Source: Desulfitobacterium dichloroeliminans LMG P-21439
GTDB lineage: Bacteria > Bacillota > Desulfitobacteriia > Desulfitobacteriales > Desulfitobacteriaceae
NCBI RefSeq assembly: GCF_000243135.2
Contig: NC_019903.1
Coordinates: 2,394,001 to 2,458,000 of the forward strand
Direction: 5' to 3'
Length of the DNA: 64,000 nt
Shown here: positions 1 through 64,000 of the stretch, piece by piece
How the letters are laid out: each line of letters opens with the position of its first letter
How positions within the stretch are numbered: position 1 is the first letter of the stretch
Made by a program: the position numbers and the translations under genes
The notes under the pieces: generated by a model
Database searches by the model: none
Told to the model about the DNA's origin: nothing
Seen by the model: only the letters and a program-made list of their open reading frames with translations

Positions 1-481
1 GTGTCGTCTGCGCCAGTACCGATAGCTTTTCATAAAAGGGAAGTTCGCTTGCTTCTTCAAGCTTCTCAATAGCTATCGAATGTACCCCGGCCCATCCCAA
101 GATTCCTTGCACCTCAGGGTGTTGCCTATCCCCAACCACAATAACTTGACTCGTCTTCGATGCTTCGGCAGCCAGTCGTTGCGCCTTTTGGACAAATGGA
201 CACGTGGCGTCCACTACTTCGACTTGTAAGCGCTGGGCTTCCTGATAAATATCTGGTGGAACTCCATGGGAACGGATAATTAAAGTATCACCGGCTTCGG
301 TTTCCTTCACTTCCCCGACAACCCGCACTCCTTGCTTTTCCATCTTCTCCACTACTTGTTTATTGTGTATCAATGGTCCTAAGGAAGCGGTGCTCGAAGA
401 AAGAACAGTTCTTTCTGCCATATCTAAAGCTCGTTTAACACCAAAGCAAAATCCGGCTTTTTCTGCCCGGATAATTTTCAA
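1..481 (-). CDS. ispH: 4-hydroxy-3-methylbut-2-enyl diphosphate reductase (IspH), N-terminal part
   Basis: This is the first ~160 residues of IspH; the rest lies beyond the left edge. IspH is the last enzyme of the MEP isoprenoid pathway. It reduces HMBPP to IPP and DMAPP using a [4Fe-4S] cluster held by three cysteines. The first cluster cysteine is in the AGFCFGVKRAL motif at the N-terminus and the second is in DATCPFV near residue 95; the third would be outside the window. I chose the TTG at 481 because a strong AAGGAGG site lies just upstream and the protein then begins MKIIRAEKAG, as the family does. It follows plsC by about 120 bp, the usual cmk-plsC-ispH order in clostridia. Confidence 0.93.
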   Translation of the reverse strand, partial: MKIIRAEKAGFCFGVKRALDMAERTVLSSSTASLGPLIHNKQVVEKMEKQGVRVVGEVKETEAGDTLIIRSHGVPPDIYQEAQRLQVEVVDATCPFVQKAQRLAAEASKTSQVIVVGDRQHPEVQGILGWAGVHSIAIEKLEEASELPFYEKLSVLAQTT

Positions 482-602
482 GTTTGCCCCTCCTTAACTT
501 GCATTACGCTTAAAATTCGCTATAATTTCCGAAATTCCTTCATCAGAATTAAATTGCCCTCTCTTAGAAAAATAATGCATTGTTCGATTAAGAGCAAATA
601 AT

Positions 603-1193
603 TTACACTGTCAAATGATCAATCGCTTTCATAATTTGGTCCGCCGCCCATTCTCGGCGGTTTTCTACCCCTTCAGGGGCTTTAAGTTGTTCAGGACTGA
701 TAGGAGTCCCGACGATAACTTCAATCTGACCCCATCCCCGGGTTAAGAGGTTTTGCGTGCCATTCACACGCATAGGTACAATGGGTGCCTGACTTTTTTC
801 CATCAATAAAACCATACCTGAAAATCCTTTTTGCAATTCACCGGACTTCGAGCGTGTACCTTCAGGAAACAGACCCAAGACTTTCCCTTCCTTAAGAACC
901 TTCAACGAATTCCGGATGGCACTTGTATCACCTTGGCCTCTCTTCACGGGAAAAGCGCCAAGGCTTTGAAAGATTCTTCCTAAAAGCACGTTCGAAAACA
1001 ATTCTTCCTTAGCCATAAAAGAAACCTCCAGCGGTACGCTACAGGCAGCCACAACCGGATCCCATACACTGACATGATTGCTTACCAAGATCGCAGGCCC
1101 GTTCTTCGGAAAGTTTTCTACCCCGTGGACTTTCCAACCCATGACTCGAAACTGCAAACGAAACACTTTTTTTAAAAAACTATATAGGCTCAT
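603..1193 (-). CDS. plsC: 1-acyl-sn-glycerol-3-phosphate acyltransferase (PlsC family)
   Basis: The enzyme transfers an acyl chain to lysophosphatidic acid to make phosphatidic acid, the precursor of membrane phospholipids, at the inner face of the membrane. The 196-residue protein carries the catalytic H-x4-D motif in SNHVSVWDP near residue 39 and the substrate-binding FPEGTRS motif near residue 110. A hydrophobic N-terminal stretch could associate with the membrane. The length fits the short bacterial PlsC forms. It starts 36 bp after cmk on the same strand, so the two are probably cotranscribed, an arrangement common in Firmicutes. Confidence 0.93.
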   Translation of the reverse strand: MSLYSFLKKVFRLQFRVMGWKVHGVENFPKNGPAILVSNHVSVWDPVVAACSVPLEVSFMAKEELFSNVLLGRIFQSLGAFPVKRGQGDTSAIRNSLKVLKEGKVLGLFPEGTRSKSGELQKGFSGMVLLMEKSQAPIVPMRVNGTQNLLTRGWGQIEVIVGTPISPEQLKAPEGVENRREWAADQIMKAIDHLTV

Positions 1194-1229
1194 TGTCCTA
1201 TCGCCTCACTTCATTGCGCTTTGACAGCC

Positions 1230-1892
1230 TCAATTGTTTATTAAGCTGATAATACGTTCGATAATCTCCTCCACACCCAAGCCCGTCGTGTCGAGCATAA
1301 TGGCATCGGCGGCCGGAACCAAGGGTGAGACTTCTCGCTGTTGATCAGTTTGGTCACGGATCTGCATATCCTGATGGACTTCTTCAAAGGAAACCATTTT
1401 CCCTGCTTTCTGCAGTTCAAGCCAACGGCGTTTTGCTCTTTCTTCTGAGGTAGCCGTTAAGAAGATTTTAAGATTCGCTTCCGGTAAGACATAGGTTCCT
1501 ATATCTCTCCCATCCATCACGACAGCTCCCCGGAGAGCTTCCCGTCGTTGTAAGTCCACTAATCTTTCTCTGACACCGGCATAGGCGGCAATGACCGATA
1601 CATTGCGAGAAACCTCAGGGGTCCGGAGAGCTTCCGTTATATCTTGTCCATCGCAATACACTCTTCTAGCTTCCGTATGATCAAGTGTGATATCGCTTTG
1701 CCAGGCCATATCTACAATTGCGCTTTCTTGATCTAAGGGGATATTTAAACTCAAAGCTTTATGAGTAATAGCCCTATACATTGCTCCAGTATCTACATAA
1801 AAAAGTCCTAACCGTTTAGCAATCCCCTTAGCAATCGTGCTTTTACCCGCACCTGCCGGACCATCGATAGCAACCTGAAGATTATCTTTCAC
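1230..1892 (-). CDS. cmk: cytidylate kinase
   Basis: Cmk phosphorylates CMP and dCMP with ATP in the cytoplasm and supplies CDP for nucleic acid and phospholipid synthesis. The 220-residue protein begins with a Walker A loop (GPAGAGKST, residues 11-19), followed by the [12 protein letters not shown] substrate-binding segment and the [10 protein letters not shown] motif near residue 128. It ends with the RD[11 protein letters not shown] segment typical of the family. A sigma-A promoter is visible upstream at 1935-1964, so cmk can be expressed apart from the upstream CPBP gene. In many clostridia cmk directly follows aroA; here a lactate permease, a small ORF and a CPBP gene intervene. Confidence 0.96.
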
Positions 1893-1934
1893 TATTCACA
1901 CCCTCGATTTTCAATCTATTAAGAACGACATTTT

Positions 1935-1964
1935 ATTATAGCACAAGGTCTTAAACCCTCACAA
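1935..1964 (-). promoter_or_regulatory. sigma-A promoter of cmk-plsC-ispH
   Basis: On the minus strand a TTGTGA -35 box is separated by 18 bp from a perfect TATAAT -10 box, about 35 bp upstream of the cmk start. This is a sequence match only. Confidence 0.65.
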
Positions 1965-1996
1965 TCCATTGCGGGATTTACAGTATCTAGATACTT

Positions 1997-2740
1997 CTAA
2001 AAACCTCCCGCTAAAGCGGCGAGAAGTAAGGCAACACTATTGTTTAGGGCATGAAGGGCCACGGAAGGTTTAATCGAGTTATACTTCATGACCAGAAAAG
2101 CCAAAACCATCCCTAAGATAAAACGAGGAATAAATCCATAAGACTGAAGATGCAATCCAGAAAAAATGGCTGCACTTATCGCGGCAGCTGTCCACTTGCC
2201 CATATAGGTATTCAGGCTTCTATAGATAATGCCCCGGAACAGCGTTTCTTCAATGATGGGGGCTAGGATTCCAGCTAAGATAAGATTTAAGCAGAAGGTC
2301 ACTAGATTAACATTACTTAATAATTTGATATAGACATCCGTATCGGGCGGGGTAAACCCTCTTTCCAATAGGTAAGTTGCATAAAGAATATTCACAACCC
2401 AAGTGAGGATATAAAGGACAAGGACACTTCCTAAGTATCTTTTTTGTACATTCTGCCATCCAAAATCACTCCAGCTCCACTTACGCGTGCGCATGATAAA
2501 CAAAATGATCATCAAGAACATCCCTTGCGTCATAAAACCATTTATATAAAGGAGGACGCGCTCATACTCCCACCAACTAGCTACCCAAGCCATAATAAAA
2601 CCAAGCACTAGGTAAAGAAAGGCAATCCCTAAAAGAGCATAGAGCAATTCAACCCAAGTTAACTTCCTTGGCCCTGTCACGACCTCATCCTTTTCGGATG
2701 GAACACTATTGAACTCCTGAGTCGGATCGATCAGGCTCAC
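1997..2740 (-). CDS. CPBP family intramembrane metalloprotease
   Basis: This is a polytopic membrane protein of the CPBP (CAAX protease and bacteriocin-processing) family. The family signatures are present: EETLFRG near residue 163, the FSGLHL segment near 193, and the histidine/asparagine motif LHALNNS near 230. These supply the glutamate and histidine residues of the intramembrane active site. Six to eight hydrophobic segments are visible. Bacterial members have varied roles, including immunity and regulated proteolysis, and nothing nearby identifies the substrate. The start is uncertain, because the GTG at 2740 overlaps the GGGGAGG ribosome binding site. A 14-bp perfect palindrome (1982-1995) overlaps the 3' end of the gene. 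Confidence 0.85.
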   Translation of the reverse strand: MSLIDPTQEFNSVPSEKDEVVTGPRKLTWVELLYALLGIAFLYLVLGFIMAWVASWWEYERVLLYINGFMTQGMFLMIILFIMRTRKWSWSDFGWQNVQKRYLGSVLVLYILTWVVNILYATYLLERGFTPPDTDVYIKLLSNVNLVTFCLNLILAGILAPIIEETLFRGIIYRSLNTYMGKWTAAAISAAIFSGLHLQSYGFIPRFILGMVLAFLVMKYNSIKPSVALHALNNSVALLLAALAGGF

Positions 2741-2893
2741 CTCCCCTTCTACTTCAAATGACCCTCACCAAATGCCATAGAATAATTCCTCGCAATTAAT
2801 ATTAGGAATTGTAGCTTATTTCCGATGATAATGTAAATACTAACTCTATTCAATCCTCTTTTCATTGTAAACCAAAGCACTCGGGAGGTCAAA

Positions 2894-3130
2894 ATGAGTA
2901 TTATAGTTAAGCATCATCATTTATGTATTCCTATCTCAGATTACCTTGAACAGGTTGCCGATTTCACCAATCCTTGGGACGAAAGAGCATACCAGTCTTT
3001 TATTCAACACCACCTATATGAAACACTCGACGAAGGTATCGTCGGCATGGTTCGTGAGCATCGAGATCATGAATATGTTTACCTTGATGCCGCTATTCGT
3101 TATCCCCTCGAAAATCAAACATTAAAATGA
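2894..3130 (+). CDS. small hypothetical protein, 78 aa
   Basis: I do not recognise this protein. It is a short, soluble, histidine- and acid-rich polypeptide (starting MSIIVKHHHLC) without a signal peptide or membrane segment. Several things support a real gene. A good ribosome binding site (CGGGAGG) lies 6 bp before the ATG. The reading frame shows no conflict on the other strand. A strong hairpin follows the stop codon at 3161-3200. It is divergent from the CPBP protease gene and converges on lactate permease 1. Confidence 0.6.
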   Translation: MSIIVKHHHLCIPISDYLEQVADFTNPWDERAYQSFIQHHLYETLDEGIVGMVREHRDHEYVYLDAAIRYPLENQTLK

Positions 3131-3160
3131 CTGCTGACTGACAAACAACTTCTTCACGTG

Positions 3161-3200
3161 AAAGAGGACGTAGCGAAACTAATTCGCTACGTCCTCTTTT
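3161..3200. terminator. hairpin terminator between convergent genes
   Basis: Perfect 16-bp arms (AAAGAGGACGTAGCGA and its complement) flank an 8-nt loop. The T-run is better on the plus strand. The hairpin lies between the small plus-strand ORF and lctP1, so it may serve both. Confidence 0.75.
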
Positions 3201-3230
3201 AGGTTTAATTAAAGGAATCTAATGGTGATA

Positions 3231-5087
3231 CTATTTTATTACACCGTTTAGCTTATCAAGTCTACTCTTGTTAGTAGCCACAACATAGATTACTGCTGCG
3301 TAGAATACAACAAGAATAATCGAACCTAGGTTGAACGGTCCCTTTGAACTCCAGTACAGAAGTGAATAACCAACTGAACCAGGAATTAGGGCATAGTAGA
3401 GGAAGAATATGAAGGTCTTTCTGATGACATCCCCTTCACGTCCTAAGAAACCAACCACCGCCGAAGCAGCGACAACGTTGTGAATACAGATAACATTACC
3501 TGCTGCACCGCCAATTGCTTGGAGAGCCACAACCCAAATCGGCCAAGTGTTTGCCATCGGAGCAAGAGCAGAATTACCTTCCACAATCAGTTGAGCAGTC
3601 TGGAACTGGAACAACGAGAAGGTCATATTGCTGACGGTATTGGAACCGGCAACGAAAGCACCTAAGCCACCGATAATCGGGGCAAACATCGGCCACATTC
3701 CACCGGCTAATGAATAAGTAGCTTCAGCCAGTGCATATGGCATACTGAGGAATCCGGCAGCTCCACCACCGGAGTTGATGAATACTTGAACCATGGGAAC
3801 GGTAAAAATCAAGGCTACACTGGCACCTGCAGTAACTTTAACGGCTTGTGCCCAAGCTTTTTTGTAAGCATCCATCTTCATACCATGAACCAAGAAGGTC
3901 AAGAAGGAAACAATGATAAAGATGGTACCTGGGGAATAAAGGATTGCCCATTTCTCTGCTAATCCGCCAATGGGAGGATAGGTGATAATTACAGAGTTCA
4001 GCCAAGCTTTAAGCGGCAGAATAAGACGCGTTATAAGGATCAGGGCAGCTACAAAAACGTAAGGACTCCATGCCATAAATGTGGACATGCCACCGGGCTT
4101 TTCCACATAATGAACTTCAACACTACCTGACCAAGATGGATCCCATTCTTTTTTGTCGATGAAATCCCATGTATCCTCTTCTTTAGGAGTGAGGAACTTT
4201 CTCTTAGCAGCAAAGATAACGATAGCGAGTCCGATGAGACCTCCAAGCATGGAGGTTAACTCGTAGTTTACGAAGCGATTGATCAGAACATAAGGAATTG
4301 TAAAAGCAAGGGCACTAAACAAAGCGAAAGGCCAAATTGCTATACCCTCAGACCAAGACTTGTTCTTGCCAAAGTATCTGGTCATGAAAGCGACAACGAA
4401 AAGAGGTGTTAAGAAACCACCGACAAAGTGCAAAAGCGCTACATTATGAGCAAACAAGGCGATGAATTGATCATAATAAGCAATGGTATCTAGTTTGCCA
4501 GCCGCATCGACAATGGGAATGCCGATCTGAGCTGCAAATTCATTAACCCCAGCGTCAGATCCAGTTCCTAGTCCGGTACCAACTCCTACACGAATGGGGG
4601 TACCGATTGCTCCGAAGGAAACAGGGGTACTCTGAATCATCATACCAGCGATAACCGCTGCAAAGGCCGGGAAGCCAAGACCTAACATCAAAGGAACTGC
4701 TACAGCTGCAGGAGTACCGAAGCCGGAAGCACCTTCAATGAAAGAACCAAATAACCAAGCCACGATGATTACCTGTACGCGTCTGTCTGCAGAAACTCCG
4801 ATAAGACTTTGGCGAATCTGTGCCAATCCACCCGACTCCATCAGAGTATAAAGAACAAGAACAGATCCGAAGATGATATAAAGGAGGGTAATCGATACCC
4901 CGAGACCTTTGATTGATCCACCAAGGATCTGCATGCCAGGTAATTTCCATGCAAATAATGCAACAAGTACAACTGTAATATACGAAAGAGGCATCGCTTT
5001 ACTTGCTGGCCATCTTAAGCCAACAAGGAAAATTGCCACAACTATGATTGGCAATAAGGCCAAAAATCCTTGCATTAGAATACTCAT
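3231..5087 (-). CDS. L-lactate permease (LctP family), copy 1
   Basis: This is a proton-coupled permease for L-lactate and related 2-hydroxyacids. The 618-residue protein has a dozen or more hydrophobic segments spread over its length. It carries the family's glycine-rich stretches GSFIEGASGFGTPAAVAVPL (near 114) and FVAGSNTVSNM (near 481). A hydrophilic loop lies in the middle, around residues 300-330. It starts at ATG 5087 behind a GGGAGGT ribosome binding site. No lactate dehydrogenase gene is adjacent. A second, clearly divergent permease lies at 18413-20080. The gene separates cmk from the aro operon, which are neighbours in many relatives, suggesting insertion of a lactate-uptake unit. 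The symbol lctP/lldP would apply to either copy. Confidence 0.9.
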   Translation of the reverse strand: MSILMQGFLALLPIIVVAIFLVGLRWPASKAMPLSYITVVLVALFAWKLPGMQILGGSIKGLGVSITLLYIIFGSVLVLYTLMESGGLAQIRQSLIGVSADRRVQVIIVAWLFGSFIEGASGFGTPAAVAVPLMLGLGFPAFAAVIAGMMIQSTPVSFGAIGTPIRVGVGTGLGTGSDAGVNEFAAQIGIPIVDAAGKLDTIAYYDQFIALFAHNVALLHFVGGFLTPLFVVAFMTRYFGKNKSWSEGIAIWPFALFSALAFTIPYVLINRFVNYELTSMLGGLIGLAIVIFAAKRKFLTPKEEDTWDFIDKKEWDPSWSGSVEVHYVEKPGGMSTFMAWSPYVFVAALILITRLILPLKAWLNSVIITYPPIGGLAEKWAILYSPGTIFIIVSFLTFLVHGMKMDAYKKAWAQAVKVTAGASVALIFTVPMVQVFINSGGGAAGFLSMPYALAEATYSLAGGMWPMFAPIIGGLGAFVAGSNTVSNMTFSLFQFQTAQLIVEGNSALAPMANTWPIWVVALQAIGGAAGNVICIHNVVAASAVVGFLGREGDVIRKTFIFFLYYALIPGSVGYSLLYWSSKGPFNLGSIILVVFYAAVIYVVATNKSRLDKLNGVIK

Positions 5088-5109
5088 TAATGTACCTCCC
5101 CAAAGATAA

Positions 5110-5781
5110 TTTTTTTAATAGTTGATACGATTTACTTTGAATACTACTAACCATTTAAAAAGTAATTAAAAATTCAAGTTAATCTTGGGCATAGTAATAT
5201 TTCCAAGTAAAATCTGAATGATAACTATTGTCTCCCCTTCCTCTTAGATAAATACATTCAATATTCAGTTTTATCCAGTCACTATAAAATCTTTTCTTTA
5301 AAGCATCACCCCCTTCAATATGAAATCAGATGAGGATATTCATTGTATAATCTGATGTTTACTTTTATTATTTGCCATTTTTAATAATTATAATCCTCTC
5401 GATCTCCGCTATATTTCAAGCATAGCTTCCTTGATTAGAGTGGCAATACTTCATCACTTAAGTTCCCGAAGTATTAGACTACTTATAATAATCTGAATCT
5501 TATGTTTATAGTTACTTTTAATTCGATGAGTTTATGTCATATTCCTTCTTCGTGAAATAAATTATTTCTAAAAATTTTAATTATTTTTTCAATTAAGCTT
5601 ATTCATGTTAATTGACCTACATAGGATTGTCAGACCAGACACGAAGACAAAAAAAAATTAAGACACTGCCGGTTATAATTCGACGGATTATTGTCAAATC
5701 CTTCTCACTAATTCGTCTTTTTAAAATAATCTATTATTTTTTGTATTATCTAAATATTGTGATTGTGAGAACAATGACAAT
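5110..5781. other. AT-rich intergenic region upstream of lactate permease 1
   Basis: About 670 bp separate the permease start from the aro terminator. I see no convincing gene; a 75-codon plus-strand frame at 5612-5839 is AT-driven and runs through the aro terminator. The region should hold the permease promoter, but no clear -35/-10 pair stood out. A 13-mer (TTCTTCGTGAAAT on the plus strand, 5546-5558) recurs as its complement upstream of the second permease. Confidence 0.5.
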
Positions 5782-5819
5782 AAAAAGGAGAACCACTTAT
5801 ATAGACTTAAGTAGTTCTC
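5782..5819 (-). terminator. terminator of the aro operon
   Basis: On the minus strand, downstream of aroA, a hairpin with arms GAGAAC-ACTTA and TAAGT-GTTCTC is followed by a run of five T residues. Confidence 0.85.
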
Positions 5820-5856
5820 ATAGTTGCAGTATTATTTAATGCTCACACTTCTTTAG

Positions 5857-7158
5857 TTAGTTAGATATTCTTTCGATAAGGTCTAGGAAATTAGGGAAAG
5901 AAACGGATGCAGCTTCCATGCCTTCTAAACTCAACCCTTCTTTAGATAACAGCCCCGCTACTACCCAGGCCATAGCTAAGCGGTGATCCCCATAACTGGA
6001 AGCTCGCCCGCCTTTTAGTTGGGAAATACCTTTAATCTGCAACCCATCGTGAAGCTCCTGGATATCTGCCCCTAGAGCCTCCATTCCTTGAGCCACCATT
6101 GCGATTCGATCGGTCTCTTTTACTCGAAGCTCAGCCGCATCGCGAATCATGGTCACCCCTTTAGCCAAGCTAGCCGCAACAGCGAGGATGGGAATCTCGT
6201 CAATAAGGCGGGGTATCATCGCGCCCTGGATTTCAATCCCATGAAGCTGGGCTGGTCGGACCCGCAGATTGGCACGGGGTTCACCACACTCTTCCCTTTC
6301 ATCTTCCACTTGAATATCAGCACCCATCTGCCAAAGGGCATCGAGAATACCGGTGCGCGTTTTATTCATTCCTACATTTTGGATTAGGAGCTCTCCCTGA
6401 GAGACTAGGCTTCCTAAAACTAGAAAAAAGGCAGCCGAAGAAATATCTCCAGGTATAGAAACTTCTTGTCCTAATAGTTTAGCCCCACCCTTTATCTTGG
6501 CCGTATTCCCCTCACTAATCACAGGAACTCCAAATCCCCTGAGCATCCGTTCCGTATGATCCCGGGAAAGGAATGGCTCCGTAACTGTAGTTTCCCCTTG
6601 AGCATTAAGCCCCGCCAGAAGAATGGCGGATTTCACTTGAGCTGAAGCCACAGGGGAATGAAATTGAATTCCCAGCAAAGAGCCACCTTGAATCGTTAAG
6701 GGAGCATATTTCCCATCTTGGCGGCCCAAAATCCGAGCACCCATCTCTTGTAAAGGCATGGTGACCCGTCCCATAGGTCTTGACCGTATGGAGGAATCTC
6801 CAGTTAACGTCACACTGAAGGGACAACCTGATAAAACACCTAAAATGAGGCGCATTGTAGTTCCGGAGTTTCCCACGTCTAAAACATCTTGGGGTTCACG
6901 CCAATGCTCAAACCCCTGCCCGTTGATCCAGACCTCGGTATCCTTTCGTTCCCATTCTACCCCTAGCTTTCTCAAACACTCAAGTGTACTTAAACAATCT
7001 TGTCCAGGCAAGAAATTTGTAAGGTGGGTTTCACCTTGGGCCATACCCCCAAACAAAGCCGCCCTATGGGATATGGACTTATCCCCCGGAACTTGAATTT
7101 CGCCCTGTACTTTCTTGATTGGATGAATGCGAATTCCTTTTACCCTGTTGTTATGCAT
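5857..7158 (-). CDS. aroA: 3-phosphoshikimate 1-carboxyvinyltransferase (EPSP synthase)
   Basis: AroA joins phosphoenolpyruvate and shikimate 3-phosphate to form EPSP, the sixth step of the shikimate pathway. The 433-residue protein has the usual two-domain length. Visible signatures are VPGDKSISHRA near residue 23, LDVGNSGTTMR near 92, RPMG near 127, the catalytic LIDEIPILAVAA segment near 316, RVKETDRI near 345 and YGDHRLAMA near 390. It lies 7 bp after tyrA and is the last gene before a strong terminator, so it is the promoter-distal gene of the aro operon. Confidence 0.97.
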   Translation of the reverse strand: MHNNRVKGIRIHPIKKVQGEIQVPGDKSISHRAALFGGMAQGETHLTNFLPGQDCLSTLECLRKLGVEWERKDTEVWINGQGFEHWREPQDVLDVGNSGTTMRLILGVLSGCPFSVTLTGDSSIRSRPMGRVTMPLQEMGARILGRQDGKYAPLTIQGGSLLGIQFHSPVASAQVKSAILLAGLNAQGETTVTEPFLSRDHTERMLRGFGVPVISEGNTAKIKGGAKLLGQEVSIPGDISSAAFFLVLGSLVSQGELLIQNVGMNKTRTGILDALWQMGADIQVEDEREECGEPRANLRVRPAQLHGIEIQGAMIPRLIDEIPILAVAASLAKGVTMIRDAAELRVKETDRIAMVAQGMEALGADIQELHDGLQIKGISQLKGGRASSYGDHRLAMAWVVAGLLSKEGLSLEGMEAASVSFPNFLDLIERISN

Positions 7159-7165
7159 CGTGTTC

Positions 7166-8059
7166 TTACCTCCGGTTTAACACTCGACCTCGGGCCCCTT
7201 GAGCTCTCTCAAATACGCGGATGATCTCCTCACCATTAGAATGTTCTATAACGCCTCGGATTTCCTTAAGTTTTTCCTCCCAGATATCTAAAGAGTAAAG
7301 GATGGCAGAAGCATTGCGGAGGAGGATTTCTCTCCACATCTCAGGAGAACTATCCACAAGGCGAGTGATTTCTCTAAAGCTACGACCTGCTAGTTCGAGA
7401 GGTTTTCCTTCAGGAAAACCTTCAGAAGCAGCTAAGGCCAAAGCAAGGGACAACAAATGGGGCACATGACTGACGAGTGCAACTTCGTGGTCGTGTTCTT
7501 CATACTCGCGAAAAATAACCCTTGCCCCAAGGCTCTGAACTAAGCTTGAAAATTGATTAACTAATTCTTGCGGACAGTCCTGGTGAGGAGTAAGCACATA
7601 AGGATAACCATTGAATAGGTCCGGACTAGAATATCTAAATCCGCGCTGTTCCGATCCTGCCATAGGATGTCCACCAATAAAGTAAACTGACTCTAGGTTC
7701 TCTGTTGCCTGACAGATTTCTCTTTTTATGCTTCCTACATCCGTTATGAGTGAACCTGCAGGGATTCGTCCCCTAATCTCTGTAACCGTACCTGCTAAAA
7801 GGGTGATGGGGGTAGCTAGTATGATTAAATCCACATCCAAGTTTTCTGGCAGTGATGGCCATCCCTCAAGGATCCACTCTCGAGATTTTGCCGCCTCCAA
7901 ACTTTCTCCGTCACATTCGACAGCGCTAACAGACCATCCTTTTCCTGTCAAGGCTCCAGCCCACGATCCTCCGATCAATCCAAGGCCGATGATACAAGCC
8001 CGCGGCTTTCTTTCTCCTGTCCATCCTTTGGACAGAACAGGTTTTTGCATCTTCTCCAT
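7166..8059 (-). CDS. tyrA: prephenate dehydrogenase
   Basis: TyrA oxidatively decarboxylates prephenate to 4-hydroxyphenylpyruvate with NAD(P)+, the committed step to tyrosine. A Rossmann dinucleotide-binding motif (GLGLIGGSWAGAL) lies near residue 25. It is followed by ITDVGSIKREI near 105 and the conserved substrate-site segment FIGGHPMAGSE near 128. There is no ACT domain at the C-terminus, unlike the B. subtilis enzyme, so direct tyrosine feedback through that domain is not expected. It lies 2 bp after aroF and 7 bp before aroA, indicating tight cotranscription and probably translational coupling. Confidence 0.95.
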   Translation of the reverse strand: MEKMQKPVLSKGWTGERKPRACIIGLGLIGGSWAGALTGKGWSVSAVECDGESLEAAKSREWILEGWPSLPENLDVDLIILATPITLLAGTVTEIRGRIPAGSLITDVGSIKREICQATENLESVYFIGGHPMAGSEQRGFRYSSPDLFNGYPYVLTPHQDCPQELVNQFSSLVQSLGARVIFREYEEHDHEVALVSHVPHLLSLALALAASEGFPEGKPLELAGRSFREITRLVDSSPEMWREILLRNASAILYSLDIWEEKLKEIRGVIEHSNGEEIIRVFERAQGARGRVLNRR

Positions 8060-8061
8060 GA

Positions 8062-9087
8062 CTATCGAGCTCCCTTTACCGGTCTTCCCAGTGCATCAGC
8101 TAATTTCTTCAATTCGTCCATCATCGTGGTAAAATTGGGGACGGTTAAGGATTGCTTGCCATCTGATACAGCTTTTTCCGGGTTAGGATGTACCTCAACA
8201 ATGATTCCGTCAGCTCCGGCTGCGACCGCTGCTTTCGCCATAGAAGGAACCAAATTCCAGCGGCCGGTCCCATGACTAGGATCAACGATGACCGGAAGGT
8301 GTGATAATGAATGAAGAGCGGGAACCATACTTAAATCCAATGTATTCCTCGTATAGTTCTCAAAGGTGCGAATCCCTCGTTCACAGAACATGACTTGGTA
8401 GTTGCCGCCATCCATGATGTATTCTGCAGCCATCATCCATTCTTCTAGAGTCGCTGAGGGTCCTCGTTTTAAGAGTACAGGCCTATTGGTTTTAGCTACT
8501 TCCTTGAGCAGGATAAAATTCTGCATATTACGGGCCCCGATTTGGAGGATATCCGTATAGTGGGCAACGAGTTCAACATCGCGCACGTCCACCACTTCCG
8601 TTACAACTAGAAGTCCCGTTTCTTCCCTTGCCTCCGCCAGAAGCTTTAACCCTTCTTCCTCTAATCCCTGAAAAGCATAGGGTGAAGTGCGGGGTTTGAA
8701 AGCTCCTCCTCTTAGGAAGGTTGCCCCAGCTTCTTTCACAGCATGGGCAGTCTCAAGAATTTGGGATCGGCTTTCTACACTGCAAGGCCCCGCCATAACA
8801 TGGATCTCTTCTCCGCCAATTTCATGCTCTCCAATTTTGATAATGGTGTTTTCACTTTGAAATTCACGGCTGACTAGCTTATAAGGCGCAAGGATTGGAA
8901 CTACTTTCTCTACCCAAGGTATAGCTTCTAGATCCAGAGCTTCTAATCGTGAACGATCACCAATAGCACCAACGATAATCTTCTCTACTCCTTGTGAAAG
9001 ATGGACCTTAAACCCCTCTTCATTTAAACGTTCATTAATTTTCTGAACTTGTGCTTCACTCGTTCCGCGTTTTAAGACAATAATCAT
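8062..9087 (-). CDS. aroF: 3-deoxy-7-phosphoheptulonate synthase, type I-beta with N-terminal regulatory domain
   Basis: DAHP synthase condenses PEP and erythrose 4-phosphate in the first step of the shikimate pathway. I start it at ATG 9087 (MIIVLKRGTSEAQ), which has an AGGGAG site 8 bp upstream, giving 341 residues. Residues 1-70 form a ferredoxin-like domain of the kind that mediates feedback inhibition in Thermotoga DAHP synthase. The catalytic barrel follows, with MAGPCSVES, RGGAFKPRTSPY, LLKRGPSATLEEW, FCERGIRTFE and VDPSHGTGRW motifs; the cysteine, histidine and acidic metal ligands are present. It lies 103 bp after aroH and 2 bp before tyrA. Confidence 0.95.
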   Translation of the reverse strand: MIIVLKRGTSEAQVQKINERLNEEGFKVHLSQGVEKIIVGAIGDRSRLEALDLEAIPWVEKVVPILAPYKLVSREFQSENTIIKIGEHEIGGEEIHVMAGPCSVESRSQILETAHAVKEAGATFLRGGAFKPRTSPYAFQGLEEEGLKLLAEAREETGLLVVTEVVDVRDVELVAHYTDILQIGARNMQNFILLKEVAKTNRPVLLKRGPSATLEEWMMAAEYIMDGGNYQVMFCERGIRTFENYTRNTLDLSMVPALHSLSHLPVIVDPSHGTGRWNLVPSMAKAAVAAGADGIIVEVHPNPEKAVSDGKQSLTVPNFTTMMDELKKLADALGRPVKGAR

Positions 9088-9190
9088 CAATTCCACTCCC
9101 TCTACCATCCTACATTCTTTTTCGTATCATTCATCCAGAAAACGAGCAGTTCTACCATACTACACCGCAATTTGTCTAACATACTTATCT

Positions 9191-9571
9191 TTAATCCACA
9201 TCTGCATTCTCCATCAGATCTCTACGCAGATTTACTGCATCCCTTAGATAAACAGGTTGGATTTCCTCCTGTGACAAAGGGCTTTCTACATGAAGCAAAA
9301 CGCGGATACATCGGGGTAGAGACCCTGGAACAGGGATTTCATTGAGGCAAAGCATCGGGACGCGATCCCAGCCCAGCTGACGAGCGAAAGCTGCAGGAAA
9401 TGCAGCATCTAAATCCTTTGTTAATGTGAAAATCGCACTAACAATATCCGCTGGGGCTAATGAATTCCGCCTTACTATTTCCTCTAGGAGCTCATGAGTT
9501 GCTTGACGTATTTGTTCTGCATCATTTTCTTGTATCGTTATTGCGCCACGTATACCACGCATACCGGCCAT
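9191..9571 (-). CDS. aroH: chorismate mutase, AroH type
   Basis: This enzyme rearranges chorismate to prephenate at the branch to phenylalanine and tyrosine. The 126-residue protein belongs to the trimeric AroH class known from B. subtilis. It opens with MRGIRGAITI and carries the active-site segments FTLTKDLDAAFPA and LCLNEIPVPGSLPRCIRVL, containing catalytic arginine, aspartate and cysteine positions of the family. An upstream in-frame ATG at 9580 lies too close to the AAAGGAG ribosome binding site. The ATG at 9571 has better spacing, and a third ATG at 9562 matches the family start. It lies about 15 bp after the hutP-like gene. Confidence 0.94.
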   Translation of the reverse strand: MAGMRGIRGAITIQENDAEQIRQATHELLEEIVRRNSLAPADIVSAIFTLTKDLDAAFPAAFARQLGWDRVPMLCLNEIPVPGSLPRCIRVLLHVESPLSQEEIQPVYLRDAVNLRRDLMENADVD

Positions 9572-9586
9572 ATTAATCATTCTCCT

Positions 9587-10033
9587 TTAAGCATTGGTTT
9601 CTCCGGGGACAGCTCTGTGCCCAAGTCCCACTGCTACCTCATCGAGATGCAATAGTCCTACTCCAAAGAAGACTGCTACCGATAGGTGTTCGTCTCTTCG
9701 AGCAATTCCAATTTTTCCGCCGATATTGAGACCCATGGCTTTCGGCATAATCTGACTTAGTGCTTCCCGAGTTGCGCCGGCTACAGCCCCTTCGTCCCCA
9801 TGAGTTTCTTTAATGACTCCTTCTCTTTTTGCAGAGACAATGGCTCTTTCTACGATTTTCTTAATAGCGGTAAGATATTCGCCACCATAATCCACTGCTA
9901 CTGTATGGATTCCATGCCGGCCGAATCCTTCCTTTAAGTGAGCTTCTTCTTCCCGGCTTTCTGTCATGGCCATGCGCAAAGCCGCCATAGCAATTTTCTT
10001 ACTCTCAGCTACCACTCTATTCATTCCTTTCAC
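9587..10033 (-). CDS. HutP family RNA-binding regulator (first gene of the aro operon)
   Basis: This 148-residue protein resembles HutP, the hexameric RNA-binding antiterminator of the B. subtilis histidine-utilisation operon. It matches in length and in the C-terminal beta segments (GKIGIARRDEHLSVAVFFGVG and HLDEVAVGLGHRAV). When aligned with B. subtilis HutP as I recall it, the positions of the three metal-coordinating histidines (73, 77 and 138) are occupied by Gly82, Gly86 and Leu130, so the L-histidine/Mg site appears to be lost. It begins at a GTG with an AGGGG site upstream and ends 15 bp before aroH. A leader with an intrinsic terminator and many UAG triplets precedes it. I infer that it controls this aromatic biosynthesis operon, perhaps in response to a ligand other than histidine. 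Confidence 0.8.
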   Translation of the reverse strand: MKGMNRVVAESKKIAMAALRMAMTESREEEAHLKEGFGRHGIHTVAVDYGGEYLTAIKKIVERAIVSAKREGVIKETHGDEGAVAGATREALSQIMPKAMGLNIGGKIGIARRDEHLSVAVFFGVGLLHLDEVAVGLGHRAVPGETNA

Positions 10034-10120
10034 AAAGGGGTCCCCTTGATTATCTTAACCCAACCTTAATAGTACTACACTAAGTGATTTCAGACATAGT
10101 ACATTCTCTAAAAAAGATAA

Positions 10121-10160
10121 TAAAAAAGACACCTACGGTGTCTAATCTCTAATTCACCGT
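10121..10160 (-). promoter_or_regulatory. leader terminator with overlapping antiterminator (aro operon attenuator)
   Basis: On the minus strand, arms AGACACC and GGTGTCT (10143-10127, loop GTA) are followed by six T residues, a compact intrinsic terminator placed between the promoter and the hutP-like gene. Just upstream, ACGGTG (10160-10155) can pair with CACCGT (10140-10135). That uses bases from the terminator stem and would prevent it forming. The loop of this antiterminator contains two UAG triplets spaced by four bases, and further UAGs occur throughout the leader. Confidence 0.65.
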
Positions 10161-10266
10161 CCTACCATCCTTCCTCTATGAAATTAAGGGACAAAAACAT
10201 CGAAGTGCCCAACCGTCCTACACTATGTATGCTCTACATAGAATATCTATCAAGATATTAAATTAT

Positions 10267-10295
10267 ATTATATGATGTATCAGATCAATTTTCAA
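10267..10295 (-). promoter_or_regulatory. sigma-A promoter of the hutP-aro operon
   Basis: TTGAAA and TATAAT hexamers separated by exactly 17 bp on the minus strand. Transcription should begin near 10260, giving a leader of about 227 nt before the hutP-like start codon. Confidence 0.8.
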
Positions 10296-10347
10296 TCCCT
10301 AATCATTAACTCAATCGAATAATCCGGACCTGCTACTTAAAGATGCA

Positions 10348-10386
10348 AAAGAAAAAGCAGGTCCAATCTTTCCAGACGACCTGCTT
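10348..10386 (-). terminator. terminator of nhaA
   Basis: Arms AAGCAGGTC and GACCTGCTT with a 14-nt loop, followed by a TTTTCTTTT tract on the minus strand, directly after the nhaA stop codon. Confidence 0.9.
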
Positions 10387-10409
10387 CAAACCACTGGGTG
10401 GTGACATCA

Positions 10410-11579
10410 TTAACTCTGAGTGTCTTTTACTTTCTTAATTCTTAGCATCTTACCTGCAATAATAGCAATAACTGCCGCAATTGCACTGAAAAGAGCTCCC
10501 ATCTTCGCTGCACCCTGCAGACCCGGATCGACAAAGGCCACACCTGAGACAAATAACGCAACAGTAAGTCCCATAGCCGCTATTACCCCTGCCACAAAGA
10601 GCTCTTTATACCCCATGCCTTTAGGAAATGGAAAGCCGATAGCTGTAGCCAAAGCTCCCATTAGGAATATCCCGATAGTTTTACCTCCTATGAGAGCGAT
10701 GAAAACGAGCCATGTGAGGGTACTGATTCCTGAGAACTCTACCCCTGCATTGGTTAATCCGAATAGCAGAAGACCGAAGTCTACGAAAATCTTCCACTCA
10801 TGCTCGAATGTCTTCAGAGTAGAATGATCCTTGGGGTCATCCTCAAATAAGCCAAACTCCTCTCTAGGAGCGTGAGGCAAGAAGGGAACGATGAATACCA
10901 GCGCAAGTGCTGGATGGACATGAGCTAGATAAAGCCCGGTCCAGCTCAACGCTCCCCCAAAGATGATATAGGGCCAGTAGCTCTGGACGTTTTTGCGTTT
11001 AAGTCCATAAGCGACAAGCATTCCCGCTAACGTAAGCAATAACCAAATTGGGGCTACAGGATTGGCTGGATCGGGGTAAAAGAAGGCAATAATCATAAGG
11101 CCGATTCCATCATCAACAATAGCTAAGAGTAGCAAGAAGGATACTGCAGCGTGATGAGACCCAAACACAATCCTTGCCACCAGCCATGCTAAGGCTATAT
11201 CGGTGGCTGTAGGTATACCCCATCCTTTAGCAAATTCAGGGCTACCTATAAGTGCATTTAGGCCAATAAATACCAGCGCCGGGCCTAATACTCCACCTAC
11301 AGTAGCCATTAATGGGTTAATAGCTCTTTTAATTGGATTTAGACTACCTCCAGGCAGCAGGCTCTGGGTAATCTCAATCGCAGCCATAGCAAAAAAGAAC
11401 ACCATAAAGATATCATTAACAAAGAAATGAAGGGATATTTTCCCGATAATTTCATTGTGCACAAAATGGTGGTAATTCTCCGGGGCCAAATTAGCCCAGA
11501 CAAGTGCGATAAAAACACCTAGAATTAATGGTATTGAAAACTCTTGCAAGAAATTAATGGTCTTTTTCTGCGTACTCAT
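10410..11579 (-). CDS. nhaA: Na+/H+ antiporter NhaA
   Basis: NhaA exchanges protons for sodium or lithium across the cytoplasmic membrane and helps control pH and sodium stress. The 389-residue protein has about eleven hydrophobic helices. The paired ion-binding aspartates are visible in LLLAIVDDGIGLMI near residue 155, with the preceding PTATDIALAWLVA unwound-helix motif near 123. It starts at ATG 11579 behind GGGGGAG. The gene has its own terminator and a 250-nt leader that contains a c-di-GMP-I riboswitch and a terminator, so expression is probably set by the second messenger c-di-GMP. Confidence 0.93.
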   Translation of the reverse strand: MSTQKKTINFLQEFSIPLILGVFIALVWANLAPENYHHFVHNEIIGKISLHFFVNDIFMVFFFAMAAIEITQSLLPGGSLNPIKRAINPLMATVGGVLGPALVFIGLNALIGSPEFAKGWGIPTATDIALAWLVARIVFGSHHAAVSFLLLLAIVDDGIGLMIIAFFYPDPANPVAPIWLLLTLAGMLVAYGLKRKNVQSYWPYIIFGGALSWTGLYLAHVHPALALVFIVPFLPHAPREEFGLFEDDPKDHSTLKTFEHEWKIFVDFGLLLFGLTNAGVEFSGISTLTWLVFIALIGGKTIGIFLMGALATAIGFPFPKGMGYKELFVAGVIAAMGLTVALFVSGVAFVDPGLQGAAKMGALFSAIAAVIAIIAGKMLRIKKVKDTQS

Positions 11580-11668
11580 CAAATCTCCCCCTCAAATGTT
11601 AATAGTATGGAAAATAATCCACGGACTCATACAGTCGTTTTTCTACAGCCTCCCTTCAAAAAAGACAC

Positions 11669-11700
11669 AAAAAAAGAGTAGTCCAAAAAGGAACCACTCT
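11669..11700 (-). terminator. riboswitch expression-platform terminator upstream of nhaA
   Basis: Arms AGAGTGGTTCC and GGACTACTCT around a T-rich loop are followed by seven T residues on the minus strand. The hairpin starts 17 nt after the riboswitch aptamer and ends about 90 bp before nhaA, the expected place for a switchable terminator. Confidence 0.75.
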
Positions 11701-11716
11701 CCCCTAAGAAGTTCTT

Positions 11717-11816
11717 AAACACTTGTAGCCTGGCGATCCTAGTCTGTCGACCTTAGATCCATAGCTTTAGCGTCCTGTGCTTTCGCAAAGTTTGCCCCAA
11801 CCATTATAAGATGTTT
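11717..11816 (-). ncRNA. c-di-GMP-I (GEMM-I) riboswitch aptamer
   Basis: On the minus strand the conserved core of the GEMM-I class is visible in order: GGGGCAAAC, then CGAAAG, then AGGACGC-AAAGC, then the CTAAGG joint, then AGGATCGCCAGGCTAC. The spacing matches the V. cholerae Vc2 aptamer. The flanks can close the P1 stem (AAACATCTT with AAGTGTTT). One extra base (GCTAAAGC instead of GCAAAGC) is a variation from the usual core. The class binds cyclic di-GMP; here it would control the downstream nhaA through the adjoining terminator. Confidence 0.85.
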
Positions 11817-11835
11817 AATTATCGTAATTTACCCG

Positions 11836-11865
11836 AGTATAGCACAAAGAAACTACTGTAGGCAA
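11836..11865 (-). promoter_or_regulatory. candidate sigma-A promoter of the nhaA leader
   Basis: TTGCCT and TATACT separated by 18 bp on the minus strand, placing the transcription start about a dozen bases before riboswitch stem P1. Confidence 0.5.
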
Positions 11866-11931
11866 CAAAATTCAACATATTTTATCATTAAATTTTCAAC
11901 CCACAGCTATGCACATTAACCTACTCATACT

Positions 11932-12501
11932 TTAGCGCCCAACTCTTAAAGTTTGGATATTCCTTTCTACGATAACGACCTGATTCAATCGTGGATCAAC
12001 AAACTCTGGAGCTTTCTGTATGACCTGCACCCGAACAATGGCTGACACATTGGTTCCATCTAATTGTAGTGTTCCTGTTTGAGCAGAGATCGCCAATTCT
12101 CCCCGTGCTAATGTTCCTAGTACTTTTCCATTTTGAATCACACGAACCGGTGCCGCTGGAACGGCTTTGAGAGTTATTTGCGATGTGTGAGGAACTGTTT
12201 CCAGTATCAAGTCCGGTGTTATCGTACTTGATACCGGGGTACTGCTTATGGAGGGTGCCTCTACATCTTGAGCTATTGAAATGTAATAATCAACGGGATC
12301 CTTTGCCAACCCTAGTCCCATCTGAACCACAACCAAGAGCACCGTCAAGAGCACCACTGCACGAACAATAACCTGTTCTAACTTCTGAAAACCAAAGGAA
12401 GAACTTTTTCTAGAGCCTATGTTACTCGACACTCTCCCCCAAGAGCGGGTATTGATTCTTCCACGTTTCTTATTCCTGCTAAAAAAACTCAAACGACGCA
12501 T
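11932..12501 (-). CDS. hypothetical single-pass membrane protein with serine-rich linker
   Basis: I do not recognise this 189-residue protein. Residues 1-45 are strongly basic (many Arg and Lys), followed by one membrane segment (VVLLTVLLVVVQMGLGL, about 52-68). A Ser/Pro/Thr-rich linker leads to a C-terminal beta-rich domain ending in VVIVERNIQTLRVGR. The layout suggests a cytoplasmic basic tail and an extracellular domain, possibly cell-envelope or sporulation related. It lies downstream of the FAD oxidoreductase on the same strand with a 170-bp gap, and upstream of the nhaA leader. Confidence 0.7.
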   Translation of the reverse strand: MRRLSFFSRNKKRGRINTRSWGRVSSNIGSRKSSSFGFQKLEQVIVRAVVLLTVLLVVVQMGLGLAKDPVDYYISIAQDVEAPSISSTPVSSTITPDLILETVPHTSQITLKAVPAAPVRVIQNGKVLGTLARGELAISAQTGTLQLDGTNVSAIVRVQVIQKAPEFVDPRLNQVVIVERNIQTLRVGR

Positions 12502-12674
12502 AACTTCACCTCTTCACTAGTGTATGCGTCGAACATTGAACTAAGACATGATATAACAACTCGTTTATTCTATAAAAATAGCGTGGAGACACTGTTTCCT
12601 TTAGATTTCACTCATCCCTGAATACGAATTCGCTGTTCGCCGTTATTCACCGTGAATGTTGCGCACTGTGAATG

Positions 12675-13940
12675 TTATGCATTCTGATAGGTCAAAACAT
12701 ATTCACCCGCTGCTCGCCCGGCTCGATAGCCCATGGCAAAAGCAGCTTGCAGGTTGTATCCTCCAGTCACTCCATCCACATCCACCACTTCTCCAGCCCA
12801 AAAAATTCCCTGAACTTTCTTTGAAGCCATTGTTTTTGGGTCGATCTCCTTAACATCCACTCCCCCAGCTGTTACGATTGCTGCGGCTAAGGGCAAAGTT
12901 TCCGTAATAGTTAAAGGGAGTACTTGCAATAACTGCACCAGGCGCTTTCTTTCCTCACGACTAATACTATTAACCGCTCGTTCGGGAGGAATTTCAGACA
13001 ACTGAATGATCACAGGAATCAAACTCTTGGGGAGCATTTCATCTAAGGAATTCTTGAACTGCTTATTTAAAAACTTTTTGAAATCTCGTTGGACCCTCTG
13101 ATCCAGCTGCTCCGAAGTCAGTGCCGGTTTGAGGTTAATTGTTAATTGAACTTTATTTCCTTTGGCTAAGGCCTCCCCCGCCCAACGGCTTAGAGTAAGA
13201 ATGATAGGACCGGACACCCCAAAATGAGTAAAGAGCATTTCGCCAAATTCTGTCTTTTGCTTTTTCTCTCCATACCATAAGGATGCTTCCACATTCCTTA
13301 GGGCAAGTCCTTGAACTTGCGTCACCCAGTCTTCATAAGTCCTCATCGGAACAAGCGATGGTCTTGGTGTGATAACCTTGTGTCCTAGTTTTCGAGCCAT
13401 TCGATACCCGTCTCCATTGGAGCCAGTCGCCGGATAGGATCCTCCCCCAGTGCAGATGATTACGGACTTTCCTTCAATAATCTTTCCATTGCTTAAACGA
13501 ACCCCGCGGACTTCGCCTTCTTGAAGGAGAACCTCCTCTACCGTCTGTTCAGTTGCCAGTTCCACTCCAGCGTCCATGATGTATTTAAGTAGGGCTTCGA
13601 CAATTTGCTCCGCATCATCGGAAAGAGGAAAAACCCGCCCTCCCCGCTCTACCTTGGTCTCAACACCATAATACGCAAAAAATTCGCGGAGTCTAACGTT
13701 ATCAAATTCTCGTAAAATCCCATGCAGAAAACGACCATTACCAGGATAATTTTCAATAACATTTCCCATATTCTCTGCATTGGTTAGATTACAACGGCCC
13801 TTCCCAGAAATAGCAATTTTTCTTCCGGGACGGCCCTTCTTTTCCAGCACTATAACCTCGGCCCCAGCCAATGCTGCTTGTCCAGCAGCCATGAGGCCTG
13901 CAGCCCCAGCACCAATCACAATAACCCGTTCTTTTTTCAT
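12675..13940 (-). CDS. FAD-dependent oxidoreductase of the HI0933/YhiN (BaiN/RdsA) family
   Basis: This flavoprotein belongs to a widespread family annotated as BaiN-like or aminoacetone-oxidase-like; its physiological substrate is mostly unknown. The N-terminus has the FAD-binding GxGxxG motif in VIVIGAGAAGLMAAG and the family motif GRKIAISGKGRCNLTN near residue 40. The C-terminus carries TAGGVDVKEID and the FAD-binding GEVVDVDGVTGGYNLQ-type segment. I start it at ATG 13940 (MKKERVIVIG) because an AAAGGATG site precedes it; the longer frame adds eight residues without such a site. The gene neighbours cmk/aroA clusters in other clostridia. Confidence 0.9.
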   Translation of the reverse strand: MKKERVIVIGAGAAGLMAAGQAALAGAEVIVLEKKGRPGRKIAISGKGRCNLTNAENMGNVIENYPGNGRFLHGILREFDNVRLREFFAYYGVETKVERGGRVFPLSDDAEQIVEALLKYIMDAGVELATEQTVEEVLLQEGEVRGVRLSNGKIIEGKSVIICTGGGSYPATGSNGDGYRMARKLGHKVITPRPSLVPMRTYEDWVTQVQGLALRNVEASLWYGEKKQKTEFGEMLFTHFGVSGPIILTLSRWAGEALAKGNKVQLTINLKPALTSEQLDQRVQRDFKKFLNKQFKNSLDEMLPKSLIPVIIQLSEIPPERAVNSISREERKRLVQLLQVLPLTITETLPLAAAIVTAGGVDVKEIDPKTMASKKVQGIFWAGEVVDVDGVTGGYNLQAAFAMGYRAGRAAGEYVLTYQNA

Positions 13941-14106
13941 ACTACATCCTTTCTCGAATCGCAATGACCTTATTCTAACATAACTTTTCCTAGATTATAA
14001 ATCCAACTAGAACATCTCGGCTTGTAAATGTTCCTTGTCAAACCTTTTGTGATTATCATCATCTTATGCTATATTTGACTTAGTTTAAGCTTTAGGAGGA
14101 AACACC

Positions 14107-14415
14107 ATGGAATTAGATGAAAAAACGACATTGTTGGTAAAGATTTCTGCCGCAGCTGCAACAAATGCTCTTGCTAGCCTGCGATCTTCTATGACAGACG
14201 CTAAAGCCTTAGGGGTACCCCATGAGATACTGCGCCAAACCGTTGAGCTAGCCTTAGAAATTCAACAACAACCTTATTCTCATACTCAGCATTTAACAGA
14301 TCAACTTCTGAGAGAACCCGTTAAGAAAAAAACCGCAAGAGAAGACGGAGCCACACCTTCCTTACACGTTAATGGACCGAGCTGTGGGTGCGGTCACCAT
14401 CACCATAACAATTAG
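14107..14415 (+). CDS. AhpD/carboxymuconolactone decarboxylase-like protein lacking the CxxC motif
   Basis: Residues 1-65 follow the pattern of small AhpD-like helical proteins (LDEKTTLLVKISAAAATNALASL followed by a helix with GVPHEILRQTVELALEI). In true AhpD-type proteins the segment after the first helix carries a redox CxxC; here it reads NALAS, so both cysteines are gone. The C-terminal tail is a separate low-complexity segment with CGCGHHHHNN, a likely metal-binding patch. It is preceded by an AGGAGG ribosome binding site and followed by a hairpin. Peroxidase-type redox activity is unlikely; a metal-binding or structural role is possible. The family call is from pattern alone. Confidence 0.65.
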   Translation: MELDEKTTLLVKISAAAATNALASLRSSMTDAKALGVPHEILRQTVELALEIQQQPYSHTQHLTDQLLREPVKKKTAREDGATPSLHVNGPSCGCGHHHHNN

Positions 14416-14439
14416 TCCAGTTTGTAGAAAAACTCAAGA

Positions 14440-14467
14440 AAAACACGGCCGTCAACCGTGCTTTTCT
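14440..14467 (+). terminator. terminator after the AhpD-like gene
   Basis: A short stem CACGG/CCGTG extended by AAAA/TTTT, with a CTTTTCTGTTT tail on the plus strand. Confidence 0.6.
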
Positions 14468-14617
14468 GTTTAGTTAGTTGAAATCTTTCAACGAATTTGT
14501 TGAGTTAATGATAGCGAGTGATGACAACCGCTCTAAATTCTCGTATAATCTAAAAGATATTATCAGTAAAATTAATAATCTTGCGATAATTCCTAGTAAC
14601 GGAAGGAGATAGCAGAA

Positions 14618-14998
14618 ATGTTCTGTCGCGAATGTGGTTCAGAAATCAGAAAAAATGTTAAGTTCTGTCCAAAATGCGAAGTCACACCACTCAGTGGAAC
14701 CAAGCATTGTCAAGCCTGTGGTGCAACTACTAAATCAAAACAAAATCTTTGCAAGAAATGCGGTGCTCAGCTTATTAAGAAAGAGGCTGTCTCGAAGGAG
14801 GATGCACCAAAAGCAGCCAAATTAGCTTCACTTTTTATGCCTGTTGTTGGTCTCGTACTCTTTTTTGTTTGGCATAAAAAGAAGCCTCAATTGGCTGATT
14901 CAGTTTGCAATTGGTCGATACTCGGGCTTATAGGCGGAATGATTCTTTATGCTATTGGCTTAGCATCGGGAGTATTTGGTTCGCTATTTGGTTTTTGA
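14618..14998 (+). CDS. zinc-ribbon membrane protein
   Basis: The N-terminal half holds three or four CxxC pairs (CRECG, CPKCE, CQACG, CKKCG) that form tandem zinc ribbons. The C-terminal half has two hydrophobic segments (near residues 70-83 and 103-124) separated by a basic loop. Such zinc-ribbon plus membrane proteins are common in Firmicutes and have no assigned function. It starts at ATG 14618 behind a GGAAGGAG site and is followed 40 bp later by another small membrane protein gene on the same strand. Confidence 0.75.
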   Translation: MFCRECGSEIRKNVKFCPKCEVTPLSGTKHCQACGATTKSKQNLCKKCGAQLIKKEAVSKEDAPKAAKLASLFMPVVGLVLFFVWHKKKPQLADSVCNWSILGLIGGMILYAIGLASGVFGSLFGF

Positions 14999-15040
14999 CA
15001 CTAGAAAAATTCGTTTAAGAGTAGTATTTAGGTGATTATT

Positions 15041-15400
15041 ATGAGAGTTGGAAAAGCACTAAATTATTTATTTCTATGTCACCAGTTACCAGAAAGGTCT
15101 TTCTTTTTTAGAGGCCATCAATTTCCCATCTGTGCAAGATGTACCGGAATATTATTTGGATATATAATCGGGGGATTAATTGCTTTAAAATATCATCATA
15201 TTCCATTTGTAGTTTTAATCCTCTTGCTTGCTCCATTAGGAATTGATGGAGGCGCTCAATACTTGGGTTTTTGGAAAAGCACTAATCGCCGTAGATTATT
15301 TACTGGAATCGCAGCAGGAATAGCCGCTGATTTTTTACTAGCTAAAATACTTTTGATTGGCATTAATCATGGAAAGCTCTTATATCATTATGTCATGTAA
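15041..15400 (+). CDS. DUF2085 family membrane protein
   Basis: This short membrane protein carries the DUF2085 signature: a CHQLPERSFFFRGHQFPICARCTGI segment with conserved Cys and His residues, followed by hydrophobic helices with a GIDGGAQYLGFW loop. The function is unknown; the Cys/His pattern suggests metal or redox chemistry near the membrane surface. I place the start at ATG 15041, six bases after AGGTG, rather than at the GTG at 15032. It probably forms a unit with the zinc-ribbon gene and converges on the polyferredoxin gene. Confidence 0.75.
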   Translation: MRVGKALNYLFLCHQLPERSFFFRGHQFPICARCTGILFGYIIGGLIALKYHHIPFVVLILLLAPLGIDGGAQYLGFWKSTNRRRLFTGIAAGIAADFLLAKILLIGINHGKLLYHYVM

Positions 15401-15417
15401 TCTCCACCTACCCCATT

Positions 15418-16461
15418 TCAAGTAGAAAAAATACTATCACTTTTAGAGGAAGCACAAGCAATGCACAAGGGCGGTTCAGCGTTATCAAACACCTGCTTCC
15501 CACAACGAACACAATGTTTAGGGCTACCTTTATGGAGAAGTATTTTCCCCGTGAAGTGACGATGAGATAATTGCTTTTTAGCAAAACCCAAAGCCTTAGG
15601 GTTACAAATGTTGACGCAGCGTTGACAGCGCACACATTTATATGGCTCGTAGATTAGAGAAAGCTCATCCCCATCTTCTTTTTTCGTTAGGGCAGCTTGA
15701 GGGCAGATAGCTACACAGACTCCACAGCTCGTACAACCGTCCCTCACTTGTAAAGCCGGCAGAGGAATCTTGTCCTGTGAACAGGCTGCCATCTGCCTAA
15801 CCAACAATTCACGAGTTCTGGGGATGAGGTATGCTTCATCGGCTGTTAAACCGGGTAAAATATCTTCAAGCTTCTCCCAGCCTTTTTCTCTCCAGCCTTT
15901 TTTCTCTACCGATTGTGTTTTAGGAAGGGATGCTTGACTTACCTTCCCCGATGCAGTTGCGTCTTCAACCGGCTGGTCATGGCTGACTTTGATCATTACC
16001 TGTGGGTGATCTGGCCAATCTTCGTGAATCTCTTTAAATATTTTAACACTTAAGGCACAGGCCTTCTTATCCGGACATTCGACACATTTACCCGTATGAA
16101 TTGTAATCTTTCTTTCTTTCGCAAGATGCAATAAGGTTAGCCACAAATCATGATCAATAGCCCCTAAACAAGATATCTCAAACCCTAAGGACGCAGCTTG
16201 CGGACAATTTAAAATAATATCTCCCTGGGTTCCTTCGATGTATTGATGGAAAAGGTCAGTATATCGATCCACAATGCCATCACTGGGACAGACAGCCATA
16301 CAGGCTCCACATTCAGTACATCTTTTGCTATCGATTTCCCGATACTCGGATATGGCTTGATGAGGGCAGGCATCAATACACAAGCGGCAAGGCTTTGCAT
16401 AGGGTCTTTTTGTATTTAAGCAGTTTTTATGGTGATACACCATTTGACATGTGTTTAACAT
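15418..16461 (-). CDS. polyferredoxin-type 4Fe-4S protein
   Basis: This 347-residue soluble protein has multiple cysteine clusters. CRLCIDACP and CTECGACMAVCP lie in the first 60 residues. A CVECPDKKAC group sits near 124. CTSCGVCVAICP and CVRCQRCVNICNP form a second ferredoxin pair near 240-285. A CVRCGK ... CIAC zinc-ribbon-like end closes the chain. At least four [4Fe-4S] clusters are likely. Proteins of this kind pass electrons between dehydrogenases and reductases in anaerobes; no partner enzyme is adjacent, so the role is open. A polar linker (about 155-195) separates the two halves. Confidence 0.8.
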   Translation of the reverse strand: MLNTCQMVYHHKNCLNTKRPYAKPCRLCIDACPHQAISEYREIDSKRCTECGACMAVCPSDGIVDRYTDLFHQYIEGTQGDIILNCPQAASLGFEISCLGAIDHDLWLTLLHLAKERKITIHTGKCVECPDKKACALSVKIFKEIHEDWPDHPQVMIKVSHDQPVEDATASGKVSQASLPKTQSVEKKGWREKGWEKLEDILPGLTADEAYLIPRTRELLVRQMAACSQDKIPLPALQVRDGCTSCGVCVAICPQAALTKKEDGDELSLIYEPYKCVRCQRCVNICNPKALGFAKKQLSHRHFTGKILLHKGSPKHCVRCGKQVFDNAEPPLCIACASSKSDSIFST

Positions 16462-16576
16462 AGCTTACACCTCTTTGAGTTGCATAATATTCAATATGAC
16501 ACTAATCATAGATAGCGCTAAACCTTAGTTCGATCAATAATTATAAGCTTTATTATTTAGTATAAACTTTTTCATG

Positions 16577-16621
16577 AAAAAAAGGAAGGACAGAGCATCG
16601 ATGCCCTGTCCTTCCTTTTTT
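16577..16621. terminator. strong bidirectional terminator
   Basis: Fifteen-base arms (AAAAAGGAAGGACAG and complement) with a 12-nt loop and A/T runs on both sides. On the minus strand it follows the first FadR-type regulator gene. Confidence 0.9.
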
Positions 16622-16664
16622 GACTTGCCGATAACTGGAATTCTCCAGCAGATTGGCCATGGTG

Positions 16665-17396
16665 TTACTCAATGATTGGATTATTGTGTTCATCGAATCC
16701 TTTTAAAATTTCTTGCTCGACGCCACTGAGATGAGCAAGCATTAAGTCCTTTGCTCCTTGGGCATCCTTATCCACAATGGCATCATAGATTTTCTTGTGT
16801 TCTTGAAAAAGCAGTGCAGGTGTATACTTTCCTTCATATAACTTGGAGCGACTTGTCTTGAGCACATACTTCATAAGATCGGAGATTGTATCCATTAGTC
16901 GAATCATGATATTATTCTTCGTTGCTCGTGTAATCGCATAATGAAAGCGATGATCTGCTGAACCATCTGAAGTCGGCGAACTCAAATCTGCACGCAAATC
17001 ATCTAATGCAGCCGATAGGTCATTGATATCTTTTTCTTCCGCACGCTCGGCGGCAATCCCCACCGCTTGAACCTCGAGAATCTTGCGAATCTCCAATAAT
17101 TCTATGACTGTCACCTTTTCCATTGTAAGCATCCAAGCCAAGGGTGCAACTACCGATTCAGAGCGTAGCTTACGAACGAACGTCCCTTCACCGCTACGTA
17201 CCTCGAGCAACCCCATTAGCTCTAAAGCACTAAGCGCCTCACGGATGGAAGCACGGCTGACTTGTAAACGCTCAACTAAATCTCGTTCCGAGGGCAATCG
17301 ATCACCCGGTTTGAGATCTCCCCGAGAGACCAAGTCTCTAATCTGTTCGACTATTTCTTCGTATATCTTGCGCGTCTTGATTGGTTTAAGGTCCAA
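16665..17396 (-). CDS. FadR-subfamily GntR transcriptional regulator, copy 1
   Basis: A winged-helix GntR domain occupies residues 1-75 (PGDRLPSERDLVERLQVSRASIREALSALELMGLLEVRSGEGTFV). An FCD ligand-binding domain follows, with the DHRFHYAITRATKNN segment that usually supplies metal-binding Asp and His residues. LldR-type members of this subfamily repress lactate-use genes. The TTG at 17396 has a TAGGAGAG site 8 bp upstream and gives a start (MDLKPIKT) that matches the paralogue next door. The gene has a terminator downstream and an 18-bp palindrome upstream. Together with the permease at 18413 it suggests lactate-responsive control; this is inference. Confidence 0.9.
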   Translation of the reverse strand: MDLKPIKTRKIYEEIVEQIRDLVSRGDLKPGDRLPSERDLVERLQVSRASIREALSALELMGLLEVRSGEGTFVRKLRSESVVAPLAWMLTMEKVTVIELLEIRKILEVQAVGIAAERAEEKDINDLSAALDDLRADLSSPTSDGSADHRFHYAITRATKNNIMIRLMDTISDLMKYVLKTSRSKLYEGKYTPALLFQEHKKIYDAIVDKDAQGAKDLMLAHLSGVEQEILKGFDEHNNPIIE

Positions 17397-17457
17397 TTTT
17401 AACTCTCCTAACACTACTCCATCTCTTAATCAGTTTATCACGAATAACTCCCTATTG

Positions 17458-17475
17458 AACAGAAATATTTCTGTT
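17458..17475. promoter_or_regulatory. 18-bp perfect palindrome, candidate operator
   Basis: AACAGAAATATTTCTGTT reads identically on both strands and lies 60 bp upstream of the first regulator's TTG start, within its probable promoter region. It is a good candidate for autoregulatory binding. Confidence 0.5.
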
Positions 17476-17564
17476 AGTTGAAATAAATCCCTCAATTTTG
17501 GACAATAAAATGATAAAAACTGACCGCCTAATCAAAGGGATCAGCTAAGAAGTTCCCATGACAT

Positions 17565-18284
17565 CTATACATCATTACTAGAGTAATATCTTAACAAACG
17601 CTCTTCAACTCCGGCTAAGTGTTCGAGCATATAGCGACGGGCATCTTCCTCATTTTGCCTGGTAACAGCCTCTAAAATAAATACATGTTCTTTATATAGT
17701 CTTTCAGGTGAAACATTTCCTTCATAAAGGCGTACCCTACTGGCTTTCAAGGATTGGTGCATGGTGTCTGAAATAGCATTCATAAGACGGAGTAGAATTT
17801 TGTTCTTACTGGCACCAGCAATAGCGTAGTGAAAACGCATATCCGCTTCTTCACCCACCTTGCCCGTTTGCATATCTTCCAACATTGCCTGGAGTGCATC
17901 TTCAAGCTCACGTAAATCTTGGGATCCTGCCCTCTTCGCAGCTAAGGCTACAGTTTGTCCTTCCAGCATTTTCCGCACTTCGAGCAATTCTATTAATGTA
18001 TCTTTCTCCATACTCAAAATCCATGCTAACGGAGTTACGACCGAGTCCAGATTAACCTCTTTTATAAACGTCCCTTCACCACTGCGAATTTCCACTAGTC
18101 CCATCATTTCAAGAGCACTGAGTGCTTCTCGTACAGAAGCGCGACTCACATTGAAGCGAACCGCTAAATCCCGTTCGGAAGGTAAACGATCTCCGGGTTT
18201 CAGCTCTCCCTTAATCACGAGCACTCGGATCTGCTCAATGATTTCCTCATATATTTTCTTAGTTTTTATTGGCTTTAAATTCAT
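17565..18284 (-). CDS. FadR-subfamily GntR transcriptional regulator, copy 2
   Basis: This paralogue of the adjacent regulator shares the same plan: a GntR winged helix (PGDRLPSERDLAVRFNVSRASVREALSALEMMGLVEIRSGEGTF) and an FCD domain with DMRFHYAIAGASKNK. The two proteins are alike along their whole length and arose by tandem duplication. The DNA-recognition helices are almost identical, so they may bind overlapping sites and differ mainly in ligand response. It starts at ATG 18284 with an AGGAGCC site upstream. It lies downstream of lactate permease 2 and has its own promoter at 18365-18393. Confidence 0.9.
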   Translation of the reverse strand: MNLKPIKTKKIYEEIIEQIRVLVIKGELKPGDRLPSERDLAVRFNVSRASVREALSALEMMGLVEIRSGEGTFIKEVNLDSVVTPLAWILSMEKDTLIELLEVRKMLEGQTVALAAKRAGSQDLRELEDALQAMLEDMQTGKVGEEADMRFHYAIAGASKNKILLRLMNAISDTMHQSLKASRVRLYEGNVSPERLYKEHVFILEAVTRQNEEDARRYMLEHLAGVEERLLRYYSSNDV

Positions 18285-18302
18285 GCTAGGCTCCTTTCTA
18301 TT

Positions 18303-18340
18303 GCATAGAAAGAGATGGGAAGCAGATACCTACTTCCCAT
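18303..18340 (-). terminator. possible weak terminator between lactate permease 2 and regulator 2
   Basis: Arms ATGGGAAG and CTTCCCAT with a 10-nt loop and a CTCTTTCT tail on the minus strand. It overlaps the regulator leader, so it could instead be an attenuator. Confidence 0.4.
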
Positions 18341-18364
18341 TACTTACGAAGACTATTGAATTTA

Positions 18365-18393
18365 AATATATCCTATTTGATTAAAATTGTCCA
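18365..18393 (-). promoter_or_regulatory. candidate promoter of regulator 2
   Basis: TGGACA and TATATT with a 17-bp spacer on the minus strand. An inverted repeat AATTGT-N13-ACAATT (18385-18409) overlaps the -35 box and may be an operator. Confidence 0.5.
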
Positions 18394-18412
18394 CTATATA
18401 TGCACAATTCAA

Positions 18413-20080
18413 TTATTGTAGAAATGCTGCTGCTTCAGCGATGGTTGGAACCATACCGGGAACCACGTATGCTTGAAGACAGATAATCACAATTACTGCA
18501 ACGAGCATTGCCAAAGAGTGCTTAACCGTAAACTTAAAGAGCTCGGACTCACGTCCAACCAAACCGGTAGCAGCAGCAGCCACGGCGATGGATTGTGGAG
18601 AGATCATTTTACCGACAACACCACCGGAACTGTTAGCCGCAACAGTGAGAACTGGATTGATTCCAATTTGCTCTGCAGTAACTTGTTGCAGCTTACCAAA
18701 CAGGGCATTGGCGGAAGTATCAGAACCAGTGAGGAATACACCCAACCACCCTAACACCGGGGAAAGGACAGGGAACATTGCTCCGGTAGAAGCAAAGAAG
18801 AGTCCCAAAGTATAAGAAAGACCGGAGTAGTTAGCTAGATAAGCAAAACCAAGAACTGCAGCGATATTGATGACTGGATAAATCAACTGTTTCAGGGTAT
18901 CTTTGAATACTTTAACAGCCTTTCCAGGTTTGATTCCTAGAACGAAACAACTGATGATTGCAGCGATCAAAATTGCAGTACCGCCAGCAGATAAGAAGTC
19001 CCATTTGAAGATGGCGTCATAGACTGTAGGTTTAGCAACGATAGGAGCTGCTTTGTAAATCATGCCATCGAGGCCAGGCCAGCTGAACTTAAGCACTAGA
19101 TGGAGTTGATCAAGAATTAAGCTCTTGAAGCCAGGAAGTCCCCAAATAGTAACCATTGCAGTAAGAATGACGAAGGGTGACCAGGCCTTAGCAATTTGTC
19201 CACCGGTATATTTGTTGGCGACAGGCTCTTCTTTATCTCTCTCATGAGGGAAACGCCATACCTTTTTAGGTTTCCAGAATCTTAAGAATACAGTAGTACA
19301 TACGAGCGAGAACAAAGAAGAGATGATGTCTGGTAGATAGGCACCAAGGGTGTTAGATGACCACCATTGAGCAACTGCGAAGGATATCCCGGTAACGAGA
19401 ATGGCAGGCATAACTTCTTTAGCAGATTTCCAACCAGCCATTAGAATAACAAGATAAAGAGGGATAATAACAGAAATGAAAGGAAGTTGACGGCCAACGG
19501 CTTGGGAAATTACAAAGTCACCCATGCCGGTAACAGCACCTGCCGCAATGATCGGAGCTCCGATAGCACCAAAGGCAACTGGAGCAGTATTAGCAATCAA
19601 GCAAAGTCCGGCTGCTTTAATGGGATCGAAGCCAAGGCCGATAAGAAGAGCACCGGTGATAGCAACGGGAGCACCGAAACCAGCTGCACCTTCTAGGAAT
19701 GCTCCAAAGCAGAAAGCAACAATCAGAGCTTGAAGACGACGGTCATTAGAAATGGAAGCGATAGAACTTTTAATGACTTCGAATTGTCCGGATTCTACAG
19801 TTAAATTGTATAAGTACACAGCGGTAATAACGATCCAGGCAATCGGCCAAAGCCCATAGAGCATACCATATGCTGTAGCAGAAAGAGCGAGGGTCACTGG
19901 CATTTTATAAACTATAATAACATCCACAATGGTTATGGCAAGGGCAAGCAATCCTGCAAGATACCCTTTCATTCCTTTAACAGCTAAGGCCCAAAATAAA
20001 AAAACAATCGGAATAGAAACAGCGAGTGCAGTCAGTCCAAGACTGCCACCAAGTGCTGCGTAATCCTGTGTCCATGGCAT
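18413..20080 (-). CDS. L-lactate permease (LctP family), copy 2
   Basis: A second lactate/2-hydroxyacid permease with about 555 residues and a dozen or more membrane segments. It has the family stretches FGAFLEGAAGFGAPVAITGALL (near 130) and FLTGSDTSANALFGKLQ (near 460). It is only moderately similar to the copy at 3231-5087, so the two are old paralogues rather than a recent duplication. The ATG at 20080 has AAAGGTGG 8 bp upstream; a GTG at 20092 is less well placed. Two FadR-type regulators follow it, the usual partner type for lactate uptake genes. A degenerate insertion sequence lies just upstream. Confidence 0.9.
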   Translation of the reverse strand: MPWTQDYAALGGSLGLTALAVSIPIVFLFWALAVKGMKGYLAGLLALAITIVDVIIVYKMPVTLALSATAYGMLYGLWPIAWIVITAVYLYNLTVESGQFEVIKSSIASISNDRRLQALIVAFCFGAFLEGAAGFGAPVAITGALLIGLGFDPIKAAGLCLIANTAPVAFGAIGAPIIAAGAVTGMGDFVISQAVGRQLPFISVIIPLYLVILMAGWKSAKEVMPAILVTGISFAVAQWWSSNTLGAYLPDIISSLFSLVCTTVFLRFWKPKKVWRFPHERDKEEPVANKYTGGQIAKAWSPFVILTAMVTIWGLPGFKSLILDQLHLVLKFSWPGLDGMIYKAAPIVAKPTVYDAIFKWDFLSAGGTAILIAAIISCFVLGIKPGKAVKVFKDTLKQLIYPVINIAAVLGFAYLANYSGLSYTLGLFFASTGAMFPVLSPVLGWLGVFLTGSDTSANALFGKLQQVTAEQIGINPVLTVAANSSGGVVGKMISPQSIAVAAAATGLVGRESELFKFTVKHSLAMLVAVIVIICLQAYVVPGMVPTIAEAAAFLQ

Positions 20081-20312
20081 GAGTGTTTCCACCTTTCAGA
20101 AAAATGCGTTTTTAATTTGATTTAAATTTCTAAATTTATTAAATTTTCTGTCCCGGCCCCCTTATAGTAGTACCTAAATTCCACGTGTGTTTTTTATTAG
20201 CTTCAAAAATCACTATTTCACGAAGAATTTAGACTGCTTCTCACACATTGTAACATTATTTACAACCACCTTTCAATCATTTTTGATAAATCATTGATTT
20301 CATCTTTGCTGC

Positions 20313-21700
20313 AATGATACTTAATAAACTCTGCAAGTTATCCACAGAGCAACACTCAATTTTATTGATGATATTCTTATTATACCAGACATTTTTCATA
20401 CACTCCCTTGTACGGATAGTTTTCCGACAACTTCATGATTACATATCTTGCGGTTTTGATTATTTTTGCTGCAAGAAATACATACTTCAAACGAAAGGTC
20501 TTTATTTGCTGTCTGTATTCTGAAGAGTCCAAGGAATCAAACTTGAACAACAAAAATAGGTTATATGAAAGCATCATCATTTGAAACACGGCTTCATTCG
20601 CCCAAAATGACTTTAGCAAGAGATGACCCACCGCCATGTCGTATTTGGCTTCTTTGATATAGTTTTCAGCATTACCACGCTTTTCATAGTATATAACTAC
20701 TTTTTCAGAAAGCAAGGTAGTATTTGTTACAAAGAAAAAGTAGTCGTATTCGGAACCTTCTAAAAGTGATAATTGTGCTCTTTCTTTTCTGGTTTCAGTA
20801 CGCGAGATACGACAAATCTTCTGTCTTTTTCCCATTTAACTAATTTTGTATACAGTTCTGTAGTTTCTCTACCTTCTTCTCCTTTAACGAATACAATTGA
20901 TGAATTCGTTGCTTGTGAGGTGAGTGTAGAATAACTTTTGGCTTTAATTAAATATTTGCATCCAAGAGATTCTATCGTTTCGATAATTTTTTCATCAAAG
21001 TAGCCACTATCCATTCGAAATAAAATTTCTAAATCGTCTGATTTGATGTTAGCAACAATTTCTTTGATCATTTCCGCAGCACCGTTTGCAGTGTAAGTAT
21101 TGCCACTTCTTACAAATCCGGTAACATATGCTTTTAATTCGTCGCAAAATGCAAATTGGATATTGTAGCATCGGTTTCCCAGTTTCTTAGGATTATATCC
21201 TTTTGACGCACCTTCTTGATGACCTTCTACGTTAATTACACTACTATCAATATCAATCGTAATGGATGTCAATTTACTTTTAGTGAGCAGTTTTTTAAAG
21301 ACTTTAAAATTAATGTCTCTAAACATTTGGGTTGTCTTGAAGTTGAAGTTTCCTAGAAACCGTGACACTGTTTCAGGTTCTTTTACGGAAATATCAAACT
21401 CGTTGACGAGGGGATCATTTTGAAGTAGCTTTAGACGTTCTAACTTATCAATGCCAATGAAGTGACCGCAGAGCATGGTCTTTATATGATTCATCTTGAT
21501 TTTATTTGTTGAGTCATTATCAAATACGAGGTCATTTTCAATAAAATCAAAAATCCCATTGCTTTTTGCATTCTCAAGGAGCAGAAAAAGACCTGCATTT
21601 GATGTTAGATTCTTAGCTTTGAAATCAATTTTATTAATCATAATTAGAACCCCTTTTTACTACTTTTCTTACTATTATTTTACCATATATCGAGTCATAA
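20313..21700 (-). mobile_element. degenerate IS1380-type insertion sequence (ends approximate)
   Basis: A single transposase frame, broken by a frameshift, with AT-rich flanks. I could not find convincing terminal inverted repeats or a target duplication, so the limits given are only a rough guess around the transposase. Confidence 0.6.
20380..21641 (-). pseudogene. IS1380 family transposase, frameshifted
   Basis: The first 280 or so codons (21641 down to about 20790) encode the N-terminal and DDE catalytic parts of an IS1380-type transposase. They include the motif IDIDSSVINVEGHQEGASKG and the second-acid region around LFRMDSGYFDE. The frame then ends early at 20760. The C-terminal part continues in another frame (20790-20380) with YYEKRGNAENYIKEAKYD, the family's catalytic glutamate segment. 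The two parts join within an A-rich stretch near 20785-20795; one added A would restore a continuous protein of about 425 residues. Programmed -1 slippage is less likely because no good slippery heptamer is present. Confidence 0.8.
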
Positions 21701-21977
21701 AAGCTGATAATTTAACATATTTTTGAGCACTTTTCTTTCACCCAATGGGTGAAAGCTGAATTTCGAAGGAACGCATATTTATCAAGGCTTTGATTATGCT
21801 TTTTGAAGTACTGACGTAGAATCTAGGTAGTATGGTCAGGCCAAAAATGGCCAAAGAAATGGTCAGATCAAATTTTACAATGATCACAACCAGAGTTAAT
21901 TTTAAGTCAAATTTACATCATTTGCAATAGAAAATTGAAATTTAGAAAAAATTACTTACCATGTCGAATATGAAAGT
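21642..21977. other. non-coding flank of the insertion sequence
   Basis: About 330 bp of AT-rich DNA without a gene. It contains a 21-nt inverted repeat (21735-21755, arms CTTTCACCC and GGGTGAAAG) that could be an element end or a terminator remnant. I see nothing else in it. Confidence 0.4.
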
Positions 21978-22010
21978 CAAAAAATACAACCCAGCACTTT
22001 GGGCTGGGTT
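21978..22010 (-). terminator. terminator after the 153-aa hypothetical gene
   Basis: Arms AACCCAGC and GCTGGGTT with a 7-nt loop and a GTATTTTTTGA tail on the minus strand, starting 5 bp after the stop codon. Confidence 0.8.
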
Positions 22011-22014
22011 GATA

Positions 22015-22476
22015 TCATTGAAAACGCAACTCTGCTTTTTTAATTTCCTCTTGAATCTGCTGACCCACTCGAAAGAATAGTCGCTCTACATCGAGCCGGT
22101 GAATTTGCAAGTTCTCTGGACTTAAAAACTCAATCTTGCGAAATTCTTGCTTAACTACAAGCGGTAGCAGATCATCTAGATTCTCTATTCTTAAAGTCAA
22201 GATGATAGGTGCATAAGCAACCTCGCGTTTACGTCGTCCATCTGTTTCGTTGACAATGTATAGATCAAGACTTAAATCAATATCCTCAAGAAATATTCCC
22301 TGCAAAGGTACATTCCTTAATAAGGCTACTTCTTGCTCGCGAACCTGTTCGGCAATCTCCTCTCTGCTCTTTCCCCCAAATATAAAACGACCGCTTTTCC
22401 CTTCTCCTCGAAAATCCAAGCGGATTCTAACACGAATATGTTCGGTGAGTTCCTCATTCCCAATACGAATCTTCAT
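22015..22476 (-). CDS. conserved-looking hypothetical protein, 153 aa
   Basis: I do not recognise the family. The protein is soluble, rich in charged residues, and looks like alternating beta strands and helices (MKIRIGNEELTEHIRVRIRLDF at the start, QQIQEEIKKAELRF at the end). A single gene with its own terminator, it is divergent from the stress-protein-like gene at 22620, with 143 bp of shared upstream DNA. No membrane segment, signal peptide or catalytic motif is seen. Confidence 0.65.
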   Translation of the reverse strand: MKIRIGNEELTEHIRVRIRLDFRGEGKSGRFIFGGKSREEIAEQVREQEVALLRNVPLQGIFLEDIDLSLDLYIVNETDGRRKREVAYAPIILTLRIENLDDLLPLVVKQEFRKIEFLSPENLQIHRLDVERLFFRVGQQIQEEIKKAELRFQ

Positions 22477-22619
22477 TTTCCATCTCCTCGTTCAGTTCTC
22501 GCTTCTTTATTCGGCAATGTTTTCAGATTCTCCTTCTCTCCTTGGTGTAAAGTGTACTTTTTCACTGAATGAAGTCTCGTGTAATGGATATACTAACAAA
22601 AACATAAAGGGGGATGAAG

Positions 22620-23132
22620 ATGTCTAGAACGATTCTTGCAATATTTAAAGGTCCTCAACAAACCAAAGAAGCTATAGAAGAAATCCAAGGCGAGTCTTTA
22701 GCCAATAGCTATATTTCTGTAATTGTCCGAGCTAACTATCTCCACCAAGGAGATTTTCACGAAGAGATTGCTAATGAGCTGGCCTTCGTCCCCACAGAGA
22801 TTAACTTCGACCGTTTTAACGCTTGGCTGGTTCAAGCTCCTCCCATGGATATCCCAAACCTTGGGGAATGTGTGGTTGCGGGCCCCTTGGCCAACGACCT
22901 TCTACATCGCCCCCATGGGCAAGGCCTAGTGGAAGCTTTGTTAAGCTACGGATTAAATTCAGAACGGGCACGTCATTACGAGCATGAAGTCAGAACCGGC
23001 CATTTTCTGGTCCTGATCACGACTGATCAAGAAAAAGTCAATTCCGTAGCCAACGCCCTCCAGAACTTTGGCGGGCGAGATATTGAAAAATGGAATAAGG
23101 AGCTGGATCACCCCTTACATATGCCTCATTAA
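22620..23132 (+). CDS. general-stress-protein-17M-like domain protein
   Basis: The C-terminal half (LSYGLNSERARHYEHEVRTGHFLVLITTD ... FGGRDIEKWN) resembles the small repeat domain found in general stress protein 17M/YflT-type proteins. In these, a helix with a conserved YE-EV-G pattern precedes a strand and an A/G-D ending. The N-terminal half looks like a diverged copy with an extended loop. The protein is cytosolic. I start it at ATG 22620, six bases after a GGGGG ribosome binding site; an ATG at 22614 directly abuts that site. A terminator follows the stop. The functional assignment is tentative. Confidence 0.55.
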   Translation: MSRTILAIFKGPQQTKEAIEEIQGESLANSYISVIVRANYLHQGDFHEEIANELAFVPTEINFDRFNAWLVQAPPMDIPNLGECVVAGPLANDLLHRPHGQGLVEALLSYGLNSERARHYEHEVRTGHFLVLITTDQEKVNSVANALQNFGGRDIEKWNKELDHPLHMPH

Positions 23133-23167
23133 CATTCCACTATTAGCATATTTAGCACAAGCACAAT

Positions 23168-23190
23168 GGACCCCTAGCGGGGTCCTATTT
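23168..23190 (+). terminator. terminator after the stress-protein-like gene
   Basis: Arms GGACCCC and GGGGTCC with a TAGC loop and a TATTTTAG tail. It slightly overlaps the rluB stop region on the other strand. Confidence 0.75.
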
Positions 23191-23940
23191 TAGTTCTACC
23201 TCTTGACGTAACTTCTGGACTTCTAGAGTTGTTAAGGGCCGAAATTTTCCCGGTGCCATCTTCTCCTCGAGTCGAAGAGAACCAAAGCGAATCCGCTTTA
23301 GAGAAGTCAAGGGATAACCGATTGCCTTGAACATCCGTCTAACTTGACGATTCCGGCCTTCATGAATGGTAATCTCATAGCAAGGCCGAGAGCCTTGGCT
23401 CTTTTGAATAACCTCTTGCACCTTGGCCGGGGCTGTTTTTCCGTCTTCCAATTCCACTCCTTTTTCTAATCGTTGTCTTACCTGCGTAGGAATCCACTCA
23501 TGTACCTCAACTCGATAGGTTTTCTCCACCCCATAGGAAGGGTGCATTAAGCGGTGAGCCAGTTCCCCATCATTGGTTAAGACAAGTAGCCCCGACGTAT
23601 CGTAATCCAGGCGCCCCACAGGATATACCCGCTGGGGAACTCCTTTCATCAGGTCCATGACCGTCTTTCTCCCTTGAGGGTCTGTGACGCTGGTGATATA
23701 GCCGGTAGGTTTGTGCAATAGATAATAGTCATATTTCTTTTCGGGCATTTTCAGAAGGCTACCATCCACTATAATCTGATCACCCGGTCTTACCTTGGTT
23801 CCCAAGGTCCGTATGACCTCACCATTCACTTGAACCCTTCCCTGCTCGATTATCTCTTCAGCATGCCGTCGAGAAGCAAGCCCCGCCTGTGCTAAAACCT
23901 TTTGCAACCGTTCACCTGATTCATTCTGATTATCTTTCAA
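23185..23940 (-). CDS. rluB: 23S rRNA pseudouridine synthase, RluB family
   Basis: The protein converts a specific uridine of 23S rRNA to pseudouridine. An N-terminal S4 RNA-binding domain (RLQKVLAQAGLASRRHAEEIIEQG) is followed by the RsuA/RluB catalytic domain. That domain has GRLDYDTSGLLVLTNDG carrying the catalytic aspartate, and the KTYRVEV and GRNRQVRRMFKAIGYP motifs. I choose TTG 23940 because a GAAGGAG site lies 9 bp upstream; the longer frame adds 17 unrelated residues. In B. subtilis rluB also follows spmA-spmB; here two glycosyltransferase genes separate them. Confidence 0.93.
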   Translation of the reverse strand: MKDNQNESGERLQKVLAQAGLASRRHAEEIIEQGRVQVNGEVIRTLGTKVRPGDQIIVDGSLLKMPEKKYDYYLLHKPTGYITSVTDPQGRKTVMDLMKGVPQRVYPVGRLDYDTSGLLVLTNDGELAHRLMHPSYGVEKTYRVEVHEWIPTQVRQRLEKGVELEDGKTAPAKVQEVIQKSQGSRPCYEITIHEGRNRQVRRMFKAIGYPLTSLKRIRFGSLRLEEKMAPGKFRPLTTLEVQKLRQEVELK

Positions 23941-24088
23941 TCCAACCGCTCCTTCGAACGAGACCTCCTTTAGCGGGCATTCGAGGCCCACAGATAGTTA
24001 GTCGAGTCCATACTGCACTTTACCCCAACAATTAAGCACCCAAACCCTATAGGATAGAGTTTAAGGCAGCTTAGTTCAGTAATAAATC

Positions 24089-25492
24089 TCATATCTTATC
24101 TTGTATTTTATATACCCCGGGACCGACCTGTGGAAAGCTTGCTTCGATCCGCTTCCGGAACTCCTCCCCCCTAGAATGAGGGAGGACGACAAGGTAATCC
24201 CCAGACAGAGTATGTAAATCCAACCAGGCCTGCACATCATCAGAACTGATCAAACGATAACCATAACGTTGAGCATAATAAAGGGTCATGGGCGGAGATC
24301 CGCTTAAAATCAAAACACTTTCCTTTTGGGTATATTCGCGAATCCATTTCGCTTGAGTGAGAACTTGTTCATCCCACAAATATTTCGGCCTGTCATTAGT
24401 ATATTGGCTGGTCAAAAGCAGACTGAGGATTAGCACTCCAACCCCAATGGTTGGAGTTTGCTCTCCTTTATCAAGGGCAAACCCAGCCAGCAGCGCGATC
24501 GGCAAGGCTATCGGAACAAGATAATAATCCAAGGGAATCTTTAGGCAAATCACTCCCAGATAAAAACAGCAAACCACTGCCCATAAAATCATGGCAAGAT
24601 GTACTTCATTCTTTAGGCTTTCCTCACGAATCATGATGATCATCCCCATCAGGGCCAAAAGAGTCGGAAAACCTAATCCCCTCTTCAGATTCATCAACAA
24701 ATCTTGGACATAATTATTTTGATCACCCATTATCTGGTAGGAGAAAATCCCCGATACAAATTGACTGCTCCCCGCCGCCCCCATATGAACCCAACTATAG
24801 TATATCATAGGCAGAAATAAAGATAAGACACTATAGGTCAACATTTTTCCTATCCTGCCCTGCAAAGGGTAAAAACCGAGCAACAAAGCTACGGGAAAAA
24901 TCATCAGTTGAGGAAGCTTGGCCAAAATAGCCCCGGACATTAGTAATGAAGCCCCCAGCAAACGAATAAAGGAAGGTTCCTTCCGCCAGTGGATTACTGC
25001 GATTAAAGCCCAGATACTGAAAGCCTGAGCCACAGGTTCCGGCATGACCGTCCTTCCATAATAGGTCGTCAAAGGGATAACTGCATAAAAGGCAACTGCC
25101 CATAAACCTGCTCGTATGGAGAAGGTCAACTTGCCAAATTGGTAGACTCCAATCATGGTAAGTACAGAAAAGGAGATAGCCCACAGTCTCCCCCAGAGAT
25201 CATACCAACCAAAGATTGTCCAGGTCCAAGCCAGAAGATAGGGCAAAAAAGGAAATTCTAACTCCACAGGCTGCGGGCCGCTCCCATCATAATTCAGAGT
25301 AGGAAAAAGGACATCAGGAAAATCTCCCAGATGTCCCAGCATATTTAAAGCCATACTCGCAGTGTCGGCCTGGCGCCAACCCTGATCGTCCAAGTAGGGA
25401 TTCTCTACTCCCTGGAGACGCAATATGACCCCCACCACTAGGATGAAAACCAAAATACCCTTTACTCTCTGACCCATTCCACCCAACCCCAT
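24089..25492 (-). CDS. membrane glycosyltransferase, ArnT/PMT-like (GT39/GT83 type)
   Basis: This 467-residue protein has about eleven hydrophobic helices. Near residue 33 it carries the first extracytoplasmic loop motif DDQGWRQADTASMALN, which resembles the acidic loop of dolichyl/undecaprenyl-phosphate-sugar dependent transferases. A YYGRTVMPEP segment lies near 144. Such enzymes move a sugar from a lipid carrier to an acceptor outside the cell. The gene overlaps the GT2 gene by 31 bp. The pair makes biochemical sense: the GT2 enzyme would make the lipid-linked sugar and this protein would use it. The acceptor is unknown. Confidence 0.8.
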   Translation of the reverse strand: MGLGGMGQRVKGILVFILVVGVILRLQGVENPYLDDQGWRQADTASMALNMLGHLGDFPDVLFPTLNYDGSGPQPVELEFPFLPYLLAWTWTIFGWYDLWGRLWAISFSVLTMIGVYQFGKLTFSIRAGLWAVAFYAVIPLTTYYGRTVMPEPVAQAFSIWALIAVIHWRKEPSFIRLLGASLLMSGAILAKLPQLMIFPVALLLGFYPLQGRIGKMLTYSVLSLFLPMIYYSWVHMGAAGSSQFVSGIFSYQIMGDQNNYVQDLLMNLKRGLGFPTLLALMGMIIMIREESLKNEVHLAMILWAVVCCFYLGVICLKIPLDYYLVPIALPIALLAGFALDKGEQTPTIGVGVLILSLLLTSQYTNDRPKYLWDEQVLTQAKWIREYTQKESVLILSGSPPMTLYYAQRYGYRLISSDDVQAWLDLHTLSGDYLVVLPHSRGEEFRKRIEASFPQVGPGVYKIQDKI

Positions 25493-26259
25493 GTTTCCTT
25501 TTTCAGACGGATGATTAAAGAGAAATATCCCCCAATCGTTGCTAAGACTTTCATTTTGCTCTTGCCTTGTTTCTTCTCATAATGCAAATCAAAAGGAATC
25601 TCCCTGATATCATGACAATAGTTCACAACTTTTACTAAGAGCTCCACCATGCCGGCAAAGCTACGACTCTCAATCAGTTCCTCATCATAAATAAGATAGG
25701 TATTTTCTAAGATAGAGGCCCGATAAGCTCGGTAACCACAGGAATAATCCTTAAGTCCCTCAACAGGGAAAAAGCGCCCCATCACTTGTCCTGCACCCCA
25801 AGAGAGTAGCTTTCGCAGTGGATGAAGACCATATTGATTGCCACCGAGCGCATAACGAGAGGCTACCACTAAATCAGCTCCGAGGTTAATCTGTTCCACC
25901 ATGAGGGGGATGCGGTCCGCAGGATGAGTATTATCGGCATCCATTGTAAGGATGATATCGTGGTAGTAGTCTTTTTCCCACACCAGGCCTTCCTTAGGCA
26001 GATTTCTCCGCAAATGGAAGGCCTGCTTAAATCCTGTCATTAAGCTACCACCCAATCCTTTGTTTTCCGGATGGGATACAACACGGACTTGAGGGTAGTT
26101 GCGAGCGTAAGCTTGAGCAATTTGCAGCGTTTGGTCGGTGCTGGCATCATTGACCACAATAATCTGGGTGGGAATGTTCCGACAAGCCTCACGTATATCA
26201 TCAAGCAATATTCTAAGTGCTGCTTCTTCATTGTAAGCGGGTAAGACGACAAAAAGCAT
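25462..26259 (-). CDS. family 2 glycosyltransferase, polyprenyl-phosphate sugar synthase type
   Basis: A GT-A fold is evident: VLPAYNEEAALRILLDDI at the N-terminus, IIVVNDASTDQT near 35, and the metal-binding DADNTHP motif near 108. The sequence follows the dolichol-phosphate mannosyltransferase pattern (DYSCGYRAYR near 170) and has no C-terminal membrane helices. It likely transfers a sugar from a nucleotide donor to undecaprenyl phosphate for use by the overlapping membrane transferase gene. It sits 43 bp after spmB, so it may be read from the sporulation operon. Confidence 0.87.
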   Translation of the reverse strand: MLFVVLPAYNEEAALRILLDDIREACRNIPTQIIVVNDASTDQTLQIAQAYARNYPQVRVVSHPENKGLGGSLMTGFKQAFHLRRNLPKEGLVWEKDYYHDIILTMDADNTHPADRIPLMVEQINLGADLVVASRYALGGNQYGLHPLRKLLSWGAGQVMGRFFPVEGLKDYSCGYRAYRASILENTYLIYDEELIESRSFAGMVELLVKVVNYCHDIREIPFDLHYEKKQGKSKMKVLATIGGYFSLIIRLKKETWGWVEWVRE

Positions 26260-26302
26260 ACCAAGGCCCTCCTTATCCTCCTTAGTATGCTCAAGGAATT
26301 AC

Positions 26303-26842
26303 TTAATAAAACATTTTATGAACAATCCAAAGGGAAGCAATCAGCCCAGTCAAGTCAGCTAGGAGGCCCAACTTAAGGGCATAGCGGTATTTCTTAATAC
26401 CCACCGAGCCAAAATATACAGTTAGAACAAAAAAAGTAGTATCCGTGCTGCCTTGAAGTGTCGAAGCTAGTCGGCCAATGAAGGAGTCCGGACCATATTG
26501 ATTGATCAATTGGGTCGCTACTCCTAAGGCTCCCGAGCCGCTCAGAGGTCGCATTACTGCCAAGGGGATAATTGCAGTCAGCTCTGGATCCAAGCCCAAA
26601 ACTATTAAGACGGGTTCCAGCAGTTGGGCTAGGATCTCTAGTGCTCCAGAATCGACAAAAATACGGATGGACACAAGCATGCCCACGAGAAAGGGCAGAA
26701 TGCGAATTGCCGTTCTAAAGCCTTCTTCTGCCCCTGTGACAAAGGATTCATAAACCGGGACCTTGCGCAGATAAGCAATTATAGGAATGATCAGCAATAA
26801 GCATGGAATTGCCCAACGGGAGATCTCGGCAATGAAACTCAT
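26303..26842 (-). CDS. spmB: spore maturation protein B
   Basis: SpmB is a polytopic membrane protein needed, with SpmA, for proper dehydration of the spore core. The 179-residue protein has four or five hydrophobic segments and the nucleoside-transporter-gate-like pattern. Family features include VMRPLSGSGALGVATQLI and GSTDTTFFVLTVYFGSVGIKK. It overlaps spmA by 4 bp (ATGA), so the two are translationally coupled. In B. subtilis the pair is expressed in the mother cell late in sporulation; a promoter of that type was not clear here. Confidence 0.93.
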   Translation of the reverse strand: MSFIAEISRWAIPCLLLIIPIIAYLRKVPVYESFVTGAEEGFRTAIRILPFLVGMLVSIRIFVDSGALEILAQLLEPVLIVLGLDPELTAIIPLAVMRPLSGSGALGVATQLINQYGPDSFIGRLASTLQGSTDTTFFVLTVYFGSVGIKKYRYALKLGLLADLTGLIASLWIVHKMFY

Positions 26843-27420
26843 GATTTCGACCTCCGCCGTATTAGATAATCGGCTGTGATTGCCAGAGTCATGGCACAGC
26901 CTGTCGCAATAATAGTAGGGCCGATAATCTCTGTGGGATTAACGGACTGGGCTTTCATGCGTATTGCTATGATTGTCGCCGGAATCAACGTGATACAAGA
27001 GGTGTTCAAGGCAAGGAATGTTATCATGGCTGGGCTGGCTGTATCCGGATGGGGGTTTTCTTTCTGCAACTCTTGCATGGCCTTAAGGCCAAACGGCGTT
27101 GCCGCATTCCCCAATCCCAAGACATTAGCACTTAAATTCATGATAATAGCGCCAAGTGCCGGACTGTCCTCGCGAAGTGTCGGGAATAACCTACGAATCG
27201 CCGGCCCAAAAAAGCGAGCTAGGGCTTTTATGAAGCCCGCATCTTCGGCTAGCTTCATAAGTCCCAGCCATAAACTCATAACACCTATGAGTCCGAAAGC
27301 CGTCTCGACACCCAATTCTGCAGCTGCCATGGCCGACTCCGTAACGACTTCGATTCTTCCATTAAGGGCGGCCACGATTATGCCTGTAACAAGCATGAAC
27401 AACCAGATGGCATTAACCAT
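26839..27420 (-). CDS. spmA: spore maturation protein A
   Basis: SpmA works with SpmB in the spore membrane to reach full core dehydration and heat resistance. The 193-residue protein has several membrane helices and the family motifs GVMSLWLGLMKLAEDAG, NLSANVLGLGNAATPFGLKAM and FLALNTSCITLIPATII. It starts at ATG 27420 behind a GGAGGGGAG site. It lies about 200 bp after ytfJ, beyond a terminator, so it probably has its own promoter between 27430 and 27600, where two hairpins occur. Confidence 0.94.
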   Translation of the reverse strand: MVNAIWLFMLVTGIIVAALNGRIEVVTESAMAAAELGVETAFGLIGVMSLWLGLMKLAEDAGFIKALARFFGPAIRRLFPTLREDSPALGAIIMNLSANVLGLGNAATPFGLKAMQELQKENPHPDTASPAMITFLALNTSCITLIPATIIAIRMKAQSVNPTEIIGPTIIATGCAMTLAITADYLIRRRSKS

Positions 27421-27494
27421 GTCCTCCCCTCCTTGTCAAATATTTATGACAGAAGATGGGGGTTTAGACCTCAACACATTTATCTCTATAATTG

Positions 27495-27530
27495 ATAAAA
27501 AACGCCTGAAATATTTAAATTTCAGGCGTT
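27495..27530 (-). terminator. terminator of ytfJ
   Basis: Arms AACGCCTGAAAT and ATTTCAGGCGTT with a 6-nt loop, followed by TTTTTTA on the minus strand. Confidence 0.85.
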
Positions 27531-27540
27531 TTCTTGGACA

Positions 27541-27590
27541 CTGCGTTTTTACGCAGAAATGTCAAATTTCGCACTGGTGCGAAATTTGAC
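27541..27590. repeat. two adjacent perfect hairpins between ytfJ and its terminator
   Basis: The first has arms CTGCGT/ACGCAG around TTTT (27541-27556). The second has 13-base arms GTCAAATTTCGCA/TGCGAAATTTGAC around CTGG (27561-27590). Neither has a flanking T-run. They could be a REP-like dispersed element or an RNA structure. Confidence 0.6.
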
Positions 27591-27617
27591 ATGCCCAACT
27601 CGTCTTGGAAGCTTGTC

Positions 27618-28064
27618 TCAATGATCAAGAATGATGATATCTTCCTTGTCCAGATGATCTTTTGGCTTCTCTTTCCTTATCATGCCCGATAGTTTATCCA
27701 TCAAATTCGGAATCTCATCGAACAAGCGGTCTATAACCACATTGTGATCGATAGGCAGTAGACGTATTTGTCCATGTCCCACAACCAAGAAGCCAACCGG
27801 TTGAACCGATACCCCGGCGCCGCTACCTCCGCCAAAGGGGAATGCTGTCGGTTTTTCTTTCTTATCCCCCTCATCTCTATCCCCTTCTGGAGGAGCAAAT
27901 TCGCTACCTCCTGCCGCAAATCCACAACACACTCTGGATACCGGAATAATCACCGAACCATCCGGAGATTCAACAGGATCCCCTATAATCGTATTGACAT
28001 CTACCATGGCTTGAATGCTTTCCATAGCACTCTTCATCAATACCTCAATGGGATGATTTCCCAT
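27618..28064 (-). CDS. ytfJ: spore protein YtfJ/GerW
   Basis: YtfJ (GerW) is a forespore-expressed protein needed for spore germination in Bacillus. The family pattern is clear: MGNHPIEVLMKSAMESIQAMVDVNTIIGDPVESPDGSVIIPVSRV at the N-terminus, then a glycine-rich FPFGGGSGAGVSVQPVGFLVV loop. I start it at ATG 28064, nine bases after AAAGGGG; the longer frame would add 25 residues with no family match. It follows the DUF2953 gene by 71 bp, mirroring the ytfI-ytfJ pair of Bacillus. Confidence 0.92.
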   Translation of the reverse strand: MGNHPIEVLMKSAMESIQAMVDVNTIIGDPVESPDGSVIIPVSRVCCGFAAGGSEFAPPEGDRDEGDKKEKPTAFPFGGGSGAGVSVQPVGFLVVGHGQIRLLPIDHNVVIDRLFDEIPNLMDKLSGMIRKEKPKDHLDKEDIIILDH

Positions 28065-28135
28065 ATTCATCCACCCCTTTATCATTTCATTTATATTTAC
28101 AATATGGACATTTTGAGGCATTAATATGCATATAT

Positions 28136-28783
28136 TCACCTTAAAATTCTTCTAAGGAAAATACGCGACAAGTCCCAGCCTGCCAGCATAATATGGGCGA
28201 TGCGCAGATGAAAGCTGCATTGGATATCACAGCTGAAGCCTGGTTTTTTAAATTGAGGCGTCACCATGATTCGAGGTTCTTGAGTATCCATAGTAATTTG
28301 GTTGTACATCCTAGACAAAGAATATCCTATCATCCCCCAGAAGCTACCCGCTACTATGGCTGTTGTCGCAGGGTTTTCATGACCATACTCTATCTCCCAA
28401 TCAAAAGAGGTACAATGAATACCACGATAAAACTTCTTCTTCACCCGCTTAAACTCGATGATTAAAGAGGGGATATCGGGAAAAAGTTCGTAGAGAAATC
28501 CTATCCGCAGATACCGAACTTTCAGGGCTTGAAAGCCCACTCTTTTCTCCCCTGTTGGAGCTTCTGTTTCCTGTGTAGTTTCAATGATTGGCCCATCTTC
28601 CCATGCTAATTGGACTGTTGGGATACTCATGTTGAATTTCCACAAACCTCTACAAGCGGAAAGTTCAACTTCAATATCGTCATTTTCTTCGTAGCGGCGA
28701 TATCGAAAGTCTAACTTTGCATGTATCCATAGGATTACACCTAACCAGAGTAAGGCCGCGACCAAGAGTGCTAAAATCTGCAC
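28136..28783 (-). CDS. DUF2953 protein (YtfI-like)
   Basis: One N-terminal membrane segment (MQILALLVAALLWLGVILWIHAKL) is followed by a domain of about 190 residues that matches the DUF2953 pattern, with the N-terminal KLDFRYRRYEENDDIEVELS strand region and a C-terminal amphipathic end. Family members sit next to ytfJ in many spore formers and are taken to be sporulation proteins, but the molecular function is not known. It lies 204 bp after scpB, beyond a terminator, so it should have its own promoter. Confidence 0.8.
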   Translation of the reverse strand: MQILALLVAALLWLGVILWIHAKLDFRYRRYEENDDIEVELSACRGLWKFNMSIPTVQLAWEDGPIIETTQETEAPTGEKRVGFQALKVRYLRIGFLYELFPDIPSLIIEFKRVKKKFYRGIHCTSFDWEIEYGHENPATTAIVAGSFWGMIGYSLSRMYNQITMDTQEPRIMVTPQFKKPGFSCDIQCSFHLRIAHIMLAGWDLSRIFLRRILR

Positions 28784-28883
28784 GCTAATCCCTCCGAGAA
28801 TTTTCCTAAAAACTTAGGATGCCCCGAAAAGGTATATTTATACGTCATCTAGGGGGTGCCGTTCACTATAAGGGGAGCATCTC

Positions 28884-28907
28884 AAATCGGTACGCGCGTA
28901 GCGATTT
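28884..28907. promoter_or_regulatory. 24-nt imperfect palindrome upstream of the DUF2953 gene
   Basis: AAATCG-G-TACGCGCGTA-G-CGATTT is symmetrical except for one mismatched pair. It sits just after the scpB terminator and about 100 bp before the DUF2953 start, so it could be an operator. Confidence 0.4.
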
Positions 28908-28916
28908 GCGGACACG

Positions 28917-28962
28917 CAAAAAAGAGGCTATCACAACAGAATAGTTCATAAGTGACGGCCTC
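28917..28962 (-). terminator. terminator of the trpS-scpAB block
   Basis: Arms GAGGC-TCAC and GTGA-GCCTC with a small internal mismatch, followed by six T residues on the minus strand, 25 bp after scpB. Confidence 0.8.
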
Positions 28963-28987
28963 TCAAATCTATATATCTATCGCAAAA

Positions 28988-29629
28988 TCAATCCTCTAAT
29001 GGTTCGAAAGTCTTCTCTTCGCCGAGCCCCTCTGCTGGCTCCTCTATAGAATCCTCAATAGAATCCTCTATGTACTCATCTGCTAATCCTTCAGCCAGAG
29101 CAACTTCCCTCATACTCTCAAAATTCAATTGCGGCAATTCCTCAATCGATTTAAGACCAAAGTGAATCAGAAATTGTTCCGTGGTTCCATAAAGAATGGG
29201 ACGTCCCGGACCTTCTTTACGGCCCACCTCTTTCACTAAGCCCTTTTCTACTAAAGTTGCCAAGGCTCGATCAGATTGCACTCCCCGAATAAAGTCCACT
29301 TCACCTTTGGTGACCGGTTGTTTATAGGCGATTATGGCTAACACCTCTAACGCAGCACCCGACAATCCTTGGGCGGGCTGAAGATATAAGCTCTCGATAA
29401 AAGCTGACATCTCTGGTTTGGTCCCAAGCTTATACCCCCCGTTCACCTCAACAAGATTAACTCCGTTTGAGGGTGATGCATAGCGTTGCTTAAGCTCATA
29501 GAGTATTTCTGCTATTTCTTTGATACTTAACTGAAGGATTTCCGCTAAACGCTCCTTAGTCAAGGGATGATCGGCAACAAATAATAGCGCTTCGACCCCC
29601 GCAATTTCTCTTTCTCGAAACAACATCAT
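28988..29629 (-). CDS. scpB: segregation and condensation protein B
   Basis: ScpB is the winged-helix subunit of the Smc-ScpA-ScpB condensin that organises and segregates the chromosome. The family core is clear: REIAGVEALLFVADHPLTKERLAEIL, then LEVLAIIAYKQPVTKGEVDFIRGVQSDRAL and KEGPGRPILYGTTEQFLIHFGL. A repetitive acidic tail follows (EDSIEDSIEEPAEG). The start is one of two tandem ATGs at 29629/29626, a few bases after AGGGGAG and just past the scpA stop. The longer frame overlapping scpA is not supported. Confidence 0.94.
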   Translation of the reverse strand: MMLFREREIAGVEALLFVADHPLTKERLAEILQLSIKEIAEILYELKQRYASPSNGVNLVEVNGGYKLGTKPEMSAFIESLYLQPAQGLSGAALEVLAIIAYKQPVTKGEVDFIRGVQSDRALATLVEKGLVKEVGRKEGPGRPILYGTTEQFLIHFGLKSIEELPQLNFESMREVALAEGLADEYIEDSIEDSIEEPAEGLGEEKTFEPLED

Positions 29630-29630
29630 C

Positions 29631-30416
29631 CTACTCCCCTTCAGTAAACTCCCAAGCCTTTTCGGTTGGGAATAAAAAGATCTCCTCATTCTGCGAGCTT
29701 TGTTCACAATGAATTTTTCCGGATTTTAATAGCTCGAGCAAGGCCAAGAAGGAGACAATAATCTCCATACGCTTTGTGCCACGAATCAATTGGCTAAAAC
29801 GAATACCTCGCGGCTGTAGAATGACTCGGCGCAGTACATCATCGACCATCATCTCAATTGGAATCTCGTCCGGTTCAACGGTCCTAATCTCTTCACCTTG
29901 CTCCGCTCGTTCAATGATTCGCTGAAAGGCCTGCCACAAAGCGTCAAATTGCACCCCATCTTGGGGGTCAACCACAGGGAATTGGCTGCGGATCTCTTCG
30001 ACATCGACTTCGCGAAAGTACCTGAGACCTGAAGAAATCTGGATATCTCCCAAGGTTTCAGCAGCCTGCTTAAAAGCCCGGTAAGCTAAGAGCCGTTCCA
30101 CTAACTCTTGTCTGGGGTCCACTTCTTCCTCTTCAGGAATATCCTTCACTGGCTTAGGCAGTAGATATCGAGACTTAATTTGCAGAAGCTGGGCAACTAA
30201 GACTAAAAACTCACTGGTCACTTCCATATCGAGATTTTCCATTTGACGCACTACTTGAATGAATTGATCGGTGATTTTGGCAATAGGAATATCATAGATG
30301 TCTACTTTTTCTTGTTGAATTAGGTGGAGCAATAGATCCATTGGACCTTGAAAGGCCGGTAGCTCCACATAAGGAACGGAGATTGTGCTGTGGTTTAGGG
30401 ACGCTCCTCCGCTCAT
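29631..30416 (-). CDS. scpA: segregation and condensation protein A
   Basis: ScpA is the kleisin that bridges the Smc heads in bacterial condensin. The 261-residue protein opens with the family sequence VELPAFQGPMDLLLHLIQQEKVDIYDIPIA, which holds the Smc-neck-binding helix region. It then has LLVAQLLQIKSRYLLP. The C-terminal winged helix (FLALLELLKSGKIHCEQSSQNEEIFLFP) binds the other Smc head. It overlaps trpS by 4 bp and runs directly into scpB, so the three genes are cotranscribed. Confidence 0.95.
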   Translation of the reverse strand: MSGGASLNHSTISVPYVELPAFQGPMDLLLHLIQQEKVDIYDIPIAKITDQFIQVVRQMENLDMEVTSEFLVLVAQLLQIKSRYLLPKPVKDIPEEEEVDPRQELVERLLAYRAFKQAAETLGDIQISSGLRYFREVDVEEIRSQFPVVDPQDGVQFDALWQAFQRIIERAEQGEEIRTVEPDEIPIEMMVDDVLRRVILQPRGIRFSQLIRGTKRMEIIVSFLALLELLKSGKIHCEQSSQNEEIFLFPTEKAWEFTEGE

Positions 30417-31393
30417 CTTAGCCCCATCATTTGACGAACTTCTTTCATGGTTTCTTGGGTTTTGCGACGAGCTTGTTCAGCTCCCTGTTCTAAGACTTTT
30501 TCAACCTTACCGGGCTCTTCCCAGACAGCGCGTCGTTCACGGAATGGGTTCAACAGCTTGTCAAGGTTTTCGGCCAAATGACGTTTACAGGCCACGCAAC
30601 CGATTTTTCCGCCTCGACAGCTATCTTCTACTTGTGCTACTTCAGGTGTATAGATCTGATGAAATTTATAGACCACACAGACTTCAGGGTGCCCCGGGTC
30701 ATCCTTACGCAAACGGGCCGGATCGGTCACCATCTGTTGAACTTTACTTTTTATTTCGTCTGTAGAAGCGGTTAAGGAAATAGTATTATTATAGCTCTTA
30801 CTCATTTTACGACCATCAACCCCGGGTAAAAGAGCAACTTTACCGATGAGCGCCTTGGGCTCCGGAAATACAGTGCCATAGATATGATTAAACCGCCGCG
30901 CGATTTCGCGGCAGAGTTCAACATGGGGAATCTGATCTTCCCCAACCGGTACAGTGTCCGCTTTATAAACCAAGATATCCGCTGCCATCAAAAGAGGATA
31001 CCCCAAAAATCCATAAGTGGACAGATCCTTTCCCCCATCTTTCCCTAGCTGTTGCATTTGATCTTTATAGGTTGGCACCCGCTCTAACCAAGAAAGAGGG
31101 GTTATCATAGATAAAAGAAGATGAAGCTCCGCATGTTCCTGGACGTGCGATTGAATGAATACAGCCGCCTTATCCGGATCGATTCCCACGCTAAGCCAAT
31201 CCAAAGCTATTTCTCGATTTAATGATTTAAAATCCAAATGATCCTCATATCCTGTGGTCAACGCATGTTGATCCACAATACCGAAATAACTCTCATATTC
31301 GGTTTGTAGCTTGACCCAATTCTGAATCACGCTAAGATGGCCAATATGCAAGCTCCCGGTAGGTCGCATGCCACTAAAAATTCTTCCCTTCAC
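30413..31393 (-). CDS. trpS: tryptophanyl-tRNA synthetase
   Basis: TrpS charges tRNA-Trp with tryptophan. The class I signatures are present: the HIGH variant GSLHIGHLSVIQNW near residue 14 and KMSKS near 196. The TrpRS pattern FSGMRPTGSLHIGH and the LLMAADILVYKADTVPVGEDQ segment confirm the specificity. At 326 residues it is full length. A CRGGKIGCVACKR segment adds two cysteine pairs (C-x5-C-x2-C) near 258-267, seen in some clostridial TrpRS. No T-box leader is present in the 90 bp upstream, so regulation by that route is not indicated. Confidence 0.96.
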   Translation of the reverse strand: MKGRIFSGMRPTGSLHIGHLSVIQNWVKLQTEYESYFGIVDQHALTTGYEDHLDFKSLNREIALDWLSVGIDPDKAAVFIQSHVQEHAELHLLLSMITPLSWLERVPTYKDQMQQLGKDGGKDLSTYGFLGYPLLMAADILVYKADTVPVGEDQIPHVELCREIARRFNHIYGTVFPEPKALIGKVALLPGVDGRKMSKSYNNTISLTASTDEIKSKVQQMVTDPARLRKDDPGHPEVCVVYKFHQIYTPEVAQVEDSCRGGKIGCVACKRHLAENLDKLLNPFRERRAVWEEPGKVEKVLEQGAEQARRKTQETMKEVRQMMGLR

Positions 31394-31482
31394 TTATAAG
31401 ACCCCTTTCAAGGATAGCTATTATATTAATAAGTCAATTGTATTATAGGCCAAAATACTCACCCTGCCCAGTAGAACACCGT

Positions 31483-32127
31483 TTACCCAATAAAAGGCGA
31501 GAGCAAAAATATAGCGGTATCACGATAGAAAGCATAGAGCCCTGATACAACAGGACGAAGGAACGCCCCTAAGAAGTTAGTAAAGAGTATTATAACCAAA
31601 ATAAACATACCATAAGTCTCCAAGGTGTTGAGTACATTACTATACTTCCGTGGTACAACCCCTCTTAAGATCGAAAACCCATCTAATGGTGGGATGGGAA
31701 GCATATTAAACACGCCTAGACCTAAATTCAGCACAACTACGGCCCTGAATAGTTGTGAGATTGTGTTCGACCATGATGAATCTCCAAGGAATGCCAAGGT
31801 AATAATCCAAAGGAACATGGCCAAAAAAGCAACCACAAGGTTAGACAAGGGGCCAGCAATGGATACCAAGATTCTCCCACGTTCTTTATTCCCTTTGAAA
31901 TAATGAGGCTGTGTCTGTACCGGTTTTGCCCAACCAAAAGAATAAAGCACCGCCATAAGGGTTCCGAATATATCCAGATGAACAAAAGGGTTCATGGTTA
32001 GTCGACCTTGACTCCTGGGAGTCGGATCCCCTAAGCGATCAGCAACCCAGGCATGGGCGTATTCATGAAAAGCAAATCCAATAAGCAAAGCCGGTATGTT
32101 GGCAATAATCGTCGTAAAATTGAACAA
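31483..32127 (-). CDS. site-2 protease (M50) family membrane metalloprotease
   Basis: The 214-residue membrane protein has the zinc-binding HEYAHAWVADRLGD motif near residue 21 and the third-ligand motif LPIPPLDGFSIL near 145, with five or six hydrophobic segments. It belongs to the small soluble-domain-free M50B group (YwhC/SpoIVFB-like) common in Firmicutes. It lies 12 bp after the tRNA nucleotidyltransferase gene and upstream of trpS, as in many clostridia. Because SpoIVFB activates sigma-K, a sporulation role could be suspected, but the standard spoIVFA partner is missing, so I leave it as a general site-2 protease. Confidence 0.88.
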   Translation of the reverse strand: MFNFTTIIANIPALLIGFAFHEYAHAWVADRLGDPTPRSQGRLTMNPFVHLDIFGTLMAVLYSFGWAKPVQTQPHYFKGNKERGRILVSIAGPLSNLVVAFLAMFLWIITLAFLGDSSWSNTISQLFRAVVVLNLGLGVFNMLPIPPLDGFSILRGVVPRKYSNVLNTLETYGMFILVIILFTNFLGAFLRPVVSGLYAFYRDTAIFLLSPFIG

Positions 32128-32139
32128 TGATGTTCCCCC

Positions 32140-34707
32140 TTAGGTCGATTTGGTAGGGTTATTCTTAAGAATCTCAGCGACAAACTTTTGTTCATCTTCC
32201 TCACTGTGAATTTCGCCCTCTAACCAAGCAGAGCGGATGCTTTTAAGGATGCGTCCTATCTCGGGACCTTCTTTAATACCCCACTGTAGTAACGTCATTC
32301 CATCCACCTTCTGTTTTATTCCTTCAGTTGCCTCGTGGTATCTTTTTAGAGAATCGTGAAACCGTTCATCCAGCATCAGGACTTCTAAAATGACCTTCGG
32401 TAAACCTTCGAGATAATGATCCAAATCTTCCAAAGATATCTTATCTGAACTTCTTAAGACTGAAAGTCCTGTCATGACCTCAAAAAACTTTTGCGTAAGC
32501 CCTCTAAGCTCCTTAGACAAACGAAGCTTTTCCTGCACCCTCTCGAACTGGGATAGGTCCATCTTGCGTAGGCAGATCAACCATTTTCTTTTCGGGGGAA
32601 CTTCTTTATTTAGCACAGGATGGGTAAAATCCCAGGCGAGCTCAGACTCAAACCACTCCTTAAGTACTCCCATCTGAAGCAGGGACTCCCCCATCACCCC
32701 AAATCTCAATTCCCTGAGCATATGCATCAATTCTTCCGTAAACCGTTCGTTACTTAATTTTCTCAGAACCCCCGTACTCAAAGCTGTATCTACCCCATCC
32801 CGGGTTTCTTTAGCAAGTCGAAAGCCATAACGTCCGGCAAAACGAATGGCGCGCAGGATACGGGTGGGATCCTCAATAAAGCTGAGGTTATGTAGAAAAC
32901 GAATCTCACCTTGTTTGAGATCTCTTAGTCCTCCATAATAATCTACCAATTCCCCAGAGCGGGTAGAATTAATGGCAATAGCCATGGCGTTGATTGTAAA
33001 GTCCCGACGAAACATATCATCTCTCAAGCGAGATTCTTCAACTTGCGGTAGTGCACCTGGGGAAGCATAATCCTCACGGCGTGAACGAGCCACATCTAGG
33101 TGAGATCCATCCGGAAATTCCAACCGTGCTGTTCCAAATTGTTCATGAAGAATCAATTGACCCTCTGGAAACCGCTGGGCAAGAACTCGGGCGAAGGCAT
33201 GTCCATCCCCTTCAATAACTAAATCAAGGTCTTGGGTTGGTACCTTGAGAAGCAGATCCCGAACAAAGCCTCCTACAACGAATACCGAATAACCTAACTC
33301 ATCGCCAGCCTGTTGGGCTGCCCGCAAGAGCTTGCGTATTCGTTCCGGCAACTCCGAGAATAATTGCAAAATATCTTCTGTCATGGCTAAGCTACGATTC
33401 CGAGTCAATGACATTTCTGTAGGTACCGCACACCCATGAATGATACGCAGAATGTCCGAGCGCGAAACGATTCCTGCAAGTTTTCCGTCTTCCAGAACCG
33501 GCACTCTTCCGATATCATGCAGAACCATGGTCTTTTGTACATCTTCCCAACTGTCGTTGGCATCCACCACGATGACTTCTTTTGTCATAAAACCTTTGAC
33601 TGGTGCATGTTCCAGACCATGTTTAAGAGCTTTATCCACATCACGACGAGAAATAATCCCGACTAGCTTATCATCTTGAGCTACAGGCACTCCCGTATGC
33701 CCATATCTGAGGAGAATCTGCTCCACTTCGCTGAGCCTCATCTCAGGGGAAACTGTTTTAACCGGATAGCTCATAATATCCTTCACCCGATCAATTCGAG
33801 GGGCTAGATGTTCCAGTTCATGCTTAAGTTGCTCTAGGATCTCTGCCACAGAGACATTTTTTATAGTTGCCGAAGCTGCGCGTGGGTGTCCCGCTCCACC
33901 AAAGGCTTGGGTGATGCGGTTGACCTCTATACCTCGGCCACGGGAACGTCCTACCAGATAGACCCGGTTTTCCATGTGGACCACTAAAAATAAGGTTTCC
34001 GCCCCTTCCATTTCCCCAACACGATGAGCTAGAATGGCGAGTCCTCCCACATATTCCTCACTTTCAGCCCAAGAAATATAAGCGGGCTGACCATGGAAAT
34101 CTATGGTTTCTCCATGGTCCAACAATTGATGCAGGAGTTCTTTTTGCTCTTCAATTAAAGGCTTGCGAAGATATTCTGCTACAACTCCCAAATTTGCACC
34201 TTGTTCGAGGAGATAGGCAACCGCCTTGATATCACGCACAGTCGTGCTCTCAAAAAGCAAACTTCCCGTGTCCTCATAGATTCCTAAAGCAAAAAGTGTC
34301 GCTTCAAAAGAGCTAAGTCGGAGATTTAGCTTCTTAATCTCTTCAACAATCAAGGTTGTACAGGCGCCAATGCTTTCGATGTGCATTCCTTCTGCTAGGT
34401 GCCCTTGGTAGGGATGGTGATCATAGATTATTAAGGGGATATTATCCAGCGTCCCCTCTCCCTTTAGCCCCGCAACTCGTTGCAGATCATGAGTATCCAC
34501 AAGCACAATCTGTTGCACCTTACTCCAGTCCACATCTTTGGCACGCCAAAATAGCAGACTGTCTTTAGCTAAAGCAACAAAGTCTTGAACATAAGGATTG
34601 GATTTTCCGTCCACAACCATGACACTGTCCGGAAAAATCTTTTGCGCGGCCACCATGGAAGCCAAGGCATCAAAATCCATCTGGCGATGGCTAAGAATCA
34701 CTTTCAT
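32140..34707 (-). CDS. DHH-CBS-tRNA nucleotidyltransferase fusion protein
   Basis: Three units are fused in 855 residues. Residues 1-310 are a DHH/DHHA1 phosphoesterase with HRQMDFDALASM, VDTHD, YDHHP and GGAGHPRAASA motifs, as in nanoRNase/phosphodiesterases. Residues 315-430 are two CBS domains (DIMSYPVKTV and VKGFMTKEVI starts). Residues 460-850 are a poly(A) polymerase/CCA-enzyme family nucleotidyltransferase with VVGGFVRDLLL, DLDLVIEGD and RRDFTINAMAI. In organisms with split CCA enzymes such fusions are often A-adding tRNA nucleotidyltransferases. The CBS pair may sense an adenine nucleotide. The start is ATG 34707. Confidence 0.9.
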   Translation of the reverse strand: MKVILSHRQMDFDALASMVAAQKIFPDSVMVVDGKSNPYVQDFVALAKDSLLFWRAKDVDWSKVQQIVLVDTHDLQRVAGLKGEGTLDNIPLIIYDHHPYQGHLAEGMHIESIGACTTLIVEEIKKLNLRLSSFEATLFALGIYEDTGSLLFESTTVRDIKAVAYLLEQGANLGVVAEYLRKPLIEEQKELLHQLLDHGETIDFHGQPAYISWAESEEYVGGLAILAHRVGEMEGAETLFLVVHMENRVYLVGRSRGRGIEVNRITQAFGGAGHPRAASATIKNVSVAEILEQLKHELEHLAPRIDRVKDIMSYPVKTVSPEMRLSEVEQILLRYGHTGVPVAQDDKLVGIISRRDVDKALKHGLEHAPVKGFMTKEVIVVDANDSWEDVQKTMVLHDIGRVPVLEDGKLAGIVSRSDILRIIHGCAVPTEMSLTRNRSLAMTEDILQLFSELPERIRKLLRAAQQAGDELGYSVFVVGGFVRDLLLKVPTQDLDLVIEGDGHAFARVLAQRFPEGQLILHEQFGTARLEFPDGSHLDVARSRREDYASPGALPQVEESRLRDDMFRRDFTINAMAIAINSTRSGELVDYYGGLRDLKQGEIRFLHNLSFIEDPTRILRAIRFAGRYGFRLAKETRDGVDTALSTGVLRKLSNERFTEELMHMLRELRFGVMGESLLQMGVLKEWFESELAWDFTHPVLNKEVPPKRKWLICLRKMDLSQFERVQEKLRLSKELRGLTQKFFEVMTGLSVLRSSDKISLEDLDHYLEGLPKVILEVLMLDERFHDSLKRYHEATEGIKQKVDGMTLLQWGIKEGPEIGRILKSIRSAWLEGEIHSEEDEQKFVAEILKNNPTKST

Positions 34708-34802
34708 TATGTACTTCCTTATATTTCATTCTAAATATAAATATTAGACATAATTATATCATTTATATAGTAGCTCCAGCAAGGAACAACAGATGCGAAT
34801 AG

Positions 34803-34829
34803 GAAAAGCACCCCGCGAGCGAAGTGCTT
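34803..34829 (-). terminator. terminator after the 113-aa hypothetical gene
   Basis: A GC-rich stem (AAGCACTTCGC pairing with GCGGGGTGCTT, with two G-T pairs) followed by TTTTCC on the minus strand. Confidence 0.7.
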
Positions 34830-34847
34830 GGCTAATCACTATAGTTA

Positions 34848-35189
34848 CTAAATACTATCATTTATGGCTTCAACAGCTTCGTCAATCTCGGCTTGGGTCA
34901 TACCTTCTTTAATGAGTCGATAATTGATGGCATTCATCCAAAATGCTGTTTTGGCACTGATTTTCTTATAAGCTTTACTATTCTTCTTTTCTCGATTTTC
35001 CCTAGACTCAGCGTTAGCTTGGACGATAGAGCAGGCATAGCGAGCCTTAAGACGGGCATCTTGATCCATTTCCTCAAAAGTGGTATTCAAAAACCCAATT
35101 AAGTCCTTATAGTATTGGGAAAATTCATCAAATGGAATTTCCGTTTCCATATGTAAATACCCTTTTAACACCTCGAACAACTTATCCAT
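34848..35189 (-). CDS. hypothetical helical protein, 113 aa
   Basis: I do not recognise this small soluble protein. It is predicted to be all helix, rich in charged residues, and ends with a short helix-turn pattern (KEGMTQAEIDEAVEAIND). I start it at ATG 35189 (MDKLFEVLKG), seven bases after GGAGG; the longer frame is not preceded by a ribosome binding site. It is a single gene between the LCP gene and the tRNA nucleotidyltransferase gene, with its own terminator. Confidence 0.65.
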   Translation of the reverse strand: MDKLFEVLKGYLHMETEIPFDEFSQYYKDLIGFLNTTFEEMDQDARLKARYACSIVQANAESRENREKKNSKAYKKISAKTAFWMNAINYRLIKEGMTQAEIDEAVEAINDSI

Positions 35190-35279
35190 TAAATAACCTC
35201 CATCTTTGTATCCCATATATATCTAGGATTGCCTCAAATATTATACCTTTGTTTACAAGAAATGACAAGATACATATTC

Positions 35280-36518
35280 CTATTCCAAGACTTCGAAGGT
35301 TATTTCGGACTCATTTGTAGCGTTGCCATCGGCATTAGGAGAATCTTCTGCAGACTTCACCACTTCGACAAGGATAGGCACCTCTTGTGAATCGGTTTTC
35401 TTCATATCCACGGCCTGCTTTTGCGCGGGAGATTGAACTTTGCGGATGTTATCAAATATGGGAGTGGTGCGCCCTTGAAAAAGATCATTCAAGATACCCA
35501 TAGATTCCTTCGGATCAATTCTCCAATAGCTTATCCCTTCTTCGTCTGAGAATTGACCAGGAAGGGTTTGGTTGATTACTGCATAGGTATCTTTATTTTT
35601 AAAAGCTACGGCCAAAGACCAGACCTGCCCAAGATTCAGATTCGTCTCAATAGCTTGATAGACTTTAGGTATAATAATTGGCAGTTTCGGCAAATTGCGT
35701 GGGGTGGTGGCTTCTGCCACTATAGCTTTGATTACTTCTTGCTGACGAGAGGCTCGAGAAATATCAGCAAGTTCATCATTGCGGAACCGAGCATATTGTA
35801 AAGCCTGGGTCCCATTGAGACGTTGGCTACCCTTTTTCAAATTAATATAACGATCCTTTTCATCTCCCGTGTCATAGTACATATCTTTTTCTACATTTAT
35901 CGTAATACCACCCATGCTATCTACGATGTTTTTAAATCCCTGAAAGTTTGTGAGAACATAGCCATCGATAGGGGTTCCGATTAGCTCTTGTATATACTGT
36001 TGAGTCGAGATAGGGCCTTTCCCCAAACGAGCAAGAGCATTGATTTTTTCCTTTTTCTTATTCAACATCACCTGTGTGTCGCGGGGGATTGAAAGCAAAA
36101 CCATCTTTTTAGCCTTTTGATCTAAACTTGCCACAATTAGTGTATCCGTGTTACTGATAATCTCACCAGGACGATTATCCATACCGACCAATAATACGGT
36201 AAAGCGATCCTTTAGTTCAATATTACTCGAAGTATCAATCGGCAAGCTGCTCTGGGGGAGTATTTGTTCGCCTGCAAACAGAGGCTCTGTGTCCTCACTA
36301 CGGTGGATTTGCTCTGACTGCTGACTTGAACTCCCCTCTTGGGACGATAAGGTTAGAGCGTTGCTACCCTGAGCTTCCTGTCTAACATCGAACTGGTTAC
36401 CTGAAAAAGCAAGGATAGCAAAAACAATAACCATTCCTAGGCCAAAGCCAATGATGGCATTGAACCCATAAACCTGAAAGGAGTGAATTATCCGATTCCA
36501 TTTTTTATTTTCGCTCAA
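35280..36518 (-). CDS. LytR-CpsA-Psr (LCP) family cell-wall ligase
   Basis: LCP proteins attach teichoic acids or other glycopolymers from undecaprenyl pyrophosphate to peptidoglycan outside the cell. The protein has an N-terminal membrane anchor (near residues 15-35), a serine/glutamine-rich linker (40-80), and the LCP domain. That domain has the conserved VLLVGMDNRPGE start, the SIPRDTQV motif with its catalytic arginine, and QYARFRNDELADISRASRQ. The C-terminal tail of about 80 residues is polar and unusual in length. It is divergent from the tyrosine-rich gene at 36787, with 268 bp between them that hold no other visible gene. Confidence 0.92.
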   Translation of the reverse strand: MSENKKWNRIIHSFQVYGFNAIIGFGLGMVIVFAILAFSGNQFDVRQEAQGSNALTLSSQEGSSSQQSEQIHRSEDTEPLFAGEQILPQSSLPIDTSSNIELKDRFTVLLVGMDNRPGEIISNTDTLIVASLDQKAKKMVLLSIPRDTQVMLNKKKEKINALARLGKGPISTQQYIQELIGTPIDGYVLTNFQGFKNIVDSMGGITINVEKDMYYDTGDEKDRYINLKKGSQRLNGTQALQYARFRNDELADISRASRQQEVIKAIVAEATTPRNLPKLPIIIPKVYQAIETNLNLGQVWSLAVAFKNKDTYAVINQTLPGQFSDEEGISYWRIDPKESMGILNDLFQGRTTPIFDNIRKVQSPAQKQAVDMKKTDSQEVPILVEVVKSAEDSPNADGNATNESEITFEVLE

Positions 36519-36786
36519 CTTTGCTCACTCCATCTCCGTATAAATATCCTCCCCTAGCATCAAACAAATTCTTGGTCATTATTCACCAATTATAAAATCT
36601 TCTTAACTAAAATAGGGAAGCCCTTTCGCTATTCAATAACCTTAATCAGCGAGTCTCGTCTTTGCTGTGGCATATTTTACCAAATCGAATATAATACCCT
36701 ATATACAGAGCCTTATCTCTACTCTCCTGGCTTAATCTCGTCAGACTAAATTATGTTCATTTATAGTGTGAACTAAGGAGGTAGCT

Positions 36787-37188
36787 ATGAATTCTTGTCT
36801 ATTCAATTATCGAAATTCTTATGAGCCTTATCCATATTATTCTCACCAAAACTATGGCTATACAGGGTATACCTATCTTCCTTCACAAACTCAGATAAGC
36901 TATCCCAGCTATCCTTATAGAAATTCCGACTATCCGACAAGACCCCAACTCTCCTATTCCTACCCTCAGCAGATGACTACACCTAGCACAAATTCTCAGT
37001 TTCTTGTTCCCTCTCAACCTCATGACCCCTACCCATACTCTTATGAAAAATATAATTCCCCCCAAAACCTAACCTATCTCTGGCGGGAACCCGAACCTAT
37101 GATTCCTTCTCAGGGACTGGAAACTCTTCTGATTGCTATTTTAGTTCTTACCGCACTTGATATGTTATTTGTGCGACCCCGTCGCTAG
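36787..37188 (+). CDS. tyrosine/proline/serine-rich small protein with C-terminal membrane segment
   Basis: The first 95 residues are low complexity with many YPY, SYP and YNY repeats; tyrosine makes up about a fifth of this part, along with Pro, Ser, Gln and Asn. The C-terminus has a single hydrophobic helix (ETLLIAILVLTALDMLF) followed by VRPRR. The gene has an AAGGAGG ribosome binding site 6 bp before the ATG. Tyrosine-rich repeats of this kind occur in spore-coat proteins that become cross-linked, and the sporulation-rich context agrees, but no homologue is recognised. Its 3' end overlaps the activase gene on the other strand by 24 bp. Confidence 0.65.
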   Translation: MNSCLFNYRNSYEPYPYYSHQNYGYTGYTYLPSQTQISYPSYPYRNSDYPTRPQLSYSYPQQMTTPSTNSQFLVPSQPHDPYPYSYEKYNSPQNLTYLWREPEPMIPSQGLETLLIAILVLTALDMLFVRPRR

Positions 37189-38193
37189 TGGATTCATAGG
37201 CATACTCTCGACCTGTGATGACCAATCTCCACAGGACCACTTGCCGCAGCGGTCGCCCCAACGGGTTAGTATTTTATCCTCTTGCCTAATCTCCACCACT
37301 TCACAATGATTACTGCAACCTTTGCAATCAAAACTACGAGCCTTGAAGTTGCTTTCTGCCATTTTTAGACCACGGAAATTGGTGGTAAGACCCTTTTTGG
37401 CTAGAAAGCGCTCCTGAGCAAGATAGGCGGCTCCTAGTGCTCCCATCACTGAAAAGTGCTCCGGCACAGTTACCTCTTGCCCTAATTCCTCTTCAAAGGC
37501 TTTGCGAATTCCTGGATTCGCCGCTACTCCGCCTTGAAAGAAGATGGGGCCAAGGATTTCCTTATTTTTACCCACATTATTAAGATAATTGCGTATCATG
37601 GCCTGACATAGTCCAGCTAAGATATCGGGAAGTGGGTGGCCTAATTGCTGTTTATGAATCATATCGGACTCAGCAAAAACAGAGCAACGCCCGGCAATTC
37701 GTACTGGATGTTGGGCCTGCAAAGCTAAGGGTCCGAATTCCTGGATAGGGATGCCGAGACGGGAGGCTTGTTGATCTAAAAACGACCCCGTCCCCGCCGC
37801 ACAAACAGTATTCATGGCAAAATCTACGACGACACCGTTGCGCAGGAGAATAATCTTGGAATCTTGCCCCCCGATTTCTAGGATCGTTTGGACCTTGGGC
37901 TGGATTCGCGATGCGGCTACCGCATGGGCTGTAATCTCGTTTTTCACTACATCGGCTCCCAGCAGGGTGGCAGCCAATTGACGAGCACTCCCCGTGGTTC
38001 CTACCCCTATGATCTCGGCAGTAGAGCCAATATGTGCTCGCAGATCTTTCATCCCCTCTTGGATGGTCTGCATGGGCCTTCCTTGAGTTCGCAAATACAT
38101 AGACTCGGCTATCGTTCCATCCGGATTAAGAAGTACAATATTCGTACTTACCGAACCAACATCGACACCAAGAAAATACTTATCTACCGGCAA
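37165..38193 (-). CDS. acyl-CoA dehydratase activase (BadF/HgdC-type ATPase)
   Basis: This ASKHA-fold ATPase carries a [4Fe-4S] cluster at the dimer interface and injects an electron into 2-hydroxyacyl-CoA dehydratases or benzoyl-CoA reductases. Motifs include FLGVDVGSVSTNIVLL (phosphate 1), EIGGQDSKII (phosphate 2), the cluster region FAMNTVCAAGTGSFLDQQA and AGRCSVFAESDMIH, and GALGAAYLA near the end. The C-terminal CKGCSNHCEV segment adds a further cysteine group. TTG 38193, nine bases after GGGAG, gives MPVDKYFLGVDVGS; the ATG at 38211 lacks a site. It is the third gene of a run that includes two DUF2229 proteins; no dehydratase subunit gene is nearby. Confidence 0.88.
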   Translation of the reverse strand: MPVDKYFLGVDVGSVSTNIVLLNPDGTIAESMYLRTQGRPMQTIQEGMKDLRAHIGSTAEIIGVGTTGSARQLAATLLGADVVKNEITAHAVAASRIQPKVQTILEIGGQDSKIILLRNGVVVDFAMNTVCAAGTGSFLDQQASRLGIPIQEFGPLALQAQHPVRIAGRCSVFAESDMIHKQQLGHPLPDILAGLCQAMIRNYLNNVGKNKEILGPIFFQGGVAANPGIRKAFEEELGQEVTVPEHFSVMGALGAAYLAQERFLAKKGLTTNFRGLKMAESNFKARSFDCKGCSNHCEVVEIRQEDKILTRWGDRCGKWSCGDWSSQVESMPMNPLATGSHK

Positions 38194-39319
38194 GTTCCAA
38201 CACTCCCTCATTGATCGCTGATATATTATGGCGAGATCTTTCTAATAAATCCACAAAGGCTTCCAGCCGAGTTTGAATCCCCGCTCTTCCTGTATGTTCA
38301 TCCACAGTTAAGGTCATAATCGGTATTCCATAATCTTCTTGGACCTTCGGTAAGATTGTCGAAGCGACAATTTCCGGCATACAGCCAAGCGGTAAGAGTT
38401 GAACGATGCCCTCATAACCCTCTTGGGCATATTTCACCGTTGCTCCTATGGTTTCTCGAGCATGTCCTCCCACGAAATGATTTAAATAAGGCTTTGCTAA
38501 GGTGTAGTATGGTTTTAAAGGGCGATACCCTTGGGCTAAGCCAAGGAACACATGCTCTCCCACCCATCCCGACAAATAAATGGATCGATCGACTACCACT
38601 CCTAGATTGCCCAGCTCTTTTTCTACATCCATGGATATGAATGGCTCTAATAGGGTATAGATTTCTCCTACCACGGCAATCTTTAGGGGATTTTCATCCC
38701 TGTAGCCTTCGTGGTCGGCTATTCTTTGCATCATTTCATCCTTAAGCCAATTCAAAACATCCTTCAACCCTTGATCAGACATAGCCTGAACTAAACGACG
38801 TTTCGCCTCTTCATAAAGCTGGTCCACATAGTGCGGAGACTGAATACGTGGACGAAACCCATGGAACATATCCTCGATTTGATCCAAAACAAGACTTTTG
38901 CGGTAGGCAAAAAGCATCGCTTTGACGATTCGGTTCCAGGTATTCTTTTCTCCGGCAAGCTTACGAATACGCTCAGCAAGGCCAATTAAACTACCATCAG
39001 GAGGTTCTAAGGTGATAACATCAAAAGGGTACCCCGCTTCTTGAAGAATCTGCCGTTCCATCTCTCCATAATAGCCAAAGCGACAGGGTCCAACTCCTCC
39101 GGTGATGAGGGCAGTGTCTGCTCCCTGGGCTGCAGCTTGCACAAAGTTCCCCAGATTCAACTTAAGAGGAAGACAAAAGGATTCGGGTGAAAGCTGGGTC
39201 CCTATAGTTAATGTCTCTTTGCTATTCAACGGTGGAACTATATAGTCCACGTTTAAATTTTCAAGTAAGGCTTGAATGATAATCCAAGCGTTCCCCATAT
39301 GAGGAAAGGTTACCTTCAT
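38180..39319 (-). CDS. DUF2229/activase-associated protein, copy 1
   Basis: The protein is of the CoA-substrate-specific activase-associated type (DUF2229), which has the fold of dehydratase subunits. It has the family start MKVTFPHMGNAWIIIQALLENL, the SPESFCLPLKLNLG cysteine motif, GGVGPCRFGYYGEMERQIL and the late LPLGCMPEIV segment, with TLTVDEHTGRAGIQTRLEAF at the end. The conserved cysteines suggest Fe-S binding. I start it at ATG 39319 with GGTGGGGGG upstream. It overlaps the second DUF2229 gene by 59 bp at its start and the activase by 14 bp at its end. Confidence 0.82.
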   Translation of the reverse strand: MKVTFPHMGNAWIIIQALLENLNVDYIVPPLNSKETLTIGTQLSPESFCLPLKLNLGNFVQAAAQGADTALITGGVGPCRFGYYGEMERQILQEAGYPFDVITLEPPDGSLIGLAERIRKLAGEKNTWNRIVKAMLFAYRKSLVLDQIEDMFHGFRPRIQSPHYVDQLYEEAKRRLVQAMSDQGLKDVLNWLKDEMMQRIADHEGYRDENPLKIAVVGEIYTLLEPFISMDVEKELGNLGVVVDRSIYLSGWVGEHVFLGLAQGYRPLKPYYTLAKPYLNHFVGGHARETIGATVKYAQEGYEGIVQLLPLGCMPEIVASTILPKVQEDYGIPIMTLTVDEHTGRAGIQTRLEAFVDLLERSRHNISAINEGVLELAGR

Positions 39320-40364
39320 AATCCCCCCACCTTTCAAGCATATCGAGAAAGGCTTCGATCCGAGTAACCAAGCCTGCTTCTCCAGTGTGTTCGTCTAATG
39401 TAAGAACTAAATAGGGCTTTTGATTCTGTCGAGCTTTACGTGCAAGTAAATCATTGGTCATAGAATCGGTCCCGCATCCGAAACAAGATAGGTAAATCAA
39501 CCCATCAATTTCCGGATCCTCCACGTAGAAGGACCCCGCACCATATATTTTCTTGGCATGACTCCAAAAAATCTTCTTGTGCAAGTGACCTTGTTGCTCC
39601 TCGATAGGGTTAGCATCCACATTCTCCACCACCATGACTTGTGCCTTTTCGCGAAGCCGCTCCAACAAGTTCATATTGGCGTAGGATTCATAAGTTAGAT
39701 AACTGTGTCCCACTATAGCAATTCTGGGCACCTTACCACTATCGTTATGAATTCCCTCATCCAGTAGCCACCCATCTTCTATTTTTTGAGGCTTTCGACA
39801 CTCACTACTTGCTCTACTAAATCCCAAATCTTTGAGTTTTATAGGCTCCGCCAAGGTCTCGAAGCACACCATGCTTTCCTCAAAGGACCAACCTGCATTG
39901 CGCATTCTTTGGTAGGCTTTCTGCCAACGCTGAGCTTCCGCAAACCCCTCTCTTATCTGGCTTTTTGTACGTCCAATTCTTGATCCGAAAGCCAAGAGAC
40001 TATGCAAGACCTTTCTCTTCCCTTCTCGCCAATTAATATCCACGGTATAAACTTCCGACTCAGGAATAGCATAGAGCACACTCTCTGGAAGCCCTAAAAC
40101 CTTTGGACAAAGGTACGTATTCTCTTCCATACTTACCAAGCGAGGCAGGAAAATCCCATCCACATCACGCAAAGCCATAAGATGTCCAACCAGTATTTTA
40201 ACCGGCAGGCACGTTTCATCCGTAGCCTTTTTAAGGCCCATCTCCATGATTTCCCGATTAGTTGCCGGGGATGTGACCAATTCAATACCTAATTTATAAA
40301 AAAATCCTGCCCAAAAGGGATAATACTCGTAATACATCAACGCCCGTGGAAACCCTAATCTCAC
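39261..40364 (-). CDS. DUF2229/activase-associated protein, copy 2
   Basis: A second DUF2229-type protein. It has MRLGFPRALMYYEYYPFWAGFF, the ATDETCLPVKILVGH cysteine motif near 50, FLPRLVSMEENTYLCPKV near 73, an SCFGCGTDSM motif near 294 and the shared DEHTGEAGLVTRIEAFLDM end. It begins at GTG 40364, ten bases after an AAGGAGG site, only 15 bp after the spoVAF stop codon. This suggests readthrough from the spoVA operon. The partner enzyme is not present in the window. A middle segment of some 60 residues differs from copy 1. Confidence 0.82.
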   Translation of the reverse strand: MRLGFPRALMYYEYYPFWAGFFYKLGIELVTSPATNREIMEMGLKKATDETCLPVKILVGHLMALRDVDGIFLPRLVSMEENTYLCPKVLGLPESVLYAIPESEVYTVDINWREGKRKVLHSLLAFGSRIGRTKSQIREGFAEAQRWQKAYQRMRNAGWSFEESMVCFETLAEPIKLKDLGFSRASSECRKPQKIEDGWLLDEGIHNDSGKVPRIAIVGHSYLTYESYANMNLLERLREKAQVMVVENVDANPIEEQQGHLHKKIFWSHAKKIYGAGSFYVEDPEIDGLIYLSCFGCGTDSMTNDLLARKARQNQKPYLVLTLDEHTGEAGLVTRIEAFLDMLERWGDYEGNLSSYGERLDYHSSLT

Positions 40365-40379
40365 TGATCTGAATCCTCC

Positions 40380-41870
40380 TTATTCATCATGACCTTCCGG
40401 TTGCCGAATAGCGTCCTTCGGCTTCAGAATACTGGGGCGCTTATTCTTGATTGGTAGGGGAGATCGCACTAAGACTGTGCCTAAGGCCTTAAGGTCTAAA
40501 GGTAGCAGTGGCCAAAGGTACGGTACACCAAAGGATTTGGTTCTCCACAGTAGAAAAAACAACACCAGAGCACCTATAACAAAGCCAATAAAGTTATTTA
40601 AGGCAACCATTGCTATGAGAAAGAGACGGGCTAAGCGGTTGGCCTGAGCAAGCTCATAGCTTGGGGTTGCAAAAGTACCTACGGTAACCACAGCGATATA
40701 AACGATAATTTCTTGCGAGAATAACCCGACTTTGATCGCCACATCCCCAATCATGAAGGTCGCAATCAAACCTAAGGCAACTGTTAAGGGACCCGGGGTA
40801 TGGATGGCTGCCATGCGCACTAAGTCCACCCCAAACTCCGCTAAAAAGACCTGAGGAACAAGGCCAATTTTACCGATTTTCTCGACACCGACGAACCGGA
40901 TCCATTCCGGTAGGATATGGGGATTCAAGGCACAGGCCAACCACAGGGGGAGAAGAAAAAGAGCGGCAAAGATGCCCATAAAACGGACCCAACGCATATA
41001 AGCTCCCACGATAGGCTCCTGACGGTACTCCTCAGCATGCTGAGTATGGGACCAAAAAGTGGCTGGAGCAATCATGACGGAAGGTGAAGTATCTACCAAA
41101 ACTACCACATGTCCTTCTAGGAGATGGACAGCTGCAACATCCGGTCTTTCCGTATACCTTACTCGCGGGTAAGGATTCCAAATCTTACTTCCCAAGATAA
41201 ATTCCTCAACGCTTTTTTCAGCCATGGGAATTCCATCTATCTTTATTTTTTGAATTTCTTCCGTAATCTCATTAACCAATTGTTCATTAGTGATATCTTC
41301 AATATAAGCAACACAGACGTCAGTTTTTGAGCGTCCGCCGACCTGCATTAGCTTCATTCTTAACTTAGGGTCTCTGAGTCGCCGACGAATCAGTGCTGTA
41401 TTAAAAATTAAAGTTTCGGTAAAACCATCTCTCGCCCCTCGGGTAACCCGTTCAATATCCGGCTCATCGGGTGATCGCGAGGGAAAGCTGCGAGCATCCA
41501 CAATGATAGCCTTTTCCTGGCCCTCCACAAAAAAAGCCATGGGTCCGGATAAAATAAAGTAGAGAATCTTATCCATTGTGTCTACTTCAGATACTTGGAG
41601 GCCGACGATGCGACCTTTTACAAGGGTTTGTAGCGCATTCACGACTAAGTCTGGCCGCTCTAAATCAATGAGTGCATCAAGAATGATACTGACAACTTCC
41701 GTATTGACCATGCCATTGACAGAGTAGATCGCTACTTTCTTGCCGGCTATGGACATTTCTCTAAGGACAATATCAAAATTATCGGGAACCCCTAGTTCCC
41801 GATTAAGATAGTCGATGTTCTTTTGATAATTCTTACTGACCTTAACATCACGTTCACTTGAGTTGTCCAA
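40380..41870 (-). CDS. spoVAF: stage V sporulation protein AF (GerA-like)
   Basis: SpoVAF belongs to the GerAA/spore germination A-subunit superfamily and is encoded with the SpoVA channel that moves dipicolinic acid. The 496-residue protein has a soluble N-terminal half with the family motifs GPMAFFVEGQEKAIIVDARSFPSRSPDEPD and TRGARDGFTETLIFNTALIRRRLR. A membrane half with five or six helices follows (FAALFLLPLWLACAL, HTPGPLTVALGLIATFMIGD). It is the last gene of the spoVA set and lies about 75 bp after spoVAE. Expression should be in the forespore. Confidence 0.94.
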   Translation of the reverse strand: MDNSSERDVKVSKNYQKNIDYLNRELGVPDNFDIVLREMSIAGKKVAIYSVNGMVNTEVVSIILDALIDLERPDLVVNALQTLVKGRIVGLQVSEVDTMDKILYFILSGPMAFFVEGQEKAIIVDARSFPSRSPDEPDIERVTRGARDGFTETLIFNTALIRRRLRDPKLRMKLMQVGGRSKTDVCVAYIEDITNEQLVNEITEEIQKIKIDGIPMAEKSVEEFILGSKIWNPYPRVRYTERPDVAAVHLLEGHVVVLVDTSPSVMIAPATFWSHTQHAEEYRQEPIVGAYMRWVRFMGIFAALFLLPLWLACALNPHILPEWIRFVGVEKIGKIGLVPQVFLAEFGVDLVRMAAIHTPGPLTVALGLIATFMIGDVAIKVGLFSQEIIVYIAVVTVGTFATPSYELAQANRLARLFLIAMVALNNFIGFVIGALVLFFLLWRTKSFGVPYLWPLLPLDLKALGTVLVRSPLPIKNKRPSILKPKDAIRQPEGHDE

Positions 41871-41944
41871 ACTATCACCCCCGAATCCAGTTAGTCCCTG
41901 TTTAGTTCTTTACTTTTCTCTAGTTCCAACTCATTGTTGTTCCT

Positions 41945-42307
41945 CTATCCTTTAGGATTGAAGGTTATGGAAACCAAATAGCCAAAGAATACTGCTGCCG
42001 CGATTCCCACGGCTGCGGCCTCTACTCCTCCTGAAAAGGCTCCGATAAAACCTTTCTCTCCTACTGCTTCCATAGCACCCTTCGCTAAAGTGTAACCAAA
42101 GCCTGATAAGGGGACAGACGCTCCTGCACCTGCAAATTTCATTAAGGGTTCATAGAGACCTAGCCCTCCCAAGATCGCTCCCCCCGTGACAAAGGCGACT
42201 AGGACATGAGCAGGTGTAAACGATGGTTTTGTTAAATCCATGAGCAGTTGACCGACAACGCAAATCAAACCGCCGACAATAAATGCTGGTATGATCTGTT
42301 CAAACAT
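41945..42307 (-). CDS. spoVAE: stage V sporulation protein AE (SpoVAE/SpoVAEB)
   Basis: A small membrane protein of the SpoVA dipicolinic acid transport complex. The 120-residue sequence begins MFEQIIPAFIVGGLICVVGQLLMD and contains GLYEPLMKFAGAGASVPLSGFGYTLAKGAMEAV, the hallmark of the SpoVAC/SpoVAE family. Four hydrophobic helices are visible. The start at ATG 42307 has GGGGGG upstream; the longer frame extends into the end of spoVAD and is not real. It is paralogous to spoVAC in this operon. Confidence 0.94.
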   Translation of the reverse strand: MFEQIIPAFIVGGLICVVGQLLMDLTKPSFTPAHVLVAFVTGGAILGGLGLYEPLMKFAGAGASVPLSGFGYTLAKGAMEAVGEKGFIGAFSGGVEAAAVGIAAAVFFGYLVSITFNPKG

Positions 42308-42320
42308 CACTTTCCCCCCT

Positions 42321-43325
42321 TTATCCTTCAATGACCACAGCATGACCGATGCCGGGGATGGATTCACCTTGCAAGGACGATGTCGGACTATGCAAAGCAC
42401 CGCTTCCCACGAGAAGTACCCGTTTATATTCTCCGGATTTTATTTTATCCAGGATATGCCCTGCGAAAACCACAGCTGAGCATCCACATCCACTGGCGCC
42501 GGCATGAACATCCTGCTTTTTGTCATAGATTAACACTCCACAATCAGAGAAGTTATTGAACGTTAAGCCATTCTTTTTCAGCACCTCTTGAGAAAGACTG
42601 AGTCCTACACTCCCCAAGTCCCCAGAGATAATCAAATCATAGTCATCCGGGGTGCGGTTCATATCATGCAAATGGTTGAGTATGGTGTCCGCAACAGCTG
42701 GAGCCATGGCTGCTCCCATGTTATTGGCATCCTTTTCCCCAAAGTCTACAATTCTCCCAATCGTCGCAGCCGTAATCCTGGGTCCCTCACCACTCTCTCC
42801 CAAGACTAAGCTACCTGCCCCTGTCACGGTCCACTGAGCGCTCATAGCTCTTTGACCTCCTTGTTCAGTAGGCATTCGATATTGTCGCTCAGCTGTATCG
42901 TGATGGCTAGATACACCTACTAGGACTTGTCGAGCAAATCCACCATCGATTAACATGGTACCGACAGACATACTTAGTGCCATAGTTGAACAGGCTCCAT
43001 AAAGTCCGATAAAGGGTAGACCCATCGTTCGTGCTGCGTAATTAGCTGAGATAATCTGATTCAATAAGTCACCGGCTAAAAGGTAATCAATTTCATCCTT
43101 GGCAATCCTCGCTTGGTTTATCGCACCCTCCATCGCTTCCTCAAGCATTTTGCTTTCGGCCACTTCCCAGGATGAGTTCCCATTGATAGTATCCTTCCAG
43201 ACGGCGTTGAAAGTTTTACTCAGCGGTCCTTGACCTTCCATGGGACCCACAACAGAGTATGATGAGAGAATCACCGACGGATTGGAAAAAACCACCGTTT
43301 GATTCCCCATACGTTTAAGCTTCAT
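42321..43325 (-). CDS. spoVAD: stage V sporulation protein AD
   Basis: SpoVAD has a thiolase-like fold and binds dipicolinic acid as a soluble part of the SpoVA complex. The 334-residue protein shows the family pattern GNQTVVFSNPSVILSSYSVVG, LAGDLLNQIISANYAARTMGLPFIGLYGACSTMA (with the thiolase-type cysteine region) and HAGASGCGCSAVVFAGHIL near 285. It ends with VGSGALHSPTSSLQGESIPGIGHAV. It stands between spoVAC and spoVAE, the minimal C-D-E arrangement of clostridia, without spoVAA or spoVAB. Confidence 0.95.
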   Translation of the reverse strand: MKLKRMGNQTVVFSNPSVILSSYSVVGPMEGQGPLSKTFNAVWKDTINGNSSWEVAESKMLEEAMEGAINQARIAKDEIDYLLAGDLLNQIISANYAARTMGLPFIGLYGACSTMALSMSVGTMLIDGGFARQVLVGVSSHHDTAERQYRMPTEQGGQRAMSAQWTVTGAGSLVLGESGEGPRITAATIGRIVDFGEKDANNMGAAMAPAVADTILNHLHDMNRTPDDYDLIISGDLGSVGLSLSQEVLKKNGLTFNNFSDCGVLIYDKKQDVHAGASGCGCSAVVFAGHILDKIKSGEYKRVLLVGSGALHSPTSSLQGESIPGIGHAVVIEG

Positions 43326-43398
43326 TATTTTTCATCCCCTTCGGCCTCTTTTATGTATCATCAAAAGCATGAACCTAATACCAACGGATAGTTTCGAT

Positions 43399-43866
43399 TT
43401 AACGTAGGAAATAGACAATTATACCGATTGCTATAGAGGTCGCAATTCCGTAGACTAATACCGGCCCAGCTACCGTAAATAGTTTGGCACCAACGCCCAT
43501 GACATATCCTTCGCGTTTATACTCCAAGGCAGATGAAACTATAGAGTTAGCAAATCCAGTGACCGGAACGATGGAGCCTGCCCCTGCGAACTTGCCGATT
43601 ACGTCGTATACACCCAATCCAGTCAATAGTGCGCCCAGAAAGATGAGCAAGGCTGTGGTTGCTGTTGAAGCTTGTTCCTTTGGCAATCCCATTTGAACGA
43701 GAGAATTAATGATAATCTGGCCAAAAACGCAGATAAGCCCACCCACGATAAAAGCGCGAATAATATTCTTACCGATCGTAGGCTTGGGAGTCATAGATTT
43801 AGACAATTGTTCGTATTCTTGGGGAGTTACTTTTAGATTTGGGGGTCTTAAATTTTGCTTAGGCAA
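43399..43866 (-). CDS. spoVAC: stage V sporulation protein AC
   Basis: SpoVAC is a mechanosensitive-channel-like membrane component of the dipicolinic acid transport complex. The protein has the family sequence QEYEQLSKSMTPKPTIGKNIIRAFIVGGLICVFGQ and the GVYDVIGKFAGAGSIVPVTGFANSIVSSALEYKREG block, with five hydrophobic helices. I choose TTG 43866, eight bases after GAGGAG. The ATG at 43923 lies upstream of the transcription start expected from the sigma-G promoter at 43925-43954, so it cannot be the start if that promoter is used. It is the first gene of the spoVA operon. Confidence 0.94.
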   Translation of the reverse strand: MPKQNLRPPNLKVTPQEYEQLSKSMTPKPTIGKNIIRAFIVGGLICVFGQIIINSLVQMGLPKEQASTATTALLIFLGALLTGLGVYDVIGKFAGAGSIVPVTGFANSIVSSALEYKREGYVMGVGAKLFTVAGPVLVYGIATSIAIGIIVYFLR

Positions 43867-43924
43867 TTCAATCACTCCTCTAGACTTGACGCATGAGTAA
43901 ATATCCGTCAACTTTGCTAGCACT

Positions 43925-43954
43925 TAGTATGAATCCCAAAAAACAATTTTATGC
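43925..43954 (-). promoter_or_regulatory. sigma-G promoter of the spoVA operon
   Basis: GCATA and CATACTA separated by 18 bp on the minus strand match the sigma-G consensus (GHATR, CATWMTA). This fits forespore expression of spoVA. Confidence 0.75.
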
Positions 43955-44010
43955 GATTTACCTGATTCACCTTCCCATAATTACGAAATTAATATTTTCC
44001 ACACAGATCA

Positions 44011-44037
44011 GAAGGAAAATTATGGATACCGTCGAAT
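44011..44037 (+). promoter_or_regulatory. sigma-H promoter of the spoIIA operon
   Basis: GAAGGAAAA, an 11-bp spacer, then GTCGAAT match the sigma-H consensus (RnAGGAwWW, RnnGAAT) in full, 35 bp before spoIIAA. The -10 region also resembles a Spo0A box (GTCGAA). Confidence 0.8.
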
Positions 44038-44071
44038 TGATTCTGAGAAGACGTTTTGGGGGGGAATACAA

Positions 44072-44419
44072 TTGCTTATTGATAAGAAGATTGAGCGCCA
44101 GACCTTGCTCTTGCATTTAAGGGGTGAACTCGACATGAATACCTCTGAAAGTCTACGTCAAGCCATAGATAGCGAGATTGAACGTCGAGGAGTCCGAACA
44201 GTAATCCTCAATCTAGAAGAAATCAGCTTTATCGACAGTTCCGGTCTTGGTGTCATTCTCGGTCGCTATAAGAAACTTCTGCCCATGGGGGGGAAGATCA
44301 TCATTACCCGAGTGCCGCCTCATATCTACAAGATCATGGAATTATCTGGGCTCCCACGTATTATTCAGTTTGAAGAGATGCTGGGCCAGGAAGATGGAAG
44401 GAAGGGAAAAACAGTATGA
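44072..44419 (+). CDS. spoIIAA: anti-sigma F factor antagonist
   Basis: SpoIIAA releases sigma-F from SpoIIAB when it is dephosphorylated in the forespore. The 115-residue STAS domain begins LIDKKIERQTLLLHLRGELD and holds the phosphorylation site in FIDSSGLGVILGRYK; Ser57 corresponds to Ser58 of B. subtilis. It starts at TTG 44072 behind GGGGGG and overlaps spoIIAB by 4 bp, so production of the two proteins is coupled. Dephosphorylation would be by SpoIIE, which is not in the window. Confidence 0.97.
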   Translation: MLIDKKIERQTLLLHLRGELDMNTSESLRQAIDSEIERRGVRTVILNLEEISFIDSSGLGVILGRYKKLLPMGGKIIITRVPPHIYKIMELSGLPRIIQFEEMLGQEDGRKGKTV

Positions 44420-44853
44420 AAAATAATCTTTTAAAACTTTCGCTCTCAAGTCTTGCCGAAAATGTGGGAATTGCTCGGATGTTAATTGCTTCCGTCGGCG
44501 CTCAACTGGATCTTTCGCTAAATGATATCGAGGAACTTAAGGTCGCCGTAAGCGAAGCGGTTTCTAATGCAATCATCCATGGCTATGGCAATAATTCGGA
44601 CAAGCTGGTCTACTTGACCATTGAACAAAATTCTGAGACCTTAAAGATAATTGTTAGAGACGAAGGTTGCGGCATTGCTGATGTGGTACAGGCTATGCAA
44701 CCAGCCTTTAGTACTGATCCAGAACGTATGGGCTTAGGATTTGTCTTCATGCAGTCCTTTATGGATGATCTTCAAGTGGAATCTGTCGTCAATCAAGGTA
44801 CTACCGTCACAATGATTAAACGACTTGATAAAATCCAGCCCTCCACGCATTAG
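44416..44853 (+). CDS. spoIIAB: anti-sigma F factor / serine kinase
   Basis: SpoIIAB binds and silences sigma-F and phosphorylates SpoIIAA. The 145-residue GHKL-type kinase has the N-box VSEAVSNAIIHGYG, the G1 box DEGCGIADV and the G2-type segment RMGLGFVFMQSFMDDL. It lies between spoIIAA (4-bp overlap) and sigF (13-bp gap), the standard tricistronic arrangement. Confidence 0.97.
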   Translation: MKNNLLKLSLSSLAENVGIARMLIASVGAQLDLSLNDIEELKVAVSEAVSNAIIHGYGNNSDKLVYLTIEQNSETLKIIVRDEGCGIADVVQAMQPAFSTDPERMGLGFVFMQSFMDDLQVESVVNQGTTVTMIKRLDKIQPSTH

Positions 44854-44866
44854 GGGGGGATGAAAA

Positions 44867-45658
44867 ATGATTCAAAGACTAACGGAAATGAATCTTCCCC
44901 GTTTCCCACTCCTATCAGATGAAGAGATGATGAATCTACTCCATCGTGCTCAAGAAGGCGATGTTGACGCCAGAGAGCGACTAATTAATTGCAATCTTAA
45001 GCTGATCTTCAACCTTGTACAGCGCTTCTCTCATCGGGGTTACGAGCTGGAAGACCTCTTTCAAATCGGTACCATTGGTTTAATAAAGGCGATTGACAAA
45101 TTTGACTTTACCTACGGCGTGAAATTTTCGACCTATGCTGTGCCCATGATTATCGGTGAGATACGTCGTTTCTTAAGGGATGACCATCCAGTAAAGGTCC
45201 CTCGCTCTTATAAGGAGCTGGTTTATAAGGTCAATAAGTCACGGGAGTTCTTGTCTGCTAGCCTAGGTCGAGAACCCACCATCGGCGAAATCTCGGAAAA
45301 TATCGGAGTCGAACGTGAAGATATAGTATCTGCATTGGAAGCTGTGCAAAGCCCTACTTCCATATATGACACCCTCTATCAAGACGACTCCGATCCGATT
45401 TATATTCTGGACCAACTTACCATAGAAAAAGATTTTGAGCCCAGTTGGTTTGAAAAGATTGCCCTCAAAGAAGTACTGGATAAACTTCCTGAACGAGAAC
45501 AACGTGTTCTCATGATGCGCTTCTACGAAGATAAAACACAAAGCGAGATTGCAGCTCTCCTTAACTTATCTCAAGTACAAATCTCACGAATTGAGCGGGC
45601 AGCACTGCATCATATCCGCCAATTTCTCCATGAACCAGATGGTTCGGCGGATACCTAA
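44867..45658 (+). CDS. sigF: RNA polymerase sporulation sigma factor F
   Basis: Sigma-F is the first forespore-specific sigma factor. The 263-residue protein has region 2 (DLFQIGTIGLIKAIDKFDFTYGVKFSTYAVPMIIGEIRRFLRDD), region 3 (VPRSYKELVYKVNKSREFL), and a region 4 helix-turn-helix (KTQSEIAALLNLSQVQISRIERAAL). It starts at ATG 44867, seven bases after GGGGGG. The gene converges on dacF with only 4 bp between stop codons and no terminator visible in between. Confidence 0.97.
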   Translation: MIQRLTEMNLPRFPLLSDEEMMNLLHRAQEGDVDARERLINCNLKLIFNLVQRFSHRGYELEDLFQIGTIGLIKAIDKFDFTYGVKFSTYAVPMIIGEIRRFLRDDHPVKVPRSYKELVYKVNKSREFLSASLGREPTIGEISENIGVEREDIVSALEAVQSPTSIYDTLYQDDSDPIYILDQLTIEKDFEPSWFEKIALKEVLDKLPEREQRVLMMRFYEDKTQSEIAALLNLSQVQISRIERAALHHIRQFLHEPDGSADT

Positions 45659-45662
45659 AGTT

Positions 45663-46805
45663 TTAGAAGCCAAATACACCTTGCAGAGTTCGCATTATTT
45701 GTTGTCCAATACCTGCTTTGGCAATTTCTTTTTCCGCTACTAGGTTCACTGATGTCAACAGTTCTTGATCTCGGTATAGCAATATTTCTCCCACTTTTTG
45801 GCCAGCTTTGATAGGTGCTTCCACATCTGGGTTGAGTTTCGTCTCGGCCCAGATGTTTTTGTCATTACCTTTTTGAACCGTAATACCTAAGGCATTCTCA
45901 GTCACTGCCACAACTTCTTGCTCTACTCCCTTGCGAACCATAACAACCCCTTGCTTTTGGCCTATCGGGGCATATTCTTTATACGTAAAATTAGCAAATC
46001 CATAATTATAGAGTTTCATTGATTCAGTAAAATGTCCCCGTACCGGAGGAACGCCCATGACTACAGCAATAAGACGTAGTCCATCCCGTTCGACAGTAGA
46101 GGCCAGACAATATTTGGCTTCATTGGTCCAACCAGTTTTAAAACCATCTGCTCCTTCGTACCACCACAGTAATTTATTAGTATTCCAAAGCTTGAACTTG
46201 CCGTCCCGTAAATCATATTCCTTCATGCCGGTCAGCTTACGCACCAAAGGATACTTTAATGCTTCACGTCCCATGACTGCTAGGTCATAGGCGCTGGTGT
46301 AATGGCCTTCGGCAGGTAGACCATAGGCATTCACAAAGTTAGTATGATTTGCTCCTAATTCTTTAGCTTTCTTATTCATTACTTCGACAAAGGCTTCATG
46401 CGTACCATTAATATGTTCCGCTACTGCATAACAGGCATCATTGGCTGATCCGACAGCTATGGCAATCATCATCTCTTCCAGAGTGAAGGTTTCTCCCGGC
46501 TCAAGGTAAATTTGGGATCCCCCTAATTTACTGGCACCCTCGCTGGCCGTGACCTTATCCGTAAGGCTCACTCGACCTGACTCGATAGCATCAGCAGCTA
46601 CGAGTAGTGTCATCAATTTCGTTACACTGGCTGGAGGCAGCTCTTTATGGATTTCTTTTTCAAATAGAATCTGGCCGGACTTAGCATCCATGAGAATGGC
46701 GCTAGCGGCGTCTGTTTCTAGCACTGCACCATAGGCCTGGTTGGGAACAACTACGTTTCCTAGAAAAAGACCGCATACAAAAATCCAGATCAATGCTTTG
46801 CGCAT
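45663..46805 (-). CDS. dacF: D-alanyl-D-alanine carboxypeptidase (DacF-type penicillin-binding protein)
   Basis: A low-molecular-weight PBP that trims the terminal D-alanine from peptidoglycan pentapeptides. It has an N-terminal signal peptide (MRKALIWIFVCGLFLGNVVVPNQAYG), and the serine active-site motifs ASVTKL (Ser60), GSAND near 115 and FKTGWT near 226. A C-terminal domain ends in an amphipathic helix (GIGQQIMRTLQGVF) that anchors it to the outer membrane face. The start at ATG 46805 follows GAAGGGGG. In B. subtilis dacF lies upstream of spoIIAA on the same strand; here it is turned around at the other end. Confidence 0.93.
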   Translation of the reverse strand: MRKALIWIFVCGLFLGNVVVPNQAYGAVLETDAASAILMDAKSGQILFEKEIHKELPPASVTKLMTLLVAADAIESGRVSLTDKVTASEGASKLGGSQIYLEPGETFTLEEMMIAIAVGSANDACYAVAEHINGTHEAFVEVMNKKAKELGANHTNFVNAYGLPAEGHYTSAYDLAVMGREALKYPLVRKLTGMKEYDLRDGKFKLWNTNKLLWWYEGADGFKTGWTNEAKYCLASTVERDGLRLIAVVMGVPPVRGHFTESMKLYNYGFANFTYKEYAPIGQKQGVVMVRKGVEQEVVAVTENALGITVQKGNDKNIWAETKLNPDVEAPIKAGQKVGEILLYRDQELLTSVNLVAEKEIAKAGIGQQIMRTLQGVFGF

Positions 46806-46904
46806 TCTTTTGACCCCCTTCAAAACATGTTTGTTATATTATCCCCAGAAAAACAAATAATATTGAATTTCTGTTTGCCAAGGACAAATCTCCTTATACT
46901 TACT

Positions 46905-46951
46905 AAAACGAATAGAGAACGTCTCCCAATACGACAGGAAACGTTCTCTAT
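46905..46951 (-). terminator. terminator of the CoA-binding protein gene
   Basis: Nine-base arms AGAGAACGT and ACGTTCTCT around an 18-nt loop with an ATTCGTTTTAG tail on the minus strand. Confidence 0.6.
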
Positions 46952-47013
46952 TTGTAAAACAGTTGTGATTATAATGCTTTGGGGTCAGTAAAAAAGGGCT
47001 CAACAAACCCTTG

Positions 47014-47502
47014 CTAACGACGTTTTGGGGCCTTAGGGGAATGGAGTCCATGCCAATAGCAGGGGCGAAGATACCCAAAGGGCTTGGGGTAAATTTTATG
47101 TTTTAAGATACATCCTCGTATCACCTGAAGCCCTGCTTCATCAGCCTGTTCCTGGAATTCCTTAGTCCAGTTGCGCTCTTGAAACCATACGAATTCGGCC
47201 CCACACTCTTGAGCCTGACTGATAATATCTGGAATCCATTCTGCTTTCAAACAGGGAACTACCACATCCACCTTATCCTGTAAAGCCGTTAAATGAGAGT
47301 AGACTTTAAAGCCTTCCAATCGCTGAAGATCCTGAGCTACAGGATGTACTACGCAGCCGAATTGCTTTAAAAGCTGCCAAGCTTTATAGGCATGTTTATG
47401 TTTTAGAAAGCGATCCGCATTCCCCACAACTGCATAGCGGTGAGCTGTTGTCGTATCTCCTGCTAAATTATGGACTTTCCTTTCACGCATCTTTGTCGTC
47501 AC
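47014..47502 (-). CDS. CoA-binding domain protein (YccU-like)
   Basis: A small Rossmann-fold protein of the CoA_binding_2 type. It has YAVVGNADRFLKHKHAYKAWQLLKQFGCVVHPVAQDLQRLEGFKVYSHLTALQDKVDVVVPCLKAEWIPDIISQAQECGAEFVWFQ, with a conserved late cysteine in VIRGCILKHKIYPKPFGYLRPCYWHG. Related proteins bind coenzyme A, but the biological role is undefined. The extra C-terminal tail of about 25 residues is basic. It is a single gene between dacF and pdp. Confidence 0.75.
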   Translation of the reverse strand: MTTKMRERKVHNLAGDTTTAHRYAVVGNADRFLKHKHAYKAWQLLKQFGCVVHPVAQDLQRLEGFKVYSHLTALQDKVDVVVPCLKAEWIPDIISQAQECGAEFVWFQERNWTKEFQEQADEAGLQVIRGCILKHKIYPKPFGYLRPCYWHGLHSPKAPKRR

Positions 47503-47654
47503 TCCTAACCCTCGGGTATTAAAAGATTACGTGAAATTAGCTCATCCTATGACTATTGGATAAAAATCAATGCATAAAAGTTTGCCTATTTCCTAACGGC
47601 ACCTCTAAATGACTATAGGAGGAGCCCTACGCCGTGGAGGGTTGGGTATGCCAT

Positions 47655-47698
47655 AATGAAAACAGAGAGAACCCAGGCCATATGACCAGGGTTCTCTT
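47655..47698 (-). terminator. terminator of the nucleoside salvage operon
   Basis: Arms AGAGAACCC and GGGTTCTCT, extended by further pairing inside the loop, with a CTGTTTTCATT tail on the minus strand, 18 bp after pdp. Confidence 0.75.
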
Positions 47699-47715
47699 CA
47701 TAATTCATGCAAGGA

Positions 47716-49008
47716 TTACTTTACAACTTCATGGATGTATTCTATTGGATCAGGCTTGCTATCTTGAAATACATATGCCTCTAAAACCTTCGTTTCGATA
47801 GTATCAAGGTTAGTGTGAAGAATACAAAGTGGTTCATTGATGTGAATATAATCCCCAACCTTCTTCAATAGAGTTACCCCTGCTGCATAATCAATGGAGT
47901 CTTCTTTCTTTTTCCGTCCTGCACCCAACAGCATAGCTACAAGTCCAATGTGCTCAGCGTCAATACGACTTATATACCCTGATTGGTTGGAGCGAATTTC
48001 GATATGATTCTTAGCTTGAGGTAGTTTCGACGGTTCATCTATGATTTGGGGATTCCCCCCTTGAATGGAGATAAAATCTTTTAATTTTTCAAGGGCCCTC
48101 CCCGATTCAATAACTTGCAGAAGTTCTGCATGAGTAGACTGGAAATCATGATATTTTCCACTAGCAATGGCCATATACGTGGCAATGGTCAAGGCAACTG
48201 TGGTTTCATCCTCTGCACCCTTTCCACTTAAAACATCGATGACCTCTCTTATCTCATTGGCATTGCCAACTTCATGTCCAAGGGGTTGATTCATATCGGT
48301 AATGATGGCGATTGTCCTTCTGTTTAAGGCTTTACCGATTTGCACCATGCACTTAGCCAGCCTTTTGGCTTCCTCCAAGGATTTCATGAAGGCTCCTGAA
48401 CCAACCTTCACATCTAGCACTATGGCATCTGCGCCGGAAGCAATCTTCTTACTCATGATTGAGCTTGCTATGAGAGGGATACTGTCCACTGTTCCTGTAA
48501 CGTCTCTTAGGGCGTAAGTGAGTTTGTCAGCAGGAGTTAAGTTCGCAGTTTGGCCTACAACTGCCATCCCATGTTTGTTCACATTGGCGATAAATTGCTC
48601 TGTACTTAGAGTGGTCTTAAATCCTGGGATAGCTTCTAATTTGTCGATCGTACCACCGGTATGTCCCAACCCTCTTCCACTCATTTTGGCCACGGGAATT
48701 CCTAAGGAGGCAACCAAGGGGATGACTATAAGGCTTATCTTATCCCCCACTCCTCCCGTAGAATGCTTATCTACTTTCACCCCTTCTATGCCCGATAAAT
48801 CTATTGTCTCTCCTGAGTTTACATAAGCCATCGTTAAGTTGGCTATTTCCTCATCATTCATACCTTGGAAGTAGATTGACATATAAAGAGCAGCTATCTG
48901 ATAATCCGGAATTTCACCTTTGACATAACCTTGCACGAAAAACTCTATTTCTTCTTGGGTCAAGGCTTTGCCCACTTTCTTTTTGTTGATTACATCAACT
49001 ACCCGCAT
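47716..49008 (-). CDS. pdp: pyrimidine-nucleoside phosphorylase
   Basis: The enzyme splits uridine, thymidine and deoxyuridine with phosphate to give base and (deoxy)ribose 1-phosphate. At 430 residues it has the family length. Signatures are VDKHSTGGVGDKISLIVIPLVASLG near 79, SGRGLGHTGGTIDKLEAIPGF near 109, and DVTGTVDSIPLIASSIMSKKIASGADAIVLDVKVGSGAFMK near 166. The C-terminal domain follows. It is 21 bp after punA, and a terminator follows. Confidence 0.95.
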   Translation of the reverse strand: MRVVDVINKKKVGKALTQEEIEFFVQGYVKGEIPDYQIAALYMSIYFQGMNDEEIANLTMAYVNSGETIDLSGIEGVKVDKHSTGGVGDKISLIVIPLVASLGIPVAKMSGRGLGHTGGTIDKLEAIPGFKTTLSTEQFIANVNKHGMAVVGQTANLTPADKLTYALRDVTGTVDSIPLIASSIMSKKIASGADAIVLDVKVGSGAFMKSLEEAKRLAKCMVQIGKALNRRTIAIITDMNQPLGHEVGNANEIREVIDVLSGKGAEDETTVALTIATYMAIASGKYHDFQSTHAELLQVIESGRALEKLKDFISIQGGNPQIIDEPSKLPQAKNHIEIRSNQSGYISRIDAEHIGLVAMLLGAGRKKKEDSIDYAAGVTLLKKVGDYIHINEPLCILHTNLDTIETKVLEAYVFQDSKPDPIEYIHEVVK

Positions 49009-49029
49009 TGTACTTACCCCCTTATATTC

Positions 49030-49863
49030 TTAGGCGAGGGCTTTTACCAAAGCCTGAACGAATCGCACAAACTGCTTCTCAATGCGCTGAGCAGTCTCCA
49101 TAACCTCGGCATGGCTGAGACGCTGTGCAAGGATTCCGGCAGCCATATTGGTGACACAGGAGATTCCTAAGACCCTCATCCCCCCATGGTTAGCTACGAT
49201 GACTTCAGGGACGGTACTCATACCGACGAGATCAGCACCAACGGTGCGAAGGAAGCAAATTTCGGCCGGACTTTCATAGCTTGGACCGCTCATAGCAGCA
49301 TAAACTCCCTCTTGGGGAGAAATGCCAACTTCTCGAGCTACTGTTAAAGCTCTTTGTCGCCAATCCAGATCATAGCCCTCGCTTAAGTCCGGGAAACGAG
49401 GACCAAGATTACTGAGATTTGTTCCGCGCAAGGGATTGTCTCCCATCATATTAATGTGATCCTTAATTAAGATGAGATCCCCGGGCCGATAGGCGGGGTT
49501 GATACCACCAGCAGCATTCGTCACAATTAAGCCTGCGACTCCTAATGCCTGCATGACTCGGACGGGAAAAGTTACCTCCTGCATGGAATACCCTTCATAA
49601 AAGTGGAAGCGTCCTTGCATAGCCACGACAGGTTTACCTAAAACTTTTCCGAATACTAGTTGTCCTTTATGCCCCTCTACCGTCGATACTGGAAAATGGG
49701 GAATCTCATGATATGGAATAGCTACAGGATTTTCTATTAAATCCACAAAACCACCCAAACCTGAGCCAAGAATAATTCCTATTTGGGGTTCGATATTTAC
49801 CCTCTCCACAATACTTCGTCGGGTTTCACTCAATTTCTCCATGAATTCTTGCTCGCTAATCAT
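49030..49863 (-). CDS. punA: purine-nucleoside phosphorylase
   Basis: PNP cleaves inosine and guanosine (and deoxy forms) with phosphate. The 277-residue protein is of the trimeric, mammalian-like class: GIILGSGLGGFVDLI near 24, VEGHKGQLVFG, AMQGRFHFYEGYS, VTNAAGGINPAYRPGDLILIKDHIN near 107, and YAAMSGPSYESPAEI near 190. I start it at ATG 49863, seven bases after AAAGGAG; the longer frame adds residues with no match. It lies between deoB and pdp in one operon. Confidence 0.95.
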   Translation of the reverse strand: MISEQEFMEKLSETRRSIVERVNIEPQIGIILGSGLGGFVDLIENPVAIPYHEIPHFPVSTVEGHKGQLVFGKVLGKPVVAMQGRFHFYEGYSMQEVTFPVRVMQALGVAGLIVTNAAGGINPAYRPGDLILIKDHINMMGDNPLRGTNLSNLGPRFPDLSEGYDLDWRQRALTVAREVGISPQEGVYAAMSGPSYESPAEICFLRTVGADLVGMSTVPEVIVANHGGMRVLGISCVTNMAAGILAQRLSHAEVMETAQRIEKQFVRFVQALVKALA

Positions 49864-49919
49864 CAATATCGCTCCTTTATTTCCACATCTATACAATCAT
49901 CTTTCTTAACCCAACTACA

Positions 49920-51092
49920 TTATACTTGAAACAGATCATCCAAAAAGCTCTGGCCATTGCGTAATTGATCGGTGCCCAAATATTCCGCGATAGTTGCTCC
50001 CAAGTCTGCAAAGGAAGATCGGACACCCAGATTCACACCTGGATTAACTTGCTTCCCATACACTAGCAAAGGGACGTATTCTCTGGAATGATCTGTGCTT
50101 GCAGTGGTCGGATCACAACCATGGTCTGCCGTGATCATTAAGATATCTTTCTCACCTAGGCCAGCAAGGATCTCCGGTAATCTGGCATCAAATTCCTCGA
50201 TAGCCAGAGCATACTTCTCTACATCATTACGATGGCCATATAGCATATCAAAATCGACTAAATTCGTCATGATTAAACCGGGTTTCCCCTCACCCATGAA
50301 GTCTAGGGTCTTATCCACTCCATCCTTATTGCTTATGCTCGGAACGTGTAGGGTTACCCCACGTCCGGCATAGATATCCTTAATCTTCCCCACAGCCATG
50401 ACCTGAAGACCCTTTTCTTTAATTCCATCCAAGAGCATCGTATGGGGTGGTTCAATGGCATAATCATGACGATGGGTTGTCCGATAAAAGCTTCCTGCCG
50501 TGCCCAAAAAGGGTCGGGCAATCACTCGGCCAACTCTTAAATCTCCGTCCAACATTTCTCTGGCTATCTCACAAATTCTATACAGTTCATCGAGGGAAAT
50601 AATCTCTTCATGTGCCGCAATCTGGAAAACGGAATCTGCAGAAGTATAAACGATGGGTTTTCCGGTCGTAACATGCTCCTGACCTAAACGTTGAATGATT
50701 TCCGTGCCTGAAGCTACTTCATTACCGATAACTTCACGGCCGATACGCTTGGCGAAGGCTTGAACAAACTCATCTGGAAAACCCTGGGGAAAGGTAGGGA
50801 AGGCCTTTGCCAAGATCACCCCAGCCATCTCCCAATGTCCTGTGGTTGTGTCCTTTCCGGGAGATCTTTCTGCCATTTTTCCATAGCTTCCGTCAGGACA
50901 GGCCAGCGGAGCGACCCCTTGAATAAGTTCAATATTCCCTAAACCTAATTTTTGTAGATGAGGCAAATGTAGCCCACCACGAACCTTAGCAATGTTCCCT
51001 AAGGTATTGCTTCCCACATCTCCATACACATGAGCATCCGGCATTTCACCAATTCCTACACTATCTAAAACAATTAAGATGACTCTTTTCAA
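49920..51092 (-). CDS. deoB: phosphopentomutase
   Basis: DeoB interconverts (deoxy)ribose 1- and 5-phosphates, linking nucleoside phosphorolysis to central carbon metabolism. The 390-residue alkaline-phosphatase-superfamily enzyme has the metal-binding [13 protein letters not shown] at the N-terminus, the catalytic threonine segment [13 protein letters not shown] near 87, and the histidine/aspartate motifs [27 protein letters not shown] near 317. It lies 57 bp upstream of punA and 30 bp after xerD. Confidence 0.96.
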
Positions 51093-51122
51093 AAATTAAT
51101 TCCCCCTTATAGCTTCATTACA

Positions 51123-52100
51123 TTAATCTGCTCGAGGATGAGCTTTACGAAAAACCTCTATCAACCTTTGCCGAGAAAGATGAGTATAAATTTGGGTAGT
51201 TGAAATATCAGCATGCCCCAACATCTCTTGCACTGATCTCAGATCAGCCCCATGATCTAAAAGATGAGTGGCAAAGCTATGCCTAAATTTATGCGGATAG
51301 ATATTCTCGGTGACGCCATGGGCTTGGGCCCATTTCTTGAGGATATTCCACACCCCTTGTCGGGTTAGCGCCTTGCCTTGAGAATTAAGAAAAAGCATCT
51401 CGCTTTTATTCTTAGCTCTTAGTAGCTCTCGTCCCTGGTCCAAATAATCCTGTACCACTTTGAGGGCATACTCCCCGATGGGTACAATCCTTTCTTTATT
51501 TCCTTTACCCCGACAGCGCAGTGTCTTCGTCTCAAAGATAATATCTTTAACTCGAAGGCCTACTAATTCGGAAACCCGCAACCCACAACCATAGAGTACC
51601 TCAATCATGGCAAGATTACGCATCAACAAAGCATTATCCTTCTCTTGGGCGTCCGTTACTGCCCTTTTCTTTTTGTTATTATTTTTGCTTTGAGCGGCTT
51701 CTGATGATGCAGTTCCGATATCTTCTTCCTTGAAGAGCCTTTCGATGGTCCCTTCAGACAACACATGAGGCAAATGTTGCCCAAGCTTAGGAGATGATAG
51801 ATATTCGGTAGGGTCGTCCTCCCGCATTTCCTCCCCTAAGAGAAAGGAAAAGATCCCTCGCAGGGTTGCGAGGTGCCGCGCTAATGTGCGTGAAGACCTT
51901 CCCAGATCCTTTTCGTGCAGAAGAAAAAGAAAAAGATCATTGCCATCACAGTTTAGCAAAGTTTTTTCCCGTTGCTGAAGAAAGACTGTGATCTTTTTAA
52001 GATCGCGGTCGTAGCTGATTCGAGTATTTTGGGAAAGTCCTCTCTCTACATTAAGGTAAGTCAAATACTTTTTTATCCATATTTCCGTCTGAGTCTCCAC
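51123..52100 (-). CDS. xerD: site-specific tyrosine recombinase XerD
   Basis: XerD resolves chromosome dimers at dif together with XerC or CodV. The protein has an N-terminal SAM-like DNA-binding domain (WIKKYLTYLNVERGLSQNTRISYDRDL). The catalytic domain carries the five key residues: the arginine in GLRVSELV, the lysine in GKGNKER, HKFRH, the histidine in LGHADISTTQIY, and the nucleophilic tyrosine in IYTHLSR. At 325 residues it is longer than usual because of a 25-residue polar insert with NNNKKK near 150. In B. subtilis xerD (ripX) also precedes deoB (drm). Confidence 0.94.
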   Translation of the reverse strand: METQTEIWIKKYLTYLNVERGLSQNTRISYDRDLKKITVFLQQREKTLLNCDGNDLFLFLLHEKDLGRSSRTLARHLATLRGIFSFLLGEEMREDDPTEYLSSPKLGQHLPHVLSEGTIERLFKEEDIGTASSEAAQSKNNNKKKRAVTDAQEKDNALLMRNLAMIEVLYGCGLRVSELVGLRVKDIIFETKTLRCRGKGNKERIVPIGEYALKVVQDYLDQGRELLRAKNKSEMLFLNSQGKALTRQGVWNILKKWAQAHGVTENIYPHKFRHSFATHLLDHGADLRSVQEMLGHADISTTQIYTHLSRQRLIEVFRKAHPRAD

Positions 52101-52170
52101 AAGAAATCCCTCCCAGAATAAAATTCTACAGAAGGGAGGGTTTTCCTGCGGATTAGTGGGTTAGAAAAAT

Positions 52171-52401
52171 CTATCTTTTAATATCAGGGAAAAGCTGTAT
52201 AACAAACTCACTCCAATTGCTGCCCTCTTCTTCTACCCGCATGGGGTTACCACTAGGTCTTCCATCTCGATCCCCATGAGAAGTAATCAATAAGCTACAT
52301 ACTGTGACAAGCTTCGGCAACAGCACAGCAAGTAAAACAAGTAAAACCATGACACGTGCGAGATAGAAAAAAAATTCCGGCCAACTCTTACCTCTCTGCA
52401 T
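52171..52401 (-). CDS. small membrane protein, DUF4227/YqzK-like
   Basis: This 76-residue protein has one membrane segment (YLARVMVLLVLLAVLLPKLVTVCSLL) followed by a short polar tail with the pattern RPSGNPMRVEEEGSNWSEFVIQLFP. Both the layout and the position match YqzK (DUF4227) of Bacillus, which sits between fur and xerD. Here it lies between a DtxR-type regulator and xerD. I start it at ATG 52401 behind GGGGGG; the longer frame runs through a terminator hairpin and is not real. Confidence 0.65.
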   Translation of the reverse strand: MQRGKSWPEFFFYLARVMVLLVLLAVLLPKLVTVCSLLITSHGDRDGRPSGNPMRVEEEGSNWSEFVIQLFPDIKR

Positions 52402-52457
52402 AACTTTGCCCCCCCAATCTCTAAAACTTATGCGGTAGAGGATTGTCTTGATGACAT

Positions 52458-52495
52458 AGTAAAACCACTTATCCTTAGCAATAAGTGGTTTTACT
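52458..52495. terminator. terminator of the DtxR-type regulator gene
   Basis: Perfect 15-base arms (AGTAAAACCACTTAT and complement) with an 8-nt loop; the T residues lie inside the stem on the minus strand. Confidence 0.7.
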
Positions 52496-52523
52496 AGACG
52501 ATACATCTTTACATAATAGAATA

Positions 52524-52898
52524 TTACGATTGGCACCGCTTATGATACTCTTCCTTAATCTTATCAAAGGTCTCTTGGCTAATCACATGCTCTACACGGC
52601 AGGCATCCTGGGAAGCAGTGGCTTCGTCAACACCCAAGCCAATCAAATATTCAGTAATTACTTTATGCCGTTCATAGATATTTGACGCAATGTCCACACC
52701 TTCTTGGGTCAAGGTAATGACTCCCGAAGTGTCCACCTCAATATATTTTTTCTTCTTGAGAATACCTACCGCCCGACTAATACTTGGCTTAGTATAACCC
52801 AGCTCGTTGGCAATATCGATGGAGCGAACATCGCTCTTTTTATTTTTCAGCACATAAATGGTCTCGAGATACATCTCGCCGGATTCATGAATACTCAT
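52524..52898 (-). CDS. DtxR/MntR/IdeR-type metal-dependent repressor
   Basis: This short 124-residue regulator has an N-terminal winged helix (MSIHESGEMYLETIYVLKNKKSDVRSIDIANELGYTKPSISRAVGILKKKKYIEV). A metal-binding and dimerisation domain follows, with the metal ligands Glu/His/Cys in DACRVEHVISQETFDKI. The C-terminal SH3 domain of the longer DtxR proteins is absent, as in MntR. It starts at ATG 52898, eight bases after GAAGGAG. Its position next to the feo operon, where DtxR-like palindromes are visible, suggests iron-dependent control. Confidence 0.88.
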   Translation of the reverse strand: MSIHESGEMYLETIYVLKNKKSDVRSIDIANELGYTKPSISRAVGILKKKKYIEVDTSGVITLTQEGVDIASNIYERHKVITEYLIGLGVDEATASQDACRVEHVISQETFDKIKEEYHKRCQS

Positions 52899-53060
52899 GG
52901 CAATAGCTCCTTCTCCCGAATTAAAAAAAATCTTATCCAAAGCATAGTATAATCAGGGCGAAAAATCAACCACCACGAAGGGAAGTCAGGGAATACAAAA
53001 GCCGCTCACTGTTAAACAGGAGCGGCTTTCTCTTGGGAAGACTCTCTTTTCAGAAATCCA

Positions 53061-53255
53061 TTATGGCTTTGGGGCACTATCACACCCATTCCTATTAGCA
53101 CGCCCGGCTGCACTTGGGCAACCGGCACGGCTGGCACAGCCAGAACACCCGCCACTTTTCCTCGTTTCATATACATTGCGACCGGCGAAAGCAATGACTA
53201 TCAGTACCAATACACCAATAATAATTGTTGCACCATTAGCGATTAGCCAATCCAT
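53061..53255 (-). CDS. FeoB-associated cysteine-rich membrane protein
   Basis: This 64-residue protein has one membrane helix (NGATIIIGVLVLIVIAFAG) and a short C-terminal tail with clustered cysteines (GGCSGCASRAGCPS ... GCDS). It matches the small Cys-rich protein encoded after feoB in many Firmicutes, which may aid FeoB or bind iron. It lies 30 bp after feoB on the same strand with an AAGGAGGAG site before the ATG, so it is the last gene of the feo operon. Confidence 0.88.
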   Translation of the reverse strand: MDWLIANGATIIIGVLVLIVIAFAGRNVYETRKSGGCSGCASRAGCPSAAGRANRNGCDSAPKP

Positions 53256-53285
53256 ACTATCATCTCCTCCTTCTCACCCAAGTGA

Positions 53286-55433
53286 TCAATCCTTGACTAA
53301 GATACCTTGAACTTTAAGACTTGGTTTGCTTGGTCTAAACACCATGTAGAGAAGAACTGCCAATACGAGTATCGCCGCTACTGTTCCACCTGTAAATCCG
53401 CCACCCGTAAAGAAGGAACCGAATTGGAAAACAAGCAAGGCCATTGCGTATGCCAATAGGCATTGGTAACCTATGGCAAACCAGGTCCATTTTTGATCGT
53501 TCATTTCCCCTTTGATAGCCCCGATGGCGGCAAAGCAGGGAGCACAAAGGAGATTAAACACTAAGAATGAATAAGCGGTTAAAGGTGTAAAGTGAGAACC
53601 GATAGCGCCTAAGCTGCCAAAGGCTCCTTCTTCAACTAGACCCAGTGCATCTCCAGACACCCCATAAAGCACCCCAAACACTCCAACAACTTCTTCTTTG
53701 GCGATTAGGCCCATCAAAGTTGCCACAGTACTTTGCCAACTACCAAACCCAAGGGGTGCAAAGAGAGGCGCCAACATCCCACCAATCACTGCCAGGACAC
53801 TTGCATCCATATCTTCGACCCTTTGGAAGGACCCTTCAACAAAACCGAAGGAAGATAAGAACCAAACAAAGATACTAGCCAATAAGATGATTGTTCCTGC
53901 TTTCTTAATAAAGGAATAGCCCCGTTCCCAAGTGCTACGAAGTACACTTTCCCCAGTGGGTAAATGATACGACGGAAGTTCCATAACAAAGGGGGCTGGA
54001 TCTCCGGCAAAACGACTGGTTTTCTTGAGAATGATGCCGGACAAAACAATCGCCGCCACCCCAATAAAGTATGCACTAGGGGCTACCCACCATACTCCAC
54101 CAAAAACTGCACCGGCAATTAACGCCACAATAGGCATCTTCGCTCCACAAGGCATAAAGGTGGTGGTCATAATAGTCATCCGGCGGTCACGGTCATTTTC
54201 AATGGTTCGCGTTGCCATAACGCCAGGTACACCACATCCTGTACCAATCAACATAGGAATAAAGGATTTACCGGACAGTCCGAAACGACGGAACACTCGA
54301 TCCATGATGAATGCAATCCGTGCCATATATCCGCATTCCTCAAGAATTGCTAACAAGAAGAATAAGACTAACATCTGGGGAACAAAACCGAGAACCGCAC
54401 CTACCCCACCAACGATGCCATCCACAACAAGTCCGGTTAGCCACCCAGCTGTGCCGACCCTCTCCATCCAGGCGGCTAAAGGTTCGCTGATCCAAGCCCC
54501 GAAGAGTGTATCATTGGTGAACGTGGTAACTATATCGCCCACAGTCGTAATCGAAATATAATAAACAAACGTCATTATGGCAGCAAAAACCGGCAGGGCG
54601 AGCCAGCGATTGGTTATCACCCTATCAATCTTATCCGAAGTGGTCAATCTAGAGGTGCTTTTTTTGGTGTAACTCCCTTTAAGCAGTGAAGTAATAAAAT
54701 CATAGCGTTGACTGGTGATAATAGATTCACTATCATCGTCATGAGCATCTTCAACCCTTAGAGTAATCTCTTCGACATCCACTCCGCTAATCTGCTCGAG
54801 AACCTTTACATCACGTTCAAACATTTTAATTGCATACCAGCGCTTTTGTGCTACCGGAATTTCTGCTGGTAGCTTACCCCCTATAGTTTCAAGGGCTTCT
54901 TCAACCTTAGAATCAAAAACAAGCTTAGTAGCTGTGCTCTCTGCGCTTCGGGAAATTCTGACAGCCTCGTCAGCAAGCTCGGTGATTCCCATCTTTTTGA
55001 TTGCTGAGATCTCAAATATCTCGCATCCTAACGCTTGGGAAAGCTTTGCAGTATTGATCTCGTCTCCGCACTTCTTGACTACATCCATCATATTGATGGC
55101 GATCACCACCGGGATGCCTAGATCTATCAATTGAGTCGTTAAGTACAAATTCCGTTCCAGGTTAGAACCATCAATAATATTAATAATAGCGTCGGGTTTC
55201 TCCCCGATCAGATAATTTCGCGATACCACTTCTTCTAGGGTATAGGGAGAGAGTGAGTAAATTCCCGGCAAGTCAACAATCGTCACATCCTTATGAGTCT
55301 TGAGCTTGCCCTCTTTCTTCTCGACTGTAACACCCGGCCAGTTCCCCACTGTTTGATTAGAACCCGTCAAAGCATTGAACAAGGTCGTTTTTCCGCTATT
55401 TGGATTCCCTGCTAAAGCGATTTTCAATGACAT
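53286..55433 (-). CDS. feoB: ferrous iron transport protein B
   Basis: FeoB imports Fe(II) across the cytoplasmic membrane. The N-terminal G domain has GNPNSGKTTLFN (G1), VEKKEGKLKTH region, DLPGIYSLSPY (G3) and INMMDVVKK (G4). The helical domain follows, then the membrane part with two Gate motifs, including GCGVPGVMATRTIENDRDRRMTI near 404 and MPCGAKMPI, holding the conserved cysteines. I start at ATG 55433, eight bases after GGGGAGG, which gives 715 residues. It follows two FeoA genes, with a palindrome (55461-55476) just upstream of the start. Confidence 0.96.
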   Translation of the reverse strand: MSLKIALAGNPNSGKTTLFNALTGSNQTVGNWPGVTVEKKEGKLKTHKDVTIVDLPGIYSLSPYTLEEVVSRNYLIGEKPDAIINIIDGSNLERNLYLTTQLIDLGIPVVIAINMMDVVKKCGDEINTAKLSQALGCEIFEISAIKKMGITELADEAVRISRSAESTATKLVFDSKVEEALETIGGKLPAEIPVAQKRWYAIKMFERDVKVLEQISGVDVEEITLRVEDAHDDDSESIITSQRYDFITSLLKGSYTKKSTSRLTTSDKIDRVITNRWLALPVFAAIMTFVYYISITTVGDIVTTFTNDTLFGAWISEPLAAWMERVGTAGWLTGLVVDGIVGGVGAVLGFVPQMLVLFFLLAILEECGYMARIAFIMDRVFRRFGLSGKSFIPMLIGTGCGVPGVMATRTIENDRDRRMTIMTTTFMPCGAKMPIVALIAGAVFGGVWWVAPSAYFIGVAAIVLSGIILKKTSRFAGDPAPFVMELPSYHLPTGESVLRSTWERGYSFIKKAGTIILLASIFVWFLSSFGFVEGSFQRVEDMDASVLAVIGGMLAPLFAPLGFGSWQSTVATLMGLIAKEEVVGVFGVLYGVSGDALGLVEEGAFGSLGAIGSHFTPLTAYSFLVFNLLCAPCFAAIGAIKGEMNDQKWTWFAIGYQCLLAYAMALLVFQFGSFFTGGGFTGGTVAAILVLAVLLYMVFRPSKPSLKVQGILVKD

Positions 55434-55460
55434 AAATCTATCCTCCCCTTCTTCTTTTTG

Positions 55461-55476
55461 GTTAGCCAAGGCTAAC
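55461..55476. promoter_or_regulatory. DtxR-like palindrome upstream of feoB
   Basis: GTTAGCCAAGGCTAAC has perfect 7-base arms and a central AA, resembling DtxR/IdeR-type TTAG...CTAA operators. It lies between feoA copy 2 and feoB. Confidence 0.5.
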
Positions 55477-55504
55477 TATGGGCTAAAAAAAATAATCTCT
55501 TATG

Positions 55505-55729
55505 CTATCTAACTTCGATATTTGCAGCATCATCTTTCCGTAATGAAAGTTCATAGCCACGCACATTCACTTCGATAGGATCACCTAAGGGAGCCACCTT
55601 ACGCACAAGAATCTCCGTGCCTTTGGTAATACCCATGTCCATAATCCGACGCTTAATCGGCCCCTGGCCATGCAACTTGACCACAGTTACTGACTGACCG
55701 ACCTTCACGTCCCTAAGGTTTATCATCAT
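55505..55729 (-). CDS. feoA: ferrous iron transport protein A, copy 2
   Basis: A 74-residue SH3-like FeoA domain (INLRDVKVGQSVTVVKLHGQGPIKRRIMDMGITKGTEILVRKVAPLGDPIEVNVRGYELSLRKDDAANIEV). FeoA is cytoplasmic and is thought to assist FeoB. It has a GAAGGGGG site before tandem ATGs. It lies between feoA copy 1 and feoB. Confidence 0.94.
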   Translation of the reverse strand: MMINLRDVKVGQSVTVVKLHGQGPIKRRIMDMGITKGTEILVRKVAPLGDPIEVNVRGYELSLRKDDAANIEVR

Positions 55730-55751
55730 TCTTCCCCCTTCATGTCGTGCC

Positions 55752-56048
55752 TTATGCTTTGACAGTAAGAATCCTGATTGCCATCCCTTTGTTTACCGCA
55801 ATCCGAGATTCTTTAATGGAAACAATCACATTTCCAGCCAACTCAGTGACGATCGAAACTACAGCACCCTCAACAAAACCCAGATTCTCCAGAAAGCGTC
55901 TTGTATTATCTCTGCCTTTAATGGAAACGACTTTGACTTCCTCGCCAGGTGCCACCATTGCTAAAGGCATCGCACCTACTGTTACTGGTGTCAGAGAAAC
56001 TGTATTTCTATTTACAACTTGGAGATTAGCTATACTTTGCATTGCCAC
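55752..56048 (-). CDS. feoA: ferrous iron transport protein A, copy 1
   Basis: A FeoA-like SH3 domain of about 98 residues with a longer N-terminus (VNRNTVSLTPVTVGAMPLAMVAPGEEVKVVSIKGRDNTRRFLENLGFVEGAVVSIVTELAGNVIVSIKESRIAVNKGMAIRILTV). I prefer GTG 56048, eight bases after GAAGGAG; an in-frame TTG lies at 56072. It is the first gene of the feo operon. Having two FeoA genes ahead of FeoB is common in clostridia, and the pair may form a heteromeric partner. Confidence 0.9.
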   Translation of the reverse strand: MAMQSIANLQVVNRNTVSLTPVTVGAMPLAMVAPGEEVKVVSIKGRDNTRRFLENLGFVEGAVVSIVTELAGNVIVSIKESRIAVNKGMAIRILTVKA

Positions 56049-56085
56049 TTCTTTCACTCCTTCGATCCTCAAAAAACTAGTAAGG

Positions 56086-56123
56086 CACCGCTAACTTCTA
56101 AAGTTAGTTTACCACCGCTAACT
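56086..56123. promoter_or_regulatory. candidate iron-responsive operator of the feo operon
   Basis: A palindrome CTAACTT-CTA-AAGTTAG (56091-56107) lies between two direct copies of CACCGCTAACT (56086-56096 and 56113-56123). A GTTAG-N10-CTAAC pair is also formed. The TTAG/CTAA content resembles DtxR-family sites. Confidence 0.5.
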
Positions 56124-56238
56124 CAATAATGCAATATATTATTCAATAAAAAATTAAACAGAAATCATAATATGCGAAATTTGATTTAATTCCATTTAAA
56201 TAACAGGATTATATAAAGCATGAAATCGGCACAAAACT

Positions 56239-56835
56239 CTAGAGATTAAAAAAGTTGACACCCAAGATTGAAAAATAGCCTTGGGAAACTCCCATCAAAA
56301 CTGCACCAAGGGAAACAAGAATCGTGGCAAAGGAATAATAGAAAAATTCCCGCCGTAAAGATTCCCCAACCTGCTTCCCTTTAAGTAGCAGCATTGAAAA
56401 AATGGTTGCTAGGCCCGCTCCTAAGAGAAGAAAAGGAATCCCGGCCAAGGCTGGTATTAAAATCGATATGAAGACTAGCCCTAACCCCCAGAGTCCTTTT
56501 ATCCCTATGATAAAGCTCAGGGTGAATCCGAATACAAATCCGCGTGTAAATACAATCAGAAAAATCAACGGCGTTCCAATCACCGTCAACCCCAGAAGCC
56601 ATATTCCCGCCATAATAATAAATTGCTCTCTGGCTAATTGCATCAGAAAACTAGAATCTAGAGTGGTGGGCTGACTAGCGAGCAGCTTGTCCAAAAAGCT
56701 GGTGAGTTCTTCAGTCTCACCACCATTTAGGGCGCCAACTCCCATTGACCCGAAGATTATTCCTGCCAGATATACACTGGCTAGGGCAAGATAAATAACC
56801 CAATATTGTCGGATATGCTCGCTTAGTTTCCGCAT
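56239..56835 (-). CDS. spoIIM: stage II sporulation protein M
   Basis: SpoIIM is a membrane component of the DMP complex that drives engulfment of the forespore with SpoIID and SpoIIP. The 198-residue protein has about five hydrophobic segments and a central FGFTLSFIIGIKGLWGLGLVFISILIPALAGIPFLLLGAG block of the family. I start it at ATG 56835, seven bases after GGGAGG; the longer frame adds 21 unrelated residues. It is followed by the feo operon and preceded, 90 bp away, by endonuclease Q. Confidence 0.93.
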   Translation of the reverse strand: MRKLSEHIRQYWVIYLALASVYLAGIIFGSMGVGALNGGETEELTSFLDKLLASQPTTLDSSFLMQLAREQFIIMAGIWLLGLTVIGTPLIFLIVFTRGFVFGFTLSFIIGIKGLWGLGLVFISILIPALAGIPFLLLGAGLATIFSMLLLKGKQVGESLRREFFYYSFATILVSLGAVLMGVSQGYFSILGVNFFNL

Positions 56836-56924
56836 ACCTTCAGCCTCCCTGTCTATAGCCCCAAAATGGACACTAACACTGCATAAGCATGTCAGCATCC
56901 TCTATAGACATCCTATTCAGGAGT

Positions 56925-58088
56925 TTAAGAAAGTATGTCCACTACCTTACCAAATACTCCACCGCCTCCAGCTTGAAATTCCAATTTACCTTGGCGAGAA
57001 AGCAGTATCAACTGGGCAATTTTCTCCCCAGCCACCTGGACCAAATCTTTCTCAGGGACTTGGTGGAGAACATTCATTTCTGTGCCAAAATGCTCCAATA
57101 AACGCCCATACATTTTCGGCCCGATTCCCGGCAGTTCTCTTAAGGGGATTTGATAAATATAACGAGGATCCGTAATACTCAGCATTTCAGCATCAGCAAT
57201 ACTCACCAAGCGATCGAGCACACCGGATACCACCTGGGTACTTCCACAGGTCGGGCAACTCAGAAGCGGCGGCTCCCCATCAGCGACCTGTTCACAGACC
57301 AAGCAATAAGTGCGATGATACTTGCCATACTTCGGTGGCAGTCCATAATTCACCAAAACCTCGCCATTAGTGCGGTAGACTAGTTCCTTCAGTCCCTGAA
57401 AAGATGCTTCTGAGAGCTTCAGCAGGTTGTATTCACGTCCAATCTTAGGTAGGGAATGGGCATCTGAATTACTAAAGAGCACGACCTCGTCAAGTTCTGA
57501 GATGGATTTCGCCATCTGTCGATCAGCACTTAAGCCAATTTCTAAAGCCTGGGGCAGTCCAGGCAGAATATCCAGTAAACTCTTACAGCAGTTTCCATAA
57601 ATTCCTTTATGGGGGGTAAAGGCATGCGCAGGTAGCCATATCCCTTCATTCTCCGCCACAGCTTCCAGCCATTGCTTAACACCTAAGTGTCCCTTTTGGG
57701 AACTGAGTTGCCAGTTCTTTAAAAAGGGGTGTATTTTCTTCACATAACCCTCAATATGCTCTATGGTGGGAAAATAAGCGAGAAAGTGGGCATTCCCCGT
57801 ACCCACAGACAGTTCGATTTCCGTGCCCAGAATAACCGTCAACCCCTCTGCCCCATATCCTCCTCCTGGCAGGGGGCGCAGTTTCCCTGCCATAATCATT
57901 TGCCGGAAATCATTGCGTACACCTGGGGATTGGGCATCGATAACGCCAATCATCGCCAGCCCTTTGATATGACGAGAGACTTCAAGAACGTTCGGTAAAT
58001 TTAGACTCTTGGCTGCGGTAATCTTAACTGCTTTTCCATCTAAGCTTTCACCGATATGAATATGAAGATCTGCATAAAGATTTATCAT
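56925..58088 (-). CDS. endonuclease Q family PHP-domain protein
   Basis: EndoQ cleaves DNA 5' to deaminated bases such as uracil and hypoxanthine. The PHP domain begins with the metal-binding YADLHIHIG and continues with ITAAKSLNLPNVLEVSRHIKGLAMIGVIDAQSP. A C4-type zinc motif (CLVCEQ ... CPTCGS, residues 263-285) and a helix-hairpin-helix (LRELPGIGPKMYGRLLEHFG) follow. The enzyme is known from archaea and some Bacillus. It overlaps the Nudix gene by 4 bp, so both are in one operon, possibly a nucleotide-damage unit. Confidence 0.88.
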   Translation of the reverse strand: MINLYADLHIHIGESLDGKAVKITAAKSLNLPNVLEVSRHIKGLAMIGVIDAQSPGVRNDFRQMIMAGKLRPLPGGGYGAEGLTVILGTEIELSVGTGNAHFLAYFPTIEHIEGYVKKIHPFLKNWQLSSQKGHLGVKQWLEAVAENEGIWLPAHAFTPHKGIYGNCCKSLLDILPGLPQALEIGLSADRQMAKSISELDEVVLFSNSDAHSLPKIGREYNLLKLSEASFQGLKELVYRTNGEVLVNYGLPPKYGKYHRTYCLVCEQVADGEPPLLSCPTCGSTQVVSGVLDRLVSIADAEMLSITDPRYIYQIPLRELPGIGPKMYGRLLEHFGTEMNVLHQVPEKDLVQVAGEKIAQLILLSRQGKLEFQAGGGGVFGKVVDILS

Positions 58089-58657
58089 TTTTCTTTACCT
58101 GCTAGCATCAAGATTCCCAGAATTGTCTTGGCATCTTTGTATTCACCGGCCAGAGCCATTTCCTTGGCCATAGCCCAAGGTACACTTTCAACATTTAAAA
58201 ATTCATCCTCGTCGGTTTGCAGAGGATCCCAGACCAAATCTGTTGCCTTATAGAGATGGATGATTTCATCAGTAAAACCTGGAGTGGTATAGATACTCAC
58301 CAAATGCTCCAAGGTGCCACGATAGCCCGTTTCTTCCCTCAGTTCGCGCACTGCGCAGGTCAGTGGCTCTTCCCCCGGATCCAACTTTCCCGCTGGAATC
58401 TCCAAAGTAATCTCTTCAATCGGATAGCGATACTGGCGGACTAAGATTAGTTCTTCTCCCTTAAAAGGCAAGATACCCACAGCACCCGGATGTCTAACTA
58501 CCTCCCGGGTAGTTTCCACCCCATTGGGCAAACGAATTCTATCCCGGTCCATTCTCAGCATGCGCCCGGAAAAGACTATTTCCTTTTCTATGCACTGCTC
58601 CTCTAGCGAAGCATCCTCGATTCGACCTGTCTTTTGCTGGATACTCTTATCACTCAT
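58085..58657 (-). CDS. Nudix hydrolase, ADP-ribose pyrophosphatase type
   Basis: The Nudix box GKLDPGEEPLTCAVRELREETGY is complete and lies in an NudF-like sequence (VETTREVVRHPGAVGILPFKGEELILVRQYRYPIEEITLEIPAGKL). Such enzymes hydrolyse ADP-ribose to AMP and ribose 5-phosphate. The frame runs upstream to 58798, but that stretch includes a terminator hairpin. I start it at ATG 58657 (MSDKSIQQK), with ATG 58669 as an alternative. It is 4 bp overlapped with endonuclease Q. Confidence 0.88.
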   Translation of the reverse strand: MSDKSIQQKTGRIEDASLEEQCIEKEIVFSGRMLRMDRDRIRLPNGVETTREVVRHPGAVGILPFKGEELILVRQYRYPIEEITLEIPAGKLDPGEEPLTCAVRELREETGYRGTLEHLVSIYTTPGFTDEIIHLYKATDLVWDPLQTDEDEFLNVESVPWAMAKEMALAGEYKDAKTILGILMLAGKEK

Positions 58658-58711
58658 AGTACACTTCATCCCCCAACAAAGATCCTTAGCTTCCTTTATC
58701 ATATCCTGACT

Positions 58712-58763
58712 AAGAAAAAATATAAAGCAACCCAGGGTTCCTATCAATACCCCTAGGTTGCTT
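58712..58763 (-). terminator. terminator of the 163-aa membrane protein gene
   Basis: Arms AGCAACC-AGGG and CCCT-GGTTGCT around a 13-nt loop, with TTATATTTTTTC on the minus strand. Confidence 0.8.
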
Positions 58764-58794
58764 TTTACCCTGACCATAACCAATGATCTATACG

Positions 58795-59286
58795 TCATTC
58801 CGCCCTTAAACGCCGTTGATAATACAGAAATACAGGTAACGGAATTACAATCCAGCCAAAGCTCTTGATTAAGCTGTTTAGAGCTCTCTCTCGGGAGCGG
58901 GCTTTTTCCTCATCAACCTGCCTTTGATAATCAGCCTTTAATTCTTCATCGCTTTTCTCAATGGCCGGTAGGGAAGGCTCTGTTTCCCCTTTTTCATAAA
59001 TTTTCCCCTGTTTATAATCCTCAAAGGACACATAGTAGCTTTGGGGTGCAACTAAATCTGCCGCAGCCATAAAAGCCGCTACACTTCCACCAATAGTCAT
59101 CATCAAGGTCGCAAATAGAATCAAATACGTATACACAGTTTTAATCATAGCATTTCCTCCATCTTTCTGTTCGCTTGGATTGTCACTCCGATTATGTGAA
59201 CGAAGAGAAAACGCAATTGCTCCAATAATTAAAACTACGGCGACCATGGCAAAACCCAAAAGTAGTAGTAACGAAGAACCCACCAT
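58795..59286 (-). CDS. hypothetical membrane protein, 163 aa
   Basis: I do not recognise this family. It has an N-terminal membrane helix (SSLLLLLGFAMVAVVLIIGAIAFSL), a second helix near 50-70, a charged central region with many Glu and Lys (DEELKADYQRQVDEEKARSRERALN), and a third helix near 145. It may be a small envelope scaffold. A GGGAGGGAG site stands near the start. It is divergent from the YjcZ-like microprotein genes. Confidence 0.7.
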   Translation of the reverse strand: MVGSSLLLLLGFAMVAVVLIIGAIAFSLRSHNRSDNPSEQKDGGNAMIKTVYTYLILFATLMMTIGGSVAAFMAAADLVAPQSYYVSFEDYKQGKIYEKGETEPSLPAIEKSDEELKADYQRQVDEEKARSRERALNSLIKSFGWIVIPLPVFLYYQRRLRAE

Positions 59287-59511
59287 AATCTTCTCCCTCC
59301 TTTTCTCAATATCATAACATTCATCTCCATCTAATGATATAGACGCTAACAGAGCAGATATTCTTCTACGTTAAGGCTCAACCAATCTGAAATAGTTGTT
59401 ATTTGTTTACTCAGTGTTTATCCTTAGCACGGAAATTTATTTTTCCATATTGTGGCAATGCGGATAGGAATTCATAATCTATAGTATCTTCGTATCAAAG
59501 GAGGAACTCAA

Positions 59512-59616
59512 ATGGCATTAGGTGCTGGTCTAGAGGGTGGTTTCAATTTTGGTTCAGGTATTGCAATCGTTGTCGTCATCATCCTCTTGTTAATTGCCTT
59601 AGGAATCGTATTCTAA
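59512..59616 (+). CDS. YjcZ-like glycine-rich sporulation microprotein 1
   Basis: This 34-residue protein (MALGAGLEGGFNFGSGIA, then a hydrophobic IVVVIILLLIALGIVF end) is too short for ordinary ORF calling, but it has an AAGGAGG site 7 bp before the ATG. It also has a paralogue 30 bp downstream. Its shape, glycine-rich N-terminus plus one membrane helix, matches the YjcZ family of small spore-associated proteins. The function is unknown. Confidence 0.75.
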   Translation: MALGAGLEGGFNFGSGIAIVVVIILLLIALGIVF

Positions 59617-59646
59617 ATACCATCTAAAAGTGAAGGAGGTAAATCT

Positions 59647-59790
59647 ATGTTCGGTATGGGTTATGGCGGAATGGGCGGGGCATGTTGCCCTCGGCCAGTC
59701 GCTCCGGTTGCTGGAATCGGCGCAGGCGTTGGTGTAGGTATTATAGTGATTGCTGTCTTGATTCTTATTGCCTTAGGGGTAATATTCTAG
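59647..59790 (+). CDS. YjcZ-like glycine-rich sporulation microprotein 2
   Basis: A 47-residue relative of the preceding microprotein. It has an MGYGGMGGACCPRPVAPV segment with a CC pair, then a glycine-rich and hydrophobic GVGVGIIVIAVLILIALGVIF helix that nearly repeats the first protein's helix. It has a GAAGGAGG site before the ATG. A terminator follows. The two genes form an operon and probably arose by duplication. Confidence 0.75.
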   Translation: MFGMGYGGMGGACCPRPVAPVAGIGAGVGVGIIVIAVLILIALGVIF

Positions 59791-59799
59791 AATATTTGA

Positions 59800-59848
59800 G
59801 GGAGTGTCGTAGAACTACTTGCTAAAGTAGTCGGCGATGCTCCCTTTC
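59800..59848 (+). terminator. terminator of the YjcZ-like operon
   Basis: A long stem GGGAGTGTCG/CGATGCTCCC with two G-T pairs, an inner ACTACTT/AAGTAGT stem, and a TTTCTT tail. Confidence 0.75.
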
Positions 59849-59950
59849 TTCCAGTATAAGTACACAATATAAGTAATCTCGCGGAAAATATGGTATAATG
59901 AGAATTCGTGAATCATGATAAAAATATATATAAAGGAACGATCATAAGAC

Positions 59951-61573
59951 ATGATAAGTACAAACGGAATTACACTGCGCTTTGGTAAACGCGCTTTATT
60001 CGAAGATGTCAATGTCAAGTTCACCCCAGGAAACTGCTATGGTATCATTGGGGCTAACGGGGCTGGCAAATCCACCTTCCTCAAAATACTCTCAGGAGAA
60101 ATCGATCCTTCTAAAGGAGAGGTTGTCGTTTCAACCGGGGAACGGATCGCCGTCTTAAAGCAAGATCATTTTGAATTTGAAGAGTTTGACGTTTTAAAAA
60201 CTGTCATCATGGGCCATTCTCGACTCTATGAAATTATGGTTGAAAAGGATGCGCTTTATGCCAAGCCTGATTTTAACGAAGAGGATGGGATGAAAGCCGC
60301 TGATTTAGAAGCGGAATTTGCTGAAATGAATGGTTGGCAAGCTGAAGCTGAAGCCGCTGAACTCCTCATGGGACTGGGTATCCCCAAGGAATATCACGAT
60401 AGGAAAATGAAAGAACTTGAGGGTAGTGAGAAGGTACGCATACTACTAGCTCAAGCTCTTTTCGGTCATCCACATATTCTTCTTTTGGACGAGCCAACCA
60501 ATCACTTGGATCTTCAGTCCATTAACTGGTTGGAGAATTTCCTCTATAATTTCGAGAGTACCGTGTTGGTCGTCTCCCATGACCGCCACTTCTTGAATAA
60601 AGTCTGTACCCATATAGTGGATATTGACTTTGGCAAAGTCCAGCTTTTTGTGGGGAACTACGACTTCTGGTATGAGTCTAGCCAACTTGCTCTAAAATTG
60701 ATGCGGGATGCCAATAAGAAAAAAGAAGATAAAATTGCCGAGCTCCAAAGCTTTATTCAACGCTTTAGCTCTAATGCTTCCAAGGCAAAGCAAGCTACTT
60801 CCCGCAAAAAACAGCTTGATAAATTGACCTTAGACGATATTCGGCCCTCTTCCCGCAAATATCCTTATATCGCTTTTACTCCTGACCGTGAGGCAGGCAA
60901 CAACTTACTTACAGTTGAAGGTCTTACGAAAACTATTGATGGGGAAAAAGTCCTCGACAATGTCTCATTTATTGTGGACCGCGGGGACAAGGTTGCCTTT
61001 GTGGGACCCAACGGTCTGGCCAAAACGACGTTATTAAAAATCCTCATGGGCGAGATGGAAGCCGATAGTGGAGAATTCAGTTGGGGCGTGACTACTTCCC
61101 AAACCTATCTACCTAAGGATAATTCCGCCTATTTCGATACGAATCTATCCCTTGTAGACTGGTTAAGACAATTCTCTAAAGATCCAGATGAATCTTTTGT
61201 TCGTGGCTTCCTCGGTAGAATGCTTTTTTCAGGGGAAGAATCTCTAAAATCAGCTAATGTCCTCTCGGGAGGGGAAAAAGTCCGCTGTATGCTCTCCCGC
61301 ATGATGCTGAGCGGCGCAAATGTATTATTGCTGGATGAACCCACCAACCACTTAGACCTTGAATCCATCACAGCTTTAAACAATGGGCTCACACAGTTTG
61401 ATGGAACCATCCTTTTTGTCTCACAAGACCATCAGTTTGTTCAGACCATTGCCAACCGCATCATTGAAATAACTCCCAAGGGAATCATTGATCGTAAGAT
61501 GGAATATGATGAATATCTTGAAAACGAACATGTTCGAGCGCTTCTGGAAAATATGTATAGCGATACACCATAA
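59951..61573 (+). CDS. ABC-F family ATPase (YkpA/YbiT-like)
   Basis: Two ATP-binding cassettes are joined by a linker, with no membrane domains, the plan of ABC-F proteins that act on the ribosome (translation factors or antibiotic protection). Cassette 1: GANGAGKST, ELEGSEKVRILLAQALF (a variant signature), LLLDEPTNHLD. Linker helices lie near residues 245-290. Cassette 2: GPNGLAKTT, where the usual Gly before Lys is Ala, then LSGGEKVRCMLSRMM and LLLDEPTNHLD. The same variants occur in YkpA-type members as I recall, so both sites are probably used. The start is ATG 59951, eight bases after AAAGGAAC. Confidence 0.9.
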   Translation: MISTNGITLRFGKRALFEDVNVKFTPGNCYGIIGANGAGKSTFLKILSGEIDPSKGEVVVSTGERIAVLKQDHFEFEEFDVLKTVIMGHSRLYEIMVEKDALYAKPDFNEEDGMKAADLEAEFAEMNGWQAEAEAAELLMGLGIPKEYHDRKMKELEGSEKVRILLAQALFGHPHILLLDEPTNHLDLQSINWLENFLYNFESTVLVVSHDRHFLNKVCTHIVDIDFGKVQLFVGNYDFWYESSQLALKLMRDANKKKEDKIAELQSFIQRFSSNASKAKQATSRKKQLDKLTLDDIRPSSRKYPYIAFTPDREAGNNLLTVEGLTKTIDGEKVLDNVSFIVDRGDKVAFVGPNGLAKTTLLKILMGEMEADSGEFSWGVTTSQTYLPKDNSAYFDTNLSLVDWLRQFSKDPDESFVRGFLGRMLFSGEESLKSANVLSGGEKVRCMLSRMMLSGANVLLLDEPTNHLDLESITALNNGLTQFDGTILFVSQDHQFVQTIANRIIEITPKGIIDRKMEYDEYLENEHVRALLENMYSDTP

Positions 61574-61610
61574 TAAGCGAACACCTGTTGATCAATATAC
61601 CGGAATGCGA

Positions 61611-61655
61611 AGAGAGCTGATTTGCCTTGATAGAAGGTAATCAGCTCTCTTTATT
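61611..61655 (+). terminator. terminator of the ABC-F gene
   Basis: Arms AGAGAGCTGATT and AATCAGCTCTCT with a TTTATT tail; it lies between convergent ABC-F and spo0A genes. Confidence 0.85.
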
Positions 61656-61676
61656 GCCCAAGCATTTTTTGATAGC

Positions 61677-62498
61677 TTAGAGCATTTTTGCCATTCTCAA
61701 TTTATCAGCCACCATGGCAATGAATTCTGAATTTGTGGGTTTGCCCCGATCCACATTGATTGTGTAACCAAAGAACCGATTCATAAACTCTATATTCCCC
61801 CGATCCCAAGCCAACTCGATGGCATGGCGAATTGCACGTTCCACTCGGCTAGGAGTGGTATTATATTTATTTGCAATCATCGGATAAAGCTCCTTTGTCA
61901 CAGCTCCCAGGAGCGACACATCCTGAACTACGCAAACAATAGAATCTCTTAGATATTGATAACCCTTGACATGAGCCGGAACACCCATCTGATGAATCAT
62001 TCGCGTCACTTCAACCTCAAGGTTACGAGCATTGGCAACTGCAGTTTGCGTCGAGGATAGGGTAGGAGTAATGGAAGATCCAGCACCTGAAGTCCCCTCT
62101 TTATTGCTATATTGCGCTAAGGGGATGACCCCTTGTAACTGACGAATCCGCTTGCCGAGGGTTTCTAAGTCAAAGGGTTTCAAAATGAAATAATCAGCAC
62201 CTAGCTGCACTGCCCGTTGGGTCATACTTTCTTGACCAAAGGCTGTTAAAATAATCACATGAGGCTTCTTAATATCGCCTTGTAGCTTTTCTAACACCCC
62301 TAAGCCATCCAAATGAGGCATGATTATGTCTAAGACCACCAAGTCGGGTTGTTCCCTGTAAATTATGTCCAAGGCTTCATTGCCATGATAAGCAATTCCA
62401 ACGAGCTGCATATCTGTCTGGCGTAAGATATATTCTTTTAGGACCTCGACAAACTCGCGATTATCATCAGCTAACAATACTCTGATGGGCTTTTGCAT
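61677..62498 (-). CDS. spo0A: sporulation master regulator Spo0A
   Basis: Spo0A is the response regulator that commits the cell to sporulation. The receiver domain has the acidic pair Asp11-Asp12 and the phosphoacceptor Asp57 in [13 protein letters not shown], then FILKPFD with the conserved lysine near 110. A linker of about 35 residues precedes the DNA-binding effector domain ([38 protein letters not shown]), which recognises 0A boxes. It starts at ATG 62498 behind a GGGGGAG site, and lies downstream of spoIVB, the standard order. Two TGTCGAA boxes lie upstream. Confidence 0.97.
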
Positions 62499-62538
62499 TA
62501 AGACTGCTCCCCCTTGCTCGATCCGAAGTGCTTATAGT

Positions 62539-62545
62539 TTCGACA
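62539..62545 (-). promoter_or_regulatory. 0A box upstream of spo0A (proximal)
   Basis: TGTCGAA on the minus strand, 41 bp before the spo0A start. A sigma-H-like AGGAAGA-N12-GTCGAAA match overlaps it but is imperfect. Confidence 0.6.
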
Positions 62546-62645
62546 AATGTATAAATTCTTCCTGCTATACTATGAAAAAATAACAACTACCTCGAACTCT
62601 TAGATTTTTCTCTACAATTTGTGAACTTATTAAGTATCTTATATC

Positions 62646-62673
62646 AGTATACCATCACAATTTAACAATTCAA
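62646..62673 (-). promoter_or_regulatory. candidate sigma-A promoter of spo0A
   Basis: TTGAAT and TATACT with a 16-bp spacer on the minus strand, about 150 bp before the spo0A start codon. Confidence 0.55.
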
Positions 62674-62717
62674 TGGAGTTGCTTTATTATTCCAATATCT
62701 TCATAAAAGGAATAATA

Positions 62718-62724
62718 TTCGACA
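62718..62724 (-). promoter_or_regulatory. 0A box upstream of spo0A (distal)
   Basis: A second TGTCGAA on the minus strand, 220 bp before spo0A and just after the spoIVB terminator; suits autoregulation by Spo0A-phosphate. Confidence 0.55.
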
Positions 62725-62752
62725 AATCATTAGTATTTATTCCACTTAATTA

Positions 62753-62784
62753 ATAAAAAAGCCATTGAGTCTATACTCAATGGC
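62753..62784 (-). terminator. terminator of spoIVB
   Basis: Arms GCCATTGAGT and ACTCAATGGC with a 4-nt loop, followed by TTTTTTATTA on the minus strand, 22 bp after spoIVB. Confidence 0.9.
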
Positions 62785-62806
62785 AATAAAGATCTACTGT
62801 TCAACG

Positions 62807-64000
62807 CTAAGCAGCTTCCTTTTTGTCAATAATATCAGCATCTTTTAGCATATTTTGGATAAACACGCCATACCCTCGCGAAGCATCATTGACAAAAACA
62901 TGAGTTACTGCGCCGATGATTTTCTCATTTTGGACAATCGGACTCCCCGACATGCCTTGAATGATTCCTCCTGTCTTTTCAATAAGCTCAGGATCAGAAA
63001 CCTTGATGACCATATTTTTGCTATCCGTACGATTCCGCATGATGCGCTCAATCTGCACATCGTATTCTTCAATGCGTTCTCCTTCTAAGACTGTATAAAT
63101 TTTCGCCGGACCTTCCTTAATTTCCGATTCCCAGCCCACGGCAATGGGTTCATTAAAGTAAGGATTGCTAATTTCCCCTTCTAAGGAACCAAAAATCCCT
63201 GACACGGTATTTTTCTTGATATTGCCTGAAAATCTCGATTGATTGACGAATGAGCCGATCTTTTCTCCTGGATGTCCTCGTTTTCCTTTCTCAATAGCAT
63301 ATATAGTCGAGGCAACCACATTTCCATTAACAATTTCAATCTTTTGATTCGTATCTACATCGTTGATAACATGACCCAATGCACCGTATTGACTAGTCTT
63401 TGGCTCATAAAAGGTAAGTGTTCCTACTCCTGCAGCTTCATTCCGTACATAAAGACCGACTCGATAACGATCGGTTTCGGGACAGAGAACTGTTGTCACC
63501 TTTTTTTGAGTTTGTTGACCATTGTGACTGATAAGGATCTCCGAAAAGCCTTGCTTTTTACCGGCCCGATGAATCGCATTGGCTACGTCTTGATCACTCG
63601 ACATTTCTTGACCATCGATTTTTAAGATGACATCTCCTACTTCGATTCCTACATCTTTGGCTGGGCAAACCAGTCTACCCTCCTGATTCTGCACAGCAGC
63701 CTGCCCAACTACCATAACTCCTTTTGCCTGCAAGCTTACCCCAATCGATTGTCCGCCAGGTAAAAGTTTGAGATTGGGCATCACTTCGACGGCACTAGAC
63801 TTCAGCGGTATCAGTCCGAAAAGCTTGTAGGTCACTTGAATAACCTCAGGCTTTTCCGGGTGAGCAGCCATAACCGCATTTACATCCGCCTCAGCTGCTT
63901 TAACTTCTTCAGCGACAATAAGATTAGCTAGCAGACCTGTGAGTTGTGGAAGACGATGACTGCTGGATTCATAGAGTTCAGGCAGTTGTGCCATTTGATG
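62807..64000 (-). CDS. spoIVB: SpoIVB serine peptidase, N-terminus outside the window
   Basis: SpoIVB is secreted from the forespore and cleaves SpoIVFA to start sigma-K activation. The protein has a PDZ domain (GQSIGVSLQAKGVMVVGQAAVQNQEGRLVCPAKDVGIEVGDVILKIDGQEM) and the peptidase domain. That domain has the catalytic histidine in QYGALGHVINDVD and the serine in GIIQGMSGSPIVQNEKIIGAVTHVF. The reading frame stays open to the right edge, and the N-terminal membrane signal expected for this family is not seen. The true start is therefore probably beyond position 64000, although an internal ATG lies at 63994. Confidence 0.93.
   Translation of the reverse strand, partial: HQMAQLPELYESSSHRLPQLTGLLANLIVAEEVKAAEADVNAVMAAHPEKPEVIQVTYKLFGLIPLKSSAVEVMPNLKLLPGGQSIGVSLQAKGVMVVGQAAVQNQEGRLVCPAKDVGIEVGDVILKIDGQEMSSDQDVANAIHRAGKKQGFSEILISHNGQQTQKKVTTVLCPETDRYRVGLYVRNEAAGVGTLTFYEPKTSQYGALGHVINDVDTNQKIEIVNGNVVASTIYAIEKGKRGHPGEKIGSFVNQSRFSGNIKKNTVSGIFGSLEGEISNPYFNEPIAVGWESEIKEGPAKIYTVLEGERIEEYDVQIERIMRNRTDSKNMVIKVSDPELIEKTGGIIQGMSGSPIVQNEKIIGAVTHVFVNDASRGYGVFIQNMLKDADIIDKKEAA

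Follow-up and report, generated by a model that had tools for sequence, protein, structure and literature searches.

HutP has until now been known from histidine breakdown, and the sole HutP studied is, to our knowledge, an antiterminator. What does a HutP-family protein regulate when it heads an aromatic amino acid operon and is linked to aroH, not hutH, and through which RNA signal? The locus lies in a 64,000 nt stretch of Desulfitobacterium dichloroeliminans DNA (the window), which is part of a single 3.62-Mb contig. A sequence-only reading had proposed a self-controlled antitermination circuit for aromatic amino acid synthesis, in which the protein binds spaced UAG triplets in its own leader.

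The operon and its leader

Domain matches confirm the gene order hutP-aroH-aroF-tyrA-aroA, with the four enzyme genes close behind hutP and all on the same strand:

9587..10033 (-): aro-HutP, HutP-family predicted RNA-binding regulator of an aroH-linked clade, 148 aa (PF09021, fold match, clade)
9191..9580 (-): aroH, chorismate mutase (CM_1; domain match)
8062..9108 (-): aroF, DAHP synthase (domain match)
7166..8059 (-): tyrA, prephenate dehydrogenase (domain match)
5857..7158 (-): aroA, EPSP synthase (domain match)

The leader upstream of hutP contains the following elements:

10295-10267 (-): promoter of the operon, TTGAAA-N17-TATAAT (consensus scan, 11 of 12 consensus positions; kept in the genus alignment)
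10213..10220 (-): cluster I repeat unit TAGGACGG, with a TAG at 10225 ahead of it (unit from k-mer enrichment in hutP leaders)
10157..10172 (-): cluster II, tandem AAGGATGG + TAGGACGG with an 8-nt period, the putative aro-HutP binding array
10155..10160 (-): antiterminator 5′ strand ACGGTG, overlapping the last repeat unit
10135..10140 (-): antiterminator 3′ strand CACCGT, overlapping the terminator 5′ arm and loop
10121..10143 (-): intrinsic terminator AGACACC-GTA-GGTGTCT followed by a T tract (stem 10143-10127, T tract to about 10121)

The promoter, the intrinsic terminator and the overlapping alternative pairing (an exact match of ACGGTG at 10160-10155 with CACCGT at 10140-10135) are as the sequence-only reading had placed them. 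Its nine UAG triplets before the end of the terminator stem are also exact (nine TAG within 10262-10121), as is its twice-occurring 10-mer GTAGGACGGT (10221-10212 and 10165-10156). Dinucleotide shuffles of the window leader give P = 0.0002 for the tandem AGNAYGGNAGNAYGG, compared with 0.019 for the nine TAG and 0.016 for the 10-mer repeat.

In a genus alignment, all four genomes retain cluster II and the terminator; cluster I is kept with small shifts, and the sequence in between drifts. In particular, the YAGGAYGG units and the terminator are conserved among congeners; the terminator GACACCGTAGGTGTC is identical in G386 and G346, and the G400 loop is one base longer. The two UAGs four bases apart (10151/10144), to which the earlier reading had drawn attention, are present in the window but missing from two of three congeners (G386 and G400), and carry little weight. 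The alignment of hutP leaders that it had proposed as a check retains the terminator and the YAGGAYGG units, but not the UAG-N4-UAG spacing. UAG triplets were accordingly rejected as the signal, being weak over the dinucleotide background and not spaced alike in every congener. The minimum free energy of the whole window leader is unremarkable (z = -1.0). A known RNA family was likewise rejected as the identity of the element, as an Rfam search gave no match in the window leader or at the arrays of 20 target loci.

A tandem repeat unit in hutP leaders

K-mer enrichment without a prior motif, applied to 104 nonredundant hutP upstream regions, recovered GTAGGAYGG/ACGGTAG, TATAAT and terminator words. 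When 50 nonredundant tandem pairs serve as anchors, the unit reads YAGNAYGG with an 8-nt period and has GG ahead of it in over 90% of cases; 52% of arrays have a third NAG in register on the downstream side and 32% have one on the upstream side. The arrays consist of one or two clusters of 2-4 NAG before an intrinsic terminator. Judged from these leaders, the conserved feature is the 8-nt tandem unit YAGNAYGG, not UAG itself; the proposed recognition signal would be these NAG arrays, not UAG generally. The NAG-NAG spacing in YAGNAYGG arrays is 5 nt, compared with 4 nt in the B. subtilis HutP-RNA complex. The RNA bound by B. subtilis HutP has its NAGs in two clusters of three (PMC7430163). The array in the hutP leader is very likely aro-HutP's own target.

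Two side observations concern array leaders elsewhere. One locus (L204) has about five YAGNAYGG units, and no ORF of at least 90 codons was found close downstream. Further, five Desulfosporosinus hutP leaders (L080, L082, L083, L084 and L088) have CTACCA(TT) just past the terminator T tract, a sequence with the potential to form about 10 bp with cluster II (AATGGTGGGA) in a pairing that would enclose the terminator.

A HutP clade that has lost the histidine site

The window protein matches PF09021 over its full length (positions 1-128 of 128; 166 bits, cut-off 25), bearing out its assignment as a 148-aa HutP-family protein. Its single-chain AlphaFold2 model has a pLDDT of 91.4, and a Foldseek search of the PDB with this model gives a best E of 1.8e-8 to HutP crystal structures; all 11 matches with E <= 0.001 are HutP. 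The NCBIfam HutP equivalog NF002838 does not match the window protein, and it does match a hut-type Desulfosporosinus paralogue (177 bits, cut-off 155). The PF09021 family is present in 257 of 398 phylum genomes and in 44 of 46 family genomes; a plasmid search found no relative. AroH adjoins HutP at 122 of the 140 loci fetched and AroF at three others, one of the remainder lying at a contig end; the sample was drawn almost entirely by similarity to the window protein or by best family scores. Both the conservation of the leader in relatives and the adjacency of aroH to HutP in most loci fetched across the phylum are in line with the earlier reading.

The HutP tree has three cleanly separated clades, namely aro-linked (100/97 support), hut-linked and nitrogen-linked, and Desulfosporosinus genomes have several of them together. 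In the aro clade, Gly82 and Gly86 occur in 43 of 43 proteins, at positions where hut-HutPs have His/His, and the third histidine (His138) is missing. The hut clade, located before hutH or hutH-like genes, keeps HALYH...HEHE, and the true hut-HutPs within the same genomes retain all three site histidines; the nitrogen clade keeps HxxxH with one exception, the copy in the D. dichloroeliminans genome (C..Y). His73, His77 and His138 of B. subtilis HutP form the metal/L-histidine site. By alignment and modelled fold, the window protein is a HutP-fold member of a clade of its own, in which all three site histidines have been lost; it is probably hexameric. Because this site is lost, histidine, one of the candidate ligands named previously, is an unlikely ligand of aro-HutP.

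A putative aromatic amino acid regulon

The search pattern GGYAGNAYGGYAGNAYGG was derived from hutP leaders alone and run on the family and phylum genomes, so that its matches elsewhere constitute an out-of-sample test. A listed gene in the sense orientation follows within 450 nt at 70 of the 89 distinct array sites, and an antisense one at none. By gene, these are HutP (26), AroF (28), AroH (3), LivJ-type (4) and SSS (3), with one each for TyrA, PheA, AroD, AroK, TrpX-type and PaaK; references for the rarer genes were picked from array loci after inspection, and with HutP, AroF, AroH and TyrA alone, 58 of the 89 sites remain. The TyrA site was found with both the window reference and the locus reference. 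The two commonest targets of the array are aroF and hutP, at roughly equal frequency. The others comprise aroH, aroD, aroK, tyrA, pheA, a HisC-like aminotransferase, SSS symporters, paaK, and PF04392 (TrpX-type) and LivJ-type ABC transporters. The sites without a listed gene include a microsatellite (L167), coding matches, sites at contig ends or just past the distance limit (L145, L164, L212), and one before an aminotransferase (L217).

Taken by their positions, the array-associated genes form a putative aromatic amino acid regulon that includes trans targets. The array precedes many aromatic amino acid genes, which supports the predicted control circuit; the proposed self-control applies insofar as aro-HutP's own leader is very likely a target, but would not be solely autogenous, as arrays also precede other genes. 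At two further loci (L269 and L270), arrays head paaK-iorA-iorB with an aminotransferase behind it, and SSS symporter-paaK-iorA. The paaK operons behind arrays suggest that arylacetate salvage is under the same control and that the symporter has an arylacetate role.

The orientation of the sites also bears on whether the arrays are DNA operators of a transcription factor. Many arrays are located just downstream of the -10 box, as operators might be; however, the 70 gene-associated sites are all sense, the units are direct and not inverted repeats, and the arrays are coupled to terminators or Shine-Dalgarno sequences, making this explanation highly improbable.

Whether HutP itself or another RNA-binding factor (TRAP, a riboswitch fold or another protein) binds the arrays can be judged from their co-occurrence. 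Of the 56 genomes in which the strict pattern occurs, 50 encode a HutP; among the 342 others, 207 do (Fisher p = 1.6e-5). Where HutP is absent, the strict-pattern sites appear to be chance matches. The converse association is incomplete: about 200 genomes encode a HutP but lack a strict array, the leader being degenerate, reduced to a single unit or missing, and for many hutP genes no leader is apparent. These array-less genomes would fit a factor to which HutP is merely a neighbour, and TRAP too binds (G/U)AG repeats. Against this, the arrays track HutP, hutP is among the two commonest targets, no Rfam family matches, and TRAP (PF02081), found in only 6 of 46 family genomes, is absent from the D. 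dichloroeliminans genome and was rejected as the binder. Overall, another factor is quite unlikely, and we retain aro-HutP as the candidate binder.

Within the D. dichloroeliminans genome, cluster II is the sole tandem pair of its kind before an aromatic gene, and a search allowing up to 2 mismatches gave 4 matches, the same as the 4 for a control pattern, with no excess. A reversed-pattern control was not used as background because GGYAGGAYGG arrays themselves match the reversed pattern. A near-match, GGTAGGACGGTGGGATAG (G000:C1:152367-152384, L225), is located about 57 nt before thrS, behind an apparent T-box terminator; it was rejected as a site, being probably a chance match.

Leader anatomy and the sign of control

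The leaders have two anatomies. In attenuator leaders, the array is followed by a short linker and a terminator (the window leader, aroF, aroK, LivJ-type, TrpX-type and paaK); in translation-type leaders, the array abuts the Shine-Dalgarno sequence (aroD in L163 and L165, the SSS symporter in L191, and perhaps hutP in L012). Across 57 phylogenetically non-independent leaders, the array pairs better with its own terminator arm than with swapped arms (p = 0.0009), and the best pairing site for the terminator arm lies on the array in 29 of these 57 related leaders, compared with 15.9 expected. A first, smaller swap test was weak (p = 0.095 for hutP and p = 0.025 for aroF), and in several Desulfosporosinus leaders the pairing is only about 4 bp. 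Overall, the predicted array-terminator pairing has statistical support that falls short of proof.

Computation establishes the conservation of the array, its exclusively sense placement before aromatic genes, the clade, the fold and the loss of the histidine site; that aro-HutP binds this RNA, which ligand it senses and whether binding represses are inferred from these patterns. Aro-HutP would be a NAG-triplet-binding HutP-fold regulator whose pocket has switched from histidine and metal to another ligand. The aromatic regulon and the loss of the histidine site point to Phe, Tyr or Trp, or to a pathway intermediate (chorismate or prephenate, for instance), as the likeliest candidates. When the ligand is plentiful, aro-HutP would bind the tandem YAGNAYGG units in the leader. 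In attenuator leaders, the bound units would be unable to pair with the terminator 5′ arm and the terminator would form, which in the window leader would turn hutP-aroH-aroF-tyrA-aroA off; in translation-type leaders, the Shine-Dalgarno region would be hidden under the bound array. At low ligand levels, array and terminator arm would pair, resulting in transcription readthrough. It is likely that control is a TRAP-like feedback repression of this kind, where ligand-loaded aro-HutP on the arrays causes termination or a translation block. This sign is favoured over antitermination because both anatomies predict repression on binding, which also suits biosynthetic and uptake genes.

The opposite sign, as in the sequence-only reading, would have binding prevent the terminator and turn the operon on by autogenous activation, perhaps with aro-HutP ligand-free or induced by a precursor. 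B. subtilis HutP works in this way (PMC7430163), the window protein belongs to the same family, and its leader has an intrinsic terminator. Yet the arrays lie on the antiterminator 5′ strand, not on the terminator, and abut Shine-Dalgarno sequences in other genes; in addition, the targets are mostly for biosynthesis and uptake, where activation by an end product would create a positive loop. Readthrough on binding is less likely for these reasons, and we regard an antiterminator as unlikely overall.

Comparison with known systems

Aro-HutP and the hut antiterminator of B. subtilis (PDB 1WMQ, 1VEA) share the PF09021 domain, a fold (TM about 0.73), clusters of NAG triplets in an attenuator leader, and a gene position at the head of the controlled operon. 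Aro-HutP differs in belonging to its own clade, in having histidines 73, 77 and 138 replaced, in having target NAGs set in YAGNAYGG units with an 8-nt period, and in its aromatic amino acid regulon with trans targets, which it probably represses instead of antiterminating. TRAP (MtrB) of the trp operon, which binds about 11 repeats 2-3 nt apart, has an unrelated fold and the same predicted logic: the ligand-loaded protein covers NAG repeats of the antiterminator 5′ strand, leading to termination, and it can also block ribosome binding sites, as predicted for aro-HutP. T-box leaders are likewise attenuators of amino acid genes in the same kind of bacteria, but are tRNA-sensing RNA structures; the Rfam search gave no T-box match in the array leaders covered (the window leader and 20 target loci), and one T-box lies downstream of an array-controlled gene in L211.

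In the open-access literature searched (most subscription journals being outside it), we found no HutP tied to aromatic amino acids and no description of such a circuit, in keeping with the earlier reading. The HutP family and the NAG-array principle are known; the clade, the RNA unit and the regulon appear to be new, and the ligand and the sign of control probably are. If the proposal is true, one protein and one short RNA code explain aromatic pathway control in anaerobes (Desulfitobacterium, Desulfosporosinus, Pelotomaculum and relatives), and regulation of the HutP type is capable of both a ligand change and a sign reversal, which makes it a clean case for studying the re-tuning of a protein-RNA switch. 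Testable gene functions follow as well, among them an arylacetate symporter and aromatic amino acid ABC transporters. More broadly, the chances are even that HutP is the histidine-specialised branch of a larger, metabolite-gated NAG-array family, whose aro branch would sense aromatic amino acids and repress genes for synthesis, uptake and arylacetate salvage (paaK-iorAB) throughout the phylum, through both termination and translation block, with a further branch at nitrogen genes (amtB, glnB, nifH-like).

Nitrogen-linked HutP loci

A second HutP clade lies near amtB, glnB (PII), nifH-like genes or a glutamine-type ABC transporter (L232 3211-5414, in the D. dichloroeliminans genome at G000:C1 ~874 kb; L234; L246-L255). 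The D. dichloroeliminans member (L232 3211-3648) has Cys/Tyr where its relatives keep His/His. In several leaders of this clade, a terminator-like hairpin follows a conserved element, AGGCAAYGGMGCCGU, whose loop (AAYGGM, closed by a GGC/GCC stem) is similar to an ANTAR-type hexaloop.
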